From NCBI GenBank assembly GCA_026225275.1, contig JAMFSL010000097.1, positions 1 through 49,453 of the forward strand: a stretch of 49,453 bases of DNA, given 5' to 3'. The DNA is from Puia dinghuensis. GTDB taxonomy: Bacteria; Bacteroidota; Bacteroidia; Chitinophagales; Chitinophagaceae. Positions 1 through 49,453 of the stretch are shown piece by piece. Positions within the stretch are counted from its first letter, which is position 1; each line of letters starts with the position of its first letter. A model generated the notes under the pieces. The model had not been told where the DNA came from. It ran no database searches and was given only the letters and a program-made list of their open reading frames with translations. The position numbers and the translations under genes were made by a program.

Positions 1-733
1 GATCAGGCTTGAGGATACCCGGATTAAAAGCCGCGGGAGTGAACTTAATGCCTATGCGGTTAGCGGGATATACCTTTTTTATCGCATCGAGGATATCAAA
101 GACAATCCTGCTACGATTTTCGATGCTGCCTCCATACTCATCAGTCCGCTGATTGGTTGCCTCGCTTAAGAACTGGGGGATCAGCGTAAAAATTTGAGCG
201 TGCACTTCAATCCCGTCAAAACCGGCAGCTTTGGCATTGACGGCAGCCTGTTGGTATTCGCCGATCGTCTCGCGGATCTGCGCGAGGGTAAAAGCTCTTG
301 GTGTGACGGTATCTTTGAATCCATCAGGAGTAAAGGATTTTTCCTGGGGATTGATGGCCGATGGCCCCAAAGGCAGTTCGCCTTCGAAATAGTCAGGATG
401 GGAGACGGAACCGATGTGGCCTATTTGCAGGAATATCTTTCCCTGTTTTGCGTGGACGGCGTCCGTAACCTTCTTCCAACCTTCAGCCTGTTCCTGCGTG
501 AAGATACCGGGAACGTTCATGAAGCCGATGGCTCTTTTGCTTACCCATGCGCTTTCCGTCAGGATGAGGCCGGCGCTGGCCCGCTGCTCATAATAAGTGA
601 CCTGCAAATCATTGGGAATAAGATCCTTGTTAGTTGTTCGGCAACGGGTCATCGAAGCCATGACAATTTTATTGGTCAACGGCATATCGCCGAGTAAGTA
701 GCGGGTCAACAGAGGCTGTTCGGGATGAGACAT
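1..733 (-). CDS. Alkene reductase, Old Yellow Enzyme family (partial, C-terminus outside window)
   Basis: The leftward frame opens at the ATG at 733 (MSHPEQPLLTRYLLGDMPL) and stays open for 244 codons to the window edge. Recognisable OYE/NemA features are the early segment ending MTRCRT, the GHIGSVSHPD stretch, the block FDGIEVHAQ and the TDEYGGSIENRSR segment that follows the catalytic helix. The family are FMN proteins that reduce activated C=C bonds of enals, enones, maleimides or nitro compounds with NAD(P)H. The usual HxxN or HxxH substrate-binding pair is not intact: His178 is present, but the partner position is Ile181 and the following Gly-Tyr is Phe-Thr. It is divergent from an HxlR regulator, the usual arrangement for a stress-inducible reductase. 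The family call is firm; activity is uncertain because of the altered site. Confidence 0.88.
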   Translation of the reverse strand, partial: MSHPEQPLLTRYLLGDMPLTNKIVMASMTRCRTTNKDLIPNDLQVTYYEQRASAGLILTESAWVSKRAIGFMNVPGIFTQEQAEGWKKVTDAVHAKQGKIFLQIGHIGSVSHPDYFEGELPLGPSAINPQEKSFTPDGFKDTVTPRAFTLAQIRETIGEYQQAAVNAKAAGFDGIEVHAQIFTLIPQFLSEATNQRTDEYGGSIENRSRIVFDILDAIKKVYPANRIGIKFTPAAFNPGILKPD

Positions 734-801
734 ATGATTTTCTTTCGCACAAAATTGCGGCGCCCGGAGATGCCGGACAATAAGGGTAAAAGGATTCGGC
801 G

Positions 802-819
802 GGGGATAATTTAATCCCC
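802..819. promoter_or_regulatory. Inverted repeat, candidate HxlR operator
   Basis: Six-base perfect arms GGGGAT (802-807) and ATCCCC (814-819) flank an A/T spacer in the 132-base gap between the divergent reductase and regulator genes. Size and place fit a dimeric winged-helix operator. Binding is inferred. Confidence 0.35.
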
Positions 820-843
820 GGGGGAATATTTCTGGATTGGGGG

Positions 844-851
844 TACTTTTG
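844..851 (+). promoter_or_regulatory. Candidate -7 box for the HxlR gene
   Basis: TACTTTTG matches the Bacteroidota -7 consensus TAnnTTTG. It covers the GTG at 851, so translation more likely begins at the ATG at 866. A clear -33 TTTG partner was not found, which weakens the call. Confidence 0.35.
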
Positions 852-865
852 TGGAAACATTTCGT

Positions 866-1285
866 ATGTACATTCGAAAAATTCCGCTACCCCTGCATTG
901 TGGTCTGCATCTTACCCGGGAAGTATTGAACGGGAAATGGAAGCCGAATCTTCTTTTTGCCATAGCGGAGGGGATCAAGCGGCCTAGTGATATACAAAAG
1001 GCCCTTCCGGATGCGACCAAGAGGGTGCTGAATTTACAGCTGAAGGAATTGGAAGAACACGGTGTCGTTTCCAAGAAGGTCTATCATGAACTGCCTTTGC
1101 GCGTAGAATACTCGCTGACTCCCTTGGGGGAATCGCTGATGCCTATCATCGATGCGATGAATTGCTGGGGGGATGCGCATCGGCCATTCCTGGAGAGGGT
1201 GATCATGCAAGGCGAGTCGGAAAGCGTGACTGCTGAAAGGAAAGCGGCGTGTGTCTATTATTTGGATAAGGTTGGTGTGGAGTAA
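866..1285 (+). CDS. HxlR-family winged-helix transcriptional regulator
   Basis: A 139-residue protein with the HxlR layout: a Cys near position 12 followed by a conserved helix (VLNGKWKPNLLFAI), a recognition segment around KRVLNLQLKELEEHG, and the wing EYSLTPLGESL. In several members (HypR, QorR, YodB) the N-terminal Cys senses electrophiles or disulfide stress; the same Cys here suggests redox or quinone sensing. The frame also allows a GTG at 851, but a promoter-like box overlaps it and the ATG at 866 gives the usual spacing to the Cys. Divergent from the OYE reductase, which it probably controls through the inverted repeat at 802-819. Confidence 0.88.
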   Translation: MYIRKIPLPLHCGLHLTREVLNGKWKPNLLFAIAEGIKRPSDIQKALPDATKRVLNLQLKELEEHGVVSKKVYHELPLRVEYSLTPLGESLMPIIDAMNCWGDAHRPFLERVIMQGESESVTAERKAACVYYLDKVGVE

Positions 1286-1293
1286 AGGCGCCA

Positions 1294-2172
1294 CTACAAA
1301 TCAATCAGCGAACTCAGCGGATAGCGTAAATTCCGGTAATAGCTCATATCCACTGACACCTTTCCGACAGAGATGGGGCTTTCGATACGGAGCGCGATAT
1401 GATTGGGATCGTCGGATACCCACACGGTCATTTTTTCGCCGCCTTCGAACATCGTACCTTTGACAAGAAGGGGCCTGAATTTGATCGCATGGAATTTGCC
1501 GTATTTCGTTCGGATCGTTTCTTTGCCCAGGTAACGGATGTAGAGAGGATAGACCTGCCTGTCGAGAAACATATAGAAGGGTATCTTGTCCCCTGCCTGA
1601 TGGTGGTTGAAATCAATATTACGGGCATAGAAGATGGCGCTCAGCACGTCCTGGATACAATCCGGCACCTTGAATACACCCTGGCTGGTGATCGCCGTAT
1701 TAGCGGCTTTGATGAAAGTGACATTCTCGTTGGTCTTATAGCCCCCCTCATCGACAGTGCGGATGAACTTATAAGGCTGCAGGGTGGCGGTATCGATATA
1801 CGATTCGTACCTATCGCGTACCCTGAAAAACTTATCCTCGAAGCTGTAGGTTTTCCCTTCGCCAACCACATGGTAGACATCCTTATTATTGAATCGCTCG
1901 AGCGTAGTCGTGAAACTGGCTTCCCCCGCGGCAATATAAACGGCGGCCACCGCATAATAGACCCGGTAAGTCAATACTTCGCCAGCCTGAAAAGCGGTAT
2001 TATGAACGGCCCTACAAAAGTCATCGGCGGTCTGAACACCCGTGTCCTGCTTCTGGCTGAGTGAATCCCCCGTCCGTCGCGCCGTCCGATGACCGTCATG
2101 CGGATTTCCGGCCCATAATGAAAAAGATATACCCGTTAGCAACAAGATACAGACCGTAATAAATGCTCTCAT
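1294..2172 (-). CDS. DUF3108 domain secreted protein
   Basis: A 292-residue protein with a signal peptide (residues 1-21, cut after the SLWAG region). The mature part reads as a DUF3108 beta-rich domain: AFQAGEVLTYRVYY, then GEASFTTTLE, the RVRDRYESYID segment and a C-terminal VWVSDDPNHIALRIE block. DUF3108 proteins are periplasmic or outer-membrane associated and of unknown activity. The ATG at 2172 overlaps the stop of the upstream flippase-like gene by four bases, so the two are translationally coupled and may work in the same envelope process. Its 3' end lies 8 bases from the convergent HxlR gene. Confidence 0.82.
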   Translation of the reverse strand: MRAFITVCILLLTGISFSLWAGNPHDGHRTARRTGDSLSQKQDTGVQTADDFCRAVHNTAFQAGEVLTYRVYYAVAAVYIAAGEASFTTTLERFNNKDVYHVVGEGKTYSFEDKFFRVRDRYESYIDTATLQPYKFIRTVDEGGYKTNENVTFIKAANTAITSQGVFKVPDCIQDVLSAIFYARNIDFNHHQAGDKIPFYMFLDRQVYPLYIRYLGKETIRTKYGKFHAIKFRPLLVKGTMFEGGEKMTVWVSDDPNHIALRIESPISVGKVSVDMSYYRNLRYPLSSLIDL

Positions 2173-3212
2173 CTGCTTTTAAAAAATTTGATGCTTACAA
2201 TTAACAAACTTCCCAGCAAAGCCGGTACGACCAGATTAATCAACCATATGGCAAAGGAGGCAGCAAAGATTCCGACAGTATTGGCGCTAAATATTTCCAG
2301 CACCTGGATGCTAGCTCCCCACCTTAACCCTAATTCCGTCAGGAAAGTAAATGTAGGGATTACAGCCATTACCAGGAAAACAACACTCATCCCACCCCAA
2401 ACCTGGTTAAAACTAAGGAATATCCCAAAAACGGGAAAAACCAGGCTATATTGAATCATAAACACAATATACCGGGCAAAAGATAAGAACAATATTCTCA
2501 ATAAGATGTTCGTATTGAAATTTTCTAAAACTTTTATGAAAGCGCCGATCTTCCGGATCCAGGAGAACCGGGACAGATGCAAGGCAACCTGAGGAAGTCT
2601 GAAATAAAGAAAGGCCAATCCTGCAAATAATACCCCTACGCCGACCGCCAGCATGGTAAAACCCCACTTCAACGTAGGGTCATGGTGTGCCTGCCCATAT
2701 AAAAAAGGATGAATATAATAGAGACCTGCCGCCCCAATGACCAGCGTGATCAGCAATTGAGAGATACTACATACCATCGTCAGGGATATGGCGGCGATCC
2801 GATGACCTTCTTTGACATATAAAATACGGCCCAAATATTCGCCCATGCGGTTGGGGGTAAAAGACGCCAGGGTTGTCCCCGTGAAGACGGCCTTGAATGC
2901 ATCGGTAAAGGATATTCCGCCCACGGGCCTCAAAGCCAGCTGCCATTTACGAGCCTCTATCCCCCAATTGACAGGCATTAAAATAATAACCAGCCAAATC
3001 CTCCACTGGCCGGGCCCAACGATCGCATGCAAGACCTGATCCATGGACGTCCGCCAGTCGGGCTGGTGAACGATCTGCCAGCCGATGAACCAGACCAGTA
3101 AAAGGAATACCAGAGGACCCAGCACATAAGATAGAGTAAGCCGGCCGCTGTTTTGCTTGGAGTTGCCTATTATTTTGATATTTTTGTTCAAAGGACGATC
3201 AATCGGCTTCAA
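2169..3212 (-). CDS. Flippase-like / lysylphosphatidylglycerol synthase TM-domain (UPF0104) membrane protein
   Basis: About 347 residues with at least seven hydrophobic spans and the family hallmarks VNWGIEARKW and a TPNRMGEYLGRILYV loop. Proteins with this domain (AglD/MprF membrane part) are integral membrane proteins, often linked to lipid or polyprenol transfer. The frame begins at a TTG at 3212, but a -7-like box (TATTTTTG on this strand, 3210-3217) overlaps it. An in-frame TTG at 3191, giving MNKNIKII, is an alternative start. Coupled to the downstream DUF3108 gene by a 4-base overlap. The specific substrate is unknown. Confidence 0.8.
   Translation of the reverse strand: MKPIDRPLNKNIKIIGNSKQNSGRLTLSYVLGPLVFLLLVWFIGWQIVHQPDWRTSMDQVLHAIVGPGQWRIWLVIILMPVNWGIEARKWQLALRPVGGISFTDAFKAVFTGTTLASFTPNRMGEYLGRILYVKEGHRIAAISLTMVCSISQLLITLVIGAAGLYYIHPFLYGQAHHDPTLKWGFTMLAVGVGVLFAGLAFLYFRLPQVALHLSRFSWIRKIGAFIKVLENFNTNILLRILFLSFARYIVFMIQYSLVFPVFGIFLSFNQVWGGMSVVFLVMAVIPTFTFLTELGLRWGASIQVLEIFSANTVGIFAASFAIWLINLVVPALLGSLLIVSIKFFKSR
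3179..3186 (+). promoter_or_regulatory. Candidate -7 box upstream of ruvC
   Basis: TATTTTTG fits TAnnTTTG, about 40 bases upstream of the ruvC ATG, with TTGG at 3157-3160 as a possible -33 partner. It lies inside the 5' end of the divergent membrane gene because the two starts are only 14 bases apart. Confidence 0.3.
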
Positions 3213-3226
3213 AAATACTCTTCCTG

Positions 3227-3829
3227 ATGCAAAATGCGGCTAAAATAATTCTGGGTATCGATCCCGGCACTGTCGTGATGGGATACGGGCTGGTCCGATC
3301 CAATGGCAGCCAGCTGCATATGGTCGACATGGGCGTACTCAGGCTACCCGCCTACAAGGATGGCCATGAACGGCTAAGGCTTATCCATCAGAAGGTGCAG
3401 GAGCTCATCGAGCGGTTCGACGCGGGAGACTTCGCCATTGAAGCGCCCTTTTTCGGGAAAAACGTGCAAAGTATGCTGAAGCTCGGCAGAGCACAGGGAG
3501 TGGCTATCGCGGCCGCTATGCAAGCCGGCCTGCCCGTGACGGAATACTCCCCGAAAAAAGTCAAACAATCCATCACAGGCAACGGCAATTCGGAAAAGGA
3601 ACAGGTTTGGAAGATGCTGCAGCATATCCTTCAACTGGAACAGGATACCCCCGCCTATGACGCCAGTGACGCCCTGGCGGTAGCCGTCTGTCATCACTTT
3701 CAATACCAGACCGCAGAGAAGATCAACAGCGACGTCACCGCCGCAGCCACGAAGAAGCAACGGCGTAACAAGCCCGGCAGCTGGGAAGACTTCGTCCGGC
3801 AAAACCCTGGCAAAGTACGTGATCTTTAA
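3227..3829 (+). CDS. ruvC: Crossover junction endodeoxyribonuclease RuvC
   Basis: A 200-residue Holliday junction resolvase. The RNase H-like acidic tetrad is visible: Asp12 in GIDPGT, Glu72 in AIEAPFFGKN, and Asp145 and Asp148 in YDASDALAVA. The basic segment TEYSPKKVKQSITGNG that contacts junction DNA is also present. The C-terminal 30 residues (KKQRRNKPGSWEDFV) are a basic tail common in Bacteroidota RuvC. It acts in the cytoplasm with RuvAB to cut four-way junctions in recombinational repair. Its stop overlaps the stop of the convergent HIT gene. Confidence 0.95.
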   Translation: MQNAAKIILGIDPGTVVMGYGLVRSNGSQLHMVDMGVLRLPAYKDGHERLRLIHQKVQELIERFDAGDFAIEAPFFGKNVQSMLKLGRAQGVAIAAAMQAGLPVTEYSPKKVKQSITGNGNSEKEQVWKMLQHILQLEQDTPAYDASDALAVAVCHHFQYQTAEKINSDVTAAATKKQRRNKPGSWEDFVRQNPGKVRDL

Positions 3830-4215
3830 AAGTGTTGAAGGATTTTATCCCGCGCTGCCTCCAGCTGTGCGGGTGTCAATTGCAACTTTCCCCGGGTGAA
3901 ATTCAGATCGTCGGCCCGGTCGATGGGCACGAGATGAAGGTGCGCATGAGGCACTTCCAGCCCGATGACGGACAGACCGCAACGGTCACAGGGGAAGGCC
4001 TTTTCAATGGCTTTGGCGATAGGCTTGGCGAACAACAGCATCTTCGCCAGGTAGGCGTCAGGCACATCGAAGAACTTGTCGACTTCCAGCTTAGGAACAA
4101 CCAGGGTATGTCCCTCCCGCAGCGGAAAGATATCCAGGAAAGCAAAGAACTGATCGTCCTCCGCGATCGTATATGAGGGAATCTGACCGGCAATGATCTT
4201 TGAGAAAAGAGTCAT
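3826..4215 (-). CDS. HIT family nucleotide hydrolase
   Basis: A 129-residue histidine-triad protein starting MTLFSKIIAGQIPSY; the frame extends 7 codons further upstream, but this Met gives the standard family N-terminus. The HxHxH motif (HAHLHLVP) near residue 98 supplies the nucleophilic histidine, and the DIFPLREGHTLVVPK segment binds the ribose. Family members hydrolyse AMP conjugates such as adenosine phosphoramidate or dinucleoside polyphosphates. It shares three stop-codon bases with the convergent ruvC and is divergent from the hydrolase gene at 4229, with a 13-base gap. Confidence 0.92.
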   Translation of the reverse strand: MTLFSKIIAGQIPSYTIAEDDQFFAFLDIFPLREGHTLVVPKLEVDKFFDVPDAYLAKMLLFAKPIAKAIEKAFPCDRCGLSVIGLEVPHAHLHLVPIDRADDLNFTRGKLQLTPAQLEAARDKILQHF

Positions 4216-4228
4216 AAATTGAATATTA

Positions 4229-5203
4229 ATGCTCAAATATATTTTATTCGGCTGTATTACGCTTTATATGACTTTCCCTGCCTGCGCACAAATGAGCCAA
4301 CCGATCAAATATAAAGACGATGTTTTTTCGACTATCACTGTAGAGCGCAACCTGTCCTATGGCAGCGTTAGCCGTTCCACTCTTTTCGACCTTTATCAGC
4401 CTACCGGTGATGGCACCGGTCTTCGGCCCCTCATCATCTGGATGCATGGAGGCGGTTTCAAATTCGGGTCCAAAGAAGCCACAGGGATCCAATTATGGAG
4501 TACCACCTTTGCCCACCGGGGATATATCTGCGCGGCCATCAATTACCGGATGGGCAGTAAAGATCTGCGCTTTCACTTCAATGACCTGGTGAAAGGTTGT
4601 TACGACGCTGTGCACGATGCGCAAACAGCTATCGCCTGGTTCAAGGCAAATGCCGGCCGGCTGCGAATCGACACCAACCGGATCGTACTGGCGGGCAATT
4701 CCGCGGGGGGAATGATCGCATTACAGGCAGCCTACAGCAGCAATGCCGAAATGCTGCACCTGATCGGCAACAAAGATTCAAGCCTCGCTTCGCAGGCTAT
4801 CGACGCCGGCCATATTGCCGCGGTAGTCAATTTCTGGGGTGGTATCTTCAGCACCAACTGGCTGCAAAATGCCCGGGTGCCGATTGTCAGTGTTCACGGT
4901 AAAAAGGACGGGATCGTGCCTTATGATCATAAAGGTTATCCGCTATATGGCAGCTTTGCCATCCACCACACAGCCGATTCCCTGCATATCCCCAATCAAC
5001 TGAAGACCTACGATGACTATTCACATGAATTGCAAAAACATTTTAATCCCTTCTTCATCAGCGGCCCGACGAAAAAGAGGTGGCTGGAGGCAGGTCAGTT
5101 TGCGGCGGATTTCCTGTTCAGGGAATTATTCGGGAACAAGACTGCCAGTTTCAGAATGGCTGACCGGGATGACGGCACTGGCGGGTCAGGCGGCAGTCGA
5201 TAG
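4229..5203 (+). CDS. Secreted alpha/beta hydrolase, carboxylesterase-like
   Basis: A 324-residue protein with a signal peptide (cut after PACAQ, near 21). The oxyanion loop HGGGFKFGS and the nucleophile elbow GNSAGG place it in the alpha/beta hydrolase esterase group that includes bacterial acetyl-xylan and feruloyl esterases. A later Asp (KKDGIVPYDH) and His (YSHELQKH) can complete the triad. It probably acts in the periplasm or at the surface on an esterified substrate that cannot be named here. The last 36 codons overlap the convergent phosphopantetheinyl transferase gene by 109 bases, and the Gly/Ser-rich tail GTGGSGGSR looks like read-through of that overlap. Confidence 0.85.
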   Translation: MLKYILFGCITLYMTFPACAQMSQPIKYKDDVFSTITVERNLSYGSVSRSTLFDLYQPTGDGTGLRPLIIWMHGGGFKFGSKEATGIQLWSTTFAHRGYICAAINYRMGSKDLRFHFNDLVKGCYDAVHDAQTAIAWFKANAGRLRIDTNRIVLAGNSAGGMIALQAAYSSNAEMLHLIGNKDSSLASQAIDAGHIAAVVNFWGGIFSTNWLQNARVPIVSVHGKKDGIVPYDHKGYPLYGSFAIHHTADSLHIPNQLKTYDDYSHELQKHFNPFFISGPTKKRWLEAGQFAADFLFRELFGNKTASFRMADRDDGTGGSGGSR

Positions 5204-5823
5204 GAATAGGCTATAAAATGGCCATGATGGGCGAGCGAAAGGGGGATGTCCAGCGGCCCTTTGCCATCCAGCAGGACCGGGTATCCGGCGGCTGATTTTT
5301 CTATCCTGAGATCGGTCCGTAAAAGGGCGGAATGCAGTTTGCCCAGGGCAAATGTTCTGACCTCTGCCGATTGATCGGCGTATCCCGCCTCATCGATAGG
5401 ACGAAACCCCCACCAGGTGCGGTCAAAATTCTCATCATTGCTGACCACGGTAACGATCAGCCTGTTGGTAATGATGGACCGGGAATAGAGCATTTCGGAT
5501 CCGTAAATGACCATGCTTTTGTAAAAACCATCCCCGGAGGGAGGATCGAGATGCAGGACGGGAATGGTCAACGGTGCAAATACGAGCGCGGTGTCTGTCC
5601 TGCTCGTGTATTTGTACACCGATTCCTTGATGGACCATAATAACCAGACATAATTGTCGAAAGGCAGTCCCCCCAATTGATCGTAGAGTGTCTTTTCTTC
5701 CCCGGAAATGATCCTGGAATAAAACCGATAGCTGGATGTCCGCTGCGGATCGGTAGCTGAGAGGTCTACGATATCATTGCCGGTGCTGGCAATGGGTTGT
5801 TGGTGAGGGATCGGGGCGCTCAT
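5095..5823 (-). CDS. 4'-phosphopantetheinyl transferase (Sfp/AcpT-like)
   Basis: A 242-residue enzyme that moves phosphopantetheine from CoA to the conserved serine of ACPs. Core motifs are present: GNDIVDL, the Mg-binding and catalytic block WLLWSIKESVYK, and a late LSLAHHGHF segment. The start MSAPIPH at 5823 is chosen because its ATG overlaps the ACP stop (TAATG), showing coupling; an earlier in-frame start 33 bases upstream lies inside the ACP gene. It is the last gene of the leftward pigment block and most likely activates the two cluster ACPs. Overlaps the 3' end of the convergent hydrolase by 109 bases. Confidence 0.9.
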   Translation of the reverse strand: MSAPIPHQQPIASTGNDIVDLSATDPQRTSSYRFYSRIISGEEKTLYDQLGGLPFDNYVWLLWSIKESVYKYTSRTDTALVFAPLTIPVLHLDPPSGDGFYKSMVIYGSEMLYSRSIITNRLIVTVVSNDENFDRTWWGFRPIDEAGYADQSAEVRTFALGKLHSALLRTDLRIEKSAAGYPVLLDGKGPLDIPLSLAHHGHFIAYSYRLPPDPPVPSSRSAILKLAVLFPNNSLNRKSAAN

Positions 5824-6071
5824 TATTTTATTTTCTCGGCAATCGCATCGATGCAATTACCGACAGTGATTATTTTTTCTGCCGAATCAAAATCAATTTC
5901 AATATTATATTTTGCCTCTGCATCAATAATAATATCGACAAGGTTGGCTGAATTAATCTTTAAGTCCTTAACAAGGTTGGTATGATCGTCGATATTCTGC
6001 AACAGTTCCTTATTTTCAGTATAAGGGTACAACACCTTTTTAAGTTCTTCCAAGATTGTCCGTCTATCCAT
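5823..6071 (-). CDS. Acyl carrier protein (first cluster ACP)
   Basis: An 82-residue acidic four-helix carrier. The phosphopantetheine site reads KINSANLVD with Ser41 preceded by Asn, where most ACPs have Asp-Ser-Leu. The following helix II (LVDIIIDAEAKYNIEI) and helix III (SAEKIITVGNCIDAI) are normal. It lies between a ketosynthase, whose stop overlaps its start by 8 bases, and the PPTase, whose start overlaps its stop. That arrangement argues for a dedicated carrier of polyene or resorcinol intermediates. The Asn-Ser variant is the one oddity. Confidence 0.88.
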   Translation of the reverse strand: MDRRTILEELKKVLYPYTENKELLQNIDDHTNLVKDLKINSANLVDIIIDAEAKYNIEIDFDSAEKIITVGNCIDAIAEKIK

Positions 6072-7341
6072 TTTGATTATATTTTGAAAAAATTAAACAC
6101 GCGTTTACGTCTCCGAAGCCAAAGTTCGCTTTGGCGACCGTCCTGATCTCCCTTTCTACCATGGTCGTCGGTAAACACCCGATATCGATCTGTCGTAAAA
6201 TCTCGGGATTAGGATCTTCGAGGTTGATATTGGGGTGCACGAACTGGTGTATGATCTGCAAAACTGCAGCCACCGATTCTATAGACCCCGCCGCACTCAA
6301 AGAATGGCCGATCATCGATTTCAATGAATTGACCGGCGGGAAATTACGACCATTTCTACCAAGTGCCAAGCACCAATTCTGAATTTCCAGGGTATCGGCG
6401 GCGGTGGCGGTCAGATGGCCGCTGATCAGGTCAATGGAGTCAGGATTGACGCCCGCGTTCGCCACTGCGTCCGATATACACCTGATGACCCCGGGAGCAG
6501 CTGGTGCGGTCATGGAGCCGCCGTTGCGCTGACCCCCTGAGTTACAGGCACCTCCCAACAATTCGGCATAGATTTTAGCATTGCGGCTCAGCGCAAAATC
6601 CAGGTCTTCGAGGACCAGCGCCCCCGATCCCGAACCGGGAACGAAACCGCCAGCCGACAGGCTCATCGGCCGGGAAGCCTGCTCAGGAGCGTGGTTAAAT
6701 TTCCTCGACAGGATCCGCATCGAGTCAAAGGCGCCAAAAATATAGGGGTCCACATGTTCGCTGCTGCCTACGACCATCCGTTTGGCCACCCCCTGCTGAA
6801 TATATTCATAGCCCATGAGGATCGCCTGGGTGCCGGTAGCACAGGCTGCCGACGTGGCGACAATGCGGTTCCCGAGACCTAATCTTCCTGAGATGTAAGC
6901 AGTTATGCTGCTGTTCATCATCTGCTCGATCACCCGGGAACCCAGCTTTTTGGCTTCCCCCGCATCCACCCGGGTGATGATCTTTTTGACGACATCACAT
7001 TCCGATACACTACTGCCGAAGACACAACCCGTATCCCACAATGTGTCGCTGCCGCCTACGGCATTGCCGGCGTCGGTCCACGCATCGAGGGCAGCCATGA
7101 TCCCATAGCCCAGCGCATGCCCCTGCAGCCCGTGAAAGGTGATCTCAGAAACGTAATTCTTCAACCGTTCCCAGTTAAATTGGGGAATACCCGATACCTG
7201 GCTGTTAAAATGAAGGTCCTTGTAGGAAGGCTGATATCTTATGCCGGACACACCCTGGCGGATCGAGGCCAAAAATTCCGGAACGCCAACGCCATTGGGA
7301 GCTACTACCCCTAATCCTGTAATGACCACGCGTCGACTCAT
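6064..7341 (-). CDS. Beta-ketoacyl-ACP synthase II-like (KS), catalytically complete
   Basis: A 425-residue FabF-type condensing enzyme. The Cys-His-His triad is visible: Cys167 in TSAACATGTQ, His309 in SGHLTATAADT, and His346 in KSMIGHSLSAAG. Length and N-terminus (MSRRVVITGLGVVAPNG) are standard. It would elongate an acyl-ACP with malonyl-ACP, here probably in the aryl-polyene or alkyl chain part of the pigment. Its stop overlaps the ACP start. Unlike the KS genes at 15207 and 18971 it has no CLF-like partner beside it. Confidence 0.93.
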   Translation of the reverse strand: MSRRVVITGLGVVAPNGVGVPEFLASIRQGVSGIRYQPSYKDLHFNSQVSGIPQFNWERLKNYVSEITFHGLQGHALGYGIMAALDAWTDAGNAVGGSDTLWDTGCVFGSSVSECDVVKKIITRVDAGEAKKLGSRVIEQMMNSSITAYISGRLGLGNRIVATSAACATGTQAILMGYEYIQQGVAKRMVVGSSEHVDPYIFGAFDSMRILSRKFNHAPEQASRPMSLSAGGFVPGSGSGALVLEDLDFALSRNAKIYAELLGGACNSGGQRNGGSMTAPAAPGVIRCISDAVANAGVNPDSIDLISGHLTATAADTLEIQNWCLALGRNGRNFPPVNSLKSMIGHSLSAAGSIESVAAVLQIIHQFVHPNINLEDPNPEILRQIDIGCLPTTMVEREIRTVAKANFGFGDVNACLIFSKYNQNG

Positions 7342-7354
7342 TCTATCGTATTTT

Positions 7355-7852
7355 TCATTTAGTTATGTTCCTGACAATGCCTGAAAAAACTCCTTTGGCG
7401 ATCCGGTCTCCGGCCGCGTCCAGCATTTCCACCCGGCATTTCAGCTTGCCAAAGCGAAAATATTCTTTTTGGGAAATTACCGTTATTTTCTGTCCCGGTA
7501 AGACGATTTTGTTAAACGATATGTCTACGGAAGTGAATAATGGGAAGACAGGGTCACCGCTGCCGGAAGCTATGTCCGACGAGGCATCGGAAGCGGTCCC
7601 CGCGCGCGCAGCTTCCTCCGGGCCAACGACGAGGTAAATACCCAAAACCACTAAGCCGATCTGCGCCATGATTTCCGTCACGATAGCGCCAGGGGTGACC
7701 GGGTTGCCGGGAAAATGGTCTTCATAAAAAAAAGCATCTGCCTTTAAAGTGTAGTGACCCACGACCCTATCCTTATCCAGGTGGGAGATCTCATCCACAA
7801 AACGAAAGGAAGATTTATACGGCAGATGATCGAGAATATACTGATACTTCAT
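7355..7852 (-). CDS. FabZ/FabA-type hot-dog 3-hydroxyacyl-ACP dehydratase
   Basis: A 165-residue single hot-dog protein. The conserved block DHFPGNPVTPGAIV carries the catalytic His and is followed by TEIMAQIG, the central helix. It should remove water from 3-hydroxyacyl-ACP in the pigment pathway. Between the helix and the next strand there is a low-complexity insert rich in Ala, Ser, Gly and Asp (residues about 82-100) that ordinary FabZ lacks. Preceded by two 22-base tandem repeats in its leader. Confidence 0.86.
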   Translation of the reverse strand: MKYQYILDHLPYKSSFRFVDEISHLDKDRVVGHYTLKADAFFYEDHFPGNPVTPGAIVTEIMAQIGLVVLGIYLVVGPEEAARAGTASDASSDIASGSGDPVFPLFTSVDISFNKIVLPGQKITVISQKEYFRFGKLKCRVEMLDAAGDRIAKGVFSGIVRNITK

Positions 7853-7856
7853 AAAC

Positions 7857-7900
7857 TATATACGCAGGTTGGGCTGGCTATATACACGGGTTGAGCTGGC
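7857..7900. repeat. Two 22-base tandem repeats in the dehydratase leader
   Basis: 7857-7878 and 7879-7900 are adjacent copies differing at three positions (shared pattern TATATAC...GGTTG.GCTGGC). They lie between the SDR stop and the dehydratase start on the leftward transcript, ending 5 bases upstream of that ATG. The unit is not a multiple of three and lies outside coding sequence. Function unknown: operator iterons, an RNA element, or replication slippage. Confidence 0.8.
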
Positions 7901-7910
7901 ACCGATCGAC

Positions 7911-8735
7911 TTACCGGCAATGTTCGCCTCCATCGACGGGTATAATGGAGCCATTGATCCAGGATGCCTCATCCGTACAAAGCAGATAGATAGCATTGGC
8001 AACGTCTTCCGGTCTCGTCGTCCTTCCCAATGGATTTCTCCGTCCGGCCAGTTCGAGCAGCTCTTCGCTGGAAGGAATTTTTTTTAATGAAGGAGTCTCG
8101 GAAATCCCAGCTTGTATAAGGTTGGTTTTCAATCCGTATTTACCTAACTCCACCGCCATGTAAGTGACCAGGCTTTCCAATGAGGCTTTAGCTATCGAAA
8201 CGGCAGCATAGCCATCCCAATATTTGTGGGCTCCTTCGCTGGTCAAACCGATGATCCTTGCATCAGCACAAAAATGTCCTTCCTGTAGCAATGATCTTGT
8301 CCAATCCAACAGGCTGGTGGACATAGCATAGGTGGTAAAGCGGATATCATCAACGGAGAGGGTCGACGAGTCGTCTCCCCCCGATGCTGAAGCCACCTCG
8401 GGAAAATCCACCAGAGGTTTCAGATTGCCTCTTGCTATAGAATGCAGCAAGAGCCTAACGCTATGCTGGCGACCGGTCCTGGCCGCAAACTGTTGCAGGA
8501 AAGACGCTCTCGAAGTCGTGTCGAGCGCATTTGTATTGTAAGTATCGATGATGACGCCGGCTGTAGCGGCTATCCGGGTGAACTTCTCTTTCAGCAAACG
8601 TTCTGCGGCACTTGTTTCCCGGTAGAGGACAGCAATGTTCATGCCATGGGCAGCCAGCTTTTCTGCTGCAGCGAAGCCAAAACCACTAGAGCCGCCCAGG
8701 ATGATAGCCCACCGATCCAAAAATTGTTTATTCAT
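7911..8735 (-). CDS. SDR oxidoreductase, enoyl-ACP reductase-like
   Basis: A 274-residue Rossmann protein with the glycine motif GGSSGFGFA near residue 14. The active site reads GYAAVSIAK, a Tyr-x6-Lys spacing typical of FabI/FabL-type enoyl reductases, not the Tyr-x3-Lys of ketoreductases. LLHSIARGN resembles the FabI HSI motif, and the end IIPVDGGEHCR is usual for the class. In a dialkylresorcinol pathway an enoyl reductase would make the saturated alkyl chains. First gene of the leftward PPTase-KS block. A ketoreductase role cannot be excluded. Confidence 0.82.
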   Translation of the reverse strand: MNKQFLDRWAIILGGSSGFGFAAAEKLAAHGMNIAVLYRETSAAERLLKEKFTRIAATAGVIIDTYNTNALDTTSRASFLQQFAARTGRQHSVRLLLHSIARGNLKPLVDFPEVASASGGDDSSTLSVDDIRFTTYAMSTSLLDWTRSLLQEGHFCADARIIGLTSEGAHKYWDGYAAVSIAKASLESLVTYMAVELGKYGLKTNLIQAGISETPSLKKIPSSEELLELAGRRNPLGRTTRPEDVANAIYLLCTDEASWINGSIIPVDGGEHCR

Positions 8736-8749
8736 TTACCGGATGTAAA

Positions 8750-8771
8750 ATAGGTGTCTGATAGGTGTCTG
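8750..8771. repeat. Two 11-base tandem repeats between divergent pigment operons
   Basis: ATAGGTGTCTG occurs twice back to back (8750-8760, 8761-8771), 15 bases upstream of the SDR start on the leftward side. One helical turn per unit makes this a candidate binding site for a cooperative regulator. It is downstream of the presumed leftward -7 box. Confidence 0.75.
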
Positions 8772-8792
8772 AGTCCTCTCTCAAATGACCTG

Positions 8793-8800
8793 CAAAGGTA
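8793..8800 (-). promoter_or_regulatory. Candidate -7 box, leftward SDR-PPTase operon
   Basis: On the minus strand this reads TACCTTTG, an exact TAnnTTTG match, 58 bases from the SDR ATG, so the leader would contain the 11-base repeats. No convincing -33 element was seen. Confidence 0.45.
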
Positions 8801-8822
8801 ATGAAAGTTAATTATTTATATG

Positions 8823-8849
8823 TTGAAGATCGCTTATTCTTTATATTTG
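8823..8849 (+). promoter_or_regulatory. Candidate promoter, rightward darA operon
   Basis: TATATTTG at 8842-8849 matches the Bacteroidota -7 box exactly, with TTG at 8823-8825 as a partial -33 element 16 bases upstream. It lies inside the first codons of the longest open frame (from 8820), which argues that translation starts at the ATG at 8868. Confidence 0.55.
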
Positions 8850-8867
8850 TCCCATTACCGAGAGGCA

Positions 8868-9362
8868 ATGAAATTATTGATCCTTTTTACCCCTTTTTCG
8901 TTATTGTTCGGAGTGGTTGAAAGGTCCGGGATCTTGTTCCAGACCTTTGATAAAGCTAATTTTTATTCCGTGCTCGCATCGAGCAAACTAAGGGAAATGA
9001 ATCAGGAATTAGCGCTCATTGAATCATCATCCACGAAGGAGAAGGAAGCATATGAAGGGGCTCTGCTGATGAGAAAGGCCGGACTACCGATCCCGCCGTA
9101 CGAGAAAATAACCTCCTTTAAGACGGGTTATCACAAACTGGAAGCTGCACTGGCAAAAGACAGCAGTAACGGGGAATACCATTTTCTCCGGCTGATCATC
9201 CAGGAACATGTGCCGAAATTCGTTCACTACGACAAGGACAGGGATACAGACAGCCAGGACGTTTACCGCGCTTTCAGGGATTTGCCACCGGCCGTGCAGA
9301 AGGCCATCCTGGATTATAGTAAACATTCAAAGCTACTACACGTAAAAGATCTGAATGAGTAA
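8868..9362 (+). CDS. Exported or membrane-anchored protein of unknown function, pigment cluster
   Basis: A 164-residue protein not recognised as a named family. The ATG at 8868 is preferred over 8820 because of the promoter box just upstream, a purine-rich GAGAGG before it, and because it puts a hydrophobic segment (MKLLILFTPFSLLFGVV) at the very N-terminus. The rest is charged and helical, with KLEAALAKDSSNGEYHFLRL resembling a single TPR-like unit. Its stop overlaps the darA start by 8 bases, so it is made together with DarA and probably serves the same pathway. Confidence 0.7.
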   Translation: MKLLILFTPFSLLFGVVERSGILFQTFDKANFYSVLASSKLREMNQELALIESSSTKEKEAYEGALLMRKAGLPIPPYEKITSFKTGYHKLEAALAKDSSNGEYHFLRLIIQEHVPKFVHYDKDRDTDSQDVYRAFRDLPPAVQKAILDYSKHSKLLHVKDLNE

Positions 9363-10254
9363 AAAAGTATTGGTGATCTACTATTCGCAGTCGGGACAAT
9401 TAGCCGACATCGCCGACTGCCTGACCGCTCCACTGGTCGAGGCGGGTGCATCTGTTGAAAAGGTCGCTATCCAACTGGTGAAAGGGTATCCCTTCCCGTG
9501 GAGTGCCGAGCGGTTTTATTCCGTCATGCCTGATTGTGTCCTGGGCGTAACGGCCGAACTGGAGCCCTTTACCCTGAAAGAGAAGGCGTATGATCTGATT
9601 GTGCTGGGATACCAGGCATGGTTCTTATATCCGAGTATTCCGGTCAATTCCTTGTTGCACCATCCCGCTTTCCGGGGCGTGGTGCGTGATACCCCGGTCA
9701 TTACGATCACCGGGGCAAGAAACATGTGGCTCAATACTTTTCTGGAAGTAAAAAAAACGCTCCGGGAGGCGGGCGCCAGGCTGGTCGGTAATATTGCACT
9801 CATCGACAGGCATGTAAACCATATCAGTTTCGTCACGATCTTTCATTGGCTATTACGCGGTAAGAAGGACAGGTATCTGAATATTTTTCCTTACCCGGGT
9901 GTATCTGCGGCAGACATTGCCCACTGCGGGGTATTTGGCGCATTGCTGTTGCCTCACCTGCAGAGTGACCAATGGGATGGCCTGCAGGAAGAATTGATCC
10001 GGCAAAAAGCGGTCAACACGAGATATTCCTTATTGTTGCTGGAATCCAAGGCGATACCTACCTATGTAGTATGGGCCAACTTTATTGTGAAAAAGAAAAA
10101 AAGGCGGCAGTGGCTGGCAGTATTCAAATATTATCTGCTATTTTCACTGTTTGTTGCTGCGCCTGTCATGCTTGCCGTAGATGCGGTATTGATCAGGCCA
10201 TTTTCGTCTAAACGTATAAATGCTAAAAAGCAGTATTATTTATCGCTGAACTAA
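9355..10254 (+). CDS. darA: Dialkylresorcinol-forming enzyme DarA
   Basis: A 299-residue protein with a flavodoxin-like N-terminal half: VLVIYYSQSGQ (residues 5-15) is the FMN phosphate loop and DLIVLGYQAWFLYPSIPV the next binding loop. A hydrophobic stretch near 256-280 could anchor it to the membrane. With DarB directly downstream, this matches the DarA family, which converts the DarB-made cyclohexanedione into a 2,5-dialkylresorcinol. That step is an aromatisation, and a flavin fold fits it. The tail KRINAKKQYYLSLN is basic. Starts within the end of the preceding gene, 10 bases before darB. Confidence 0.88.
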   Translation: MSKKVLVIYYSQSGQLADIADCLTAPLVEAGASVEKVAIQLVKGYPFPWSAERFYSVMPDCVLGVTAELEPFTLKEKAYDLIVLGYQAWFLYPSIPVNSLLHHPAFRGVVRDTPVITITGARNMWLNTFLEVKKTLREAGARLVGNIALIDRHVNHISFVTIFHWLLRGKKDRYLNIFPYPGVSAADIAHCGVFGALLLPHLQSDQWDGLQEELIRQKAVNTRYSLLLLESKAIPTYVVWANFIVKKKKRRQWLAVFKYYLLFSLFVAAPVMLAVDAVLIRPFSSKRINAKKQYYLSLN

Positions 10255-10264
10255 TCCAATAGAT

Positions 10265-11413
10265 ATGTCGCTTCCCCCGGTTTATATTACTGATACTTCT
10301 ATCTTCATGCCTAACGATCCTGTCCCGAGTGAGGAGATGGAAGAATACCTGGGCTATATCAATGACAAACCTTCCAAATCCAAAAAGATCGTCTTGCGGA
10401 ACAATGGCATTAAAACCAGGTATTACGCACTGACCAAAGAGGGGAAAGCAACTCATACCAATGCTCAGATGACTGCACTGGCGGTAAAGGCCCTTTTCAA
10501 AGACAATCCTGAAAAAATAAAAGACGTAGAGCTATTGTCCTGCGGCACTTCTTCTCCCGACCAGATGATGCCTTCCCATGGCGTCATGGCGCATGGATGG
10601 CTGCCGGAGGCGGAGGCTATCGAAGTCGTTTCACCTTCCGGCGTATGCTGTGCGGGGATGCACGCTTTTAAATATGCCTACATGGCGGTCAGGACAGGCG
10701 ATGTCCACCTGGCGGTCGCCACCGGGTCCGAACGGTTCTCCGCTTCGCTGGTCTCTCATGTCTTCGAGGAAGAGGCACAAAAATTGAAAGAGCTGAACGA
10801 AAATCCCTTTATCGCTTTTGATAAAGAGTTTTTACGCTGGATGCTGTCGGATGGCGCTGCCGCGTTTTTGCTGTCGGACAAACCTAATGACAAAGGCTTA
10901 AGTCTCCGGGTAGAATGGATTGAGGGCGCCAGCTATGCCAATGAAATGGAGACGTGTATGTATATGGCCAGTGAAAAGCAGCCGGACGGAACTCTGAAAA
11001 GCTATCTTGATTATTCACCGGAAGAGATCATCAGCAAGTCTATATTAAGCATCAAGCAGGATATAGCCTTGCTCAGTAATAATGTAGTGCCGCTGGGAGC
11101 GAAGAGGATAAAAGAAATTTTCGACAAGAAAGGATTGGATGCGAACGATATCGATTACTTTCTGCCGCATATGTCCAGTGAATTTTTCAAGCCCAAGATA
11201 TTCGAACAGATCGCCTTGCATGGCGCCAGTATCCCTTACGAAAAATGGTTTGTGAATTTGAGTACCATGGGAAATGTCGGGGCAGCATCGGTCTACCTGA
11301 TGGTGCATGAGTTGTTTCATAGCGGAAGGCTGAAAAAAGGAGAAAAGATTTTGTTGCTGGTGCCGGAAAGCTCTCGGTTCTCGTATATGTATGCTATGCT
11401 GACCGTGTGTTAG
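10265..11413 (+). CDS. darB: Ketosynthase/cyclase DarB (KAS III-like)
   Basis: A 382-residue thiolase-fold enzyme of the FabH group. The nucleophile lies in SPSGVCCAGMHAF (Cys128/129), the His in FLPHMSSEFF and the Asn in NLSTMGNVGAAS. DarB-type enzymes join two acyl chains (a beta-ketoacyl thioester and an unsaturated acyl thioester) and cyclise them to a 1,3-cyclohexanedione that DarA aromatises. The darA-darB pair is the signature of dialkylresorcinol/flexirubin clusters. Confidence 0.92.
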   Translation: MSLPPVYITDTSIFMPNDPVPSEEMEEYLGYINDKPSKSKKIVLRNNGIKTRYYALTKEGKATHTNAQMTALAVKALFKDNPEKIKDVELLSCGTSSPDQMMPSHGVMAHGWLPEAEAIEVVSPSGVCCAGMHAFKYAYMAVRTGDVHLAVATGSERFSASLVSHVFEEEAQKLKELNENPFIAFDKEFLRWMLSDGAAAFLLSDKPNDKGLSLRVEWIEGASYANEMETCMYMASEKQPDGTLKSYLDYSPEEIISKSILSIKQDIALLSNNVVPLGAKRIKEIFDKKGLDANDIDYFLPHMSSEFFKPKIFEQIALHGASIPYEKWFVNLSTMGNVGAASVYLMVHELFHSGRLKKGEKILLLVPESSRFSYMYAMLTVC

Positions 11414-11448
11414 CCGACACCCCCATGTGGCCGGTAAAATGAATTTTT

Positions 11449-11856
11449 ATGAAAAAGGAAGAGGTTCCCCAGGATCTGAGTTCCCTCGGCAAGATCACTA
11501 AGGAGGTCTGCTATGCCACGGACGCCGCAGGGAAATATACTACCGAGCTCAGCCAGGGCTGGGATGTAAAGATCAGCGCGCTCGATGCTGCCTGGCAGGA
11601 TATCGGCGAACGGGTAGAGGCCGCTAAAGCCAGGGTCCTGCGTGGGGAGGCAAGCCCTCTATTGTATTTTATGGAGCTGAAACTCATGGATATAAAAGTG
11701 CTGTCGGGCTATAGCCGGTTTTGGCAATGGCAGATCAAAAGACATCTCCGACCGGCGGTCTTTAAAAAATTATCCGACCGGACACTTCGTCGCTATGCCG
11801 ACGTTTTCGACATTTCCGTTGCTGACCTTAATAGCCTCAACGTACATGCAGATTGA
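11449..11856 (+). CDS. Conserved-looking hypothetical protein, pigment cluster
   Basis: A 135-residue protein without signal peptide or membrane segment and with no recognised domain. It is rich in helices with many Lys/Arg, including WQWQIKRHLRPAVFKKL, and the C-terminal segment YADVFDISVADLNSLNV resembles a small helical recognition motif. An 11-base overlap with the BtrH-like gene downstream suggests coupled synthesis, and possibly a partner protein of that acyltransferase. Function unknown. Confidence 0.65.
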   Translation: MKKEEVPQDLSSLGKITKEVCYATDAAGKYTTELSQGWDVKISALDAAWQDIGERVEAAKARVLRGEASPLLYFMELKLMDIKVLSGYSRFWQWQIKRHLRPAVFKKLSDRTLRRYADVFDISVADLNSLNVHAD

Positions 11857-12862
11857 GTTCAAACATATTCAGGCTGCGCACTGCGAAAATGGCGTGACGG
11901 TAAGCCTGCTGAAAAATATCGGTATCGGCGAGATAACGGAGCCCCTGGCATTCGGTATCGGGTCGGGGCTGTTCTTTACTTATATACCGTTGCTGAAGGT
12001 CAACAATGGTCCGGCATTCGCCTATAGGACTATGCCAGGACTCATCTTCAAACGAACCTGCCGTGCCTTGGGCATTACCGTCTTACGAAAAAGATTCCGG
12101 ACGAAGGCACGCGCGCAGGAATTCCTCGAACAGTGTCTTGCCAACGGACACGCGGTAGGTTGCCAGGTGGGTGTCTATTACCTGCCTTATTTTCCGAAGG
12201 AATACCGATTTCATTTCAATGCCCATAATCTGATCGTTTACGGTAAGGAGCAGGATCGCTATCTCATCAGTGATCCTGTCATGGAAAATACGGAGTCGAT
12301 GTCCGCCTATGAATTAGAGCGGGTAAGATTTGCGCGGGGGGTGTTGGCGCCAAAGGGGCAGATCTATTACCCTATCGCCAGCCGGCCGATCACAGATGAC
12401 ACCATCAGGCGTGCGATCAAAAGCGGAATCACCCGGAATATCCGCGATATGCTGCATATTCCCGGCCCGTTTGCGGGTGTCAGCGGCATCCGGTACACCG
12501 GCAGGAGAATAAAAAAATGGCGGGATTCCCTGGGGACAAAAAAGGCAGGGCTATACCTTGCGCAACTGGTCCGCATGCAGGAAGAGATCGGGACGGGAGG
12601 GGGCGGATTCCGTTATATCTATGCCGCCTTTTTGCAGGAGGCGTACGGCTTTTACCTGGACGATATCCTTCCGGCCGTTTCCGCATCGTTTACGAAGTCG
12701 GGAGATCTCTGGCGAACGGCAGCTGTCGAAGCGGCCGGCATTTACAAAGGCAGACTGGGCAGCCAGGAAGATTTTAACCGGATAGGCGATTATCTCTTCG
12801 AAATAGCAGAAGTGGAAAAACAGGCATTTACAGCATTGGCAAAAATCAAATGGCAACTATGA
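11846..12862 (+). CDS. BtrH N-terminal domain protein, putative ACP-dependent acyltransferase
   Basis: A 338-residue protein. The N-terminal papain-like block of BtrH-type proteins is visible: HIQAAHCENGVTVSLL carries the candidate catalytic Cys, and FHFNAHNLIVYG the candidate His followed by ISDPV. A second domain of about 150 residues follows. BtrH in butirosin assembly transfers an acyl side chain from an ACP to an acceptor. Here a parallel role could be joining the aryl-polyene acyl chain to the resorcinol or another alcohol. The ATG at 11846 is chosen over an upstream Met because it gives the standard start and a short overlap with the preceding gene. Confidence 0.78.
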   Translation: MQIEFKHIQAAHCENGVTVSLLKNIGIGEITEPLAFGIGSGLFFTYIPLLKVNNGPAFAYRTMPGLIFKRTCRALGITVLRKRFRTKARAQEFLEQCLANGHAVGCQVGVYYLPYFPKEYRFHFNAHNLIVYGKEQDRYLISDPVMENTESMSAYELERVRFARGVLAPKGQIYYPIASRPITDDTIRRAIKSGITRNIRDMLHIPGPFAGVSGIRYTGRRIKKWRDSLGTKKAGLYLAQLVRMQEEIGTGGGGFRYIYAAFLQEAYGFYLDDILPAVSASFTKSGDLWRTAAVEAAGIYKGRLGSQEDFNRIGDYLFEIAEVEKQAFTALAKIKWQL

Positions 12863-13608
12863 GCCCGGCGATACAGATCAACGAGCTTTTCTTCGGTTAT
12901 TCGGGACAGTCCGGCTTATTCTCTGACTTTAACCTGATGATCGAAGCAGGCAGCCGATTTGGGCTATTCGGTCCCAACGGAGCGGGCAAGACGACCCTCA
13001 TGAACCTGATGACAGGGCTGCTGACCCCATCCGGCGGCCATATCCGGCTGCTGGGTAAAGAAATCAAAAAGCATAAATCGTCCGTCAATTTTCTTTTTGG
13101 ATTCGTTCCCCAGGATTTCTCCTTTTATCACGAGCTGAGTCCAGTCGAAAACCTTGCGTTCTTCGGCGCATGGTCGGGTCTGTCTTCGACCGTCATCCGA
13201 AAAAGGACCAGTGAATTGCTGGACATACTCGGGCTCACTGCCGTGCGGGATAAAAAAGTGAAAGATTTTTCGGGCGGAATGAAGCGAAGGGTGAATCTGG
13301 CCATAGGGGTCATCCATGAGCCGCCGTTGTTATTCCTGGATGAACCGACTGTTGGCGTCGATGTCCAGACAAGGCATGCCATCATTCAGTACCTTAAGCA
13401 ATTGAATGCTGAAGGCACCACCCTCATTTACACTTCTCATCAGCTGAGCGAAGCGGAAGACCTCTGCGACAGGATCGCGCTGATCGACCAAGGCAGGATC
13501 ATCGTTCATGGCGATCCCGATAACCTACTTTCCGAACATGGGCAGGAGGGATTGGAAGGATTATTTCTTCATTTGACAGGTAAAAATTACAGGGATCAAA
13601 GTGTATAG
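12850..13608 (+). CDS. ABC transporter ATP-binding protein
   Basis: A 252-residue ATPase with Walker A GPNGAGKTT (41-49), a Q-loop in VPQDFSFYHELS, signature FSGGMKRR, Walker B LLFLDEP and a switch His in TSHQLSEAEDL. This is the DRI/ABC-2 class used for drug, polysaccharide or lipid export. An in-frame ATG at 12859 forms an ATGA overlap with the preceding stop and may be the true start. Its stop overlaps the GTG start of the permease by 8 bases, so the pair forms one exporter, probably for pigment or an intermediate. Confidence 0.92.
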   Translation: MATMSPAIQINELFFGYSGQSGLFSDFNLMIEAGSRFGLFGPNGAGKTTLMNLMTGLLTPSGGHIRLLGKEIKKHKSSVNFLFGFVPQDFSFYHELSPVENLAFFGAWSGLSSTVIRKRTSELLDILGLTAVRDKKVKDFSGGMKRRVNLAIGVIHEPPLLFLDEPTVGVDVQTRHAIIQYLKQLNAEGTTLIYTSHQLSEAEDLCDRIALIDQGRIIVHGDPDNLLSEHGQEGLEGLFLHLTGKNYRDQSV

Positions 13609-14923
13609 ACTCTGGGCCACCATACAGAAAGACGTTCGCGTATTAAGCCGGGATAAGGTGGGAATAACTTTTCTATTCATCATGCCCGTGCTGCTGGTGC
13701 TGATCGTGACCAGCATTCAGAACAATACGTTTGAGCTCATCAATAAAAATAGGGTGCCACTGCTCGTGTGCAATCGGGATACGGGAGCCTCAAGCCGTCA
13801 GTTCATCCGGACCCTCGATACGGTAGGTCTGTTCACGGTACAGCTGGTTCCGGCCGATCAGAACGACCAATCGATTAGGGATCGCCTGCAGAAGAAAGAT
13901 GCTTACCTGGCGGTGGTGGTGCCGCCGGATTTCTCCGCGCAAATGGCGGTCAGGACAAAAAGCCTGTTGGGCAAGGCCCTGAACAGTTTTGGCTTGGGAG
14001 ACAGCACGGGCGGGGCTTACGACCGGGATGGCAAAGCAGACGTCCGTGGAAAGGGCGAAAGTGATGCCGACGGCATGCCGATCACCCTCTACTACCACCC
14101 TATCCTACAGGAAACTTTCCGACGTTCCGCCCAGGGTGCGATATACAGCGCCTTACAATTAGTCGAAAGCAGACAGTTGCTAAGGACCCTTTATTTTTCC
14201 ATCAATGAAAAGGAATTACCCGATACGCTGGAAAATGAGCTGATGACCCGGCGGGCAAAGATCAGCGAGATTCCCGTGTCTCGCAATGGTGACAGGAGCA
14301 CGCCTAATGCCTCTCAGCATAATGTACCGGCCTGGACGATCTTTTCCATGTTCTTTGTCGTCGTTTCGCTGGGCAGCGGCATCGTTCGGGAGAAGCTTAA
14401 CGGTAGTTTTATCAGACTAAAAACACTGCCTACCAACTATCTGGTGGCCATATTATCCAAACAGATCACTTACTTAGGCGTTACGATGATGCAGGCGGCA
14501 TCGATCTTTGCGGTCGGCGTCTGGCTGTTCCCCTTGCTGGGGCTGCCGAAGCTGAACCTGCCCACCGACTGGGCAGGCCTTATCTTCCTGTCGCTGCTTT
14601 GCGGCTGGTGTGCAGTCAGCTATGCCATCTGCATCGGCGTTTTCGCGCAGACGGAGGAACAGGCCAATGGGTTCGGCGCCTTGTCCATCGTCATTCTCGC
14701 GGCCATCGGAGGCCTGATGGTGCCCGACTTTGCTATGCCCGGTAATTTTCAAACGGCCATGAAATTATCTCCATTGCATTGGTGTCTGGAGGCCTATTAC
14801 GGGTTGTTCTTAGAGCAGGGAAAACTAAAAGATGTTTGGTCAAATGTGTTATCTTTATTGATCATTATTGCAGGTTTACAAGGTGTTATGCTTTGGGGAC
14901 TGAAAAGAAAAAATCTGATTTGA
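13601..14923 (+). CDS. ABC-2 type transporter permease
   Basis: A 440-residue permease with a GTG start inside the ATPase stop (GTGTATAG). It has one N-terminal membrane helix (about 22-42), a large extracytoplasmic domain (about 43-240) and a cluster of five or more helices from about 245 to the end, the standard ABC-2 fold. A Gly/Asp-rich tract at about 127-155 (including STGGAYDRDGKADVRGKG) looks like an insertion in the soluble domain. With the ATPase it should export the pigment or a precursor. Many flexirubin clusters use an MMPL pump, which is not seen here. Confidence 0.9.
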   Translation: MYRLWATIQKDVRVLSRDKVGITFLFIMPVLLVLIVTSIQNNTFELINKNRVPLLVCNRDTGASSRQFIRTLDTVGLFTVQLVPADQNDQSIRDRLQKKDAYLAVVVPPDFSAQMAVRTKSLLGKALNSFGLGDSTGGAYDRDGKADVRGKGESDADGMPITLYYHPILQETFRRSAQGAIYSALQLVESRQLLRTLYFSINEKELPDTLENELMTRRAKISEIPVSRNGDRSTPNASQHNVPAWTIFSMFFVVVSLGSGIVREKLNGSFIRLKTLPTNYLVAILSKQITYLGVTMMQAASIFAVGVWLFPLLGLPKLNLPTDWAGLIFLSLLCGWCAVSYAICIGVFAQTEEQANGFGALSIVILAAIGGLMVPDFAMPGNFQTAMKLSPLHWCLEAYYGLFLEQGKLKDVWSNVLSLLIIIAGLQGVMLWGLKRKNLI

Positions 14924-14931
14924 CGAATATC

Positions 14932-15195
14932 ATGGAAACAGCGCAATTAAAACAACAACTAAAACAGCAGATCATACAGTTCCTGAATTTAACTGATATC
15001 ACTGCGGACGATATCCAGGACGATAAACCTTTATTTGGCGAAGGTCTGGGGCTGGACTCCATCGATAGCCTCGAGCTGATCGTGCTTCTCAACCGGGGAT
15101 ACGGGATCGTCATCAAAGACCTCAAAGACGGACGTAAGGTACTGGTCGACGTTAATTCCATGGTCGATTACATCGAAAAAAACAGAACCAAATAA
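14932..15195 (+). CDS. Acyl carrier protein (second cluster ACP)
   Basis: An 87-residue ACP starting METAQLKQQ. The attachment site GLGLDSIDSLELI has the classical Asp42-Ser43 and the usual helix II after it. The frame is open 51 codons upstream, but that part lies inside the permease gene; the ATG 8 bases after the permease stop is the sensible start. It precedes the KS-CLF-like pair and is probably its carrier. Confidence 0.92.
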   Translation: METAQLKQQLKQQIIQFLNLTDITADDIQDDKPLFGEGLGLDSIDSLELIVLLNRGYGIVIKDLKDGRKVLVDVNSMVDYIEKNRTK

Positions 15196-15206
15196 ATTCA
15201 GCGACT

Positions 15207-16487
15207 GTGAGCAGGGTTTTCATTACGGGCATGGGCATCATCAGTGCTGTAGGAAATTCCCTGGCCGAGAACCGGTCGGCCCTTAAGGCCGGAAAAGCAG
15301 GTATTATTTTGTCCCGACATTTGCCTACCCGTTATGCCGGTATTTTACCTTTCGGCGAAGTCCTTATCGCCACCGATGAACTCAAGGAAAAATTCGAGGT
15401 GACCGATCCGGGCATTACCCGTACCACTTTACTTGCGCTGCATGCTTTTACAGAGGCCATAGCGGATGCCGGCCTGACCGATCGGGAGCTCCGTGATCCC
15501 ACGACTGTGCTGGTCGGCGCCACTACCGTCGGCGGAATGTGTCTGACGGATGAACTCTACCGGGACACCATTGGCTCCTGCGAAGGATCGGCCTATCTTT
15601 CTTCTTATGATTGCGCATCGGTGCACATGTACCTGCAGGATCGCTATCATATGCAGGGTTTTGCTACCACGATCAATACTGCTTGTTCATCATCCGCCAA
15701 TGCCATACAATTTGGGGCAAGGCTGATCAGGAATGGGCTGGCTTCCAGGGCCATTGTGGGGGGAACGGATAGTCTGGCCAAATTTACTATTAATGGTTTC
15801 AATGCGCTGCAGATACTGTCGACCGGCCACTGCCGGCCTTTTGACCGGGACAGGTCAGGACTGAATCTTGGGGAAGGGGCGGCCTTTCTTGTGCTGGAGG
15901 GAGAGGACGCGAGAGCGTCCGATCCTAGAAGCGCCAGCGCTGCGGTCGGGCATGGCAGGAATTTGGACGCGAGAGCGTCCGATCCTAGAAGCGCCAGCGC
16001 GGCGGCCGGCAAAAAGATATATGCGGAACTAACGGGATACTGTAATACCAATGATGCCTTTCATCCTTCTGCGTTATCGGCCCAGGGAAATGGCCCTTAC
16101 CTGGCCATGAGGGGGGCATTGCAGTCAGCAGGAATGAATGCACAGCAAATCGATTTTATCAATACGCACGGCACTGCCACGGAAAACAACGATGAGGCGG
16201 AGAGCAGGGCAATGGTCCGGCTGTTCGGCGAGCCGCCACCCTTTGTATCGACCAAATCTTACACCGGTCATACCTTGGGCGCCTCAGGCGCCATCGAAGC
16301 GGTATTTAGCGCATTATCGCTGGAACACCAGGAGATCTATGCCAGTCTGAATTTTGAGCAGCCTATCCCCGATATTGGTCTGCGACCTGTACAGGCTTAC
16401 GGGACCTATCCTTTGCATCATGTGATGTCTAATTCTTTCGGCTTCGGTGGAAATTGTACATCGCTTATTTTTTCCAAAGTCAACTAG
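15207..16487 (+). CDS. Beta-ketoacyl-ACP synthase (KS) with a duplicated in-frame insert
   Basis: A 426-residue condensing enzyme with a complete triad: Cys160 (NTACSSSAN), His321 (INTHGTATENND) and His355 (SYTGHTLGAS). It starts at GTG 15207. It is about 27 residues longer than its paralogue at 18971, and the extra length is a surface-loop insert at residues 233-268 made of two copies of DARASDPRSAS separated by 20 residues, encoded by a palindromic DNA repeat. The insert falls between strands FLVLEGE and KKIYAELTGY and leaves both ends of the fold intact, so the enzyme is probably active. It pairs with the CLF-like protein directly downstream. Confidence 0.92.
   Translation: MSRVFITGMGIISAVGNSLAENRSALKAGKAGIILSRHLPTRYAGILPFGEVLIATDELKEKFEVTDPGITRTTLLALHAFTEAIADAGLTDRELRDPTTVLVGATTVGGMCLTDELYRDTIGSCEGSAYLSSYDCASVHMYLQDRYHMQGFATTINTACSSSANAIQFGARLIRNGLASRAIVGGTDSLAKFTINGFNALQILSTGHCRPFDRDRSGLNLGEGAAFLVLEGEDARASDPRSASAAVGHGRNLDARASDPRSASAAAGKKIYAELTGYCNTNDAFHPSALSAQGNGPYLAMRGALQSAGMNAQQIDFINTHGTATENNDEAESRAMVRLFGEPPPFVSTKSYTGHTLGASGAIEAVFSALSLEHQEIYASLNFEQPIPDIGLRPVQAYGTYPLHHVMSNSFGFGGNCTSLIFSKVN
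15905..16000 (+). repeat. Two 36-base direct repeats, 60-base period, with internal palindromes, inside KS gene
   Basis: 15905-15940 and 15965-16000 are identical and exactly 60 bases apart; similarity continues imperfectly for about 13 bases. Each unit begins with the hairpin GGACGC-GAGA-GCGTCC; the first also ends in AGCGC-CA-GCGCT. The frame is kept (20 codons). It looks like a mobile or amplified palindromic element fixed inside a gene. Confidence 0.95.
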
Positions 16488-16489
16488 CC

Positions 16490-17569
16490 ATGCTCTATAT
16501 CCATCAAACCTCCTGTATTTCGCCTCAAGGCACTTATCCGTCGCCGGGGGCCGGTGTAGCAACAGCGGGTATCACCGCGCCGAGAAGGCCGGTGGATAAT
16601 CTGTTGAGGGCGATTGAACCTTCGTATGAAGGTATCCCGGGAAGCATTTTACGAAGGATGAGCAAATCCGTCAAAATGGGTGTGGGTGCGGCACTCTCGC
16701 TTCCGGGTTCGGCCGCGCCCTCGCGCGTCCTCTCCCCACAAGGCATCCTGATAGGAACAGGCAATGGCGGAACGGAAGACAGCGTCAAATTTCTGAAGCA
16801 GATCATCGATTACAATGAAGGTTTACTGACGCCGGGGACTTTTGTACAAAGTACTGCCAACGCTATCGCTTCACAGATTGGGTTATTACAGCATAATAAC
16901 GGATATAATGTTACCTACGTCCATAGGGGACTGGCCTTCGAGAGTGCCCTTATCGATGCGGCCATGCTGGTGAACGAACATCCCGGACACAGCTACCTGG
17001 CAGGCGGCGTGGATGAGATATCCGACCATCATTACCGGTTTGAATACAGCGAAGGCTGGTATAAAAAGGAAGACCTGTCGGGAAAGGATCTGTATACAAC
17101 CGACTCACCAGGCAGTATTGCGGGAGAAGGGGCTGCCATGTTCATTTTAAGTGGTACTCCGGCCAATGCCGTGGCTGAGGTGAAAGGGGTCCTGACCCTG
17201 CGGAGTGAGGACCACCCTACCATTAAGGCTGCGATACAACTTTTTCTCGAACGGCATTTGCCGGCAGGTACTTTGCCGGATCTGCTGCTGAGCGGAGAGA
17301 ATGGCGACAACCGGGGACTAGAAGGATATGAACTGTGCGAGGCCATGATGGCTCCCGATACTACCATCGCTCGTTTCAAACACCTGTGCGGGGAATATCC
17401 GACGGCATCAGCCTATGCACTATGGCTGGCTTGTAACCTTCCTGCGGTTCTGCCGGGACATTTGGTTAAATGGCTACCTTCTAAAGAGAAGGTATATCAA
17501 ACCATTCTTATTTACAATCAGTATGAATTCAGCCAGCATAGTCTGATCCTGCTTGAAAGGAGCCTTTAA
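16490..17569 (+). CDS. Ketosynthase-like chain-length-factor protein (no active-site Cys)
   Basis: A 359-residue thiolase-fold protein related to the N-terminal KS domain of ApeC-type subunits. The position of the nucleophile reads YVHRGLAFESALIDA with no cysteine, and the GHT site is replaced by HLCGEYPTASAY, so it cannot condense by itself. Such proteins pair with an active KS (here the gene just upstream) and set chain length. The start at 16490 (MLYIHQTSCISPQGTY) is shared in style with the paralogue at 18970. A Pro/Ser/Ala-rich patch (SLPGSAAPSRVLSPQG) is four residues longer than in that paralogue. Confidence 0.85.
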   Translation: MLYIHQTSCISPQGTYPSPGAGVATAGITAPRRPVDNLLRAIEPSYEGIPGSILRRMSKSVKMGVGAALSLPGSAAPSRVLSPQGILIGTGNGGTEDSVKFLKQIIDYNEGLLTPGTFVQSTANAIASQIGLLQHNNGYNVTYVHRGLAFESALIDAAMLVNEHPGHSYLAGGVDEISDHHYRFEYSEGWYKKEDLSGKDLYTTDSPGSIAGEGAAMFILSGTPANAVAEVKGVLTLRSEDHPTIKAAIQLFLERHLPAGTLPDLLLSGENGDNRGLEGYELCEAMMAPDTTIARFKHLCGEYPTASAYALWLACNLPAVLPGHLVKWLPSKEKVYQTILIYNQYEFSQHSLILLERSL

Positions 17570-17996
17570 ACCTGAAAAATACTTCATCAGCATGGGTACC
17601 TTCGGCCGTGACCGGCCACCCGGTTGGCGTGGGGAGAGCGTCAGTCGGCGGGAGAGTCTCTTTCGGCGGGAGAGCCGGGTTCCACGTTAGATTCATCCAC
17701 ATCGTTTCATCCATGTCGGGGCTGATCATTGAGATGAATTTGACCTGGTATGCCCTGATCAACCGTACTTCGCTGTTGATGGCCATGGACATGAGTTCTT
17801 TCACCAATTGTAACAGGCAGGCACCGGGCACCATTGGCCGGCCGGGAAAATGTCCTTCAAAGATCGGATGGTTCCAATTAATCCGGAGAATGGCCCGGAC
17901 TGACCCGGCGATGAATCCCCGGGAATCGGTTCCGTCTCCGGCCAAAGCATCGGCAGGCTGCCAGTCATCGATGATAAAGAAGTCATTCAGCAACAT
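17529..17996 (-). CDS. Hot-dog dehydratase-like protein (FabZ/FabA family)
   Basis: A 155-residue single hot-dog protein with the His-bearing motif GHFPGRPMVPGACLLQ. It should act as a 3-hydroxyacyl-ACP dehydratase in polyene assembly; the helix reads LVKELMS rather than the usual MAQ. The C-terminal third carries a proline-rich repeat of six residues (LPPKET, LPPTDA, LPTPTG). It overlaps the convergent CLF-like gene by 41 bases and follows the leftward CLF-like gene by 2 bases, so it is the last gene of the long leftward pigment operon. Confidence 0.8.
   Translation of the reverse strand: MLLNDFFIIDDWQPADALAGDGTDSRGFIAGSVRAILRINWNHPIFEGHFPGRPMVPGACLLQLVKELMSMAINSEVRLIRAYQVKFISMISPDMDETMWMNLTWNPALPPKETLPPTDALPTPTGWPVTAEGTHADEVFFRFKGSFQAGSDYAG
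17627..17674. repeat. 18-base tandem repeats inside the dehydratase gene
   Basis: TCGGCGGGAGAG occurs at 17645-17656 and 17663-17674, with a diverged copy at 17627-17638, all 18 bases apart. On the coding strand they give the proline-rich hexapeptides near the C-terminus of the dehydratase. Frame is kept. Confidence 0.75.
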
Positions 17997-17998
17997 GG

Positions 17999-18970
17999 TC
18001 AGGCTTGTTTTTGTGCGGACGACAGCAAGAACAGGGAATGATGAAGACCAAGATAATGATTATACACGAGTATCCTGCGGGCTCCTGACCGGATCCGATT
18101 CACGGCCATCCAAAGGGCAAAAGCCGTAGAAGTCGGATATTCGCCGCAGAGGTGTTTATAGGGTTTCATTGTCTGCACATGAAACAGGCTGGATAATGGG
18201 CCCATGGAGAGCTGCGTATATACCTCGTCATATTTTGGGTCGCCATTTTGGCCGGTGATAACCATGTCGATCGTTTTTGGATCGACGGAATGAGCGGCCA
18301 GAAAGGTTTCGATGTGTTGTTCGATTTGCGCGATGCTCTTTGGCTTATATAAAGTCGAGATGCCATCCAGGCGGGCATAGTCGTGGTCCGAAGGCTCACT
18401 GGTCAACAGAAAAAATGCGGCGCCTTCTCCTGCCTGTGAATGCCGAAATAGTCCGAACCGAGTTAATAGTTCATAGCTGATATCCGTCAGTTCGTCCACT
18501 GCTCCCGCCAGCACCGTTGCAGCTTCTTCGTCCTGTAATAACATAAGCGCATCCAGCAATGCGTTTTCAAAAGAAAAGCCGCGGTGCACGAAGGTGTTGT
18601 TGTAGCGGGTACATTGCAGCATCAGCGCGATCTGAGCTCCGACGGTATTGTGCGTCGATTGGATGAAGGCGGCGGGTTGCAGCATTTCTTCTTTCCTTTC
18701 GATGAGACTGTTCAGGAACAAACCCGTATCTTCCTGGCAGCCATAGGCGGTGCCGGTGACTATCGCATCGGGCTCTTTTACTCCGGCCTCCTGCAGACAA
18801 ACCAATCCTGCGGCAGCGCCCATCCGGATGATACGGCTCATTCTGCGCAGGAGTTTGGGATCCAGCAGGGACTTATAGTCGGGCTCAATGCATTTTAGGC
18901 GGGCGCCCGCGGGAAGCCCGAACGTATTTTGCGGTGAAATGCAGGCGGATGACCGGATATATATACTCAT
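17999..18970 (-). CDS. Ketosynthase-like chain-length-factor protein, paralogue of the 16490 gene
   Basis: A 323-residue protein that matches the rightward CLF-like protein throughout: RRMSRIIRMGAAAGL, FIQSTHNTVGAQIAL, FVHRGFSFENALLDAL, HLCGEYPTSTAFALW and a YNHY..HSLFLL end. Like its relative it lacks the active-site Cys (FVHRGFSFEN). Its ATG follows directly on the KS stop (TAAATG), so KS and CLF-like subunit are coupled and probably form a heterodimer. It is shorter than the other copy by 36 residues, mostly loops. Confidence 0.86.
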   Translation of the reverse strand: MSIYIRSSACISPQNTFGLPAGARLKCIEPDYKSLLDPKLLRRMSRIIRMGAAAGLVCLQEAGVKEPDAIVTGTAYGCQEDTGLFLNSLIERKEEMLQPAAFIQSTHNTVGAQIALMLQCTRYNNTFVHRGFSFENALLDALMLLQDEEAATVLAGAVDELTDISYELLTRFGLFRHSQAGEGAAFFLLTSEPSDHDYARLDGISTLYKPKSIAQIEQHIETFLAAHSVDPKTIDMVITGQNGDPKYDEVYTQLSMGPLSSLFHVQTMKPYKHLCGEYPTSTAFALWMAVNRIRSGARRILVYNHYLGLHHSLFLLSSAQKQA

Positions 18971-20170
18971 TTATTCACTTTGAGAAAAGACCAGGGAACT
19001 GCAACTCCCGCCGAAGCCGAAGGAATTGGACAACACATGCCTGATCGGTTGATTGGATAAAAAAGTGGTGACGGGCGAAAAAGGCAATTCGGGCATGGGC
19101 GTATGCCAGCGAAGGTTAGGATAGACCAGCCCATGCTGAACAGCCAGCACGGATAATACCGCTTCTATCCCGCCACTGGCGCCCAGTGTATGCCCGGTGA
19201 ACGATTTGGTCGAGCTCATTTTTGGATACACGGGGTCGAATAACCGCTGGATCGCTATGCCTTCAGACAGGTCATTGTTCTGCGTCCCTGTCCCGTGCAG
19301 GTTGATATAATCGATGTCGGCGGGTTGCAATCCACTGCGCCCGAGCGCTGTCGACATGGCCAGCCAGGAGCCCCGGCCATCGGGTGAAGAAGCCGTCTGA
19401 TGCCAGGCATCGTTGGCATTCGCATATCCGCTGAGCGTGCAGCGGACGCCGGAAGGAAGGGAGACGGCCACCTTGTCGGATACCAGCACCAGATAGCCGG
19501 CGCCTTCGCCCAGATTCAGTCCCTGGCGATCGTTGTCAAAGGGCTTGCAATAAGCGGCATCCAGTATCATCAGCGCATTAAAGCCGTTGAGGGTAAAGCG
19601 GGTCAGCGCGTCCGTCCCGCCTGCCACCACTACATCCAGTATTCCATGCCGGATCAATCTGGCGGCGAACCCGATAGCATTGGCGGAAGAGGAGCAGGCG
19701 GTGCTGATCGTCGACTGAAAATGGTGGAGACCCAGGTGGTCTGCCACCCACTCCGTGCTATAGCCGCATTCGTGCTGGATGACTTCGCGGAGTTTTCCTT
19801 TCGGCGCGGCGAAGAAATTTTCGGTCAGGTCCATGCCGCCTACCGTATTGGCGGAGACAAAGCCTGTGCGCAGGGCGACCAGGTTGGGGATAGCGGCCTC
19901 TTCCAGCGCCTCGCGTGCTGCGATCAGGCTTAGAAGCGCAGTCCTGCTCATGGGTTGGGGGCCGGACACCTGAGCCAGTTCGGCCAGCCGTACATTGCTG
20001 CATTTCACTTCTGCTACAGGTATCTTATGTCGGTGAGCAGTATCGAGCCAGGCAATATTATCCATACCGGCCTGCCCGTTGGCTAACGCCGACAAGCATT
20101 CGCCAATGTCATTCCCGATGGCGGATATCATCCCCGCTCCTGCAACGGCTACCGGTGACCATTTATTCAT
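18971..20170 (-). CDS. Beta-ketoacyl-ACP synthase (KS), paralogue of the 15207 KS
   Basis: A 399-residue condensing enzyme with triad Cys159 (STACSSSAN), His292 (NLHGTGTQNND) and His327 (SFTGHTLGAS). It shares distinctive segments with the 15207 KS (ANDAWH/TNDAFH; GFNAL; KPFDNDRQGLNLGEGA), so the two are duplicates. Coupled to the CLF-like gene downstream. Together the two KS/CLF-like pairs may make two different chain types, or elongate the polyene in two stages; which does which cannot be told from the sequence. Confidence 0.93.
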   Translation of the reverse strand: MNKWSPVAVAGAGMISAIGNDIGECLSALANGQAGMDNIAWLDTAHRHKIPVAEVKCSNVRLAELAQVSGPQPMSRTALLSLIAAREALEEAAIPNLVALRTGFVSANTVGGMDLTENFFAAPKGKLREVIQHECGYSTEWVADHLGLHHFQSTISTACSSSANAIGFAARLIRHGILDVVVAGGTDALTRFTLNGFNALMILDAAYCKPFDNDRQGLNLGEGAGYLVLVSDKVAVSLPSGVRCTLSGYANANDAWHQTASSPDGRGSWLAMSTALGRSGLQPADIDYINLHGTGTQNNDLSEGIAIQRLFDPVYPKMSSTKSFTGHTLGASGGIEAVLSVLAVQHGLVYPNLRWHTPMPELPFSPVTTFLSNQPIRHVLSNSFGFGGSCSSLVFSQSE

Positions 20171-20801
20171 GTCGGGTAGTTATTTGAAATAAGTTATTAA
20201 TATTTTCTGCGGACAGAGGAGTCGCACCGGCGGGTGGGTCGGTCGCACCGGCGGTCTTTTCCACCAGGAAGAGCGCTGCCTTGTATTCCTCTCCCAGTAC
20301 GTCTACCCAGCCGCAGATACAGGCACGGGCGCTGCCGCTCTCTATCAGGCCGTGCACATATTGCGCCAGGAATGCGGCATTGAAGGATTCAAAAATGAAA
20401 AAGGCGTTCTCGCCCTTAAAATGATGACGAATAGATATCTCGCCCATCATGATATTGGGCAGGGTATATACGAATACCGCCGGGCTGGGAATTTCTTTTA
20501 CCGTTGCATAATATTTATAGTCCGTATCGAGGCTGGCATTGGCATTGGACAGTACGATGGCGACTTCTTCCGGCCGGTAGTCTGCCGGGCGGAATCCTTC
20601 CCGCAGCAGCCATTCGCAGGCCAGCCAGCCCAGTTTGCTGCCGTTGTCCATCTTATAGAACTTAGGATATTGGACACCTGTTTGCTGGTAGACCGACAAC
20701 AGAAAGTCCTGGATCCCGGCCGACGGTGACTCGAATACGGCTTTTCCGTTCGTATAGACGACATGATCGGCGATAATGCAGCTGGCAGTGATATGATCCA
20801 T
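20163..20801 (-). CDS. Truncated ketosynthase-like protein (N-terminal thiolase half only)
   Basis: A 212-residue protein resembling only the first half of a KS: CEWLLREGFRPADY, VAIVLSNANASLDTD, SPAVFVYTLPNIMMGEISI and GENAFFIFESFNAAF, which sits where the nucleophile loop belongs but has no Cys. No second half and no His motifs. It may be a scaffold or a subunit of a KS complex. The ATG at 20801 is chosen: the longer frame runs back into the upstream KS gene. The C-terminal region holds a short tandem repeat (AGATDPP AGATPLS). Its 3' end overlaps the next KS gene by 8 bases. Confidence 0.72.
   Translation of the reverse strand: MDHITASCIIADHVVYTNGKAVFESPSAGIQDFLLSVYQQTGVQYPKFYKMDNGSKLGWLACEWLLREGFRPADYRPEEVAIVLSNANASLDTDYKYYATVKEIPSPAVFVYTLPNIMMGEISIRHHFKGENAFFIFESFNAAFLAQYVHGLIESGSARACICGWVDVLGEEYKAALFLVEKTAGATDPPAGATPLSAENINNLFQITTRHE
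20221..20254. repeat. 21-base period direct repeat in the half-KS gene
   Basis: GTCGCACCGGCGG occurs at 20221-20233 and 20242-20254. The period is 21 bases, seven codons, so the frame is kept and gives the doubled AGAT motif near the C-terminus. Confidence 0.75.
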
Positions 20802-20809
20802 TCTATATT

Positions 20810-21985
20810 TTATTGACTCATGACCACTGCGGCATTGCACCCCCCGAAACCGGACGCCGTCTTCAGGCAATTGTCGAGGGAAGTATGCAGAAGGGAAGAG
20901 CAGATATTCAGGGGCATCGATACGCCATTGTCCCCGAAACCCAGGCTGGGCAGTACCAGGTGTTCGCGCATGGACTGAAGCGTAACGATGGATTCGATCA
21001 GCCCGGCAGCGCCGAGGGTGTGGCCGTAATACGCTTTGAGGCTATTGACGGGAACCGACTCCAGGCCGGCCAGGGTGATCGCTTTGGCTTCCATTTCGTC
21101 ATTGTAGAGCGTGGCGGTGCCATGGGCCGAGATGAAGCCGATCTCGCCGACCGTCAATCGGGCTTCTGCCAGAGACTTATTGATGGCCTGACAAAGTTCC
21201 TGCCCGGTGCGGGAAGGACCCGAAATATGATTGGCGTCATTGCTGACCGCCCCGCCACGAAATCTGATCCCGCCCCGATATTTTTCGCAAGAGGAGAGAA
21301 TAATAGTTCCGGCGCCTTCCCCGAGGTTGATACCGTCCCTCGACCGGTCGAAAGGTCTGCAAGGTCCGGGACTGATGGCCTGGAAGCTGCCGAATCCCGA
21401 CAGGACAAATTTTGAAATGACGTCAGCACCAGCAACGACGGCCGTGTCATAGCTACCTGCATCGATCAACCGCATAGCGGTCAGTAGCGCCAGGATGCCT
21501 GAAATGCAGGCATTCGAGACGACAATTGGGGGGTTGGCAAAATGAAAATGGTCGGCGATCAGCCGGGCGGAAGTATGGAGGGCCATCCGGCGGTTAAGCG
21601 CGGGATTGGCGGGTGTACCGGGGGCGGCTTCTAATAAGGAAATGTTACCCTTGGTGGTGGAGATGATAAGGATCGTACGTGGGTCCCCGGGATCGACATC
21701 GCCAGTTTTAAGTGCATCGGATATGGAGGTTAGCAATAAGCGTTCGAATTTGGTATAGAGGCCGTCCGCGGCGAGGGGTTTGCTGGCGAAGGGTGCACTG
21801 ACGAAGGGTTCGTCCGCATCCGCTGCCGGATCGAACAGAGAAGCATAGAACGGTTCGTCTGCCATTGCCGGCCGGTCATGTCGTCGCACCGCCGAAACAC
21901 CTGCTTTCAACTGTGAAAAGTTCTCAGCGGTAGTCGCTCCCAACGGGGAAAAGATATTGTCCGATACAACGAAAATGTCCTTCAT
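20810..21985 (-). CDS. Beta-ketoacyl-ACP synthase (KS)
   Basis: A 391-residue condensing enzyme with triad Cys160 (VVSNACISGI), His288 (SAHGTATLYND) and His322 (KAYYGHTLGAAG). Near the N-terminus (residues 41-74) a low-complexity tract has ADEPF twice, with APF and SKPLA repeats, so part of it arose by small duplications. Placed between a hot-dog gene (4-base overlap at its start) and the half-KS gene (8 bases from its stop). Likely an initiating or separate elongating KS comparable to ApeR-type enzymes in aryl polyene clusters; the exact step is unknown. Confidence 0.9.
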   Translation of the reverse strand: MKDIFVVSDNIFSPLGATTAENFSQLKAGVSAVRRHDRPAMADEPFYASLFDPAADADEPFVSAPFASKPLAADGLYTKFERLLLTSISDALKTGDVDPGDPRTILIISTTKGNISLLEAAPGTPANPALNRRMALHTSARLIADHFHFANPPIVVSNACISGILALLTAMRLIDAGSYDTAVVAGADVISKFVLSGFGSFQAISPGPCRPFDRSRDGINLGEGAGTIILSSCEKYRGGIRFRGGAVSNDANHISGPSRTGQELCQAINKSLAEARLTVGEIGFISAHGTATLYNDEMEAKAITLAGLESVPVNSLKAYYGHTLGAAGLIESIVTLQSMREHLVLPSLGFGDNGVSMPLNICSSLLHTSLDNCLKTASGFGGCNAAVVMSQ

Positions 21986-22401
21986 ACACTGGTCAGTATT
22001 TTCAGCTCACCTGTAGCAATGACCTCCCCACGGCAGGTGGTCTTGCCTGAAATTACGATAATATCCGCGACCCGGGCAGTGATGGTGATTTCCGTCATCA
22101 GTTCGGCCTCAATTTCCGGAAGTGCTCTGATGTTCAGGTCTTTGACCGAAATGATATAGCCGGGTTTCACGCCCACATTGATCGCGCGGGCCTCGTATCC
22201 CGCTCCTGCGGCAGCCGTCTGGGCCATATTCTCCATAAGGCCCGCTGCACTCAGCCTTCCCTCCTCTACCAAAGGATTGCCAGGGGTGATACGAAAGGAG
22301 GTGCAGGTAAGATGACCATCGGAATAGAGCAATTTGTCCACCATGATGAAGGGCGGTCCCTGTGGTATTAATTCCGTAATATCATGAATATAGTCCGCCA
22401 T
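21982..22401 (-). CDS. Hot-dog 3-hydroxyacyl-ACP dehydratase, ApeP-like (COG4706 type)
   Basis: A 139-residue hot-dog protein starting MADYIHDITELIPQGPPFIMVD. The central helix reads GRLSAAGLMENMAQTAAA, with Glu at the usual acid position, but the HFPG motif with catalytic His is replaced by ITPGNPLVEEG. That pattern is typical of the ApeP branch of aryl polyene clusters, not FabZ. It should dehydrate a 3-hydroxyacyl-ACP in polyene formation. ATG overlap with the KS start downstream (4 bases) shows coupling. Confidence 0.8.
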   Translation of the reverse strand: MADYIHDITELIPQGPPFIMVDKLLYSDGHLTCTSFRITPGNPLVEEGRLSAAGLMENMAQTAAAGAGYEARAINVGVKPGYIISVKDLNIRALPEIEAELMTEITITARVADIIVISGKTTCRGEVIATGELKILTSV

Positions 22402-22453
22402 TGATGGATAGTACTTCAGCCGTAATATAAGATGAATGTGACCAAAGCGTATT

Positions 22454-23992
22454 TCATGGCAGTGGGCTTGATTGTTCCAAAAATGCTGTCAACTTTTTCT
22501 GCTCCTTATACTTCGGTTGATCATCGATAAATTTCGGGCAGATCTGTCTTACCTTTTCGTAGACCGACAGGGTGATGGGAGCCAGTTTCGACTGACAGCC
22601 GGCATAGTCGATCGCCTGCGCAATCGCCATCAGCTGGATACTCAGTACTTCGAATGAATTATCGATGACCTTTTTAGTCAACAGAGCTGCATTGGCGCCC
22701 ATGCTGACAATGTCCTGGTTATCGTTATTGTTGGGGATGCTGTGGACGTACATCGGAAAAGACAGGGTCTGGTTTTCCGCGACGGTGGACGTAGCGGTGA
22801 ACTGTACGCCCTGCATGCCGAAATTAAAGCCCAATACGCCCAGGTTGACAAAAGGAGGAAATTTCTGATTGAGCTTGTCGTTGAGAAGGTAGTTGAGCTG
22901 CCTTTCCGCCAGCATAGATAATTTGGTGATGGCGATCCTCAGTTTGTCCATTTCCAGCGCTACATAGTCACCGTGAAAATTTCCGCCATGGAAGATGTTC
23001 TGGTTCACATGATCGACGACGGGATTGTCATTGACGGAGTTCAGCTCATCCACCAGCACCTTTTCGGCCTGCCGGACAGTATCGTCGATCGGCCCCAATA
23101 CCTGGGTCACACAGCGCAGGGAATAATATTCCTGTACTTTGTCTTCAAAGACCGACTGCTGGAGGCTGCCGGGATGGTATAAATGTTCGGTCCGGCTGCG
23201 GATCATTTTACTGCCCTGCAAGATGTCGCGCATCGTGGCAGCGATCTTGTTCTGGCCGGGATGATGTTTGACGATATTGAGCTCATAAGAATAATGATCG
23301 CTATACGCTTCGACAATTTCGTTTGTCAGTGCGGACAGGAGGGCAGACCACTCTACCAGCCGGGCGGCGCGGAGGATGTTGACCAGTCCGATGCCCGTCA
23401 TGGCGGAGGTGCCGTTCAAAATGGCTAATCCTTCGCGGATGCGGATAGAAAGTGGGCGGAGACCCAACCGGGCGAATATTTCTCCCGCGGGGTGAATAGC
23501 GCCTTCATAAAAGACTTCTCCTTCACCGATCAGCGTCAGTCCGACGTGGGCCAGCTGAACCAGGTCCCCGCTGGCGCCCACGCCGCCATGTTCAAAGATG
23601 CAGGGCATGACATCCTTGTCGATCAGGTCTTTCAGCAAGTTGACGGCATCAGGGTGTACGCCGGAGTAACCTTGCATGAGACTGTTGAGGCGGGTGATCA
23701 GCGTGGCCCTGACGAGTTGAGGGGATAGCAGATTACCGCTGCCCGAGCAGTGGCTGCGGATCAGGTTATATTGCAGCTGAAGGAGGTTTTCGGTTTCGAC
23801 CTTGTACTGCGCCATCGGCCCGAAACCGGTATTGATGCCATAGATCAGCTTATCCGACGAAAAATGGGTCAGGAAATTAAAATTGGCTTCTACCTTTTCC
23901 ACAGCCGCCTTGTCCAGGGAGAGCCGTTTTTTATGATGAAGAATAGCCGAAAAATCGGTTAGCGAGAGAGCTTGGTGTCCAACAGATATCAT
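22454..23992 (-). CDS. Aromatic amino acid ammonia-lyase, probably tyrosine ammonia-lyase
   Basis: A 512-residue lyase that should form 4-coumarate, the aryl starter of flexirubins. The MIO cofactor triad Ala140-Ser141-Gly142 lies in GGVGASGDLVQLAH, and Tyr51 in YGINTGFGPM is the lid tyrosine. It closely resembles in recall the well-known Flavobacterium johnsoniae TAL, including YNLIRSH..G, the DLVQL block and SIPNNNDNQDIVSMG. The selectivity site reads Ser80-His81, as in histidine lyases and in that Flavobacterium TAL, not the His-Leu of Rhodobacter TAL. The ATG at 23992 is preferred to a TTG three codons earlier. Next to the ligase that would activate the product. Confidence 0.88.
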   Translation of the reverse strand: MISVGHQALSLTDFSAILHHKKRLSLDKAAVEKVEANFNFLTHFSSDKLIYGINTGFGPMAQYKVETENLLQLQYNLIRSHCSGSGNLLSPQLVRATLITRLNSLMQGYSGVHPDAVNLLKDLIDKDVMPCIFEHGGVGASGDLVQLAHVGLTLIGEGEVFYEGAIHPAGEIFARLGLRPLSIRIREGLAILNGTSAMTGIGLVNILRAARLVEWSALLSALTNEIVEAYSDHYSYELNIVKHHPGQNKIAATMRDILQGSKMIRSRTEHLYHPGSLQQSVFEDKVQEYYSLRCVTQVLGPIDDTVRQAEKVLVDELNSVNDNPVVDHVNQNIFHGGNFHGDYVALEMDKLRIAITKLSMLAERQLNYLLNDKLNQKFPPFVNLGVLGFNFGMQGVQFTATSTVAENQTLSFPMYVHSIPNNNDNQDIVSMGANAALLTKKVIDNSFEVLSIQLMAIAQAIDYAGCQSKLAPITLSVYEKVRQICPKFIDDQPKYKEQKKLTAFLEQSSPLP

Positions 23993-24031
23993 GGGCTGCA
24001 AGTTATTTATATTCGATTCACCCGGAAATAA

Positions 24032-25294
24032 TTATTTTCTCCGGTCAAGAAATTTGATGGCTTTTCTGCTGGCTTCCGGGAATTGCATTTTTTGTATGCC
24101 TGCCGCGTCGATATAGACGATATGTGGGCTCACTCTCAGTCTGGCCTGTAGGTAGGACCGGATCCGGTGGTCACATTCTTCCGTCCGGGCGGCCGGCACC
24201 AGGTGGAGCAGTATTTCGTCAAGGCCGACCTCATTGGAATAGACTTCCACTACAAAGTCGAGGACTTCCTCCATTTCATTCAGCAGGTCGAAAAGAGCGG
24301 GGGGATACAGCGTAGTCCCCTTGAATTTGATCATTTGCTGTTTTCGGCCGATGATCGGCGACAGGCGAAGGCTGGTCCTGCCACAAGCGCAGGGCTGGTC
24401 GTCATAGGTGCAGATATCCCCTGTTTTATAGCGGATCAGGGGCATTCCTTCGATACCCAGGGTGGTAATCGTGACTTCGCCAGCTATTCCGGGACCCACT
24501 TTCCGATCGTTGTCATCCAGCAATTCGACAATCAGCAGTTCGGGCTGGAGATGGCCGCCTTTCCCTTCCCCGCATTCCGTAAAGGCAGTTTGCATTTCAG
24601 TAGAGGCATAGGTAGAGTAGAGGCGGATATTCCAGGCCTCTGTTATCTTTTTACCCAGGATGTTCAGGGAGAAATCCGGATGGCGGATATTTTCACCGAT
24701 GCAGATGGCCTTTTTGACGGAAGACCGGTTGAGATCGATGTGGTTCTCCCTGGCGTAGCTGATGAGCTTAAGCATAAAGGAGGGCACCGCCACCAGCACG
24801 GTCGGTTCGAGCCGGATAATAGTCTGCCATTGAAGGGCAGGGACACCAGGTCCGACACGGATCACTCCGGCGCCCAGTTTGCGGATGCCCGAATAATAGG
24901 CTATTCCGGCCATGAATTGCCGGTCCAGTGTCAGCATTAACTGGTAGATATCTCCAGCCGAGCCATCCGCGCACAAAAAAGAATGGTATTCATTATCAGC
25001 CAGGCGGTTCAGGTCATTATGCGTAAGGGCAATCGTAACGGGGCTTCCCAGTGTCCCTGACGTGGTCGTATATTCCGCGATCCGATCTCGTCCCGTACAG
25101 AGGAAATCCATGTTCCGGCGTTGCAGATGTTCCTTCGTGGTAGGGGGGATCGTGGAGAGATCGTCCAGTGTCCGAATGGTGGCGGGATCGATATGGTGCA
25201 GGGCAAACCATTCCCGGTAGAAAGGGGAAAAGCGGCCGGCGTAGGTCAGTAATTCCTGTAGTTTTTGCTCTTGCAAACCCCCACCGGTGTTCAC
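24032..25294 (-). CDS. AMP-dependent ligase, phenylacetate-CoA ligase-like (aryl acid activation)
   Basis: A 420-residue adenylating enzyme. Features are the phosphate loop TTSGTLGSPVTIALTHND, the acid YASTEMQTAFTEC and the YKTGDICTYDDQPCACGRT block with a Cys-rich hairpin. It lies directly upstream of the ammonia-lyase on the transcript and most likely activates 4-coumarate to the CoA or ACP thioester as primer for the aryl polyene. GTG start at 25294 overlaps the greA stop (GTGA), so translation is coupled to greA. Confidence 0.88.
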   Translation of the reverse strand: MNTGGGLQEQKLQELLTYAGRFSPFYREWFALHHIDPATIRTLDDLSTIPPTTKEHLQRRNMDFLCTGRDRIAEYTTTSGTLGSPVTIALTHNDLNRLADNEYHSFLCADGSAGDIYQLMLTLDRQFMAGIAYYSGIRKLGAGVIRVGPGVPALQWQTIIRLEPTVLVAVPSFMLKLISYARENHIDLNRSSVKKAICIGENIRHPDFSLNILGKKITEAWNIRLYSTYASTEMQTAFTECGEGKGGHLQPELLIVELLDDNDRKVGPGIAGEVTITTLGIEGMPLIRYKTGDICTYDDQPCACGRTSLRLSPIIGRKQQMIKFKGTTLYPPALFDLLNEMEEVLDFVVEVYSNEVGLDEILLHLVPAARTEECDHRIRSYLQARLRVSPHIVYIDAAGIQKMQFPEASRKAIKFLDRRK

Positions 25295-25764
25295 ACGGTA
25301 ATTTTTTCAATTTTGAATTGCAGGCTGCCGGCTGGCACCTGTACCTGGGCTACCTCTCCCACCTGCTTGCCCAGCAGGCCCTTTCCGATGGGAGAAGTGA
25401 CGGAGATCTTCCCTAGTTTGAGATCTGCCTCTTTTTCAGATACCAGATGATAGGTGATCTGCTTTTTATTCGTCAGGTTGGTAACGGTCACCTTCGTCAG
25501 AATAGAAACCTTGCTGGTGTCGATTGTCCCTTCATCCATGACGCGGGCGTTGGCCAGATCACTTTCCAGCTTCTGTATTTTAGCCTCCAGCAAGCCCTGG
25601 GCTTCCTTTGCCGCGTCATATTCCGCATTTTCCCGGAGATCACCCTTTTCACGGGCCTCGGCAATAGCTTTGGATGCGGCCTGCCTTTCCACGGTTTTCA
25701 TTTTCTGTAATTCAGACTTCAGCTGTTCCAGCACATCTTTTGTGAAATAGGTGAATCCACTCAT
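25291..25764 (-). CDS. greA: Transcription elongation factor GreA
   Basis: A 157-residue GreA: N-terminal coiled coil (residues about 1-80) with the tip AREKGDLRENAEYDAAKE, and the C-terminal FKBP-like domain holding GKISVTSPIGKGLLGK. It enters the secondary channel of RNA polymerase and stimulates transcript cleavage to rescue stalled complexes. A strong Shine-Dalgarno AGGAGG lies just upstream of the ATG, unusual for this phylum. Its stop codon overlaps the start of the pigment ligase, so the two share a transcript. Confidence 0.96.
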   Translation of the reverse strand: MSGFTYFTKDVLEQLKSELQKMKTVERQAASKAIAEAREKGDLRENAEYDAAKEAQGLLEAKIQKLESDLANARVMDEGTIDTSKVSILTKVTVTNLTNKKQITYHLVSEKEADLKLGKISVTSPIGKGLLGKQVGEVAQVQVPAGSLQFKIEKITV

Positions 25765-25929
25765 AGTTCCTCCTTTGTGTTATGATTGACCCATTGGTCG
25801 GGCGGCCTTCGCCGAAACAATTATTAACCTGTCGGTTGGGTGGCCTCCGGCCGCCCAAAGAAAAAAAATACAACGCCCTGGAATATTGATCCAAGGCATT
25901 GCATTAGGGCTGTAAAGATAACGAAAATA

Positions 25930-26853
25930 TTACAATCCAAGTTTTTCCAGAACGACCTTCGCCATTTTGTAGAAGGCCTCATGGGTATAGCCTGCGATAT
26001 GGGGGGTGATCAGGGTGTCCGGCCGGTCAAGCAACCACTTCAGCTGCTCGCGCTGGAGGTCGGTATAGGTGTCCAGCCGTTCGTTTTCCAATACATCCAG
26101 GGCGGCGCCGGCGATCTTGCCCTTTTCCAGGGCCCGGATCAGAGCGGCGGTATCATGGACCTTCCCGCGGGAGGCATTGATGAACCAGGGTTTTCTTTCC
26201 AGGGACTCGAAAAAGGCGTCTCCGGCCATGTGGAAGGTCTCGTCCGTCAGCGGTACGTGAAAACTGATCACATCGGCATACCGGGCCAGTTGTTCCAGTG
26301 AGGCCTCCCGGACCATGCCTTTAGCGAAATCGTATTTGTATTTGTCATAGGCCAGAATGGTGACATCGAAAGAAGCGAGCAATTTGGCGAAGGCGCCCCC
26401 GGCATTGCCGAAGCCGACGATCCCGACCGTTTTGCCGGTCAGTTCGGTTCCCCGGTTGGGGTCCCGGATCCATTTGCCTTCCTTGATCTCCTGCTCGCTG
26501 GTGACGATCTTGTTCATGAGGGTCAGCAGCATACCCAGCACATGTTCCCCTACAGCATTGCGGTTACCCTCCGGGCTGCTGACGCAACGGATGCCTTTTT
26601 CTTCTGCATAAGTGGTATCGATCAGCTCCATACCGCTCCCCAGGCGGCCGATCCACTGCAGGGAAGCGGCCTGGTCGATGATGGGGCGGTCGATCTTCAA
26701 GCGGGTGGTGACGATCAGGCCTTCCACCCCTTCCAGAGAATTCAGAAGCTCTTCATAGGTGATCTGGGGGGAATATTGGACGGTGTATCCTTTTTCCGTC
26801 AGGGTTTTGGCCAGATATTCGTGGGTTTTAGCGGTAATAATGACCTTCTTCAT
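25930..26853 (-). CDS. D-isomer-specific 2-hydroxyacid dehydrogenase (phosphoglycerate dehydrogenase-like)
   Basis: A 307-residue NAD-dependent dehydrogenase. The nucleotide-binding motif is [14 protein letters not shown], and the active-site set is [10 protein letters not shown] (Arg), LDVLENERL (Glu) and [12 protein letters not shown] (His). It lacks the C-terminal ACT domain of classical SerA. The specific substrate (3-phosphoglycerate, glyoxylate or another) is not decided. It follows rsmA by 4 bases in the same direction. The next 165 bases before greA hold GC-rich hairpins but no gene. Confidence 0.9.
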
Positions 26854-26857
26854 TTAT

Positions 26858-27622
26858 TTATAATCGTGGTTGTTTCTTCATTTTCCAGGTAAGTTCTGCA
26901 AAATCACCGATCGTCAATTGTTCTGCACGTTGTCCGAACAAGGGGTCTTTGAGGGTTTCGGCATCGAAAAGGGCTTTCACCGCATTGCGGAGAGTCTTTC
27001 TGCGCTGGTTAAACGCCGTTTTAACGAGCAGGAAGAAGCTCTTTTCATCACTGAAATTGGGTAAGGCAGTGGGGATAAGGCGGATCACTGCACTTTTTAC
27101 CTTGGGCGGTGGGTTAAAGCATTGTTCGCTGACCTCGAAAAGGTATTCTACCCGAAAAAAAGCCTGGATCAGCACGCTGAGCACGCCATAAGTTTTGGAA
27201 CCTTCTTTGGCGGCTACCCGCAGGGCCACTTCTTTCTGGAACATCCCTATCACCGTGCCGATGTCGGATTTCCAATCCAGCAGCTTAAACAGGATCTGGG
27301 TAGAAATATTGTAAGGGAAATTACCGATCACCGAGAATTGGCCGTCGAATGGTTTTTCCAGATCGAGGATACTGGCATGCAGTATCTTACCCTGCAGGAC
27401 CGGCCAGGTCGTCTGCAGGTAGACAATCTTCTCCTCATCGAGCTCTACCGCCTTGAAATCGACACTTTCCAGCTCCAGCAGGTATTTGGTGAGGGCTCCG
27501 CCCCCCGGTCCTACTTCCAGCAGGCGGGTGAAGGGGTGAGCGTCCAGGCTGGCGACGATTTTCCGGGCTATATTCTCATCCCGAAGGAAATGCTGGCCGA
27601 GGGATTTTTTTAAAGTATACAT
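26858..27622 (-). CDS. rsmA: 16S rRNA dimethyladenosine transferase RsmA (KsgA)
   Basis: A 254-residue SAM-dependent enzyme that dimethylates two adenines in the 3' hairpin of 16S rRNA. The N-terminus MYTLKKSLGQHFLRDENIA is standard, and the SAM motif LEVGPGGGALTKYL and the catalytic NFPYNIST are present. The start at 27622 is preferred over an in-frame Met 42 bases upstream because a leftward -7 box lies at 27631-27638 and the family begins here. Confidence 0.96.
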   Translation of the reverse strand: MYTLKKSLGQHFLRDENIARKIVASLDAHPFTRLLEVGPGGGALTKYLLELESVDFKAVELDEEKIVYLQTTWPVLQGKILHASILDLEKPFDGQFSVIGNFPYNISTQILFKLLDWKSDIGTVIGMFQKEVALRVAAKEGSKTYGVLSVLIQAFFRVEYLFEVSEQCFNPPPKVKSAVIRLIPTALPNFSDEKSFFLLVKTAFNQRRKTLRNAVKALFDAETLKDPLFGQRAEQLTIGDFAELTWKMKKQPRL

Positions 27623-27630
27623 CGGGAAGG

Positions 27631-27638
27631 CAAAAGTA
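27631..27638 (-). promoter_or_regulatory. Candidate -7 box for rsmA
   Basis: On the minus strand this reads TACTTTTG, an exact TAnnTTTG match, 9 bases upstream of the chosen rsmA ATG in the 56-base gap to divergent pdxA. Confidence 0.45.
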
Positions 27639-27678
27639 CGGGAAATCGTATCTTTACCCGGCAAATAAGAAATAGCGC

Positions 27679-28773
27679 ATGAACGTACAACTACAAAAGC
27701 CCGTGATCGGGATCTCTATCGGTGACCTGAATGGAATTGGAACTGAGCTGATCATTAAGACCTTTTCCGATCACCGGCTACTGGAATTGTGTACGCCGCT
27801 GATCTTTGCGTCGAACAAGCTGATCAATTTTTACCGGAAATCCACACCGGAGCTCCCGTTCAACTACCAGAACACGAAGGACTTTACGCGGATCACGCCC
27901 AAGCAGATCAATATTTACAATTGCTGGGAGGAAGAGCTTGCGATCACGCCGGGGCAGCTGACCGATATCGGCGGCTCCTATGCTGTCAAGTCGCTGATTA
28001 CCGCCGTTGAAGCCCTGCGGGATAAAAAGATCCATGGCCTGGTGACGGCGCCCATTCATAAAAAGAATACTCAATCCCCTGCTTTCGACTTTACGGGGCA
28101 TACTCCTTATCTCAAGCATGCTTTCAACGTGAATGATGTGCTGATGCTGATGGTATCGGATAATTTCAGGGTGGGTTTGGTGACCGAGCACGTACCGGTA
28201 AAGGACATTGCCCTTTATATTACCCGGGAAGCCATTCTTTCCAAGTTGACTATCCTGCGGGACAGCCTTGTCAGGGACTTCGGCATCGATAAGCCGCGGA
28301 TCGCGGTACTCGGGTTGAATCCGCATGCGGGAGACGAAGGTCTGATTGGAAAAGAGGATGAAGAGATCATCAAGCCGGCGATCAAAGACGCCAAACATCA
28401 TATGATGGTATTCGGCCCGTACAGTGCCGATGCCTTTTTCGCCCGGGGCTACCACAACCGCTTCGACGCGGTGCTGGCCATGTATCATGACCAGGGGCTT
28501 ATCCCTTTCAAATCACTGGCCGGCGGAGAGGGGGTGAACTTTACAGCCGGTCTGCCGATGGTCAGGACCTCGCCGGATCATGGTACTGCCTTCGATATTG
28601 CCGGGAAGAACAAGGCTGACAGTACTTCCTTCCTCACAGCTGTCTACACCTGCCTCGATATCATCCGCAACCGGCAGGAATATGATGAGAACCGGAGCAA
28701 TCCCATGAGAAAGATGGGCGGCATGGTCATTGCGAATGCCGTAGATGAAAAACTGGAGGGCAGCAGAGGATAA
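27679..28773 (+). CDS. pdxA: 4-hydroxythreonine-4-phosphate dehydrogenase PdxA
   Basis: A 364-residue NAD-dependent enzyme of pyridoxal phosphate synthesis. Typical blocks are SIGDLNGIGTELI, VTAPIHKKN, DFTGHTPYL (metal-binding His), LNPHAGDEG, MYHDQGLIPFK and TSPDHGTAFDIAG (metal-binding His). Divergent from rsmA, a neighbourhood seen in many bacteria. Slightly longer than E. coli PdxA. Confidence 0.95.
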   Translation: MNVQLQKPVIGISIGDLNGIGTELIIKTFSDHRLLELCTPLIFASNKLINFYRKSTPELPFNYQNTKDFTRITPKQINIYNCWEEELAITPGQLTDIGGSYAVKSLITAVEALRDKKIHGLVTAPIHKKNTQSPAFDFTGHTPYLKHAFNVNDVLMLMVSDNFRVGLVTEHVPVKDIALYITREAILSKLTILRDSLVRDFGIDKPRIAVLGLNPHAGDEGLIGKEDEEIIKPAIKDAKHHMMVFGPYSADAFFARGYHNRFDAVLAMYHDQGLIPFKSLAGGEGVNFTAGLPMVRTSPDHGTAFDIAGKNKADSTSFLTAVYTCLDIIRNRQEYDENRSNPMRKMGGMVIANAVDEKLEGSRG

Positions 28774-28839
28774 TTTTTGAACTTACCCAACGTTATAGGT
28801 GGTTAGAGGCGTACATACCAATAATCCTAAACCACTCTT

Positions 28840-29814
28840 ATGACTATCCATGCTGACAACCTTCCCTGGACGGAATCTCCCTTTTTTGAAGGTGAATTAC
28901 AGGAATCTACGCTAAGCGCTGAAGATAAAGCATTTGTCAAAGATTTTTCCGAAAATGGCTATGCCGTTTTTGATCCGGGGCTAGACCTGTCACTGATCGA
29001 TAGTCTGGTGGGCAGCATGAAACCTCATTTTGCAAAGATTGACGGGGAAGACAAAAGGCTGCAGGACTCCTGGGCCTATAATGAATGCATCAGGAAAGTA
29101 GCTGTATCCGACATAGTGCTGCATAAATTGCGAATCCTCTACCGTCGCGAACCCATCCCCTTTCAGACCCTGAATTTCGCGGTAGGCACGCAGCAAAAGA
29201 CCCATTCGGACATGGTGCATTTTAATTCGATCCCCCATCGCTTTATGTGTGGAGTGTGGGTCGCCTTTGAAGATATCACCGAGAACAACGGCCCGTTGCA
29301 TTATTATCCGAAGAGTCATAAACTGCCCTTTTATGACATGATCGACATGGGGGTAAAAGCCAGTGACAATATCAGCGCGAAAAAAGCCCTTATGGCCTAC
29401 GCTGAAAATTATACGAGTTTTATCCAGGAGATGATAGAGGCTTTGAAACTCAAAAAGCAAACCCTGACGATCAAGAAGGGGCAGGCGATGATCTGGTCTG
29501 CCAACCTGCTGCATGGCGGGGAAATGATCCATACGCCGGGCGCCAGCCGGTATTCCCAGGTGACCCATTATTACTTCGACAATTGTATTTATTATGTACC
29601 GCGCTTATCGGATATCGCCATCAACAAGATCTACCTCAATAATCTCGTGAATATCAGGACAGGCAAAAAGGTCGTCAACAGCTATTTTGGTAAGGAAGTC
29701 AAACCGGCGACCAAAATACAGCTGCAGCAGAGTGCGATAAGAATGCTCAGCAAGATATCTCCGTTGTTTCCCAAAGAGATCGTGGACAGGATAAAGTCCG
29801 TCGTTGTAGGGTAG
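28840..29814 (+). CDS. Phytanoyl-CoA dioxygenase (PhyH) family protein
   Basis: A 324-residue Fe(II)/2-oxoglutarate oxygenase. The metal site is visible as HSDMVHF (His-x-Asp) and, far downstream, NLLHGGEMI (distal His), followed by an Arg in GASRYS that would bind 2-oxoglutarate. The GVWVAFEDITENNGPL segment is typical of PhyH proteins. It would hydroxylate a small molecule or lipid, identity unknown. The C-terminal 80 residues are basic and less typical. Its end lies 9 bases from the convergent phosphatase gene. Confidence 0.85.
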   Translation: MTIHADNLPWTESPFFEGELQESTLSAEDKAFVKDFSENGYAVFDPGLDLSLIDSLVGSMKPHFAKIDGEDKRLQDSWAYNECIRKVAVSDIVLHKLRILYRREPIPFQTLNFAVGTQQKTHSDMVHFNSIPHRFMCGVWVAFEDITENNGPLHYYPKSHKLPFYDMIDMGVKASDNISAKKALMAYAENYTSFIQEMIEALKLKKQTLTIKKGQAMIWSANLLHGGEMIHTPGASRYSQVTHYYFDNCIYYVPRLSDIAINKIYLNNLVNIRTGKKVVNSYFGKEVKPATKIQLQQSAIRMLSKISPLFPKEIVDRIKSVVVG

Positions 29815-29823
29815 GTTGGTCTT

Positions 29824-31482
29824 TCAATGGTGAATGATCTCTTCTATCGGCTGACCGATACAACCGCTAGGCACCTGGATTTGCAAGAGGGCCGATAGTG
29901 TAGGCGCGATGTCCGTCATCTTTACCGGCCGGTCGGTATGACCGGGTGCGATCTTCCAGCCCATGAACAGCAAGGGAATATGAGTATCATCCGGATACAC
30001 GAGGCCATGATCCGCCCCTTTCGGACTTCCGATCTTCCAGCCAGGCTGTGGCAGGATGGCCATGTCTCCGCTGCGCTGGCGGTTGTACCCATTGATCAGC
30101 CGGTCTCTCACTGCAGGCGGCAGTGTGGCCAAAGCCAGGGATTCCTCGGGCAGGATACCCGCTATTCCGGGCCAGGTCGTCGTCAACTTCGTAATGTACG
30201 ATTCGACCGTCTGTAAGGCAACTCCCTTTTGTTCAAAGACTTCCCGGTTCAGATAGAGTTGTAATTCAACGATGGCTTCGACACCTCCGGTCACCTGGAA
30301 TTTAGCAGCCAGTGAATCATTGAGTACAGTGGCCATCTTGTCCGGATCCCAGGTCCCGGCGGGCATCCTATGTTCCAGGGAATAGCCGGGAGCCGGAGTA
30401 ACGCCGTGGTCTGCCGTCAGAAATATCAAATAATTCCCTTTTCCGAAGCGACCATCCAGCCAGGTCAAAAAACCGGCTATATTCCGGTCTAACCGCAAGT
30501 AGGTATCTTCTATCTCCAGGGAGTTGGGCCCGTACTGGTGCCCTACGCCATCCGGACTGGAAAGGCTGATGGCCAGGAGGTCAGTCGCTTCTCCTTCACC
30601 CAATCTATATCCTAGTATGGCAGCTTTGGCGAAATCCAGGGTGAGGTCGTCGCCCCCGGGACCGCTGCGGATCGAATTATGGTGGGGGAATACCGGTTTT
30701 TGTTCCCCTGCAGAAACGTTTTCATAGGATTCGTCATCGGGTGTGCTTTGTGTATAGGAGGCAACGGGATATAGCGTTTCCCACTTGTGATGGCGATACT
30801 TATCCATATTCGGGCCGGCATTGAATTGCTGCGCCCAGTCCGGTAGTTGCTGCATGTAATAGCTGTCGCTGATGAAGTGGCCGGCTTTGTCGTCGAACCA
30901 GAAGGCAGCCATAGCAGTGTGTCCGGCAGGTAAGATGGCCGCGCGATCTTTCAACGCGACGCCGACGACTTTACTCTTAAAATTATCCGCCATATTCATT
31001 TCGTCGCCGAGCGTTGTCGTCAGCAGATTGGCAGGGGACATCCCCATGCGGGCAGCCAGGCCGGCGGTGGAGTCATGGGTGACTCCGATCAGGCTCACGG
31101 TGGTATCTTCCGTACAATAGATCTTTTTGTGGTGGTAACGGTCGTACCAGTCATTGTTGACGATGCCTGTAATGGCGGGTACGGAACCGGTATATACAGC
31201 GGTATGGCCACAGGCCGTGACGGATGGCGAATAGTCGATCAGGGTGTTATCACAACTAAAGCCCTGGGATAGCAGTCTGCGAAAGCCGTCGGGACCATAT
31301 CGCGCCCGGAAACGAACTAAATAATCCCAGCGCATCTGGTCGACGACCAGGCCGACGACGATCTTTGGGCGGGCGGGAGCCAGAAGTTTGGGCTGAGGCG
31401 GAATTTCGAGGTGCGGCGATTGGGCGAATGCTCCGACGGATGATAATGCAACAAAAGAAAAAAAGAAAATCAACTTTTTCAT
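29824..31482 (-). CDS. Alkaline phosphatase PafA-like (secreted, calcium/zinc type)
   Basis: A 552-residue alkaline-phosphatase-superfamily enzyme with a signal peptide (cut near residue 20, AFAQ). Metal Asp48 in VGLVVDQMRWDY, the probable nucleophile Thr89 in SVTACGHTAVYTG, and further metal ligands in SSPDGVGHQYGP, LTADHGVTPAPG and GADHGLVYPDD match PafA of Bacteroidota, a broad phosphomonoesterase. Last of a run of three related genes behind a SusC/SusD pair. Confidence 0.9.
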   Translation of the reverse strand: MKKLIFFFSFVALSSVGAFAQSPHLEIPPQPKLLAPARPKIVVGLVVDQMRWDYLVRFRARYGPDGFRRLLSQGFSCDNTLIDYSPSVTACGHTAVYTGSVPAITGIVNNDWYDRYHHKKIYCTEDTTVSLIGVTHDSTAGLAARMGMSPANLLTTTLGDEMNMADNFKSKVVGVALKDRAAILPAGHTAMAAFWFDDKAGHFISDSYYMQQLPDWAQQFNAGPNMDKYRHHKWETLYPVASYTQSTPDDESYENVSAGEQKPVFPHHNSIRSGPGGDDLTLDFAKAAILGYRLGEGEATDLLAISLSSPDGVGHQYGPNSLEIEDTYLRLDRNIAGFLTWLDGRFGKGNYLIFLTADHGVTPAPGYSLEHRMPAGTWDPDKMATVLNDSLAAKFQVTGGVEAIVELQLYLNREVFEQKGVALQTVESYITKLTTTWPGIAGILPEESLALATLPPAVRDRLINGYNRQRSGDMAILPQPGWKIGSPKGADHGLVYPDDTHIPLLFMGWKIAPGHTDRPVKMTDIAPTLSALLQIQVPSGCIGQPIEEIIHH

Positions 31483-31494
31483 GGTACAGTGACG

Positions 31495-32583
31495 CTATTT
31501 TTTGAACATGGTTTGAATGACAGGCATGATGAGGTGTTCGGCGACATAGTTCAGTCCCAAAAACCCAGCGATCGTGGCGGCCATCTGGCCCTGGTATAAT
31601 TGCGAATCCGTGCCGACTTCCCCGAGAGCAGGCATGTCGGGGCCCATGGCCAGGATAAAGATGTCTTTGGAATCCGGCACCTGGGGGCCGTGGCTGGTCC
31701 ATTGCTTTTTCACTTTGTCTCCTCTGCCATGATCACAAGCGATCAGCAGCGTAGTCTTGTCTTTGTATTGGGGAATGGATTGGATATAATTCCATAAGGA
31801 GGCGATCATGGCTTCCTGCGAATGGAGAGTACTGACGTAGAAATCATAGCTGCCGGCATGGCCGTAATCGTCCGTCTCGCCCATTTCGAGATACATCACC
31901 CGGGGCCGGTAGGCTTTCAGGTACTCTTTTGCCTGGAAATAGGTGAGCAGGTCAGGCCGTTCACCAAAAGGTTTGGGGGCCAGTTGCTGCATTTCATTCA
32001 GCAGCCGGATCTCTTTATCGGGCCGGTCCACCTGATCGGTATCGCAACTGATCATCAAACCGGTCCGCGGTTTGTTAAGGATGTAGTCGAACAGGTTCGA
32101 CATGGCGAATACGGCTACCTTGCCTTTGTATTCCTTCTGGTTATTGATAAATTCCAGGACATTGGTGCTGTTGTTCAATATTTTATTATTGCTATTGACC
32201 GCAGGATCGGCAAAGCCCACCAGCGTTTCGGTAAAACCGGGTCCGGTAAGATTATAAGGATTAGAGACATCCACCTTATTGCCGATGGTGCGATTGCCAT
32301 ACAACTGACCACTGTCCCGGATCGTGCTCCAGAACCAGGGAAATAGTTTTTTCCGGCGGGCCTGTACGCTGTCATCCCAATACTGGGTCCGGAGTGCTCC
32401 TGCCCGTTTGGTAAAAGTAGGGTCGTTGATCAGCGCAGAGTCTATGCCGGTGAATATTTCCTGCCAACGGACACCATCCCAACCGACGATAAGAAGGTTT
32501 TCTGTCTTTCGCGGCTGAGCGTAGGATGTAACGAGGCCTAATCCGAGGCAAACAAATAACAGGATCGATCTCATAGTATTCAT
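31495..32583 (-). CDS. Secreted alkaline phosphatase superfamily protein (paralogue 1)
   Basis: A 362-residue exported protein (signal cut near SYAQ). Superfamily metal sites are visible: VGWDGVRWQEIFTG, METGETD-like MGETDDYGHAGSYD and ACDHGRGDKVKKQWTSHG. A Thr in TGPGFTETLVG is the likely nucleophile. It shares most of its sequence with the next gene, including the ends MFKK. Its ATG overlaps the stop of that gene (ATGA), so they are coupled. It may hydrolyse a phosphodiester, phosphoester or sulfate; substrate unknown. Confidence 0.82.
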   Translation of the reverse strand: MNTMRSILLFVCLGLGLVTSYAQPRKTENLLIVGWDGVRWQEIFTGIDSALINDPTFTKRAGALRTQYWDDSVQARRKKLFPWFWSTIRDSGQLYGNRTIGNKVDVSNPYNLTGPGFTETLVGFADPAVNSNNKILNNSTNVLEFINNQKEYKGKVAVFAMSNLFDYILNKPRTGLMISCDTDQVDRPDKEIRLLNEMQQLAPKPFGERPDLLTYFQAKEYLKAYRPRVMYLEMGETDDYGHAGSYDFYVSTLHSQEAMIASLWNYIQSIPQYKDKTTLLIACDHGRGDKVKKQWTSHGPQVPDSKDIFILAMGPDMPALGEVGTDSQLYQGQMAATIAGFLGLNYVAEHLIMPVIQTMFKK

Positions 32584-33668
32584 TTTTTGAACATGGTTGT
32601 AATAACAGGCATAACGGGGTGATCGGCCACGTAGTCGAGTCCCAGGAATCTGGCGAGCGTGGCTGCGATCTGCCCCTGGTAGAGTTGGGTACTGGTGTTC
32701 ATCTCGCCCAGGGGCTGCATATCAGGTCCCATGGCCAGGATGAAGATATCCTTGGAATCGGTGATCCCCGGGCCATGCGAGGTCCATTGACTCTTGACCT
32801 TATCGCCACGGCCGTGGTCGTTAGAGATCAGTAGGGTCGTCTTACCCTTGTATTGCGGAATGCTCTGGATATAGGTCCAAAGGTCGGCGATCAGGTGCTC
32901 CTGTCCATGCAGCGTGCTGATATACCAGTCATAACTACCCGCATGACCATAATTGTCCGTTTCACTGAAATTAATATACAGTACCCGGGGATGGTATTCT
33001 TTGAGATATTCCTTTGCCTGAAAATAAGTGACCAGGTCGAGTCTTTCCCCAAAGATCTGAGGTGACAGCCGCTGCTCCTCATTCAGCAATTGGAACGCCG
33101 TCCCGGGCAGGTGGACTTCTTCGGAGTCGCAATTGATGATCAGGCCGCTGCGTTTGACATTGAGGATATTGTCATACAGTTTGGAGGTGGCGAATACCGC
33201 CACTTTTCCCTTGTATGCAGGTTGGTTATTGATAAACTCAAGGACATTGGCATCTTTTTCCGGGACCGAATGATTGCCGTCGACAGTGGAATCCGCAAAC
33301 CCGATGAGGGTTTCCGTAAAACCGGGCAGCGTGACATGCCAGCGATTGGCGACGTCTACCTTATTGCCAAGGGTCCGATTTCCATACATCTGCCCCTGCT
33401 GGCTGAGGGTACCCCAAAAGAAAGGCAATAATTTCTTCCGGCGGATAGCGGGGTCGCTGTCCCAGAATTCGGCCCGCATTTCGGCAGACCTTTTTGTAAA
33501 GGTCCGGTCATTCATAATCGCCGAGTCTACCCCTGTAAATATTTCCTGCCAGCGGACGCCATCCCAGCCGATGATGATCAGATTTTCAGTCTCTCGCGTC
33601 TGGGCATGCAGTTGTGCGATGCTTAGTCCGAGGCAAAGGGATAAAAGTATTGTTCTCATACGTTGCAT
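32580..33668 (-). CDS. Secreted alkaline phosphatase superfamily protein (paralogue 2)
   Basis: A 362-residue protein with the same core as its downstream neighbour: IGWDGVRWQEIFTGVD, LPGFTETLIGFAD, FSETDNYGHAGSYD and SNDHGRGDKVKSQWTSHG. Signal peptide MQRMRTILLSLCLG; the Met at 33668 directly follows the SusD stop and is the best start. Tandem duplication within the locus suggests related substrates of slightly different specificity. Confidence 0.82.
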   Translation of the reverse strand: MQRMRTILLSLCLGLSIAQLHAQTRETENLIIIGWDGVRWQEIFTGVDSAIMNDRTFTKRSAEMRAEFWDSDPAIRRKKLLPFFWGTLSQQGQMYGNRTLGNKVDVANRWHVTLPGFTETLIGFADSTVDGNHSVPEKDANVLEFINNQPAYKGKVAVFATSKLYDNILNVKRSGLIINCDSEEVHLPGTAFQLLNEEQRLSPQIFGERLDLVTYFQAKEYLKEYHPRVLYINFSETDNYGHAGSYDWYISTLHGQEHLIADLWTYIQSIPQYKGKTTLLISNDHGRGDKVKSQWTSHGPGITDSKDIFILAMGPDMQPLGEMNTSTQLYQGQIAATLARFLGLDYVADHPVMPVITTMFKK

Positions 33669-33670
33669 AT

Positions 33671-35200
33671 TTATTGTAACAACCACATGGCGCTATTGAT
33701 ATTATCTCCGGCTGCGCCGAATTGGCTTTGAACAGCAGCGTTATAGGCCGCTTCATTCGACTGGGTTTCCGATATCGGATACATGAACCGCAGTGGCAGA
33801 ATGCCGTTATTCAGCATGCCGCCACCGTTCAGGGTGAGCACCGGCAATCCTGTACGACGCATATTGAAATAGGGTTCTTCGAAAGAGTTGTAGAAGAAAG
33901 CGATGTATTTCTGGTAGATGATCTGCTGCAGCGCCGTAGCCGCGTTATATTTAATGGCAGGTTGGGCGTAGTAGGTCGGGAAATATGTCGCAGTCTGATA
34001 GGTGCCGGCAGGCAGGTTTTCGTAGGTCTCGTAGAAGGACATGGAGGCCTGGATGCCGTTCATGTAAAAAGTCTCAGGATTGGCCGTTATCCAACCTCGC
34101 CAGGCTGCTTCTGCCAGGTTGAATTCCAATTCCGGGTAACCTACTCCCACATGTGGTTCCGGCGCAGGATTGGCCGTATACCGGATGTTCAAGCTGGAAG
34201 ACGTTCCCGACTGGGTAAAGATATCCGCGGCGGTAGTATTATCGATGCTGGCATTGATCCCGGCATAGGCGGTAAAATCGGTTGGCAGTTTATTGGCGGT
34301 CACGGAGTTCGGCGTCTGAGAAAAGTATGCAAACAGGCGTGGATCCTTGTTGGTGGTCAGGAAAGTACAGAAGGCGGAATCCGGGTAGAGCCTGGTGACT
34401 TCTGTATTCTTATAGAGGGGATAGATATTTCCGTTCTCATTGGAATAGGTCAGGGCACCGTCATCGGCATTGCTCTGGAAGAGCGGATAGGTCGTCGGAT
34501 TGTTGTAGATATTCTGAAACTTCTGGACAACCTGAAGGTCCGGGTCCGAGGTCTTACCCGATAACGTCAGGAGCACGCGAAGAGTAAAGGAATTGATCAG
34601 CTCTCTCCACTCCATAACATCATTCGTGCTGGTGCCGTAAATGATATCATCTGTTAGCGGGCTTTGTCCGTTCGAGAATGGGACGAGCTCGGTATTGGCG
34701 CTATCGAGTTCGCTGAGGATGCCCAGGAAAACGGATTTCTGTGTATCGTAGGCAGGATCATAGACACCGTTGGCGGCCTGCTCGGCCTGGGAGAAAGGGA
34801 TATCGCCATACAGCATCGTCGTTTTGTAATAGTTGTATGCATCGAAGAATTTGGCGATGGCATCGTATTCCGGTTCCTGGTAGGTGGCTGCTTCGAGCTT
34901 CATCTGGTGGACCTGCAGCAGAATGGCATAGGTGCTAAAGTCGCCTTGCAGCCAGTTCCAGTATTGCTCGACATACGGTTGCTGGGCATTGCCGGTCTGA
35001 TGACAGCGAAGGGAGGCGCCGCCGGGATCGGGCGGGCTGATGAGTGTGAAAGAGCTTGACGAAATATTGGCCAGCAGGAGGTAAGGCGGCACGCTTGCTG
35101 CCTGGTCAGGATTTTCGTCCAGTTGTCTAAAGTGAGCCTTACTGCAGGATAAAAGGACCAGCATGCAGCAGACGATGGTTGACAGGCGTATCTTGTTCAT
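33671..35200 (-). CDS. SusD/RagB family outer-membrane lipoprotein
   Basis: A 509-residue surface lipoprotein. The lipobox LLSCS (Cys about 19) anchors it. The helical SusD core with TPR-like repeats covers about 70-330, and the RagB/SusD C-terminal block PELEFNLAEAAWRGWI and FNMRRTGLPVL is present. It binds substrate at the surface and forms a lid over the SusC barrel encoded just upstream. The ligand is unknown, but the phosphatase genes behind it point to a phosphorus-containing nutrient. Confidence 0.93.
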   Translation of the reverse strand: MNKIRLSTIVCCMLVLLSCSKAHFRQLDENPDQAASVPPYLLLANISSSSFTLISPPDPGGASLRCHQTGNAQQPYVEQYWNWLQGDFSTYAILLQVHQMKLEAATYQEPEYDAIAKFFDAYNYYKTTMLYGDIPFSQAEQAANGVYDPAYDTQKSVFLGILSELDSANTELVPFSNGQSPLTDDIIYGTSTNDVMEWRELINSFTLRVLLTLSGKTSDPDLQVVQKFQNIYNNPTTYPLFQSNADDGALTYSNENGNIYPLYKNTEVTRLYPDSAFCTFLTTNKDPRLFAYFSQTPNSVTANKLPTDFTAYAGINASIDNTTAADIFTQSGTSSSLNIRYTANPAPEPHVGVGYPELEFNLAEAAWRGWITANPETFYMNGIQASMSFYETYENLPAGTYQTATYFPTYYAQPAIKYNAATALQQIIYQKYIAFFYNSFEEPYFNMRRTGLPVLTLNGGGMLNNGILPLRFMYPISETQSNEAAYNAAVQSQFGAAGDNINSAMWLLQ

Positions 35201-35220
35201 GGTAATTACTTGTTTTGCGA

Positions 35221-38200
35221 TTAGAATTTGACATCGACATTGAGGCCGACTGTACGGCTGGCAGGTGTTTGCAGGTTGTCATAGCCCGGGTCCGGGTCCG
35301 CTCCGTCAAGGTGTTTAAACAGCAGGAGATTTCTTCCCACGAGTGAAACATTGGCGGCTTTGAAGAAATTCGAAGCTGTCTTTGGCGTATAGGTATAGGT
35401 CAGTGAAACCTCCCGCAGCTTTAAGAAGGAGGCATCTTTGTACATATAGGGATTGCCGCCTATGACACCCCAGTATTGCTGCCAGTTGACCATCGTCGCG
35501 TTCTTGGAATAGGCGCCCTGCGAACTAACTTGTTCTCCCGGAACGACGATGCTGTTCTGCCCCGCATTGTACATATCGCGTTGGTAGGCATTATCCGTTA
35601 TCGGATTGGTGCCTGCATTGATCGTCTTCGATCTCGTCAGATTGAAGATCGTACCGCCATAACGGCCGTCTACATCTATCCCGAGGGTAAAGTGTTTGTA
35701 GGTAAAGCGCTGGATGATGCTGGCGCTCCACTTCGGAGTGGAATCCCCGAAGGCCTGTAGCGAAGGAGATGTAACCGGCAGGCCGTTGGAGGCAATCAGC
35801 AGCGACCCGTCAGGAGTCTTCTGATACCCCTGGGCCAACATTTTATTGGCGCTCTCGCCGACTGTCAGGCCATTGAAGTTACCATTCAGGGTGGGGTCCA
35901 GTTCCTTGATGACCTTTTTCCAGGTGCTCCAGTTGATCATAGCGAACCAGTTGAAATCCTTATTCCTGATGATCGAGCCGGATGCGGAGATCTCTCCTCC
36001 CGTACGAAGGTAATGGTTGGCATTCTCCAGGCGGGTCGTATACCCGGCGGCGGCGGAGACGGGAAGATCGATGATGGTATTTTGATCCAGGGACCGGAAA
36101 TAGGTGAGGTCCATATTGAGCCGGTTCTTGAAGAAACGGAGGTCTGTTCCGTATTCCTGGGTGGTCGTGATCTGTGGTTTGATATTGGGATTGGTCAACG
36201 TAGAAGGTTCTACGACGGTCGTGCTGCCATTCCAGGTCTGCCCCGGTGCATAGGTTTGATCTATAGCATGGATGCCCAGATCGGTAGCCACTTGGGCAAC
36301 CGAGGCCCGGAGTTTGGCAAAGGAAATAACCTTCGGCAATTTCACGACATCCGAGAGCACAAAGCCGAGTGAGGTGGAGGGGTAGAAATAAGTATCGTTA
36401 GCAATCGGCAGCGTCGAAGAGCGGTCGATCCTTCCCGTTGTATTCCAGAAGAGCCAGTTCTTATAGCCGAGCGTATAGGCTGCATACCAGCTGTTGACCT
36501 GCTCCTGATCGTGATAGTTCACGTTTGCCGGATCCTGGTTGATATCGGCCGTGGGAACGATCAGGGGATTGGTGGCATTGGCAAAATTATAGACGCCGGG
36601 TACGCTGAGGCCATCGGCTTTCAGTCCTTGTTCGCGGTCTTCAAAGTAGCGGATATTAGTCCCTGCCAAAGCATTGAGGGAGAAATTGCTGCCGAATTGA
36701 TGGTTGTAGGTCAGCAGGACATCCGCATTTAAATCGAACGTATTCTGATTTTCCGTCTGATAGCCGCCATGTGTCCCAAAAGACCAGGGATCGTTGGAAT
36801 ACTCCCTGAAGCTAAACGGCACCTTCAGGTCCTGGAACCGGCTAATACTATTGACGCCGGCCCTGGCAGTGAAGTTCAAGCCCGGCGCGATATCATAGCT
36901 AAGAGAGTAATTGCCGAAGATGGTATTCTTCCTCAGACTGCGCTTGTATTCGTAGGCAATAAACCAGGGATTGTTGTATTCAATCTGATTGTACCATTGT
37001 TCCAGCAACCCAATCTGGCCTGGTTGCCAGTAATTCCTGAACTGGCGGATATCCGTATCAACACCTTCCCAAATGGCGATCGTATAGATCAGATTTTTCC
37101 GGTAATCGTTGGCGGCTTCTCCGCCGAAAGGGTAGTCGTTGGTATAGGCGTAGCTGTAGTTGAGAGAAAAATCCGTTTTCAGCCGGGGTGTTAGCTTAAA
37201 GGTGCCCGCAACGGAGAAATCGGTGATATTGAGCTGGCTATTGGGTACTGTTCCATGCTGGTAGTTCTGGCCGAGGGATAAGCGAATGCTGCCATTGTCG
37301 AAATTCCGGGACAGGCTGAGGTTGTTGTTGGTCGTAAAAGAAGGAGTGACATAATTATGCAGGTTGTTTTTGCCCCGGTTGATCCAGGGTGTGGGTGTCC
37401 GGACGCCGGTCGTCGGGTCTACAGGGCTATCCCATTGAACTTCATTCAACCCCGCGTTGAGTTTCGGCCCCCAGGAACCGGCTCCGCCGCCCGCGTCATC
37501 GTCATTCGTATCATAGATGCTTGTCGTATAGGTATAGATGCCGTGGTCGCCCGTCCCATAGTGTTGTTGCTGCTTGGGTATGACGAGGAAACCAGCCTGC
37601 TCCATATTGGACGTTTTAAAATCCACGTCGAATTTGGATTTAGAGCTTGATCCACGTTTTGTCGTGATCATGATGGCCCCATCCTTGCCGCGGGAACCAT
37701 AGAGAGCGGATGCGGAGGTGCCTTTCAGGACGTCGATGGATTCGATATCGTCGGGATTGATATTATACCAATCCGTCACCAGCGGAATGCCATTGACGAC
37801 CACCAGCGGGGTATTGCCGCGGATATTGTAAGTCGGCGCCTGTAGCAGCTCATGAGAGTTGTAGATATTCAACCCGGCGACTTTTCCCACCAATGCACCG
37901 AGGGGACTGGACTCCTGTGACTTGGAGAAATCTTCCGACTTGAGCACCTGGGTAGAATAGCCCAGCTGTCTTTTTTCCGTACTGATCCCAAGGGCAGTCA
38001 CCACCACTTCATTCATGCTGGCGACGGTCTTCCGCATCCTGATCATGAGAGAATTTCCCTCATTCGGTCTCAATTCGAACTCATTGATGGCTGTATCCTG
38101 ATAGCCGATGTAGCTGAATGATAGGTTGTAACGGGTATTCGGCTGCAGGTTTTGGAATTGGAAAATGCCTTTTTCATTGGTTATCGCGGATTTATTTTCT

Positions 38201-38367
38201 TTTCCGGCGACAGATTTCAACAATACGGATACGCCGTTTAATCCTTCGCCGTTCTCGGCGACCACAATACCTGTAATCTTCGAAACATTCTGAGCACGGC
38301 ACAGGGAAGCGACGAGCAGTAAGAGCAATAAAAAACTCCTGTGTTTTGGTAGTTTACCTGATGTCAT
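35221..38367 (-). CDS. SusC/RagA family TonB-dependent receptor
   Basis: A 1048-residue outer-membrane transporter. It has a signal peptide (SFLLLLLLVASLCRAQ), a carboxypeptidase-regulatory-like domain (about 28-105, ITGIVVAENGEGLNGVSVLL), a plug (about 115-235, including IDVLKGTSASALYGSRGKDG) and a beta-barrel ending RTVGLNVDVKF. The Met at 38367 is chosen over an upstream frame extension because it begins the signal peptide. It forms a pair with SusD and is likely controlled by the adjacent FecR and sigma factor, although no extra N-terminal signalling domain was clearly seen. Confidence 0.94.
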   Translation of the reverse strand: MTSGKLPKHRSFLLLLLLVASLCRAQNVSKITGIVVAENGEGLNGVSVLLKSVAGKENKSAITNEKGIFQFQNLQPNTRYNLSFSYIGYQDTAINEFELRPNEGNSLMIRMRKTVASMNEVVVTALGISTEKRQLGYSTQVLKSEDFSKSQESSPLGALVGKVAGLNIYNSHELLQAPTYNIRGNTPLVVVNGIPLVTDWYNINPDDIESIDVLKGTSASALYGSRGKDGAIMITTKRGSSSKSKFDVDFKTSNMEQAGFLVIPKQQQHYGTGDHGIYTYTTSIYDTNDDDAGGGAGSWGPKLNAGLNEVQWDSPVDPTTGVRTPTPWINRGKNNLHNYVTPSFTTNNNLSLSRNFDNGSIRLSLGQNYQHGTVPNSQLNITDFSVAGTFKLTPRLKTDFSLNYSYAYTNDYPFGGEAANDYRKNLIYTIAIWEGVDTDIRQFRNYWQPGQIGLLEQWYNQIEYNNPWFIAYEYKRSLRKNTIFGNYSLSYDIAPGLNFTARAGVNSISRFQDLKVPFSFREYSNDPWSFGTHGGYQTENQNTFDLNADVLLTYNHQFGSNFSLNALAGTNIRYFEDREQGLKADGLSVPGVYNFANATNPLIVPTADINQDPANVNYHDQEQVNSWYAAYTLGYKNWLFWNTTGRIDRSSTLPIANDTYFYPSTSLGFVLSDVVKLPKVISFAKLRASVAQVATDLGIHAIDQTYAPGQTWNGSTTVVEPSTLTNPNIKPQITTTQEYGTDLRFFKNRLNMDLTYFRSLDQNTIIDLPVSAAAGYTTRLENANHYLRTGGEISASGSIIRNKDFNWFAMINWSTWKKVIKELDPTLNGNFNGLTVGESANKMLAQGYQKTPDGSLLIASNGLPVTSPSLQAFGDSTPKWSASIIQRFTYKHFTLGIDVDGRYGGTIFNLTRSKTINAGTNPITDNAYQRDMYNAGQNSIVVPGEQVSSQGAYSKNATMVNWQQYWGVIGGNPYMYKDASFLKLREVSLTYTYTPKTASNFFKAANVSLVGRNLLLFKHLDGADPDPGYDNLQTPASRTVGLNVDVKF

Positions 38368-38450
38368 TGTAAATATTTTTTGATTTGAGACAATGGTCGG
38401 CCTCACCATCTTTCGACAGTGCATTTAGGCCGTAAATTCCCGGCTCCTGA

Positions 38451-39497
38451 TTAATGTGATCTGGTAATGATTATCGCATCTCCGTTCTTCGTGACAAGCA
38501 AGTCGTTTACGTTGCAGATAGTCGACAAAACGATATTAAGGTTGTCGGACTTCAAAAATGTTCCGGTAAAATATAAGCCGTCGAGATCTTTTTTCCGGAA
38601 GGTCAATGAAACTTTATACAGTCTGCCGACCTTCTCCAACACGCTCCCCAGCGGCTCTTTCTGAAAGACCAACTCGGGCTTATCAGCCGGATGAACCGGC
38701 CCCGGGGCGCCGGCTGCCCGGTCGGGTATGGTATTCACCGCATATTGCAGGCTGTTCTTATCGAAAGAGAATTCCTGTCCCGGTGAAAGATATACATCTT
38801 TCATCGTCATGCTCGTGCCTGCGGCAGTGGAGATCATTACCTTTCCTTCCAGGAGCCTTACCACTACTTTCCTGTCGTCAGTCGCATTGACCAGGAACTT
38901 TGTACCCAGGGCAGTGGTGGCTATTCCGCCGGCATAGACAGTGAACGGCCGCTTTTTATCTTTAGCCACTTTGAAAATCGCGATACCTTTCAGGGAAATA
39001 TCTCTACGGTTACGGATAAAAGGTTGATAATACGAAAGGCTGCTGTTCTTTTCCAACTGGACAGTTGAACCATCTTCCAGGCTCAGGGACATCACGGAAT
39101 CCGATCCATTGGCCAGCCGGACAAGATTCGGTGATGGCGGCGTTGTGGCAGCTACTACGCTGTTTACCGGGTGATGGCCGCCTGTCCAAAGGACGGCCGA
39201 TACCACCAGTATCGATACGGAAGCTGCGGCAGTGATCCATCGCGTGAGTGGTCTGACAAGGGCTCGTTTTGGTTTTTGTTCCTGAAGTCCCAGCTCGCTA
39301 TGGATATTTTGCAGGATTGACAAGGCCTTGTCAGGCTGCAGCCCATAGCCGGAATAGTCTTCCATTTCGCCGTCATGCTTGTCGGGAGCTCCGATGGTCA
39401 TCTGGTATTCTTCCAGCAGCTGGATGAGACGACGATTTTCCCCGGGGGTCGTCCGGTCAGCCCAAAATTTTTCAATCAATTGTTCCAGCTCCTGCAT
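38451..39497 (-). CDS. FecR-family anti-sigma factor
   Basis: A 348-residue single-span membrane protein: a cytoplasmic N-terminal segment (about 1-80), a membrane helix at about 86-106 (WITAAASVSILVVSAVLW) and a periplasmic FecR domain (DGSTVQLEKNSSLSYYQPF, GIAIFKVAKDKKRPFTVYAG) plus the C-terminal STN-like part VLEKVGRLYKVSLTFRKKD. It holds the sigma factor encoded upstream until the SusC receptor signals substrate. Confidence 0.93.
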   Translation of the reverse strand: MQELEQLIEKFWADRTTPGENRRLIQLLEEYQMTIGAPDKHDGEMEDYSGYGLQPDKALSILQNIHSELGLQEQKPKRALVRPLTRWITAAASVSILVVSAVLWTGGHHPVNSVVAATTPPSPNLVRLANGSDSVMSLSLEDGSTVQLEKNSSLSYYQPFIRNRRDISLKGIAIFKVAKDKKRPFTVYAGGIATTALGTKFLVNATDDRKVVVRLLEGKVMISTAAGTSMTMKDVYLSPGQEFSFDKNSLQYAVNTIPDRAAGAPGPVHPADKPELVFQKEPLGSVLEKVGRLYKVSLTFRKKDLDGLYFTGTFLKSDNLNIVLSTICNVNDLLVTKNGDAIIITRSH

Positions 39498-39586
39498 AAG
39501 GTCAATGATTATATATCTAGCGCTATATCTATAAATACCCGTCGGAGGATGGAAAGGGGGGATCGGCGTGTGTTAAGGAATTATTA

Positions 39587-40225
39587 CTACAAATGATTGA
39601 CGAGGACGATCAGGACAGAAAATGAGATGGGGGCATGGAGGGCATAATGCCGAAGAGAGTAGTCTTTTACGAACCTGGAGGCGTCACTGACATATTCCTT
39701 GACTGTATGGGGAGAGATCCCTGCCACGAGGGCGGCTTCCGCATAGGACATACCTTCCAGCTTGCACAGGGTAAAGACTTGTCTTTTTTTCGGGGGGAGA
39801 TTGTCGATGGCCTGGTTGATCAGGTGCGATTGATATTCCAGCTGGGGAGTATCGTCATCCGTTGTCTCCCGGTTGTCGAGGTTCAGCTGTTCCAGGGAAA
39901 GTATTTTCTGCCTGACTGCTTTGTTCAGGAACTTAATTGCCTTGTTGTGGCTGACGACGAAAAGCCAGCCACCGACGGATTTTTGCCGGTCGAAGTTCTT
40001 CCTGTTCTCCCAGAGTGCTGTGAATACATCCTGCAGTACGTCTTCTGCTGCCTCTTGCTGCCTGATGAGCTTGTAGATATTCGCGAATACGGTATTGTGG
40101 TATTTATAGTACAATGCATCGAATGCACTGACATCATCCCGGGTCAGAGCGACAGTTAGCTGGATATCGTCAGTAATGATCGACAAATCTGAAGATAATT
40201 TGGTCCGTAAAGGTAGAACCTGCAC
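39587..40225 (-). CDS. ECF-type RNA polymerase sigma-70 factor
   Basis: A 212-residue sigma factor. Region 2 is ALYYKYHNTVFANIYKLI with AAEDVLQDVFTALWENR, and region 4 is LPPKKRQVFTLCKLEGMSYAEAALVAGISPHTVKEYV. It first reads a GTG start at 40225; a TTG 13 codons in (before SIITDDIQLT) is an alternative. It should direct transcription of the FecR-SusC-SusD-phosphatase locus downstream. A C-terminal hydrophobic tail (ISFSVLIVLVNHL) is unusual for a sigma factor and may tether it to the membrane. Confidence 0.92.
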   Translation of the reverse strand: MQVLPLRTKLSSDLSIITDDIQLTVALTRDDVSAFDALYYKYHNTVFANIYKLIRQQEAAEDVLQDVFTALWENRKNFDRQKSVGGWLFVVSHNKAIKFLNKAVRQKILSLEQLNLDNRETTDDDTPQLEYQSHLINQAIDNLPPKKRQVFTLCKLEGMSYAEAALVAGISPHTVKEYVSDASRFVKDYSLRHYALHAPISFSVLIVLVNHL

Positions 40226-40534
40226 CGTGCATTGCAGATTAATTAAATATTAACAAGAAAAGGGATGACAGCAGCTCTAATCCATTGAGACGCAAGCCTA
40301 TTTACAAGGCGGATGATTTTTTTGTCAAAGACTTGCAAAAACAGAATGTCTTCTCTATCTTTGAGCTGTCCCATGGTAAATGGGTATGCCCAACACTCCA
40401 TCGCTGAAATTTATTATCCCCCGAAAAACAGCTGGCAAGTCATTCTTAATTCTATCGTCGTTTAAGTTCCCTTCCTTTGAATACCACTGATTTACAGTGT
40501 CCTGGTATTATTCACCTTCTGAAAATTACACGCA
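40226..40534. other. 309-base intergenic region between divergent genes
   Basis: Upstream of the sigma factor (leftward) and the secreted protein (rightward). It holds one good rightward promoter candidate near 40333-40363 and otherwise no open frame longer than about 30 codons. No hairpin of note was seen. Confidence 0.6.
40333..40363 (+). promoter_or_regulatory. Candidate promoter for the secreted protein gene
   Basis: TATCTTTG at 40356-40363 is an exact TAnnTTTG match with TTG at 40333-40335 as -33 element, spaced 20 bases, the usual Bacteroidota geometry. The start codon at 40535 lies about 165 bases beyond, so the leader would be long. Confidence 0.55.
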
Positions 40535-41959
40535 ATGAAACGGAACTTGTTAACGATTCTCCTTACTCCTGTTCTCGCTATTTCTTCGCTATCATCGCTT
40601 TACGCTGCGGGTCCACTCAACGACAATTTCAATTCCCGCCCCGGCATCAGGCTTTCTGAAGTCAAGGGTTATTTACAAGGCAACTGCTGGTTCTTCTCCG
40701 ATTTCGATGTCAACCGTAATGGTTGGGCGCCGAAAATGGAAGGGGATGGCGCCATGGTTTCCGGCACCGGAGGAAGCGCTACCGAGCGGACGGGGATTTT
40801 TACGCCGCTACTGGATATGCCAGCCAACACTACTGTTGCTTTTACCTATATGTTCAACGCTCCGGTACAGAACCGGCGGTGGATCAGGATCTATGCTGCG
40901 GATGCCAATGACAAGCCGGTATTGCTGCTGGACAGTGTAGAGTTGACGGGGTCTGAAGCGGCTCACCTTTATCATTACAACAAAACCCTGACCGTAGCGG
41001 CAGGTCAGTATAAGCTATATATTAATTACCAGGGTATCGACGGCAGCGAGCGGATAGCCATCGACGAATTGTCCATCGGCGCTGCTCCTCATTATATTTC
41101 GACTTGCAATGCCGCCCCTCTAGCCTTGCGTGATAAGTTTGCCGGAACGGCCAGTCATACCGCCAACGGCAACGTACTCAGCAATGATTACGACCCCGAC
41201 CATGAGACGATGACCGCCTACCTGCTGGCGGAGTCTCCGGACGGTCGCGTCAACCTGGACAAGAATGGAGATTTCGTCTTCATGCCTAAAGAAGGATTTA
41301 CCGGAAGCTCTACGCAGTTCGCCTATAAGGTATGTGATAATGGCAGCCCGGCATTGTGCTCCATCACACAGACGGCCACTATCCGATTTCCGACGCGTAG
41401 CACCCTGACGAGCTTCCAGGCCTCATCTAGCCGGAAGGCAGTAGCCGTCAATTGGAATACTGCGCCAGGTAACCATAGCAATGTCTTCGAAGTGGAAAGA
41501 AGCATCGACGGTACTTATTATAAGAAAGTCGGCGAAGTAAAATCAACAGAGGCGATTGCTTTGGGCGAATATACCTTTACCGATCCCATGCACGAGCGGG
41601 AGCGTCAGAATGATCTTTATTACCGGCTGCGGCAGATCGATGGAGCAGGACGGGTTACCTACTCAAAGGTGCTGATCCTCCGGTCCTATGGCAGTAAGAG
41701 CGTTGAGTCGGTGAGTGTTACTCCCGATCCCAATGCCAACGATATCCAGGTGAGTGTACAGCTAAAGGAAAAATCATTCGTCAAGATGCGGGTGATGGAT
41801 GGCAACGGCAGCGAGTTGATCAATCAGACAGCTACCGGACAGAACGGGTCAAACAGCTATAATATCGAAGGCACATCGCAACTGGAACCGGGAAGGTACA
41901 AATTGGAAGTCATCATCAACAGCAATGAGCGGTTATTGATGGATTTGGAGAAAAGTTAG
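40535..41959 (+). CDS. Secreted multidomain protein with probable type IX sorting tail
   Basis: A 474-residue protein with a signal peptide (cut near YAAG). An N-terminal region reads as a jelly-roll-like module (about 40-190, GIFTPLLDMPANTTVAFTY, RIAIDELSIG). Then a cadherin-like/VCBS-type Ig repeat (about 205-290, GNVLSNDYDP, NGDFVFMPKEGFTG) and a fibronectin-like domain with VEVERSIDGTYYKKVGEV character. The last 80 residues resemble the type A T9SS sorting domain, with MRVMDGNGSELI and LEPGRYKLEV. Likely exported to the surface; binding partner unknown. Confidence 0.75.
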   Translation: MKRNLLTILLTPVLAISSLSSLYAAGPLNDNFNSRPGIRLSEVKGYLQGNCWFFSDFDVNRNGWAPKMEGDGAMVSGTGGSATERTGIFTPLLDMPANTTVAFTYMFNAPVQNRRWIRIYAADANDKPVLLLDSVELTGSEAAHLYHYNKTLTVAAGQYKLYINYQGIDGSERIAIDELSIGAAPHYISTCNAAPLALRDKFAGTASHTANGNVLSNDYDPDHETMTAYLLAESPDGRVNLDKNGDFVFMPKEGFTGSSTQFAYKVCDNGSPALCSITQTATIRFPTRSTLTSFQASSSRKAVAVNWNTAPGNHSNVFEVERSIDGTYYKKVGEVKSTEAIALGEYTFTDPMHERERQNDLYYRLRQIDGAGRVTYSKVLILRSYGSKSVESVSVTPDPNANDIQVSVQLKEKSFVKMRVMDGNGSELINQTATGQNGSNSYNIEGTSQLEPGRYKLEVIINSNERLLMDLEKS

Positions 41960-42003
41960 GCACGGCCGCACGCAAACATAGCAATTGAATGGTAAGGTTT
42001 ATA

Positions 42004-42039
42004 AGGGTCGCCCGCATTGGCAGGCGACCCTACTTTTTT
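42004..42039 (+). terminator. Rho-independent terminator
   Basis: Nine-base perfect stem AGGGTCGCC (42004-42012) and GGCGACCCT (42023-42031), ten-base loop, followed by a run of six T at 42034-42039. It ends the secreted-protein transcript. Its right arm overlaps the stop codon of the convergent regulator gene. Confidence 0.85.
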
Positions 42040-42320
42040 ATATTCAAATAAGTCTGAAGGTCCTTAACGTATTCCTCGAAGGCCTGCACGCCCTGCGGCG
42101 TGATCTTGCAGATCGTCTGCGGATAGTTATCTTTAAACGACTTGACCACCTCTATATAGCCGGCTTCTTTCAGCTTGTTGATCTGTACGCTGAGGTTACC
42201 GGCCGTCGCATTCGTTTTTTCTTTGAGATAAGTGAATTCAGCCTCTTTTACCGTGATAAGGATGGAGACGACGGCCAACCGCAACTGAGAATGCAATATT
42301 GGGTTGAGGTCTTTAAACAT
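42030..42320 (-). CDS. Small winged-helix transcriptional regulator (HTH_34-like)
   Basis: A 96-residue winged helix: the region AEFTYLKEKTNATAGNLSVQINKLKEAGYIEV is the helix-turn-helix and KITPQGVQAFEEYV the wing and final helix. This class often sits next to a membrane protein whose expression it controls. Its ATG overlaps the restored 3' end of the membrane gene upstream by 8 bases. Confidence 0.86.
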   Translation of the reverse strand: MFKDLNPILHSQLRLAVVSILITVKEAEFTYLKEKTNATAGNLSVQINKLKEAGYIEVVKSFKDNYPQTICKITPQGVQAFEEYVKDLQTYLNIKK

Positions 42321-42917
42321 GTTTTCTTTTTGCTTCCAGGTAGCGTTTTCTCAGGATAAGGCCGGGGATGAACCAGGCAAGCTGCGCTCCGGCGGCCAGG
42401 TACAGCATTTCGTACGGAAAAGGAGTAAAAATGCTCAGGATGGCCATTACCCAGCAGGCAATACCGCCGAATATCATGGGCCGGAAGCGGCGCCCGATGC
42501 CGGTGGCAATGTTGGAATTCCATAGAAGATCAGGTAGACGCTGGTCTCATGGGAAAAAGGATACACACTGGCCACATAGGAAAAAAGAAAGATCGAAATG
42601 GCAAAAGTGATCCAGATACCGTTCATCAGGTCCGCTTCATGGCTTTTGTAGCGTCTTTCCCTTCCTTCTCGGATACCGATGACAATCTGCGGTACAACCG
42701 CTGCGACAGTAAGGAACCAGACATAATCCAGTACCCTCCATTTCAGCCAATAATTGACAAAGGTAACCAGCGCGCAGAAACTATTGACGCTACCCCAAAG
42801 CAACGCGCTGAGGCCGGTGTCGAAGAAGTCGTTCTTCGCTTTATTGATCATCGTGGTGATCAATTGCAGGCTTTGTTCACCGGTAAGAGGGGAATCCGGG
42901 TCGAGGTTATTCTCCAT
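42313..42917 (-). pseudogene. Multi-span membrane protein gene with a single-base frameshift
   Basis: The frame from 42917 (MENNLDPDSPLTGEQS) gives four hydrophobic spans and then runs into an unlikely Pro/Ala tail (TLPPASGAASGP) ending at 42474. Shifting one base at about 42508, where a run reads AA on the plus strand and AAA is expected, restores TFATGIGRRFRPMIFGG and continues through two more membrane spans to LILRKRYLEAKRKHV and a stop at 42313. The full-length product would be about 201 residues and overlap the regulator start. Either a true inactivation or a sequencing error. No family name can be given beyond a small regulator-linked membrane protein. Confidence 0.75.
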
Positions 42918-42945
42918 GATGCAAGATTATGGTTGAAGGTAAGGG

Positions 42946-43572
42946 TTATTGACACTGCGCCAGCATCGCTTCCGCCTGTTTTTGACCCCAATCGGGGTAT
43001 AAAGGTTTAGGCTGAGCGGATTTGAAAAGAGCGACTGATTTTTCGAAGACGGGTTTGGCCTTGTCCTTGCCGCCGCCGAACTGGGGAGGAGTATTGAACA
43101 GGCTCATGCCTTGGAGATAGTATAGCCGGGGGTTATTGGGATCGGCGGACAGGCCTTTCTGCAAGGCGTCCGAGGCATCTTTACCGTTAGTGGCCCAACG
43201 TGACTGAGGGTCGACCAGCATCTGCTGGGTAGCGGCCATATTCTCCACGGCGTAGGTTTCGGCATTCTTTTCAATGGCCTCAGCCTTCGTAAGGTAAGCA
43301 TTGATCTTTTGAGCATTGGCATCCTTGTCCTTGATCTCAGGCCGCCAGCCGATGAAGGTCTGGGCCAGCGCTGCATAGTAGTAAGGCAGCCATTGTGTTT
43401 TTTCGGCATCGCCGATGCGGTCGAAAGTTCCGGCAAGGCTTTGCAACTGGTCGACAGTCCTGGCGGAATCCAACAAGACGATATTCTTCTGCATGGCCGC
43501 CGTGTACTTATCGGATTGGGCTTGTGCGGCAAGCCCGATGATTAAGGCGAAGAAAAGGAGTGTCTTTTGCAT
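42946..43572 (-). CDS. Secreted TPR-like protein of unknown function
   Basis: A 208-residue exported protein starting MQKTLLFFALIIGLAAQAQ, cleaved near AQA. The frame is open far upstream, but that extension lies in the TonB receptor gene. Helical repeats (ALAQTFIGWRPEIKD, ALQKGLSADPNNPRLYYLQG) resemble a tetratricopeptide array. It follows the TonB receptor by 19 bases, so may be a periplasmic partner of the same uptake system. No firm family. Confidence 0.78.
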   Translation of the reverse strand: MQKTLLFFALIIGLAAQAQSDKYTAAMQKNIVLLDSARTVDQLQSLAGTFDRIGDAEKTQWLPYYYAALAQTFIGWRPEIKDKDANAQKINAYLTKAEAIEKNAETYAVENMAATQQMLVDPQSRWATNGKDASDALQKGLSADPNNPRLYYLQGMSLFNTPPQFGGGKDKAKPVFEKSVALFKSAQPKPLYPDWGQKQAEAMLAQCQ

Positions 43573-43591
43573 AGTTGTAATTTTTATGTAT

Positions 43592-45853
43592 TTATAGATT
43601 GTTATTAATGGCATCCTGAGAGCGGTCGACACCCCAGCTAATAAAGCAACCGACGAAATAGAATCGCGTAGCCGGTGGGGTGATAGCCTGTTTGTAGCGA
43701 CCGCTATATGAAAAATTATAGCCATATACCTGATTATAGCCCAGCAAATTACTGACGCTGGCAAACCACACGACGAAAGTCTTTGCCTTGGCGTTGCCGA
43801 CGCTGGGGACATATTCCGCGCTAAAGTTGAGGCTATTAAAATCTTTGGTCTTGCCGCTTTCCGCGAGATTGTATTTATTGGCACTGTCCAGGATAAAGTT
43901 ATAATAGGGCCGGCCGGTGGCGAAGCTATAGGTCAGATTGACACCGAATTTTTGCGGGGTGAAAAATCGCTTTAACACAATGGATGCCGTATGCGTGGCG
44001 GCAAAGGTAGGCATCAACTGTGCAGTATAGTTGAGGTAATTACGCTTGGTATCCAGGTAGGAATAGCTGATCCAGTAGTCGAAATCCTTGATGGACTTCT
44101 TATCGCGCCAGAATAATTCGAGCCCTTTCGCATAACCCGTGCCACTGTTGTTGTAGGTAGAAAAGAAATAATTGACAGGAACGGTTTTGACGAGGTCCTG
44201 GTATTGTTTGTAATACGCTTCGATGCGAAAGATCCTATCTTTCGTCATCTTCTGGTAGTTGATGATGTAGTGCGTTGCTTTTGTAAATTTGAGATCGGGC
44301 GTAAAGAAGAGCTGGCTATTTTCCGGTTTCTGATAGAAGGTGCCATAGGCCAGGGATACCTGGGCATCCGGTCCGGTGCGGTAAGCCAGGGAGATTCGTG
44401 GGGCAATGTCGGACTTGTTGAGGATCGATGAGTGTTCATAACGTACACCCACCTTGGCCGCCAATTCGTTGGTCAGGAAGATATCCGATTCGGCAAAGGC
44501 GGCATTGAAGTTGTCATGAAATTTGTAAAGGGTATCGATATTGTCTTCTACGGTGTGGTATTTCTGGTCGTTATAGGCATACCAATATTCCGTGCCGAAC
44601 CGGATGGCGCTGAGTGTGCCTAATTTCTTATCGAAAACGGCCTTTACCTGGGCAAGGTTTTGGTGTTGGTCAACGCCAAAATTCTTATAGTTCATCCAGA
44701 AGACCGAGTCGGGGTAGTTGACCGGCTGATTTTGTAAGTTCTGTACCTGTTGCGAGATATTGTCCAGGTTGGTGCTGTAGCTGGTCCCCAGATCCATTTT
44801 CCAGCCATTGTTGAGGTATTCGCGGTAGCTGAGGTTGTTGTACCAGTTGTGATTGGTAATAGCGAAGGCATCGTTGGTATTCAGGCTGTCCCAGTCCTGG
44901 CGACGCAGGCCGAGGTTGTTATAGGAGAAGGTCGTATAATATTTGATCATGCCGCCGCTCTTGGTCTTTATGCGAAAATTCGCATCTGCATTATGGAATT
45001 GAGGGATTTCAAAATAGTCGGGTACCTGTTTGACCGCATGGAAATAGAGGTCGACGTTGGTATAGTTGTAACTAATGCCCCATGAAGATTGTTTGTCTTT
45101 TGACAGCTGCTGGGTTCCGACACCTGCCAGGATCGGCGAGATGCTGGCGTCGATTTCCGATTTTTCCGGAAGATCTATCGATTCGAGCAGAACGACCGAA
45201 GACAATGCCTGACCGTAAAGGGCCGAATAACCGCCGGTGCTGAAGACCGTCCCTTTGAAAAGAAAAGGGGAAAAGCGGCCCCTTTGGGCGATATCGGGGA
45301 CGCTGGAGTAATAAGGGTTATTGACCAGGGTGCCGTCGATGTACTGTTTGGCTTCATAGCCGGCGCCGCCGCGTACAAAAAGCCCCTCTTGTTCACCGAT
45401 TTGCTGAGCGCCGGGCAGTGTTTTCAGGGCAGCCGTGATATCTGCATTCGAGCCTGCGGTGGTGGCGACATCCAGTGAGCTGAGGACGGCGCCTCGCTTA
45501 GCGTCACCGGCGGTAAAAGAGCCTGCGGTGATCGTAACGGCCTTTAGCTCGCTGAGCTGTTCTTTCATAACGAGGCGCAGATCCAGGGGTGAGCCGTTCA
45601 AGGTGATGGATTGTTCCAGGGGGTTATAGCCGATATTCGTGACAGCAAGAATATGGTTGCCTTTTTCGGTGGATTGGAAGCTGAAATGGCCGAGAGAATC
45701 GGAGGTAGCGCCGTCATAAGAGTCCTTGACAGTAAGGCTGACGCCCCGGATGGGATGGCCTTTACTGTCCCTGACGACGCCGGAAACCACTGTTTGGGCA
45801 GGGAGCCATCCGGCGGCGAGGATAAAGGCGATCAGTAAGGCTGTGATTTTCAT
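43592..45853 (-). CDS. TonB-dependent receptor with carboxypeptidase-regulatory-like domain
   Basis: A 753-residue outer-membrane receptor: signal peptide (ILAAGWLPAQ), regulatory-like domain (about 20-100, SGVVRDSKGHPIRGVSLTV), plug region (about 110-225, LKTLPGAQQIGEQEGLFVRGGAG) and a beta-barrel to the end. No SusD neighbour, so not a SusC/D pair. The ligand is unknown. A -7-like box (TAAATTTA) and a 12-base palindrome lie just upstream. Confidence 0.92.
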   Translation of the reverse strand: MKITALLIAFILAAGWLPAQTVVSGVVRDSKGHPIRGVSLTVKDSYDGATSDSLGHFSFQSTEKGNHILAVTNIGYNPLEQSITLNGSPLDLRLVMKEQLSELKAVTITAGSFTAGDAKRGAVLSSLDVATTAGSNADITAALKTLPGAQQIGEQEGLFVRGGAGYEAKQYIDGTLVNNPYYSSVPDIAQRGRFSPFLFKGTVFSTGGYSALYGQALSSVVLLESIDLPEKSEIDASISPILAGVGTQQLSKDKQSSWGISYNYTNVDLYFHAVKQVPDYFEIPQFHNADANFRIKTKSGGMIKYYTTFSYNNLGLRRQDWDSLNTNDAFAITNHNWYNNLSYREYLNNGWKMDLGTSYSTNLDNISQQVQNLQNQPVNYPDSVFWMNYKNFGVDQHQNLAQVKAVFDKKLGTLSAIRFGTEYWYAYNDQKYHTVEDNIDTLYKFHDNFNAAFAESDIFLTNELAAKVGVRYEHSSILNKSDIAPRISLAYRTGPDAQVSLAYGTFYQKPENSQLFFTPDLKFTKATHYIINYQKMTKDRIFRIEAYYKQYQDLVKTVPVNYFFSTYNNSGTGYAKGLELFWRDKKSIKDFDYWISYSYLDTKRNYLNYTAQLMPTFAATHTASIVLKRFFTPQKFGVNLTYSFATGRPYYNFILDSANKYNLAESGKTKDFNSLNFSAEYVPSVGNAKAKTFVVWFASVSNLLGYNQVYGYNFSYSGRYKQAITPPATRFYFVGCFISWGVDRSQDAINNNL

Positions 45854-45876
45854 TTCTCGTAAATTTATTGCTAATG

Positions 45877-45888
45877 TAAACTAGTTTA
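45877..45888. promoter_or_regulatory. 12-base perfect palindrome upstream of the TonB receptor
   Basis: TAAACTAGTTTA is a perfect palindrome 23 bases upstream of the receptor ATG, near the -33 position of a weak promoter. A dimeric regulator site is plausible; the small winged-helix protein downstream is a candidate binder. Confidence 0.35.
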
Positions 45889-45912
45889 TTTTATAAACCA
45901 AATGATTGGGCC

Positions 45913-45942
45913 AAAAAAAAGCCAGGCTTAGAAAAGCCCGGC
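45913..45942 (-). terminator. Leftward rho-independent terminator with no gene before it
   Basis: On the minus strand the stem GCCGGGCTT (45934-45942) pairs with AAGCCTGGC (45921-45929) with one mismatch and is followed by eight T. The nearest leftward gene, atpA, is 490 bases away and has its own terminator. Confidence 0.7.
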
Positions 45943-46311
45943 GGTTGTTGATCGTACCCTTTAAAACTAAAATCTTACTATATAATATGGAAGGAAAGGT
46001 CCTTCGAATTGATCGATATTAACAATAAAATACAATGATAATCAGACAAATACGGAGTAAACCGCGAAAGAGGAGTTAATGATGGGGACGGATATAATTG
46101 TTTCATACTGTTGTTAAGGGTCTATAAACGGATTGGCGTATCAGATTGTCTGTACGGATAAAACTGTAGAAAGAGGATTGGAAATAAAAATGAAGGGAGT
46201 TTTTCGGGAGCTTGGAGGGGATGTCGTGCTGACAGTGTAAAGATTGCCAAAAGTTTTTGAATGTGCAAGCGTTTATACTTAATTTTTTTAGACTCTTGAT
46301 CTACATCAAAT

Positions 46312-46353
46312 AAAAAGAGGCCGCCTCATTCGAAAAGTAGGCGGCCTCTTTTT
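46312..46353 (-). terminator. Terminator after the atp genes, bidirectional shape
   Basis: A perfect 15-base stem AAAAAGAGGCCGCCT (46312-46326) and its complement (46339-46353), 12-base loop, with T-rich flanks in both directions. On the minus strand it ends the atpA transcript. Confidence 0.88.
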
Positions 46354-46362
46354 CCATTATGT

Positions 46363-46383
46363 CCGGCAAAGTTCCTTTGCCGG
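46363..46383. other. Hairpin between atpA and its terminator
   Basis: CCGGCAAAG (46363-46371), loop TTC, CTTTGCCGG (46375-46383): a perfect nine-base stem. No T run follows on the atp strand, so it is not a terminator alone. Confidence 0.6.
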
Positions 46384-46386
46384 GGG

Positions 46387-46405
46387 CCCGGCCTTGGGGG
46401 CCGGG
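46387..46405. other. GC-rich hairpin just after atpA
   Basis: CCCGGCC (46387-46393) pairs with GGCCGGG (46399-46405) over a five-base loop. On the plus strand it is followed by TCTTTT; on the atp strand no T tract follows. Third hairpin in a row behind atpA. Confidence 0.55.
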
Positions 46406-46431
46406 TCTTTTGTCAGCATATGACGATAAAA

Positions 46432-48009
46432 CTATTTGTACTGCGGTATGATCCCATTGGCCAGATCCACCATCTTCTTCACGCCGTCATCGGGAAGGTT
46501 GCCTTTCTTGAACTCCGCCAATACGTCGGGTAGTTTGTTCTCCATTTCCAGCATGAAGTGGTCTTCAAACTGTATTACCTTACTAACGGCTACCTGTCTG
46601 AGCAAACCCTGGGTACCCAGGTAGATGATCGCTACCTGTTTTTCCACAGGCACGGGAGAATACTGTGGTTGCTTAAGGATTTCCACATTACGGGCTCCCT
46701 TGTCGATGACCAGCCTGGTCGCGGCATCGAGGTCTCCGCCGAATTTGGAAAAGGCTTCCATTTCGCGATAGAGGGCCTGGTCGAGCTTCAGCGTACCGGC
46801 CACTTTTTTCATCGACTTGATCTGGGCATTCCCACCGACACGGCTAACGGAGATCCCTACGTTGATAGCAGGGCGGATACCGGCGTTGAAGAGGTTACCT
46901 TCCAGGAAGATCTGGCCATCGGTAATGGAGATCACGTTGGTTGGAATATAAGCGGAAACGTCGCCCGCCTGCGTCTCGATAATGGGTAGGGCGGTCAGTG
47001 ATCCGCCGCCCTTGACGAGGTGACGAATGGAATCCGGGAGATCGTTCATGTTTTTGGCCACCCCGTCATCGGCGATGATCTTGGCTGCACGTTCGAGCAG
47101 ACGGCTGTGGAGATAGAATACGTCGCCGGGATATGCTTCGCGGCCCGGAGGGCGGCGCAACAGCAAGGATACTTCCCGATAGGCGACAGCCTGTTTGGAC
47201 AGATCATCGAAGATGATCAGTGCGGGCCGTCCGGAGTCACGGAAGAACTCACCGATAGCTGCTCCGGCGAAGGGAGCGTAGAATTGGATCGGAGCCGGAT
47301 CGGCAGCAGTAGCTGCTACGATCACCGTATATTCCAGGGCGCCGTTGTCCGCGAGGGTCTTCATGACCCCAGCCACCGTCGATGCCTTTTGGCCGATGGC
47401 GACATAAATACAGTATACGGGCTTGCCTGCCTTGAAGAATTCTTTCTGGTTGATGATCGTGTCGACGGCGATGGCGGTCTTGCCGGTCTGGCGGTCGCCA
47501 ATGATCAGCTCACGCTGGCCGCGGCCGATGGGGATCATGGCATCGATGGCCTTGATGCCTGTCTGGAGGGGTTCTTTTACCGGTTCGCGGAAAATGACAC
47601 CGGGGGCCTTACGTTCCAGGGGCATTTCGTATCTCTCGCCGGTGATGGGGCCTTTGCCGTCGATGGGTTCGCCAAGGGTATTGACCACGCGGCCCAGCAT
47701 GCCTTCGCCGACATTGATCGACGCGATTTTACCGGTGCGCCGAACGATAGAACCTTCTTCGATATTGCCGGTCTCGCCCATCAGTACCACCCCTACATTG
47801 TCTTCTTCCAGGTTGAGCGCGATAGCTCTGACGCCATTTTCAAATTCGACCAGTTCACCGCTGCCGACACTGCGCAATCCGTATACACGGGCGATACCGT
47901 CACCGACCTGCAGCACGGTGCCGACTTCTTCCAGCTCGGTAGCAACGTTAGTATTGCTCAATTGCTGCCGCAATATCGCTGAAATTTCATCCGGTTTGAT
48001 GTCTGCCAT
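46432..48009 (-). CDS. atpA: ATP synthase F1 subunit alpha
   Basis: A 525-residue F1 alpha subunit: N-terminal beta barrel (about 1-95), nucleotide-binding domain with the P-loop [22 protein letters not shown] and the [20 protein letters not shown] signature, and the C-terminal helical domain. It is the regulatory, non-catalytic nucleotide site and binds delta. It lies after atpH in the usual order; no atpG follows before the terminator. Confidence 0.97.
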
Positions 48010-48033
48010 AGTTGTATTCAGTTTGAAAGTTAA

Positions 48034-48600
48034 TTACCTAATCTTATAGATAAAATCGTTGTTCTCGAATTGTTGTTTGATTTTATGGAGATCGAAAGCG
48101 ACACTGGTATCAATCAGCTGATCGCCGATCTCCAGTACAAAACCGCCGATCAGTTCTTCCTTCACTTCGGTGTTCAGCTCGATCTGTTGTGCATTACGTT
48201 CAGTCTTCAGCTTGTCCAGTATGGATTGCTTCAACGCATCGCTGATGGGTACGGCAGTGGTCAGTTTGACCGTCTGAATGCCCAGGTGCTGTTTGTATTG
48301 ATCGATAAAAGCGATCGCGATCTCGGGCAGCCAGGCCTCGCGACCCTTGCTCATCAGCAAATGATTAAAAGCCGCCGTCAGGTCGGAGACCTTCCCGGCC
48401 GTCACGGCATCCAGGATCTTTTGTTTCTTGTCGGTTTTGATAATAGGACTCCGTAAGACGCCGGCGAGTTCGGGGCTGACGCGGCAAACATCCCTTAAAA
48501 ACAGCATATCGTTATACACAGCATCAAGCTGGCCTCTTTCAACGGCGAGGTCGAGGATAGACTTGGCGTACCGGGCTGCTAAACGGGGGTTCGGTGTCAT
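48034..48600 (-). CDS. atpH: ATP synthase F1 subunit delta
   Basis: A 188-residue OSCP/delta subunit: N-terminal helical domain (PRLAARYAKSILDLAVERGQLDAVYNDM) and the C-terminal signature ELIGGFVLEIGDQLIDTSV. It links the F1 head to the b stalk. Starts 7 bases after the atpF stop and precedes atpA by 24 bases. Confidence 0.94.
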   Translation of the reverse strand: MTPNPRLAARYAKSILDLAVERGQLDAVYNDMLFLRDVCRVSPELAGVLRSPIIKTDKKQKILDAVTAGKVSDLTAAFNHLLMSKGREAWLPEIAIAFIDQYKQHLGIQTVKLTTAVPISDALKQSILDKLKTERNAQQIELNTEVKEELIGGFVLEIGDQLIDTSVAFDLHKIKQQFENNDFIYKIR

Positions 48601-48607
48601 AGATTAT

Positions 48608-49102
48608 TTAGTTCAGTTTCGATTCGTTAGTCAGTTGACGGATGTAGTTTTCCTGTTGGCCCTTGTCAGCCAGTTCCCGGCGCAGGATCTTTTCCGCTAT
48701 TTCCACTACCAGGTTGCCCACCTGATTCTTGACTTCGGTAAGGGCGGCCATTTTCTGCTGTTCAATAGCGGCCTGGGCGTCGATGATGATCTTGCCGGCT
48801 TCTACCTTCGCCTGTTCCTTCGCTTCGTTGACGATCTTGTCGCGGGTATCGCGGGCTTCCTTGAGGAGCAGGGCTCTTTCTTCGCGGGCTTTGGCGAGGA
48901 GGGCTTCATTTTCTCCCTTGAGCTGAACCATCTCAGCCTTTACTCTTTCGGCGGTGGCCAGCGAATCGGCAATGCCCTGTTCCCTTTCCTTCAGTGATTT
49001 GAGTACAGGTTTCCAGGCCGTCTTCTTCAGGATGAAGAAGAGGATAAGAAAAGCCAAAAGGTTCCAAAGAAATAAGCCTAAGTCCGGCGTTAACAAATCC
49101 AT
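48608..49102 (-). CDS. atpF: ATP synthase F0 subunit b
   Basis: A 164-residue b subunit: N-terminal membrane helix LGLFLWNLLAFLILFFIL, then a long charged coiled coil rich in Glu, Lys and Ala (EGENEALLAKAREERALLLKE-like; about 30-150) that forms the peripheral stalk. Standard length. Confidence 0.95.
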   Translation of the reverse strand: MDLLTPDLGLFLWNLLAFLILFFILKKTAWKPVLKSLKEREQGIADSLATAERVKAEMVQLKGENEALLAKAREERALLLKEARDTRDKIVNEAKEQAKVEAGKIIIDAQAAIEQQKMAALTEVKNQVGNLVVEIAEKILRRELADKGQQENYIRQLTNESKLN

Positions 49103-49133
49103 ACAAACTATTTTAAAAACTTGATTTCGAAGG

Positions 49134-49170
49134 ATACTGCATCTTCGGCCCTGTGCGTTGGATGCAGTAT
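49134..49170. promoter_or_regulatory. Intercistronic hairpin between atpE and atpF
   Basis: ATACTGCATC (49134-49143) and GATGCAGTAT (49161-49170) form a perfect ten-base stem with a 17-base loop in the 114-base gap. On the atp strand no T run follows it, so it is more likely an mRNA stability or processing element than a terminator. Confidence 0.65.
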
Positions 49171-49216
49171 GTTTTTTTACGTGCGTCGCTATCCGTCCGG
49201 CATTAAGCCGATGCGG

Positions 49217-49453
<237 letters not shown>

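Follow-up and report, generated by a model that had tools for sequence, protein, structure and literature searches.

Very probably, the insert in the ketosynthase (KS) gene at 15207-16487 is a copy of a small mobile repeat, non-autonomous and equipped with a hairpin, which has multiplied in this genome and in its sister lineage and which in the KS was enlarged by a local duplication of 60 nt. The window, i.e. the whole stretch of 49,453 nt that was analysed, is contig C188 of a draft genome (G000; 6.59 Mb in 365 contigs), and the genomes compared with it are drafts in many contigs. We refer below to a sister genome, Chitinophagaceae bacterium palsa_949 (recorded name), which is the source of the KS locus L064, and to a congener taken as outgroup, G022. 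The sister appears under two handles, G040 and G039 (the genome of L064), which we counted as one because their contig coordinates are identical. Copies of the element were scored with two models: R1, a covariance model derived from 16 copies that all lie outside the window, and R2, derived from 15 short-hairpin copies that include copy 1 of the window and three copies from congeners. The features concerned are as follows.

15207..16487, plus strand: beta-ketoacyl synthase (KS) with a FabB/FabF-like fold, 426 aa (ORF; Pfam PF00109 and PF02801; Foldseek FabB/FabF)
15901..15963, plus strand: copy 1, full-length short-hairpin element (R1 62.3 bits, E 3.7e-16)
15965..16009, plus strand: copy 2, truncated, with hairpin, core and start of the tail (R1 29.6 bits, E 2.6e-5)
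16454..17569, plus strand: gene for a ketosynthase-like protein, in which copy 3 lies (ORF; PF13723 at E 3.6e-4, below the curated cut-off; homologue in G022)
16735-16689, minus strand: copy 3, truncated long-hairpin element (R1 match 16689-16730, 35.5 bits, whole-genome E 2.9e-7)
18971..20170, minus strand: paralogous KS of 399 aa, without insert, used for comparison only (ORF; Pfam)

The surrounding cluster is one that we take to be of pigment type (flexirubin/aryl-polyene-like). An earlier note on this DNA had reported that a unit of 36 bases occurs twice in identical form in the KS gene, at a distance of 60 bases, and the two units are indeed found at 15905-15940 and 15965-16000. The unit itself is real but corresponds only to the front of an element of 63-67 nt, of which the second copy is truncated. 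Copy 1 consists of GAGA, a hairpin (GGACGC-GAGA-GCGTCC) that folds as claimed, the core GATCCTAGAAGCGCCAGC and a tail ending in GGCAGGAATT; it reads in the KS frame as GEDARASDPRSASAAVGHGRNL. Copy 2 starts 60 nt further on, has the same hairpin and core, and reads as LDARASDPRSASAAAG. Successive 60-base stretches of the pair are identical at 47 of 60 positions and a 45-base stretch is 96% alike. The proposal that the repeat was inserted twice is unsupported, since the identity of the hairpins is accounted for no less well if the element was inserted once and 60 nt were then duplicated in tandem. The partial inverted match noticed at 16724-16735 exists too; it is the beginning of copy 3, which in the next gene, on the plus strand, reads as AALSLPGSAAPSRVL. 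For this gene, the first start given by the ORF caller is 16454 and the likely start is at about 16490; its homologue in G022 (L188) is six residues shorter at the site of the copy. Folding energies of the three window copies are not outstanding when compared with shuffles (z of -1.45, -0.90 and -1.25), and a scan of the window against Rfam returned no match at the gathering score.

The catalytic triad described as intact (Cys160, His321, His355) is invariant in 20 aligned sequences, and the paralogue at 18971 is, as stated, devoid of the insert and 27 residues shorter (399 versus 426 codons). The insert is located between the Pfam matches to the N-terminal (2-233) and C-terminal (272-384) ketoacyl-synthase domains. 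In an AlphaFold model of the KS (pTM 0.86, 20-row alignment), residues 237-239 and 242-260 of the insert have a pLDDT below 50, as do residues 109-125, 127-134, 194-197 and 199-202 elsewhere in the protein; the low values across the insert fit a flexible loop. All 18 KS homologues with coordinates (out of 20 loci chosen, L047 and L067 being left out) lack the insert and carry the segment LVLEREED..KK or a similar one. Among the matches listed, the closer homologues from the genus mostly appear as two matches, one ending at about 234 and the other restarting at about 266-269 of the query, whereas L035 gives one single gapped match instead. Alignment of the KS protein with four relatives, two of which also belong to the set of 18, shows a gap of 20 residues relative to the sister protein (L064) and of 30 residues relative to the three others. 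The sister KS is 87% identical over the aligned part and its linker at the insert site is 10 residues longer than in the other KS homologues. A decayed copy in this linker was considered, but neither model has a match above noise there (best overlap with R1 of 5.7 bits, E 3.4; no match with R2).

Many copies of the element are dispersed in the genome. The 20-mer located behind the hairpin has 25 genome matches with up to three mismatches, including the two of the window, versus none for the reversed pattern. The hairpin 16-mer provides weaker evidence, with six exact matches (two in the window) and, at up to two mismatches, 13 matches versus seven for its reversed pattern. As at most 132-150 first-look candidates were scored per genome, the copy counts per genome are to be taken as lower bounds. 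With R1, G000 has at least 97 matches at E<=1 and at least 84 at E<=0.01, and at the latter threshold 1-2 matches each were found in three of 38 other genomes (G007, G002 and G037); the one in G037 (E 2.3e-4) was discarded because its sequence is not element-like. Across the genus, with 33 genomes searched, R1 detects at least 73 copies in G000, at least 68 in the sister and two in G007 when the threshold is set at E<=1e-4. R2 at E<=0.005 detects at least 75 in G000, at least 64 in the sister, three in G007 and three in G002, and has no match in the other 29. Among the titles and abstract openings listed, the searches of the open-licence literature retrieved no description of such an element for Chitinophagaceae.

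The element is 63-67 nt long and comprises AGAG, a hairpin, GAT..TAGAAGCG..AGC and a looser tail. In its long-hairpin form (67 nt; 39 aligned copies from G000), one base and AGAG precede a stem of 8 bp, closed by a 4-nt loop of the GAGG type and followed by GATNNTAGAAGCGNNAGC and a tail that frequently ends in CAGGAAT. The foot of the hairpin is AGAG in 38 of these copies and AGAA in the remaining one. The short-hairpin form, to which the KS copies belong, has a 6-bp stem and a length of 63 nt. The hairpin is maintained through compensatory changes: among the 38 distinct long-hairpin rows, 91.1% of the stem cells are paired and 46 stem cells have changed on both sides, versus a mean of 12.7 in shuffled alignments, none of 500 shuffles reaching 46. 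When the partner is slid by 1-3 columns, pairing falls to 23-48%. The first stem pair is G-C in 36 of the 38 rows, the second is G-C in 25 and A-U in eight, and in 22 rows the bases of column pair 7/22 do not pair. Since both the reading frame and the gene vary from copy to copy, the constraint on the hairpin acts on the nucleic acid and not on the peptide. The reverse complement often has CGTC beside CTCT, yet this lies within the stem, whose arms vary. A second hairpin in the tail was rejected, since neither of the two registers tested clearly exceeded shuffles or slid controls; what RNAalifold adds is limited to two G-C pairs of the core, which show no covariation. We also noticed a second repeat module, which has the same hairpin and continues GAAATACCCGAG..GGGTACGA.CGAG, with tandem units in places (L002, L006, L007, L026/L168).

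Two sets of copies from G000 were examined further: a table of 80 copies at >=24 bits, 61 of which are strong (>=48 bits), and a genic set of 41 copies (>=29 bits) in 38 ORFs of at least 180 aa. For 25 of the 41 genic copies, the corresponding sites of the sister and of G022 were compared, with a joined query and then by single alignments. Nineteen of the 25 sites could be judged in the sister, the six others giving no match or falling at a contig end, and the copy is absent from 15 and present at four (C337:29597, C270:445, C186:1095, judged from one flank, and C249:36734). Some of the shared sites nevertheless differ: at C337:29597 the sister has a single copy versus a nested pair in G000, and at C249:36734 (L164; sister site L175), a linker within a large ATPase-like protein, the copies of the two genomes are read in different frames. 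Among the 15 absences is C237:24793, where the sister has an outer copy without the nested one. In G022, no recognisable copy was found at any of the 20 aligned sites; at two of them (C308:8564 and C249:36734) other, unrelated linker residues are found. Other linker residues also occupy the sister sites of C311:4082, C249:15505 and C357:5546. Because many sister sites have a short unrelated linker and no exact empty site, clean insertion is seen at few of them, the cleanest being C117:33187, where 87 nt (a 67-nt copy plus 20) of G000 are missing from the sister. The sister-site alignments, most of which concern diverged sites, reveal no target-site duplication.

Some copies are nested in others. 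For 10 of the 61 strong copies, the upstream flank is the left half-hairpin of another copy, an arrangement found in 18 of 20000 shuffled flanks and at 115 of 175260 other positions, so that about 0.05 would be expected by either control. In eight of these 10, the downstream flank resumes at the outer right arm with the loss of a few inner bases, and in seven of the eight a second core lies behind the resumed arm. It thus seems that a new copy goes into the loop of an older one and replaces a few bases; the nested copy at C237:24793 is polymorphic between G000 and the sister. Such nesting suggests a process that recognises hairpins and perhaps acts on single strands. The idea that such nesting has frame preservation built in was abandoned, since the net gain over the resident hairpin, counted by hand, varies among the eight complete cases: 63 nt in five, 60 nt in another, 64 nt in a further case, which is intergenic, and 66 at C237:24793, measured there from the sister.

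These arrangements also bear on the possibility that the repeat spreads by DNA repair or replication, with new copies seeded at hairpins by gene conversion or template switching and slippage yielding the tandem and nested ones. Such a mode would accommodate the nested copies with their lost inner bases, the repetition of the KS pair at exactly 60 nt, and the lack of both an associated Y1 transposase and a visible target duplication. We nevertheless consider it rather unlikely, because the copies occupy unlinked sites in dozens of unrelated genes and share the AGAG start and the tail, which suggests a unit that is recognised and moved.

If the element is moved, a candidate for the mover is the Y1 tyrosine transposase of classical REP/RAYT systems, which acts on GTAG-tagged REPs. 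The size of the element, its hairpin, its tens of copies and the two Y1_Tnp genes of G000, at C180:21815 (L173) and C249:30224 (L174), would be in keeping with such a system. However, the foot is AGAG, many copies are genic, no copy was found within the 3.2-3.3 kb fetched around either Y1_Tnp gene, and Y1_Tnp genes are widespread among congeners that lack the element (leaving aside G000 and the sister, 21 of 31 genomes of the genus have them). A REP/RAYT system is therefore improbable, and the search for the Y1_Tnp family linked no mobilising enzyme to the element.

Intragenic REPs are described in the excerpts of PMC3733652 as small stem-loops, some of which lie in ORFs and add 20-30 residues, with dimers and double insertions per gene. 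According to the same excerpts, most REPs are intergenic, and the CGTC families, which have no transposase of their own and have also been reported from Bacteroidetes, have stems whose first two positions are A/T pairs and a CCA-like tail (PMC3733652). The long-hairpin copies described here resemble CGTC REPs (stem of 8-9 bp, loop of 4-5) in their 8-bp stem and loop of 4, the short form having 6 bp. In contrast, their stem mostly starts with G-C, the conserved part behind it (core plus tail) spans about 43 nt, with a tail that is longer and different, and 37 of the 61 strong copies are genic. Unlike GTAG REPs, they have no GTAG foot, and none lies in the 3.2-3.3 kb around either Y1_Tnp gene.

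Rickettsia palindromic elements (RPE) are, in the portions of PMC2229807 available, elements of 105-146 bp with terminal inverted repeats and long stem-loops, found between genes and in frame within conserved protein genes, one host enzyme being reported active (PMC2229807). The present element likewise lies in frame inside conserved protein genes; it differs in its length (63-67 nt), its single 6-8 bp hairpin near the 5' end, its unpaired core and tail, and its host, which belongs to another phylum. RPE are set apart here by their description and not by sequence. Bacterial MITEs (NEMIS, ERIC/RU-1, RUP) are presented in the same portions as non-autonomous and dispersed, with some translated in frame (PMC2229807). 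Our element shares these three properties, the last one in places, but neither terminal inverted repeats spanning its full length nor a target-site duplication could be seen, most of the sister sites compared having diverged. PARCELs, as far as the excerpted text of PMC2996958 describes them, are translated palindromic DNA in which a motif of 25 residues is repeated in tandem, within ORFs that have no assigned function (PMC2996958). Here, palindromic DNA is translated too, but mostly as single or nested copies and in genes of known families. Since the element departs from the defining features of RPE and REPs (size, terminal repeats, GTAG foot, transposase, A/T start of the stem), we file it under neither. 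It is a new element family of a rare kind, which works like RPE and intragenic REPs and is set apart from them by their descriptions.

The suggestion that a palindromic element colonises coding regions is borne out by the host genes, as dozens of copies exist and many of them are in frame in conserved genes. In G000, 37 of the 61 strong copies are entirely within ORFs of at least 180 aa, versus 16361 of 20000 segments of 67 nt drawn at random from the window; genes are thus somewhat avoided, yet widely invaded. In the sister, this is the case for 22 of its best 30 copies. At E<=0.001, 30 of the 38 host ORFs have a Pfam match and eight have none, one of the 30 (the KS-like gene of the window) scoring below the curated cut-off. 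The matched hosts include an ACP phosphodiesterase, an adenine deaminase, a tryptophan dioxygenase, the delta' subunit of DNA polymerase III, LptF/G and a protein of the ornithine/aspartate carbamoyltransferase type. In the ACP phosphodiesterase, the adenine deaminase (C-terminal domain) and an anhydro-MurNAc kinase, the Pfam match is split into two stretches, the better of which ends immediately before the insert, as if the copy interrupted the domain. A tandem pair 63 nt apart, arranged like the KS pair, was also observed inside an ORF of the sister (L110, G039:C20, about 3183-3312).

Some might see in these inserts useful peptides, i.e. added linkers that improve or regulate the host proteins. 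The reading frames could be viewed in this way, since 38 of the 41 genic copies lie in three of the four frames that are free of the core TAG. On the same strand as the gene, 16 copies are read in the DxRS frame, two in the other open frame and one in the stop frame, with CAG replacing TAG; the antisense copies are distributed over two frames (12 and 10). However, copies occur in either orientation (19 on the strand of the gene, 22 antisense), the peptide differs with the frame, the hosts have no evident common function and 15 of the 19 judged sister sites have no copy. A useful role is therefore highly improbable. The notion that this is just a normal loop of the KS, or a tandem repeat of local origin and no wider meaning, to which the tandem units and their location in a linker might lend themselves, can be dismissed: where the earlier note would have had it imply a unit unique in the genome and residues shared by all orthologues, the opposite was found, with dozens of copies elsewhere and an insert absent from the homologues inspected.

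For the favoured reading, a mobile hairpin-bearing repeat, we propose the following course. The element would carry no gene and would be copied by something acting in trans. It would have multiplied partly before and partly after the split of G000 and its sister, copies landing within and between genes in either orientation. A genic copy would survive when the reading frame stays intact, when the frame used is free of the core TAG and when the site is a flexible linker. The host protein would then gain about 20 mostly polar residues and keep working. Judging from intact motifs and open frames, the host proteins, including the KS, probably remain active, and the effect on the host is presumably near neutral.

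Protein-invading palindromes are best known from Rickettsia, whose genomes are small and host-bound. Here, a 6.6-Mb Bacteroidota genome holds them in dozens of genes. As the copies occupy different sites in the sister genomes, the process can be put to the test: which linkers tolerate 20 extra residues, at what pace they receive them, and what mobilises the element. They also constitute a trap for annotation: similar peptides (DxRSxS, SDIGRSLERPL, ELPLLRSTVPSNGLS) in unrelated proteins do not make a protein domain.

The source of the element may be sought in permease genes. In G002 and G007, two congeners that have not undergone the burst, R2 has six matches, and each of them is found on the strand opposite to a permease gene, no more than a few bases away from its stop codon; three of the six are R2 training copies:

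about 1495-1555, antisense: congener permease copies (G007: L240, L243, L248; G002: L241, L244, L247)

L241 and L244 are nearly identical neighbours. The permease genes end ..NPxxxLRAE, and the three permeases checked match Pfam FtsX and MacB_PCD (one MacB_PCD match being below the cut-off). Two copies of G000, C6:15144 and C257:162540 (L264, L266), which were also used to train R2, occupy the same position at a permease stop codon. Duplication of the permease gene together with its 3' flank may explain these copies without mobility, and the permease-end palindrome is a possible progenitor of the element. We tentatively suggest, though we would not favour it strongly, that a palindrome which in related species is fixed at the 3' end of permease genes of the FtsX/MacB type became mobile in one lineage, with its own loop as preferred landing site and with most of its frames readable on both strands. 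If this is true, such a palindrome can spread through protein genes, likely including essential ones, and supply them with new linkers.

The window also contains, at 31497-33672, direct repeats of 56-300 nt with a spacing of 1085 nt and 72-77% identity, which look like duplicated paralogous genes.
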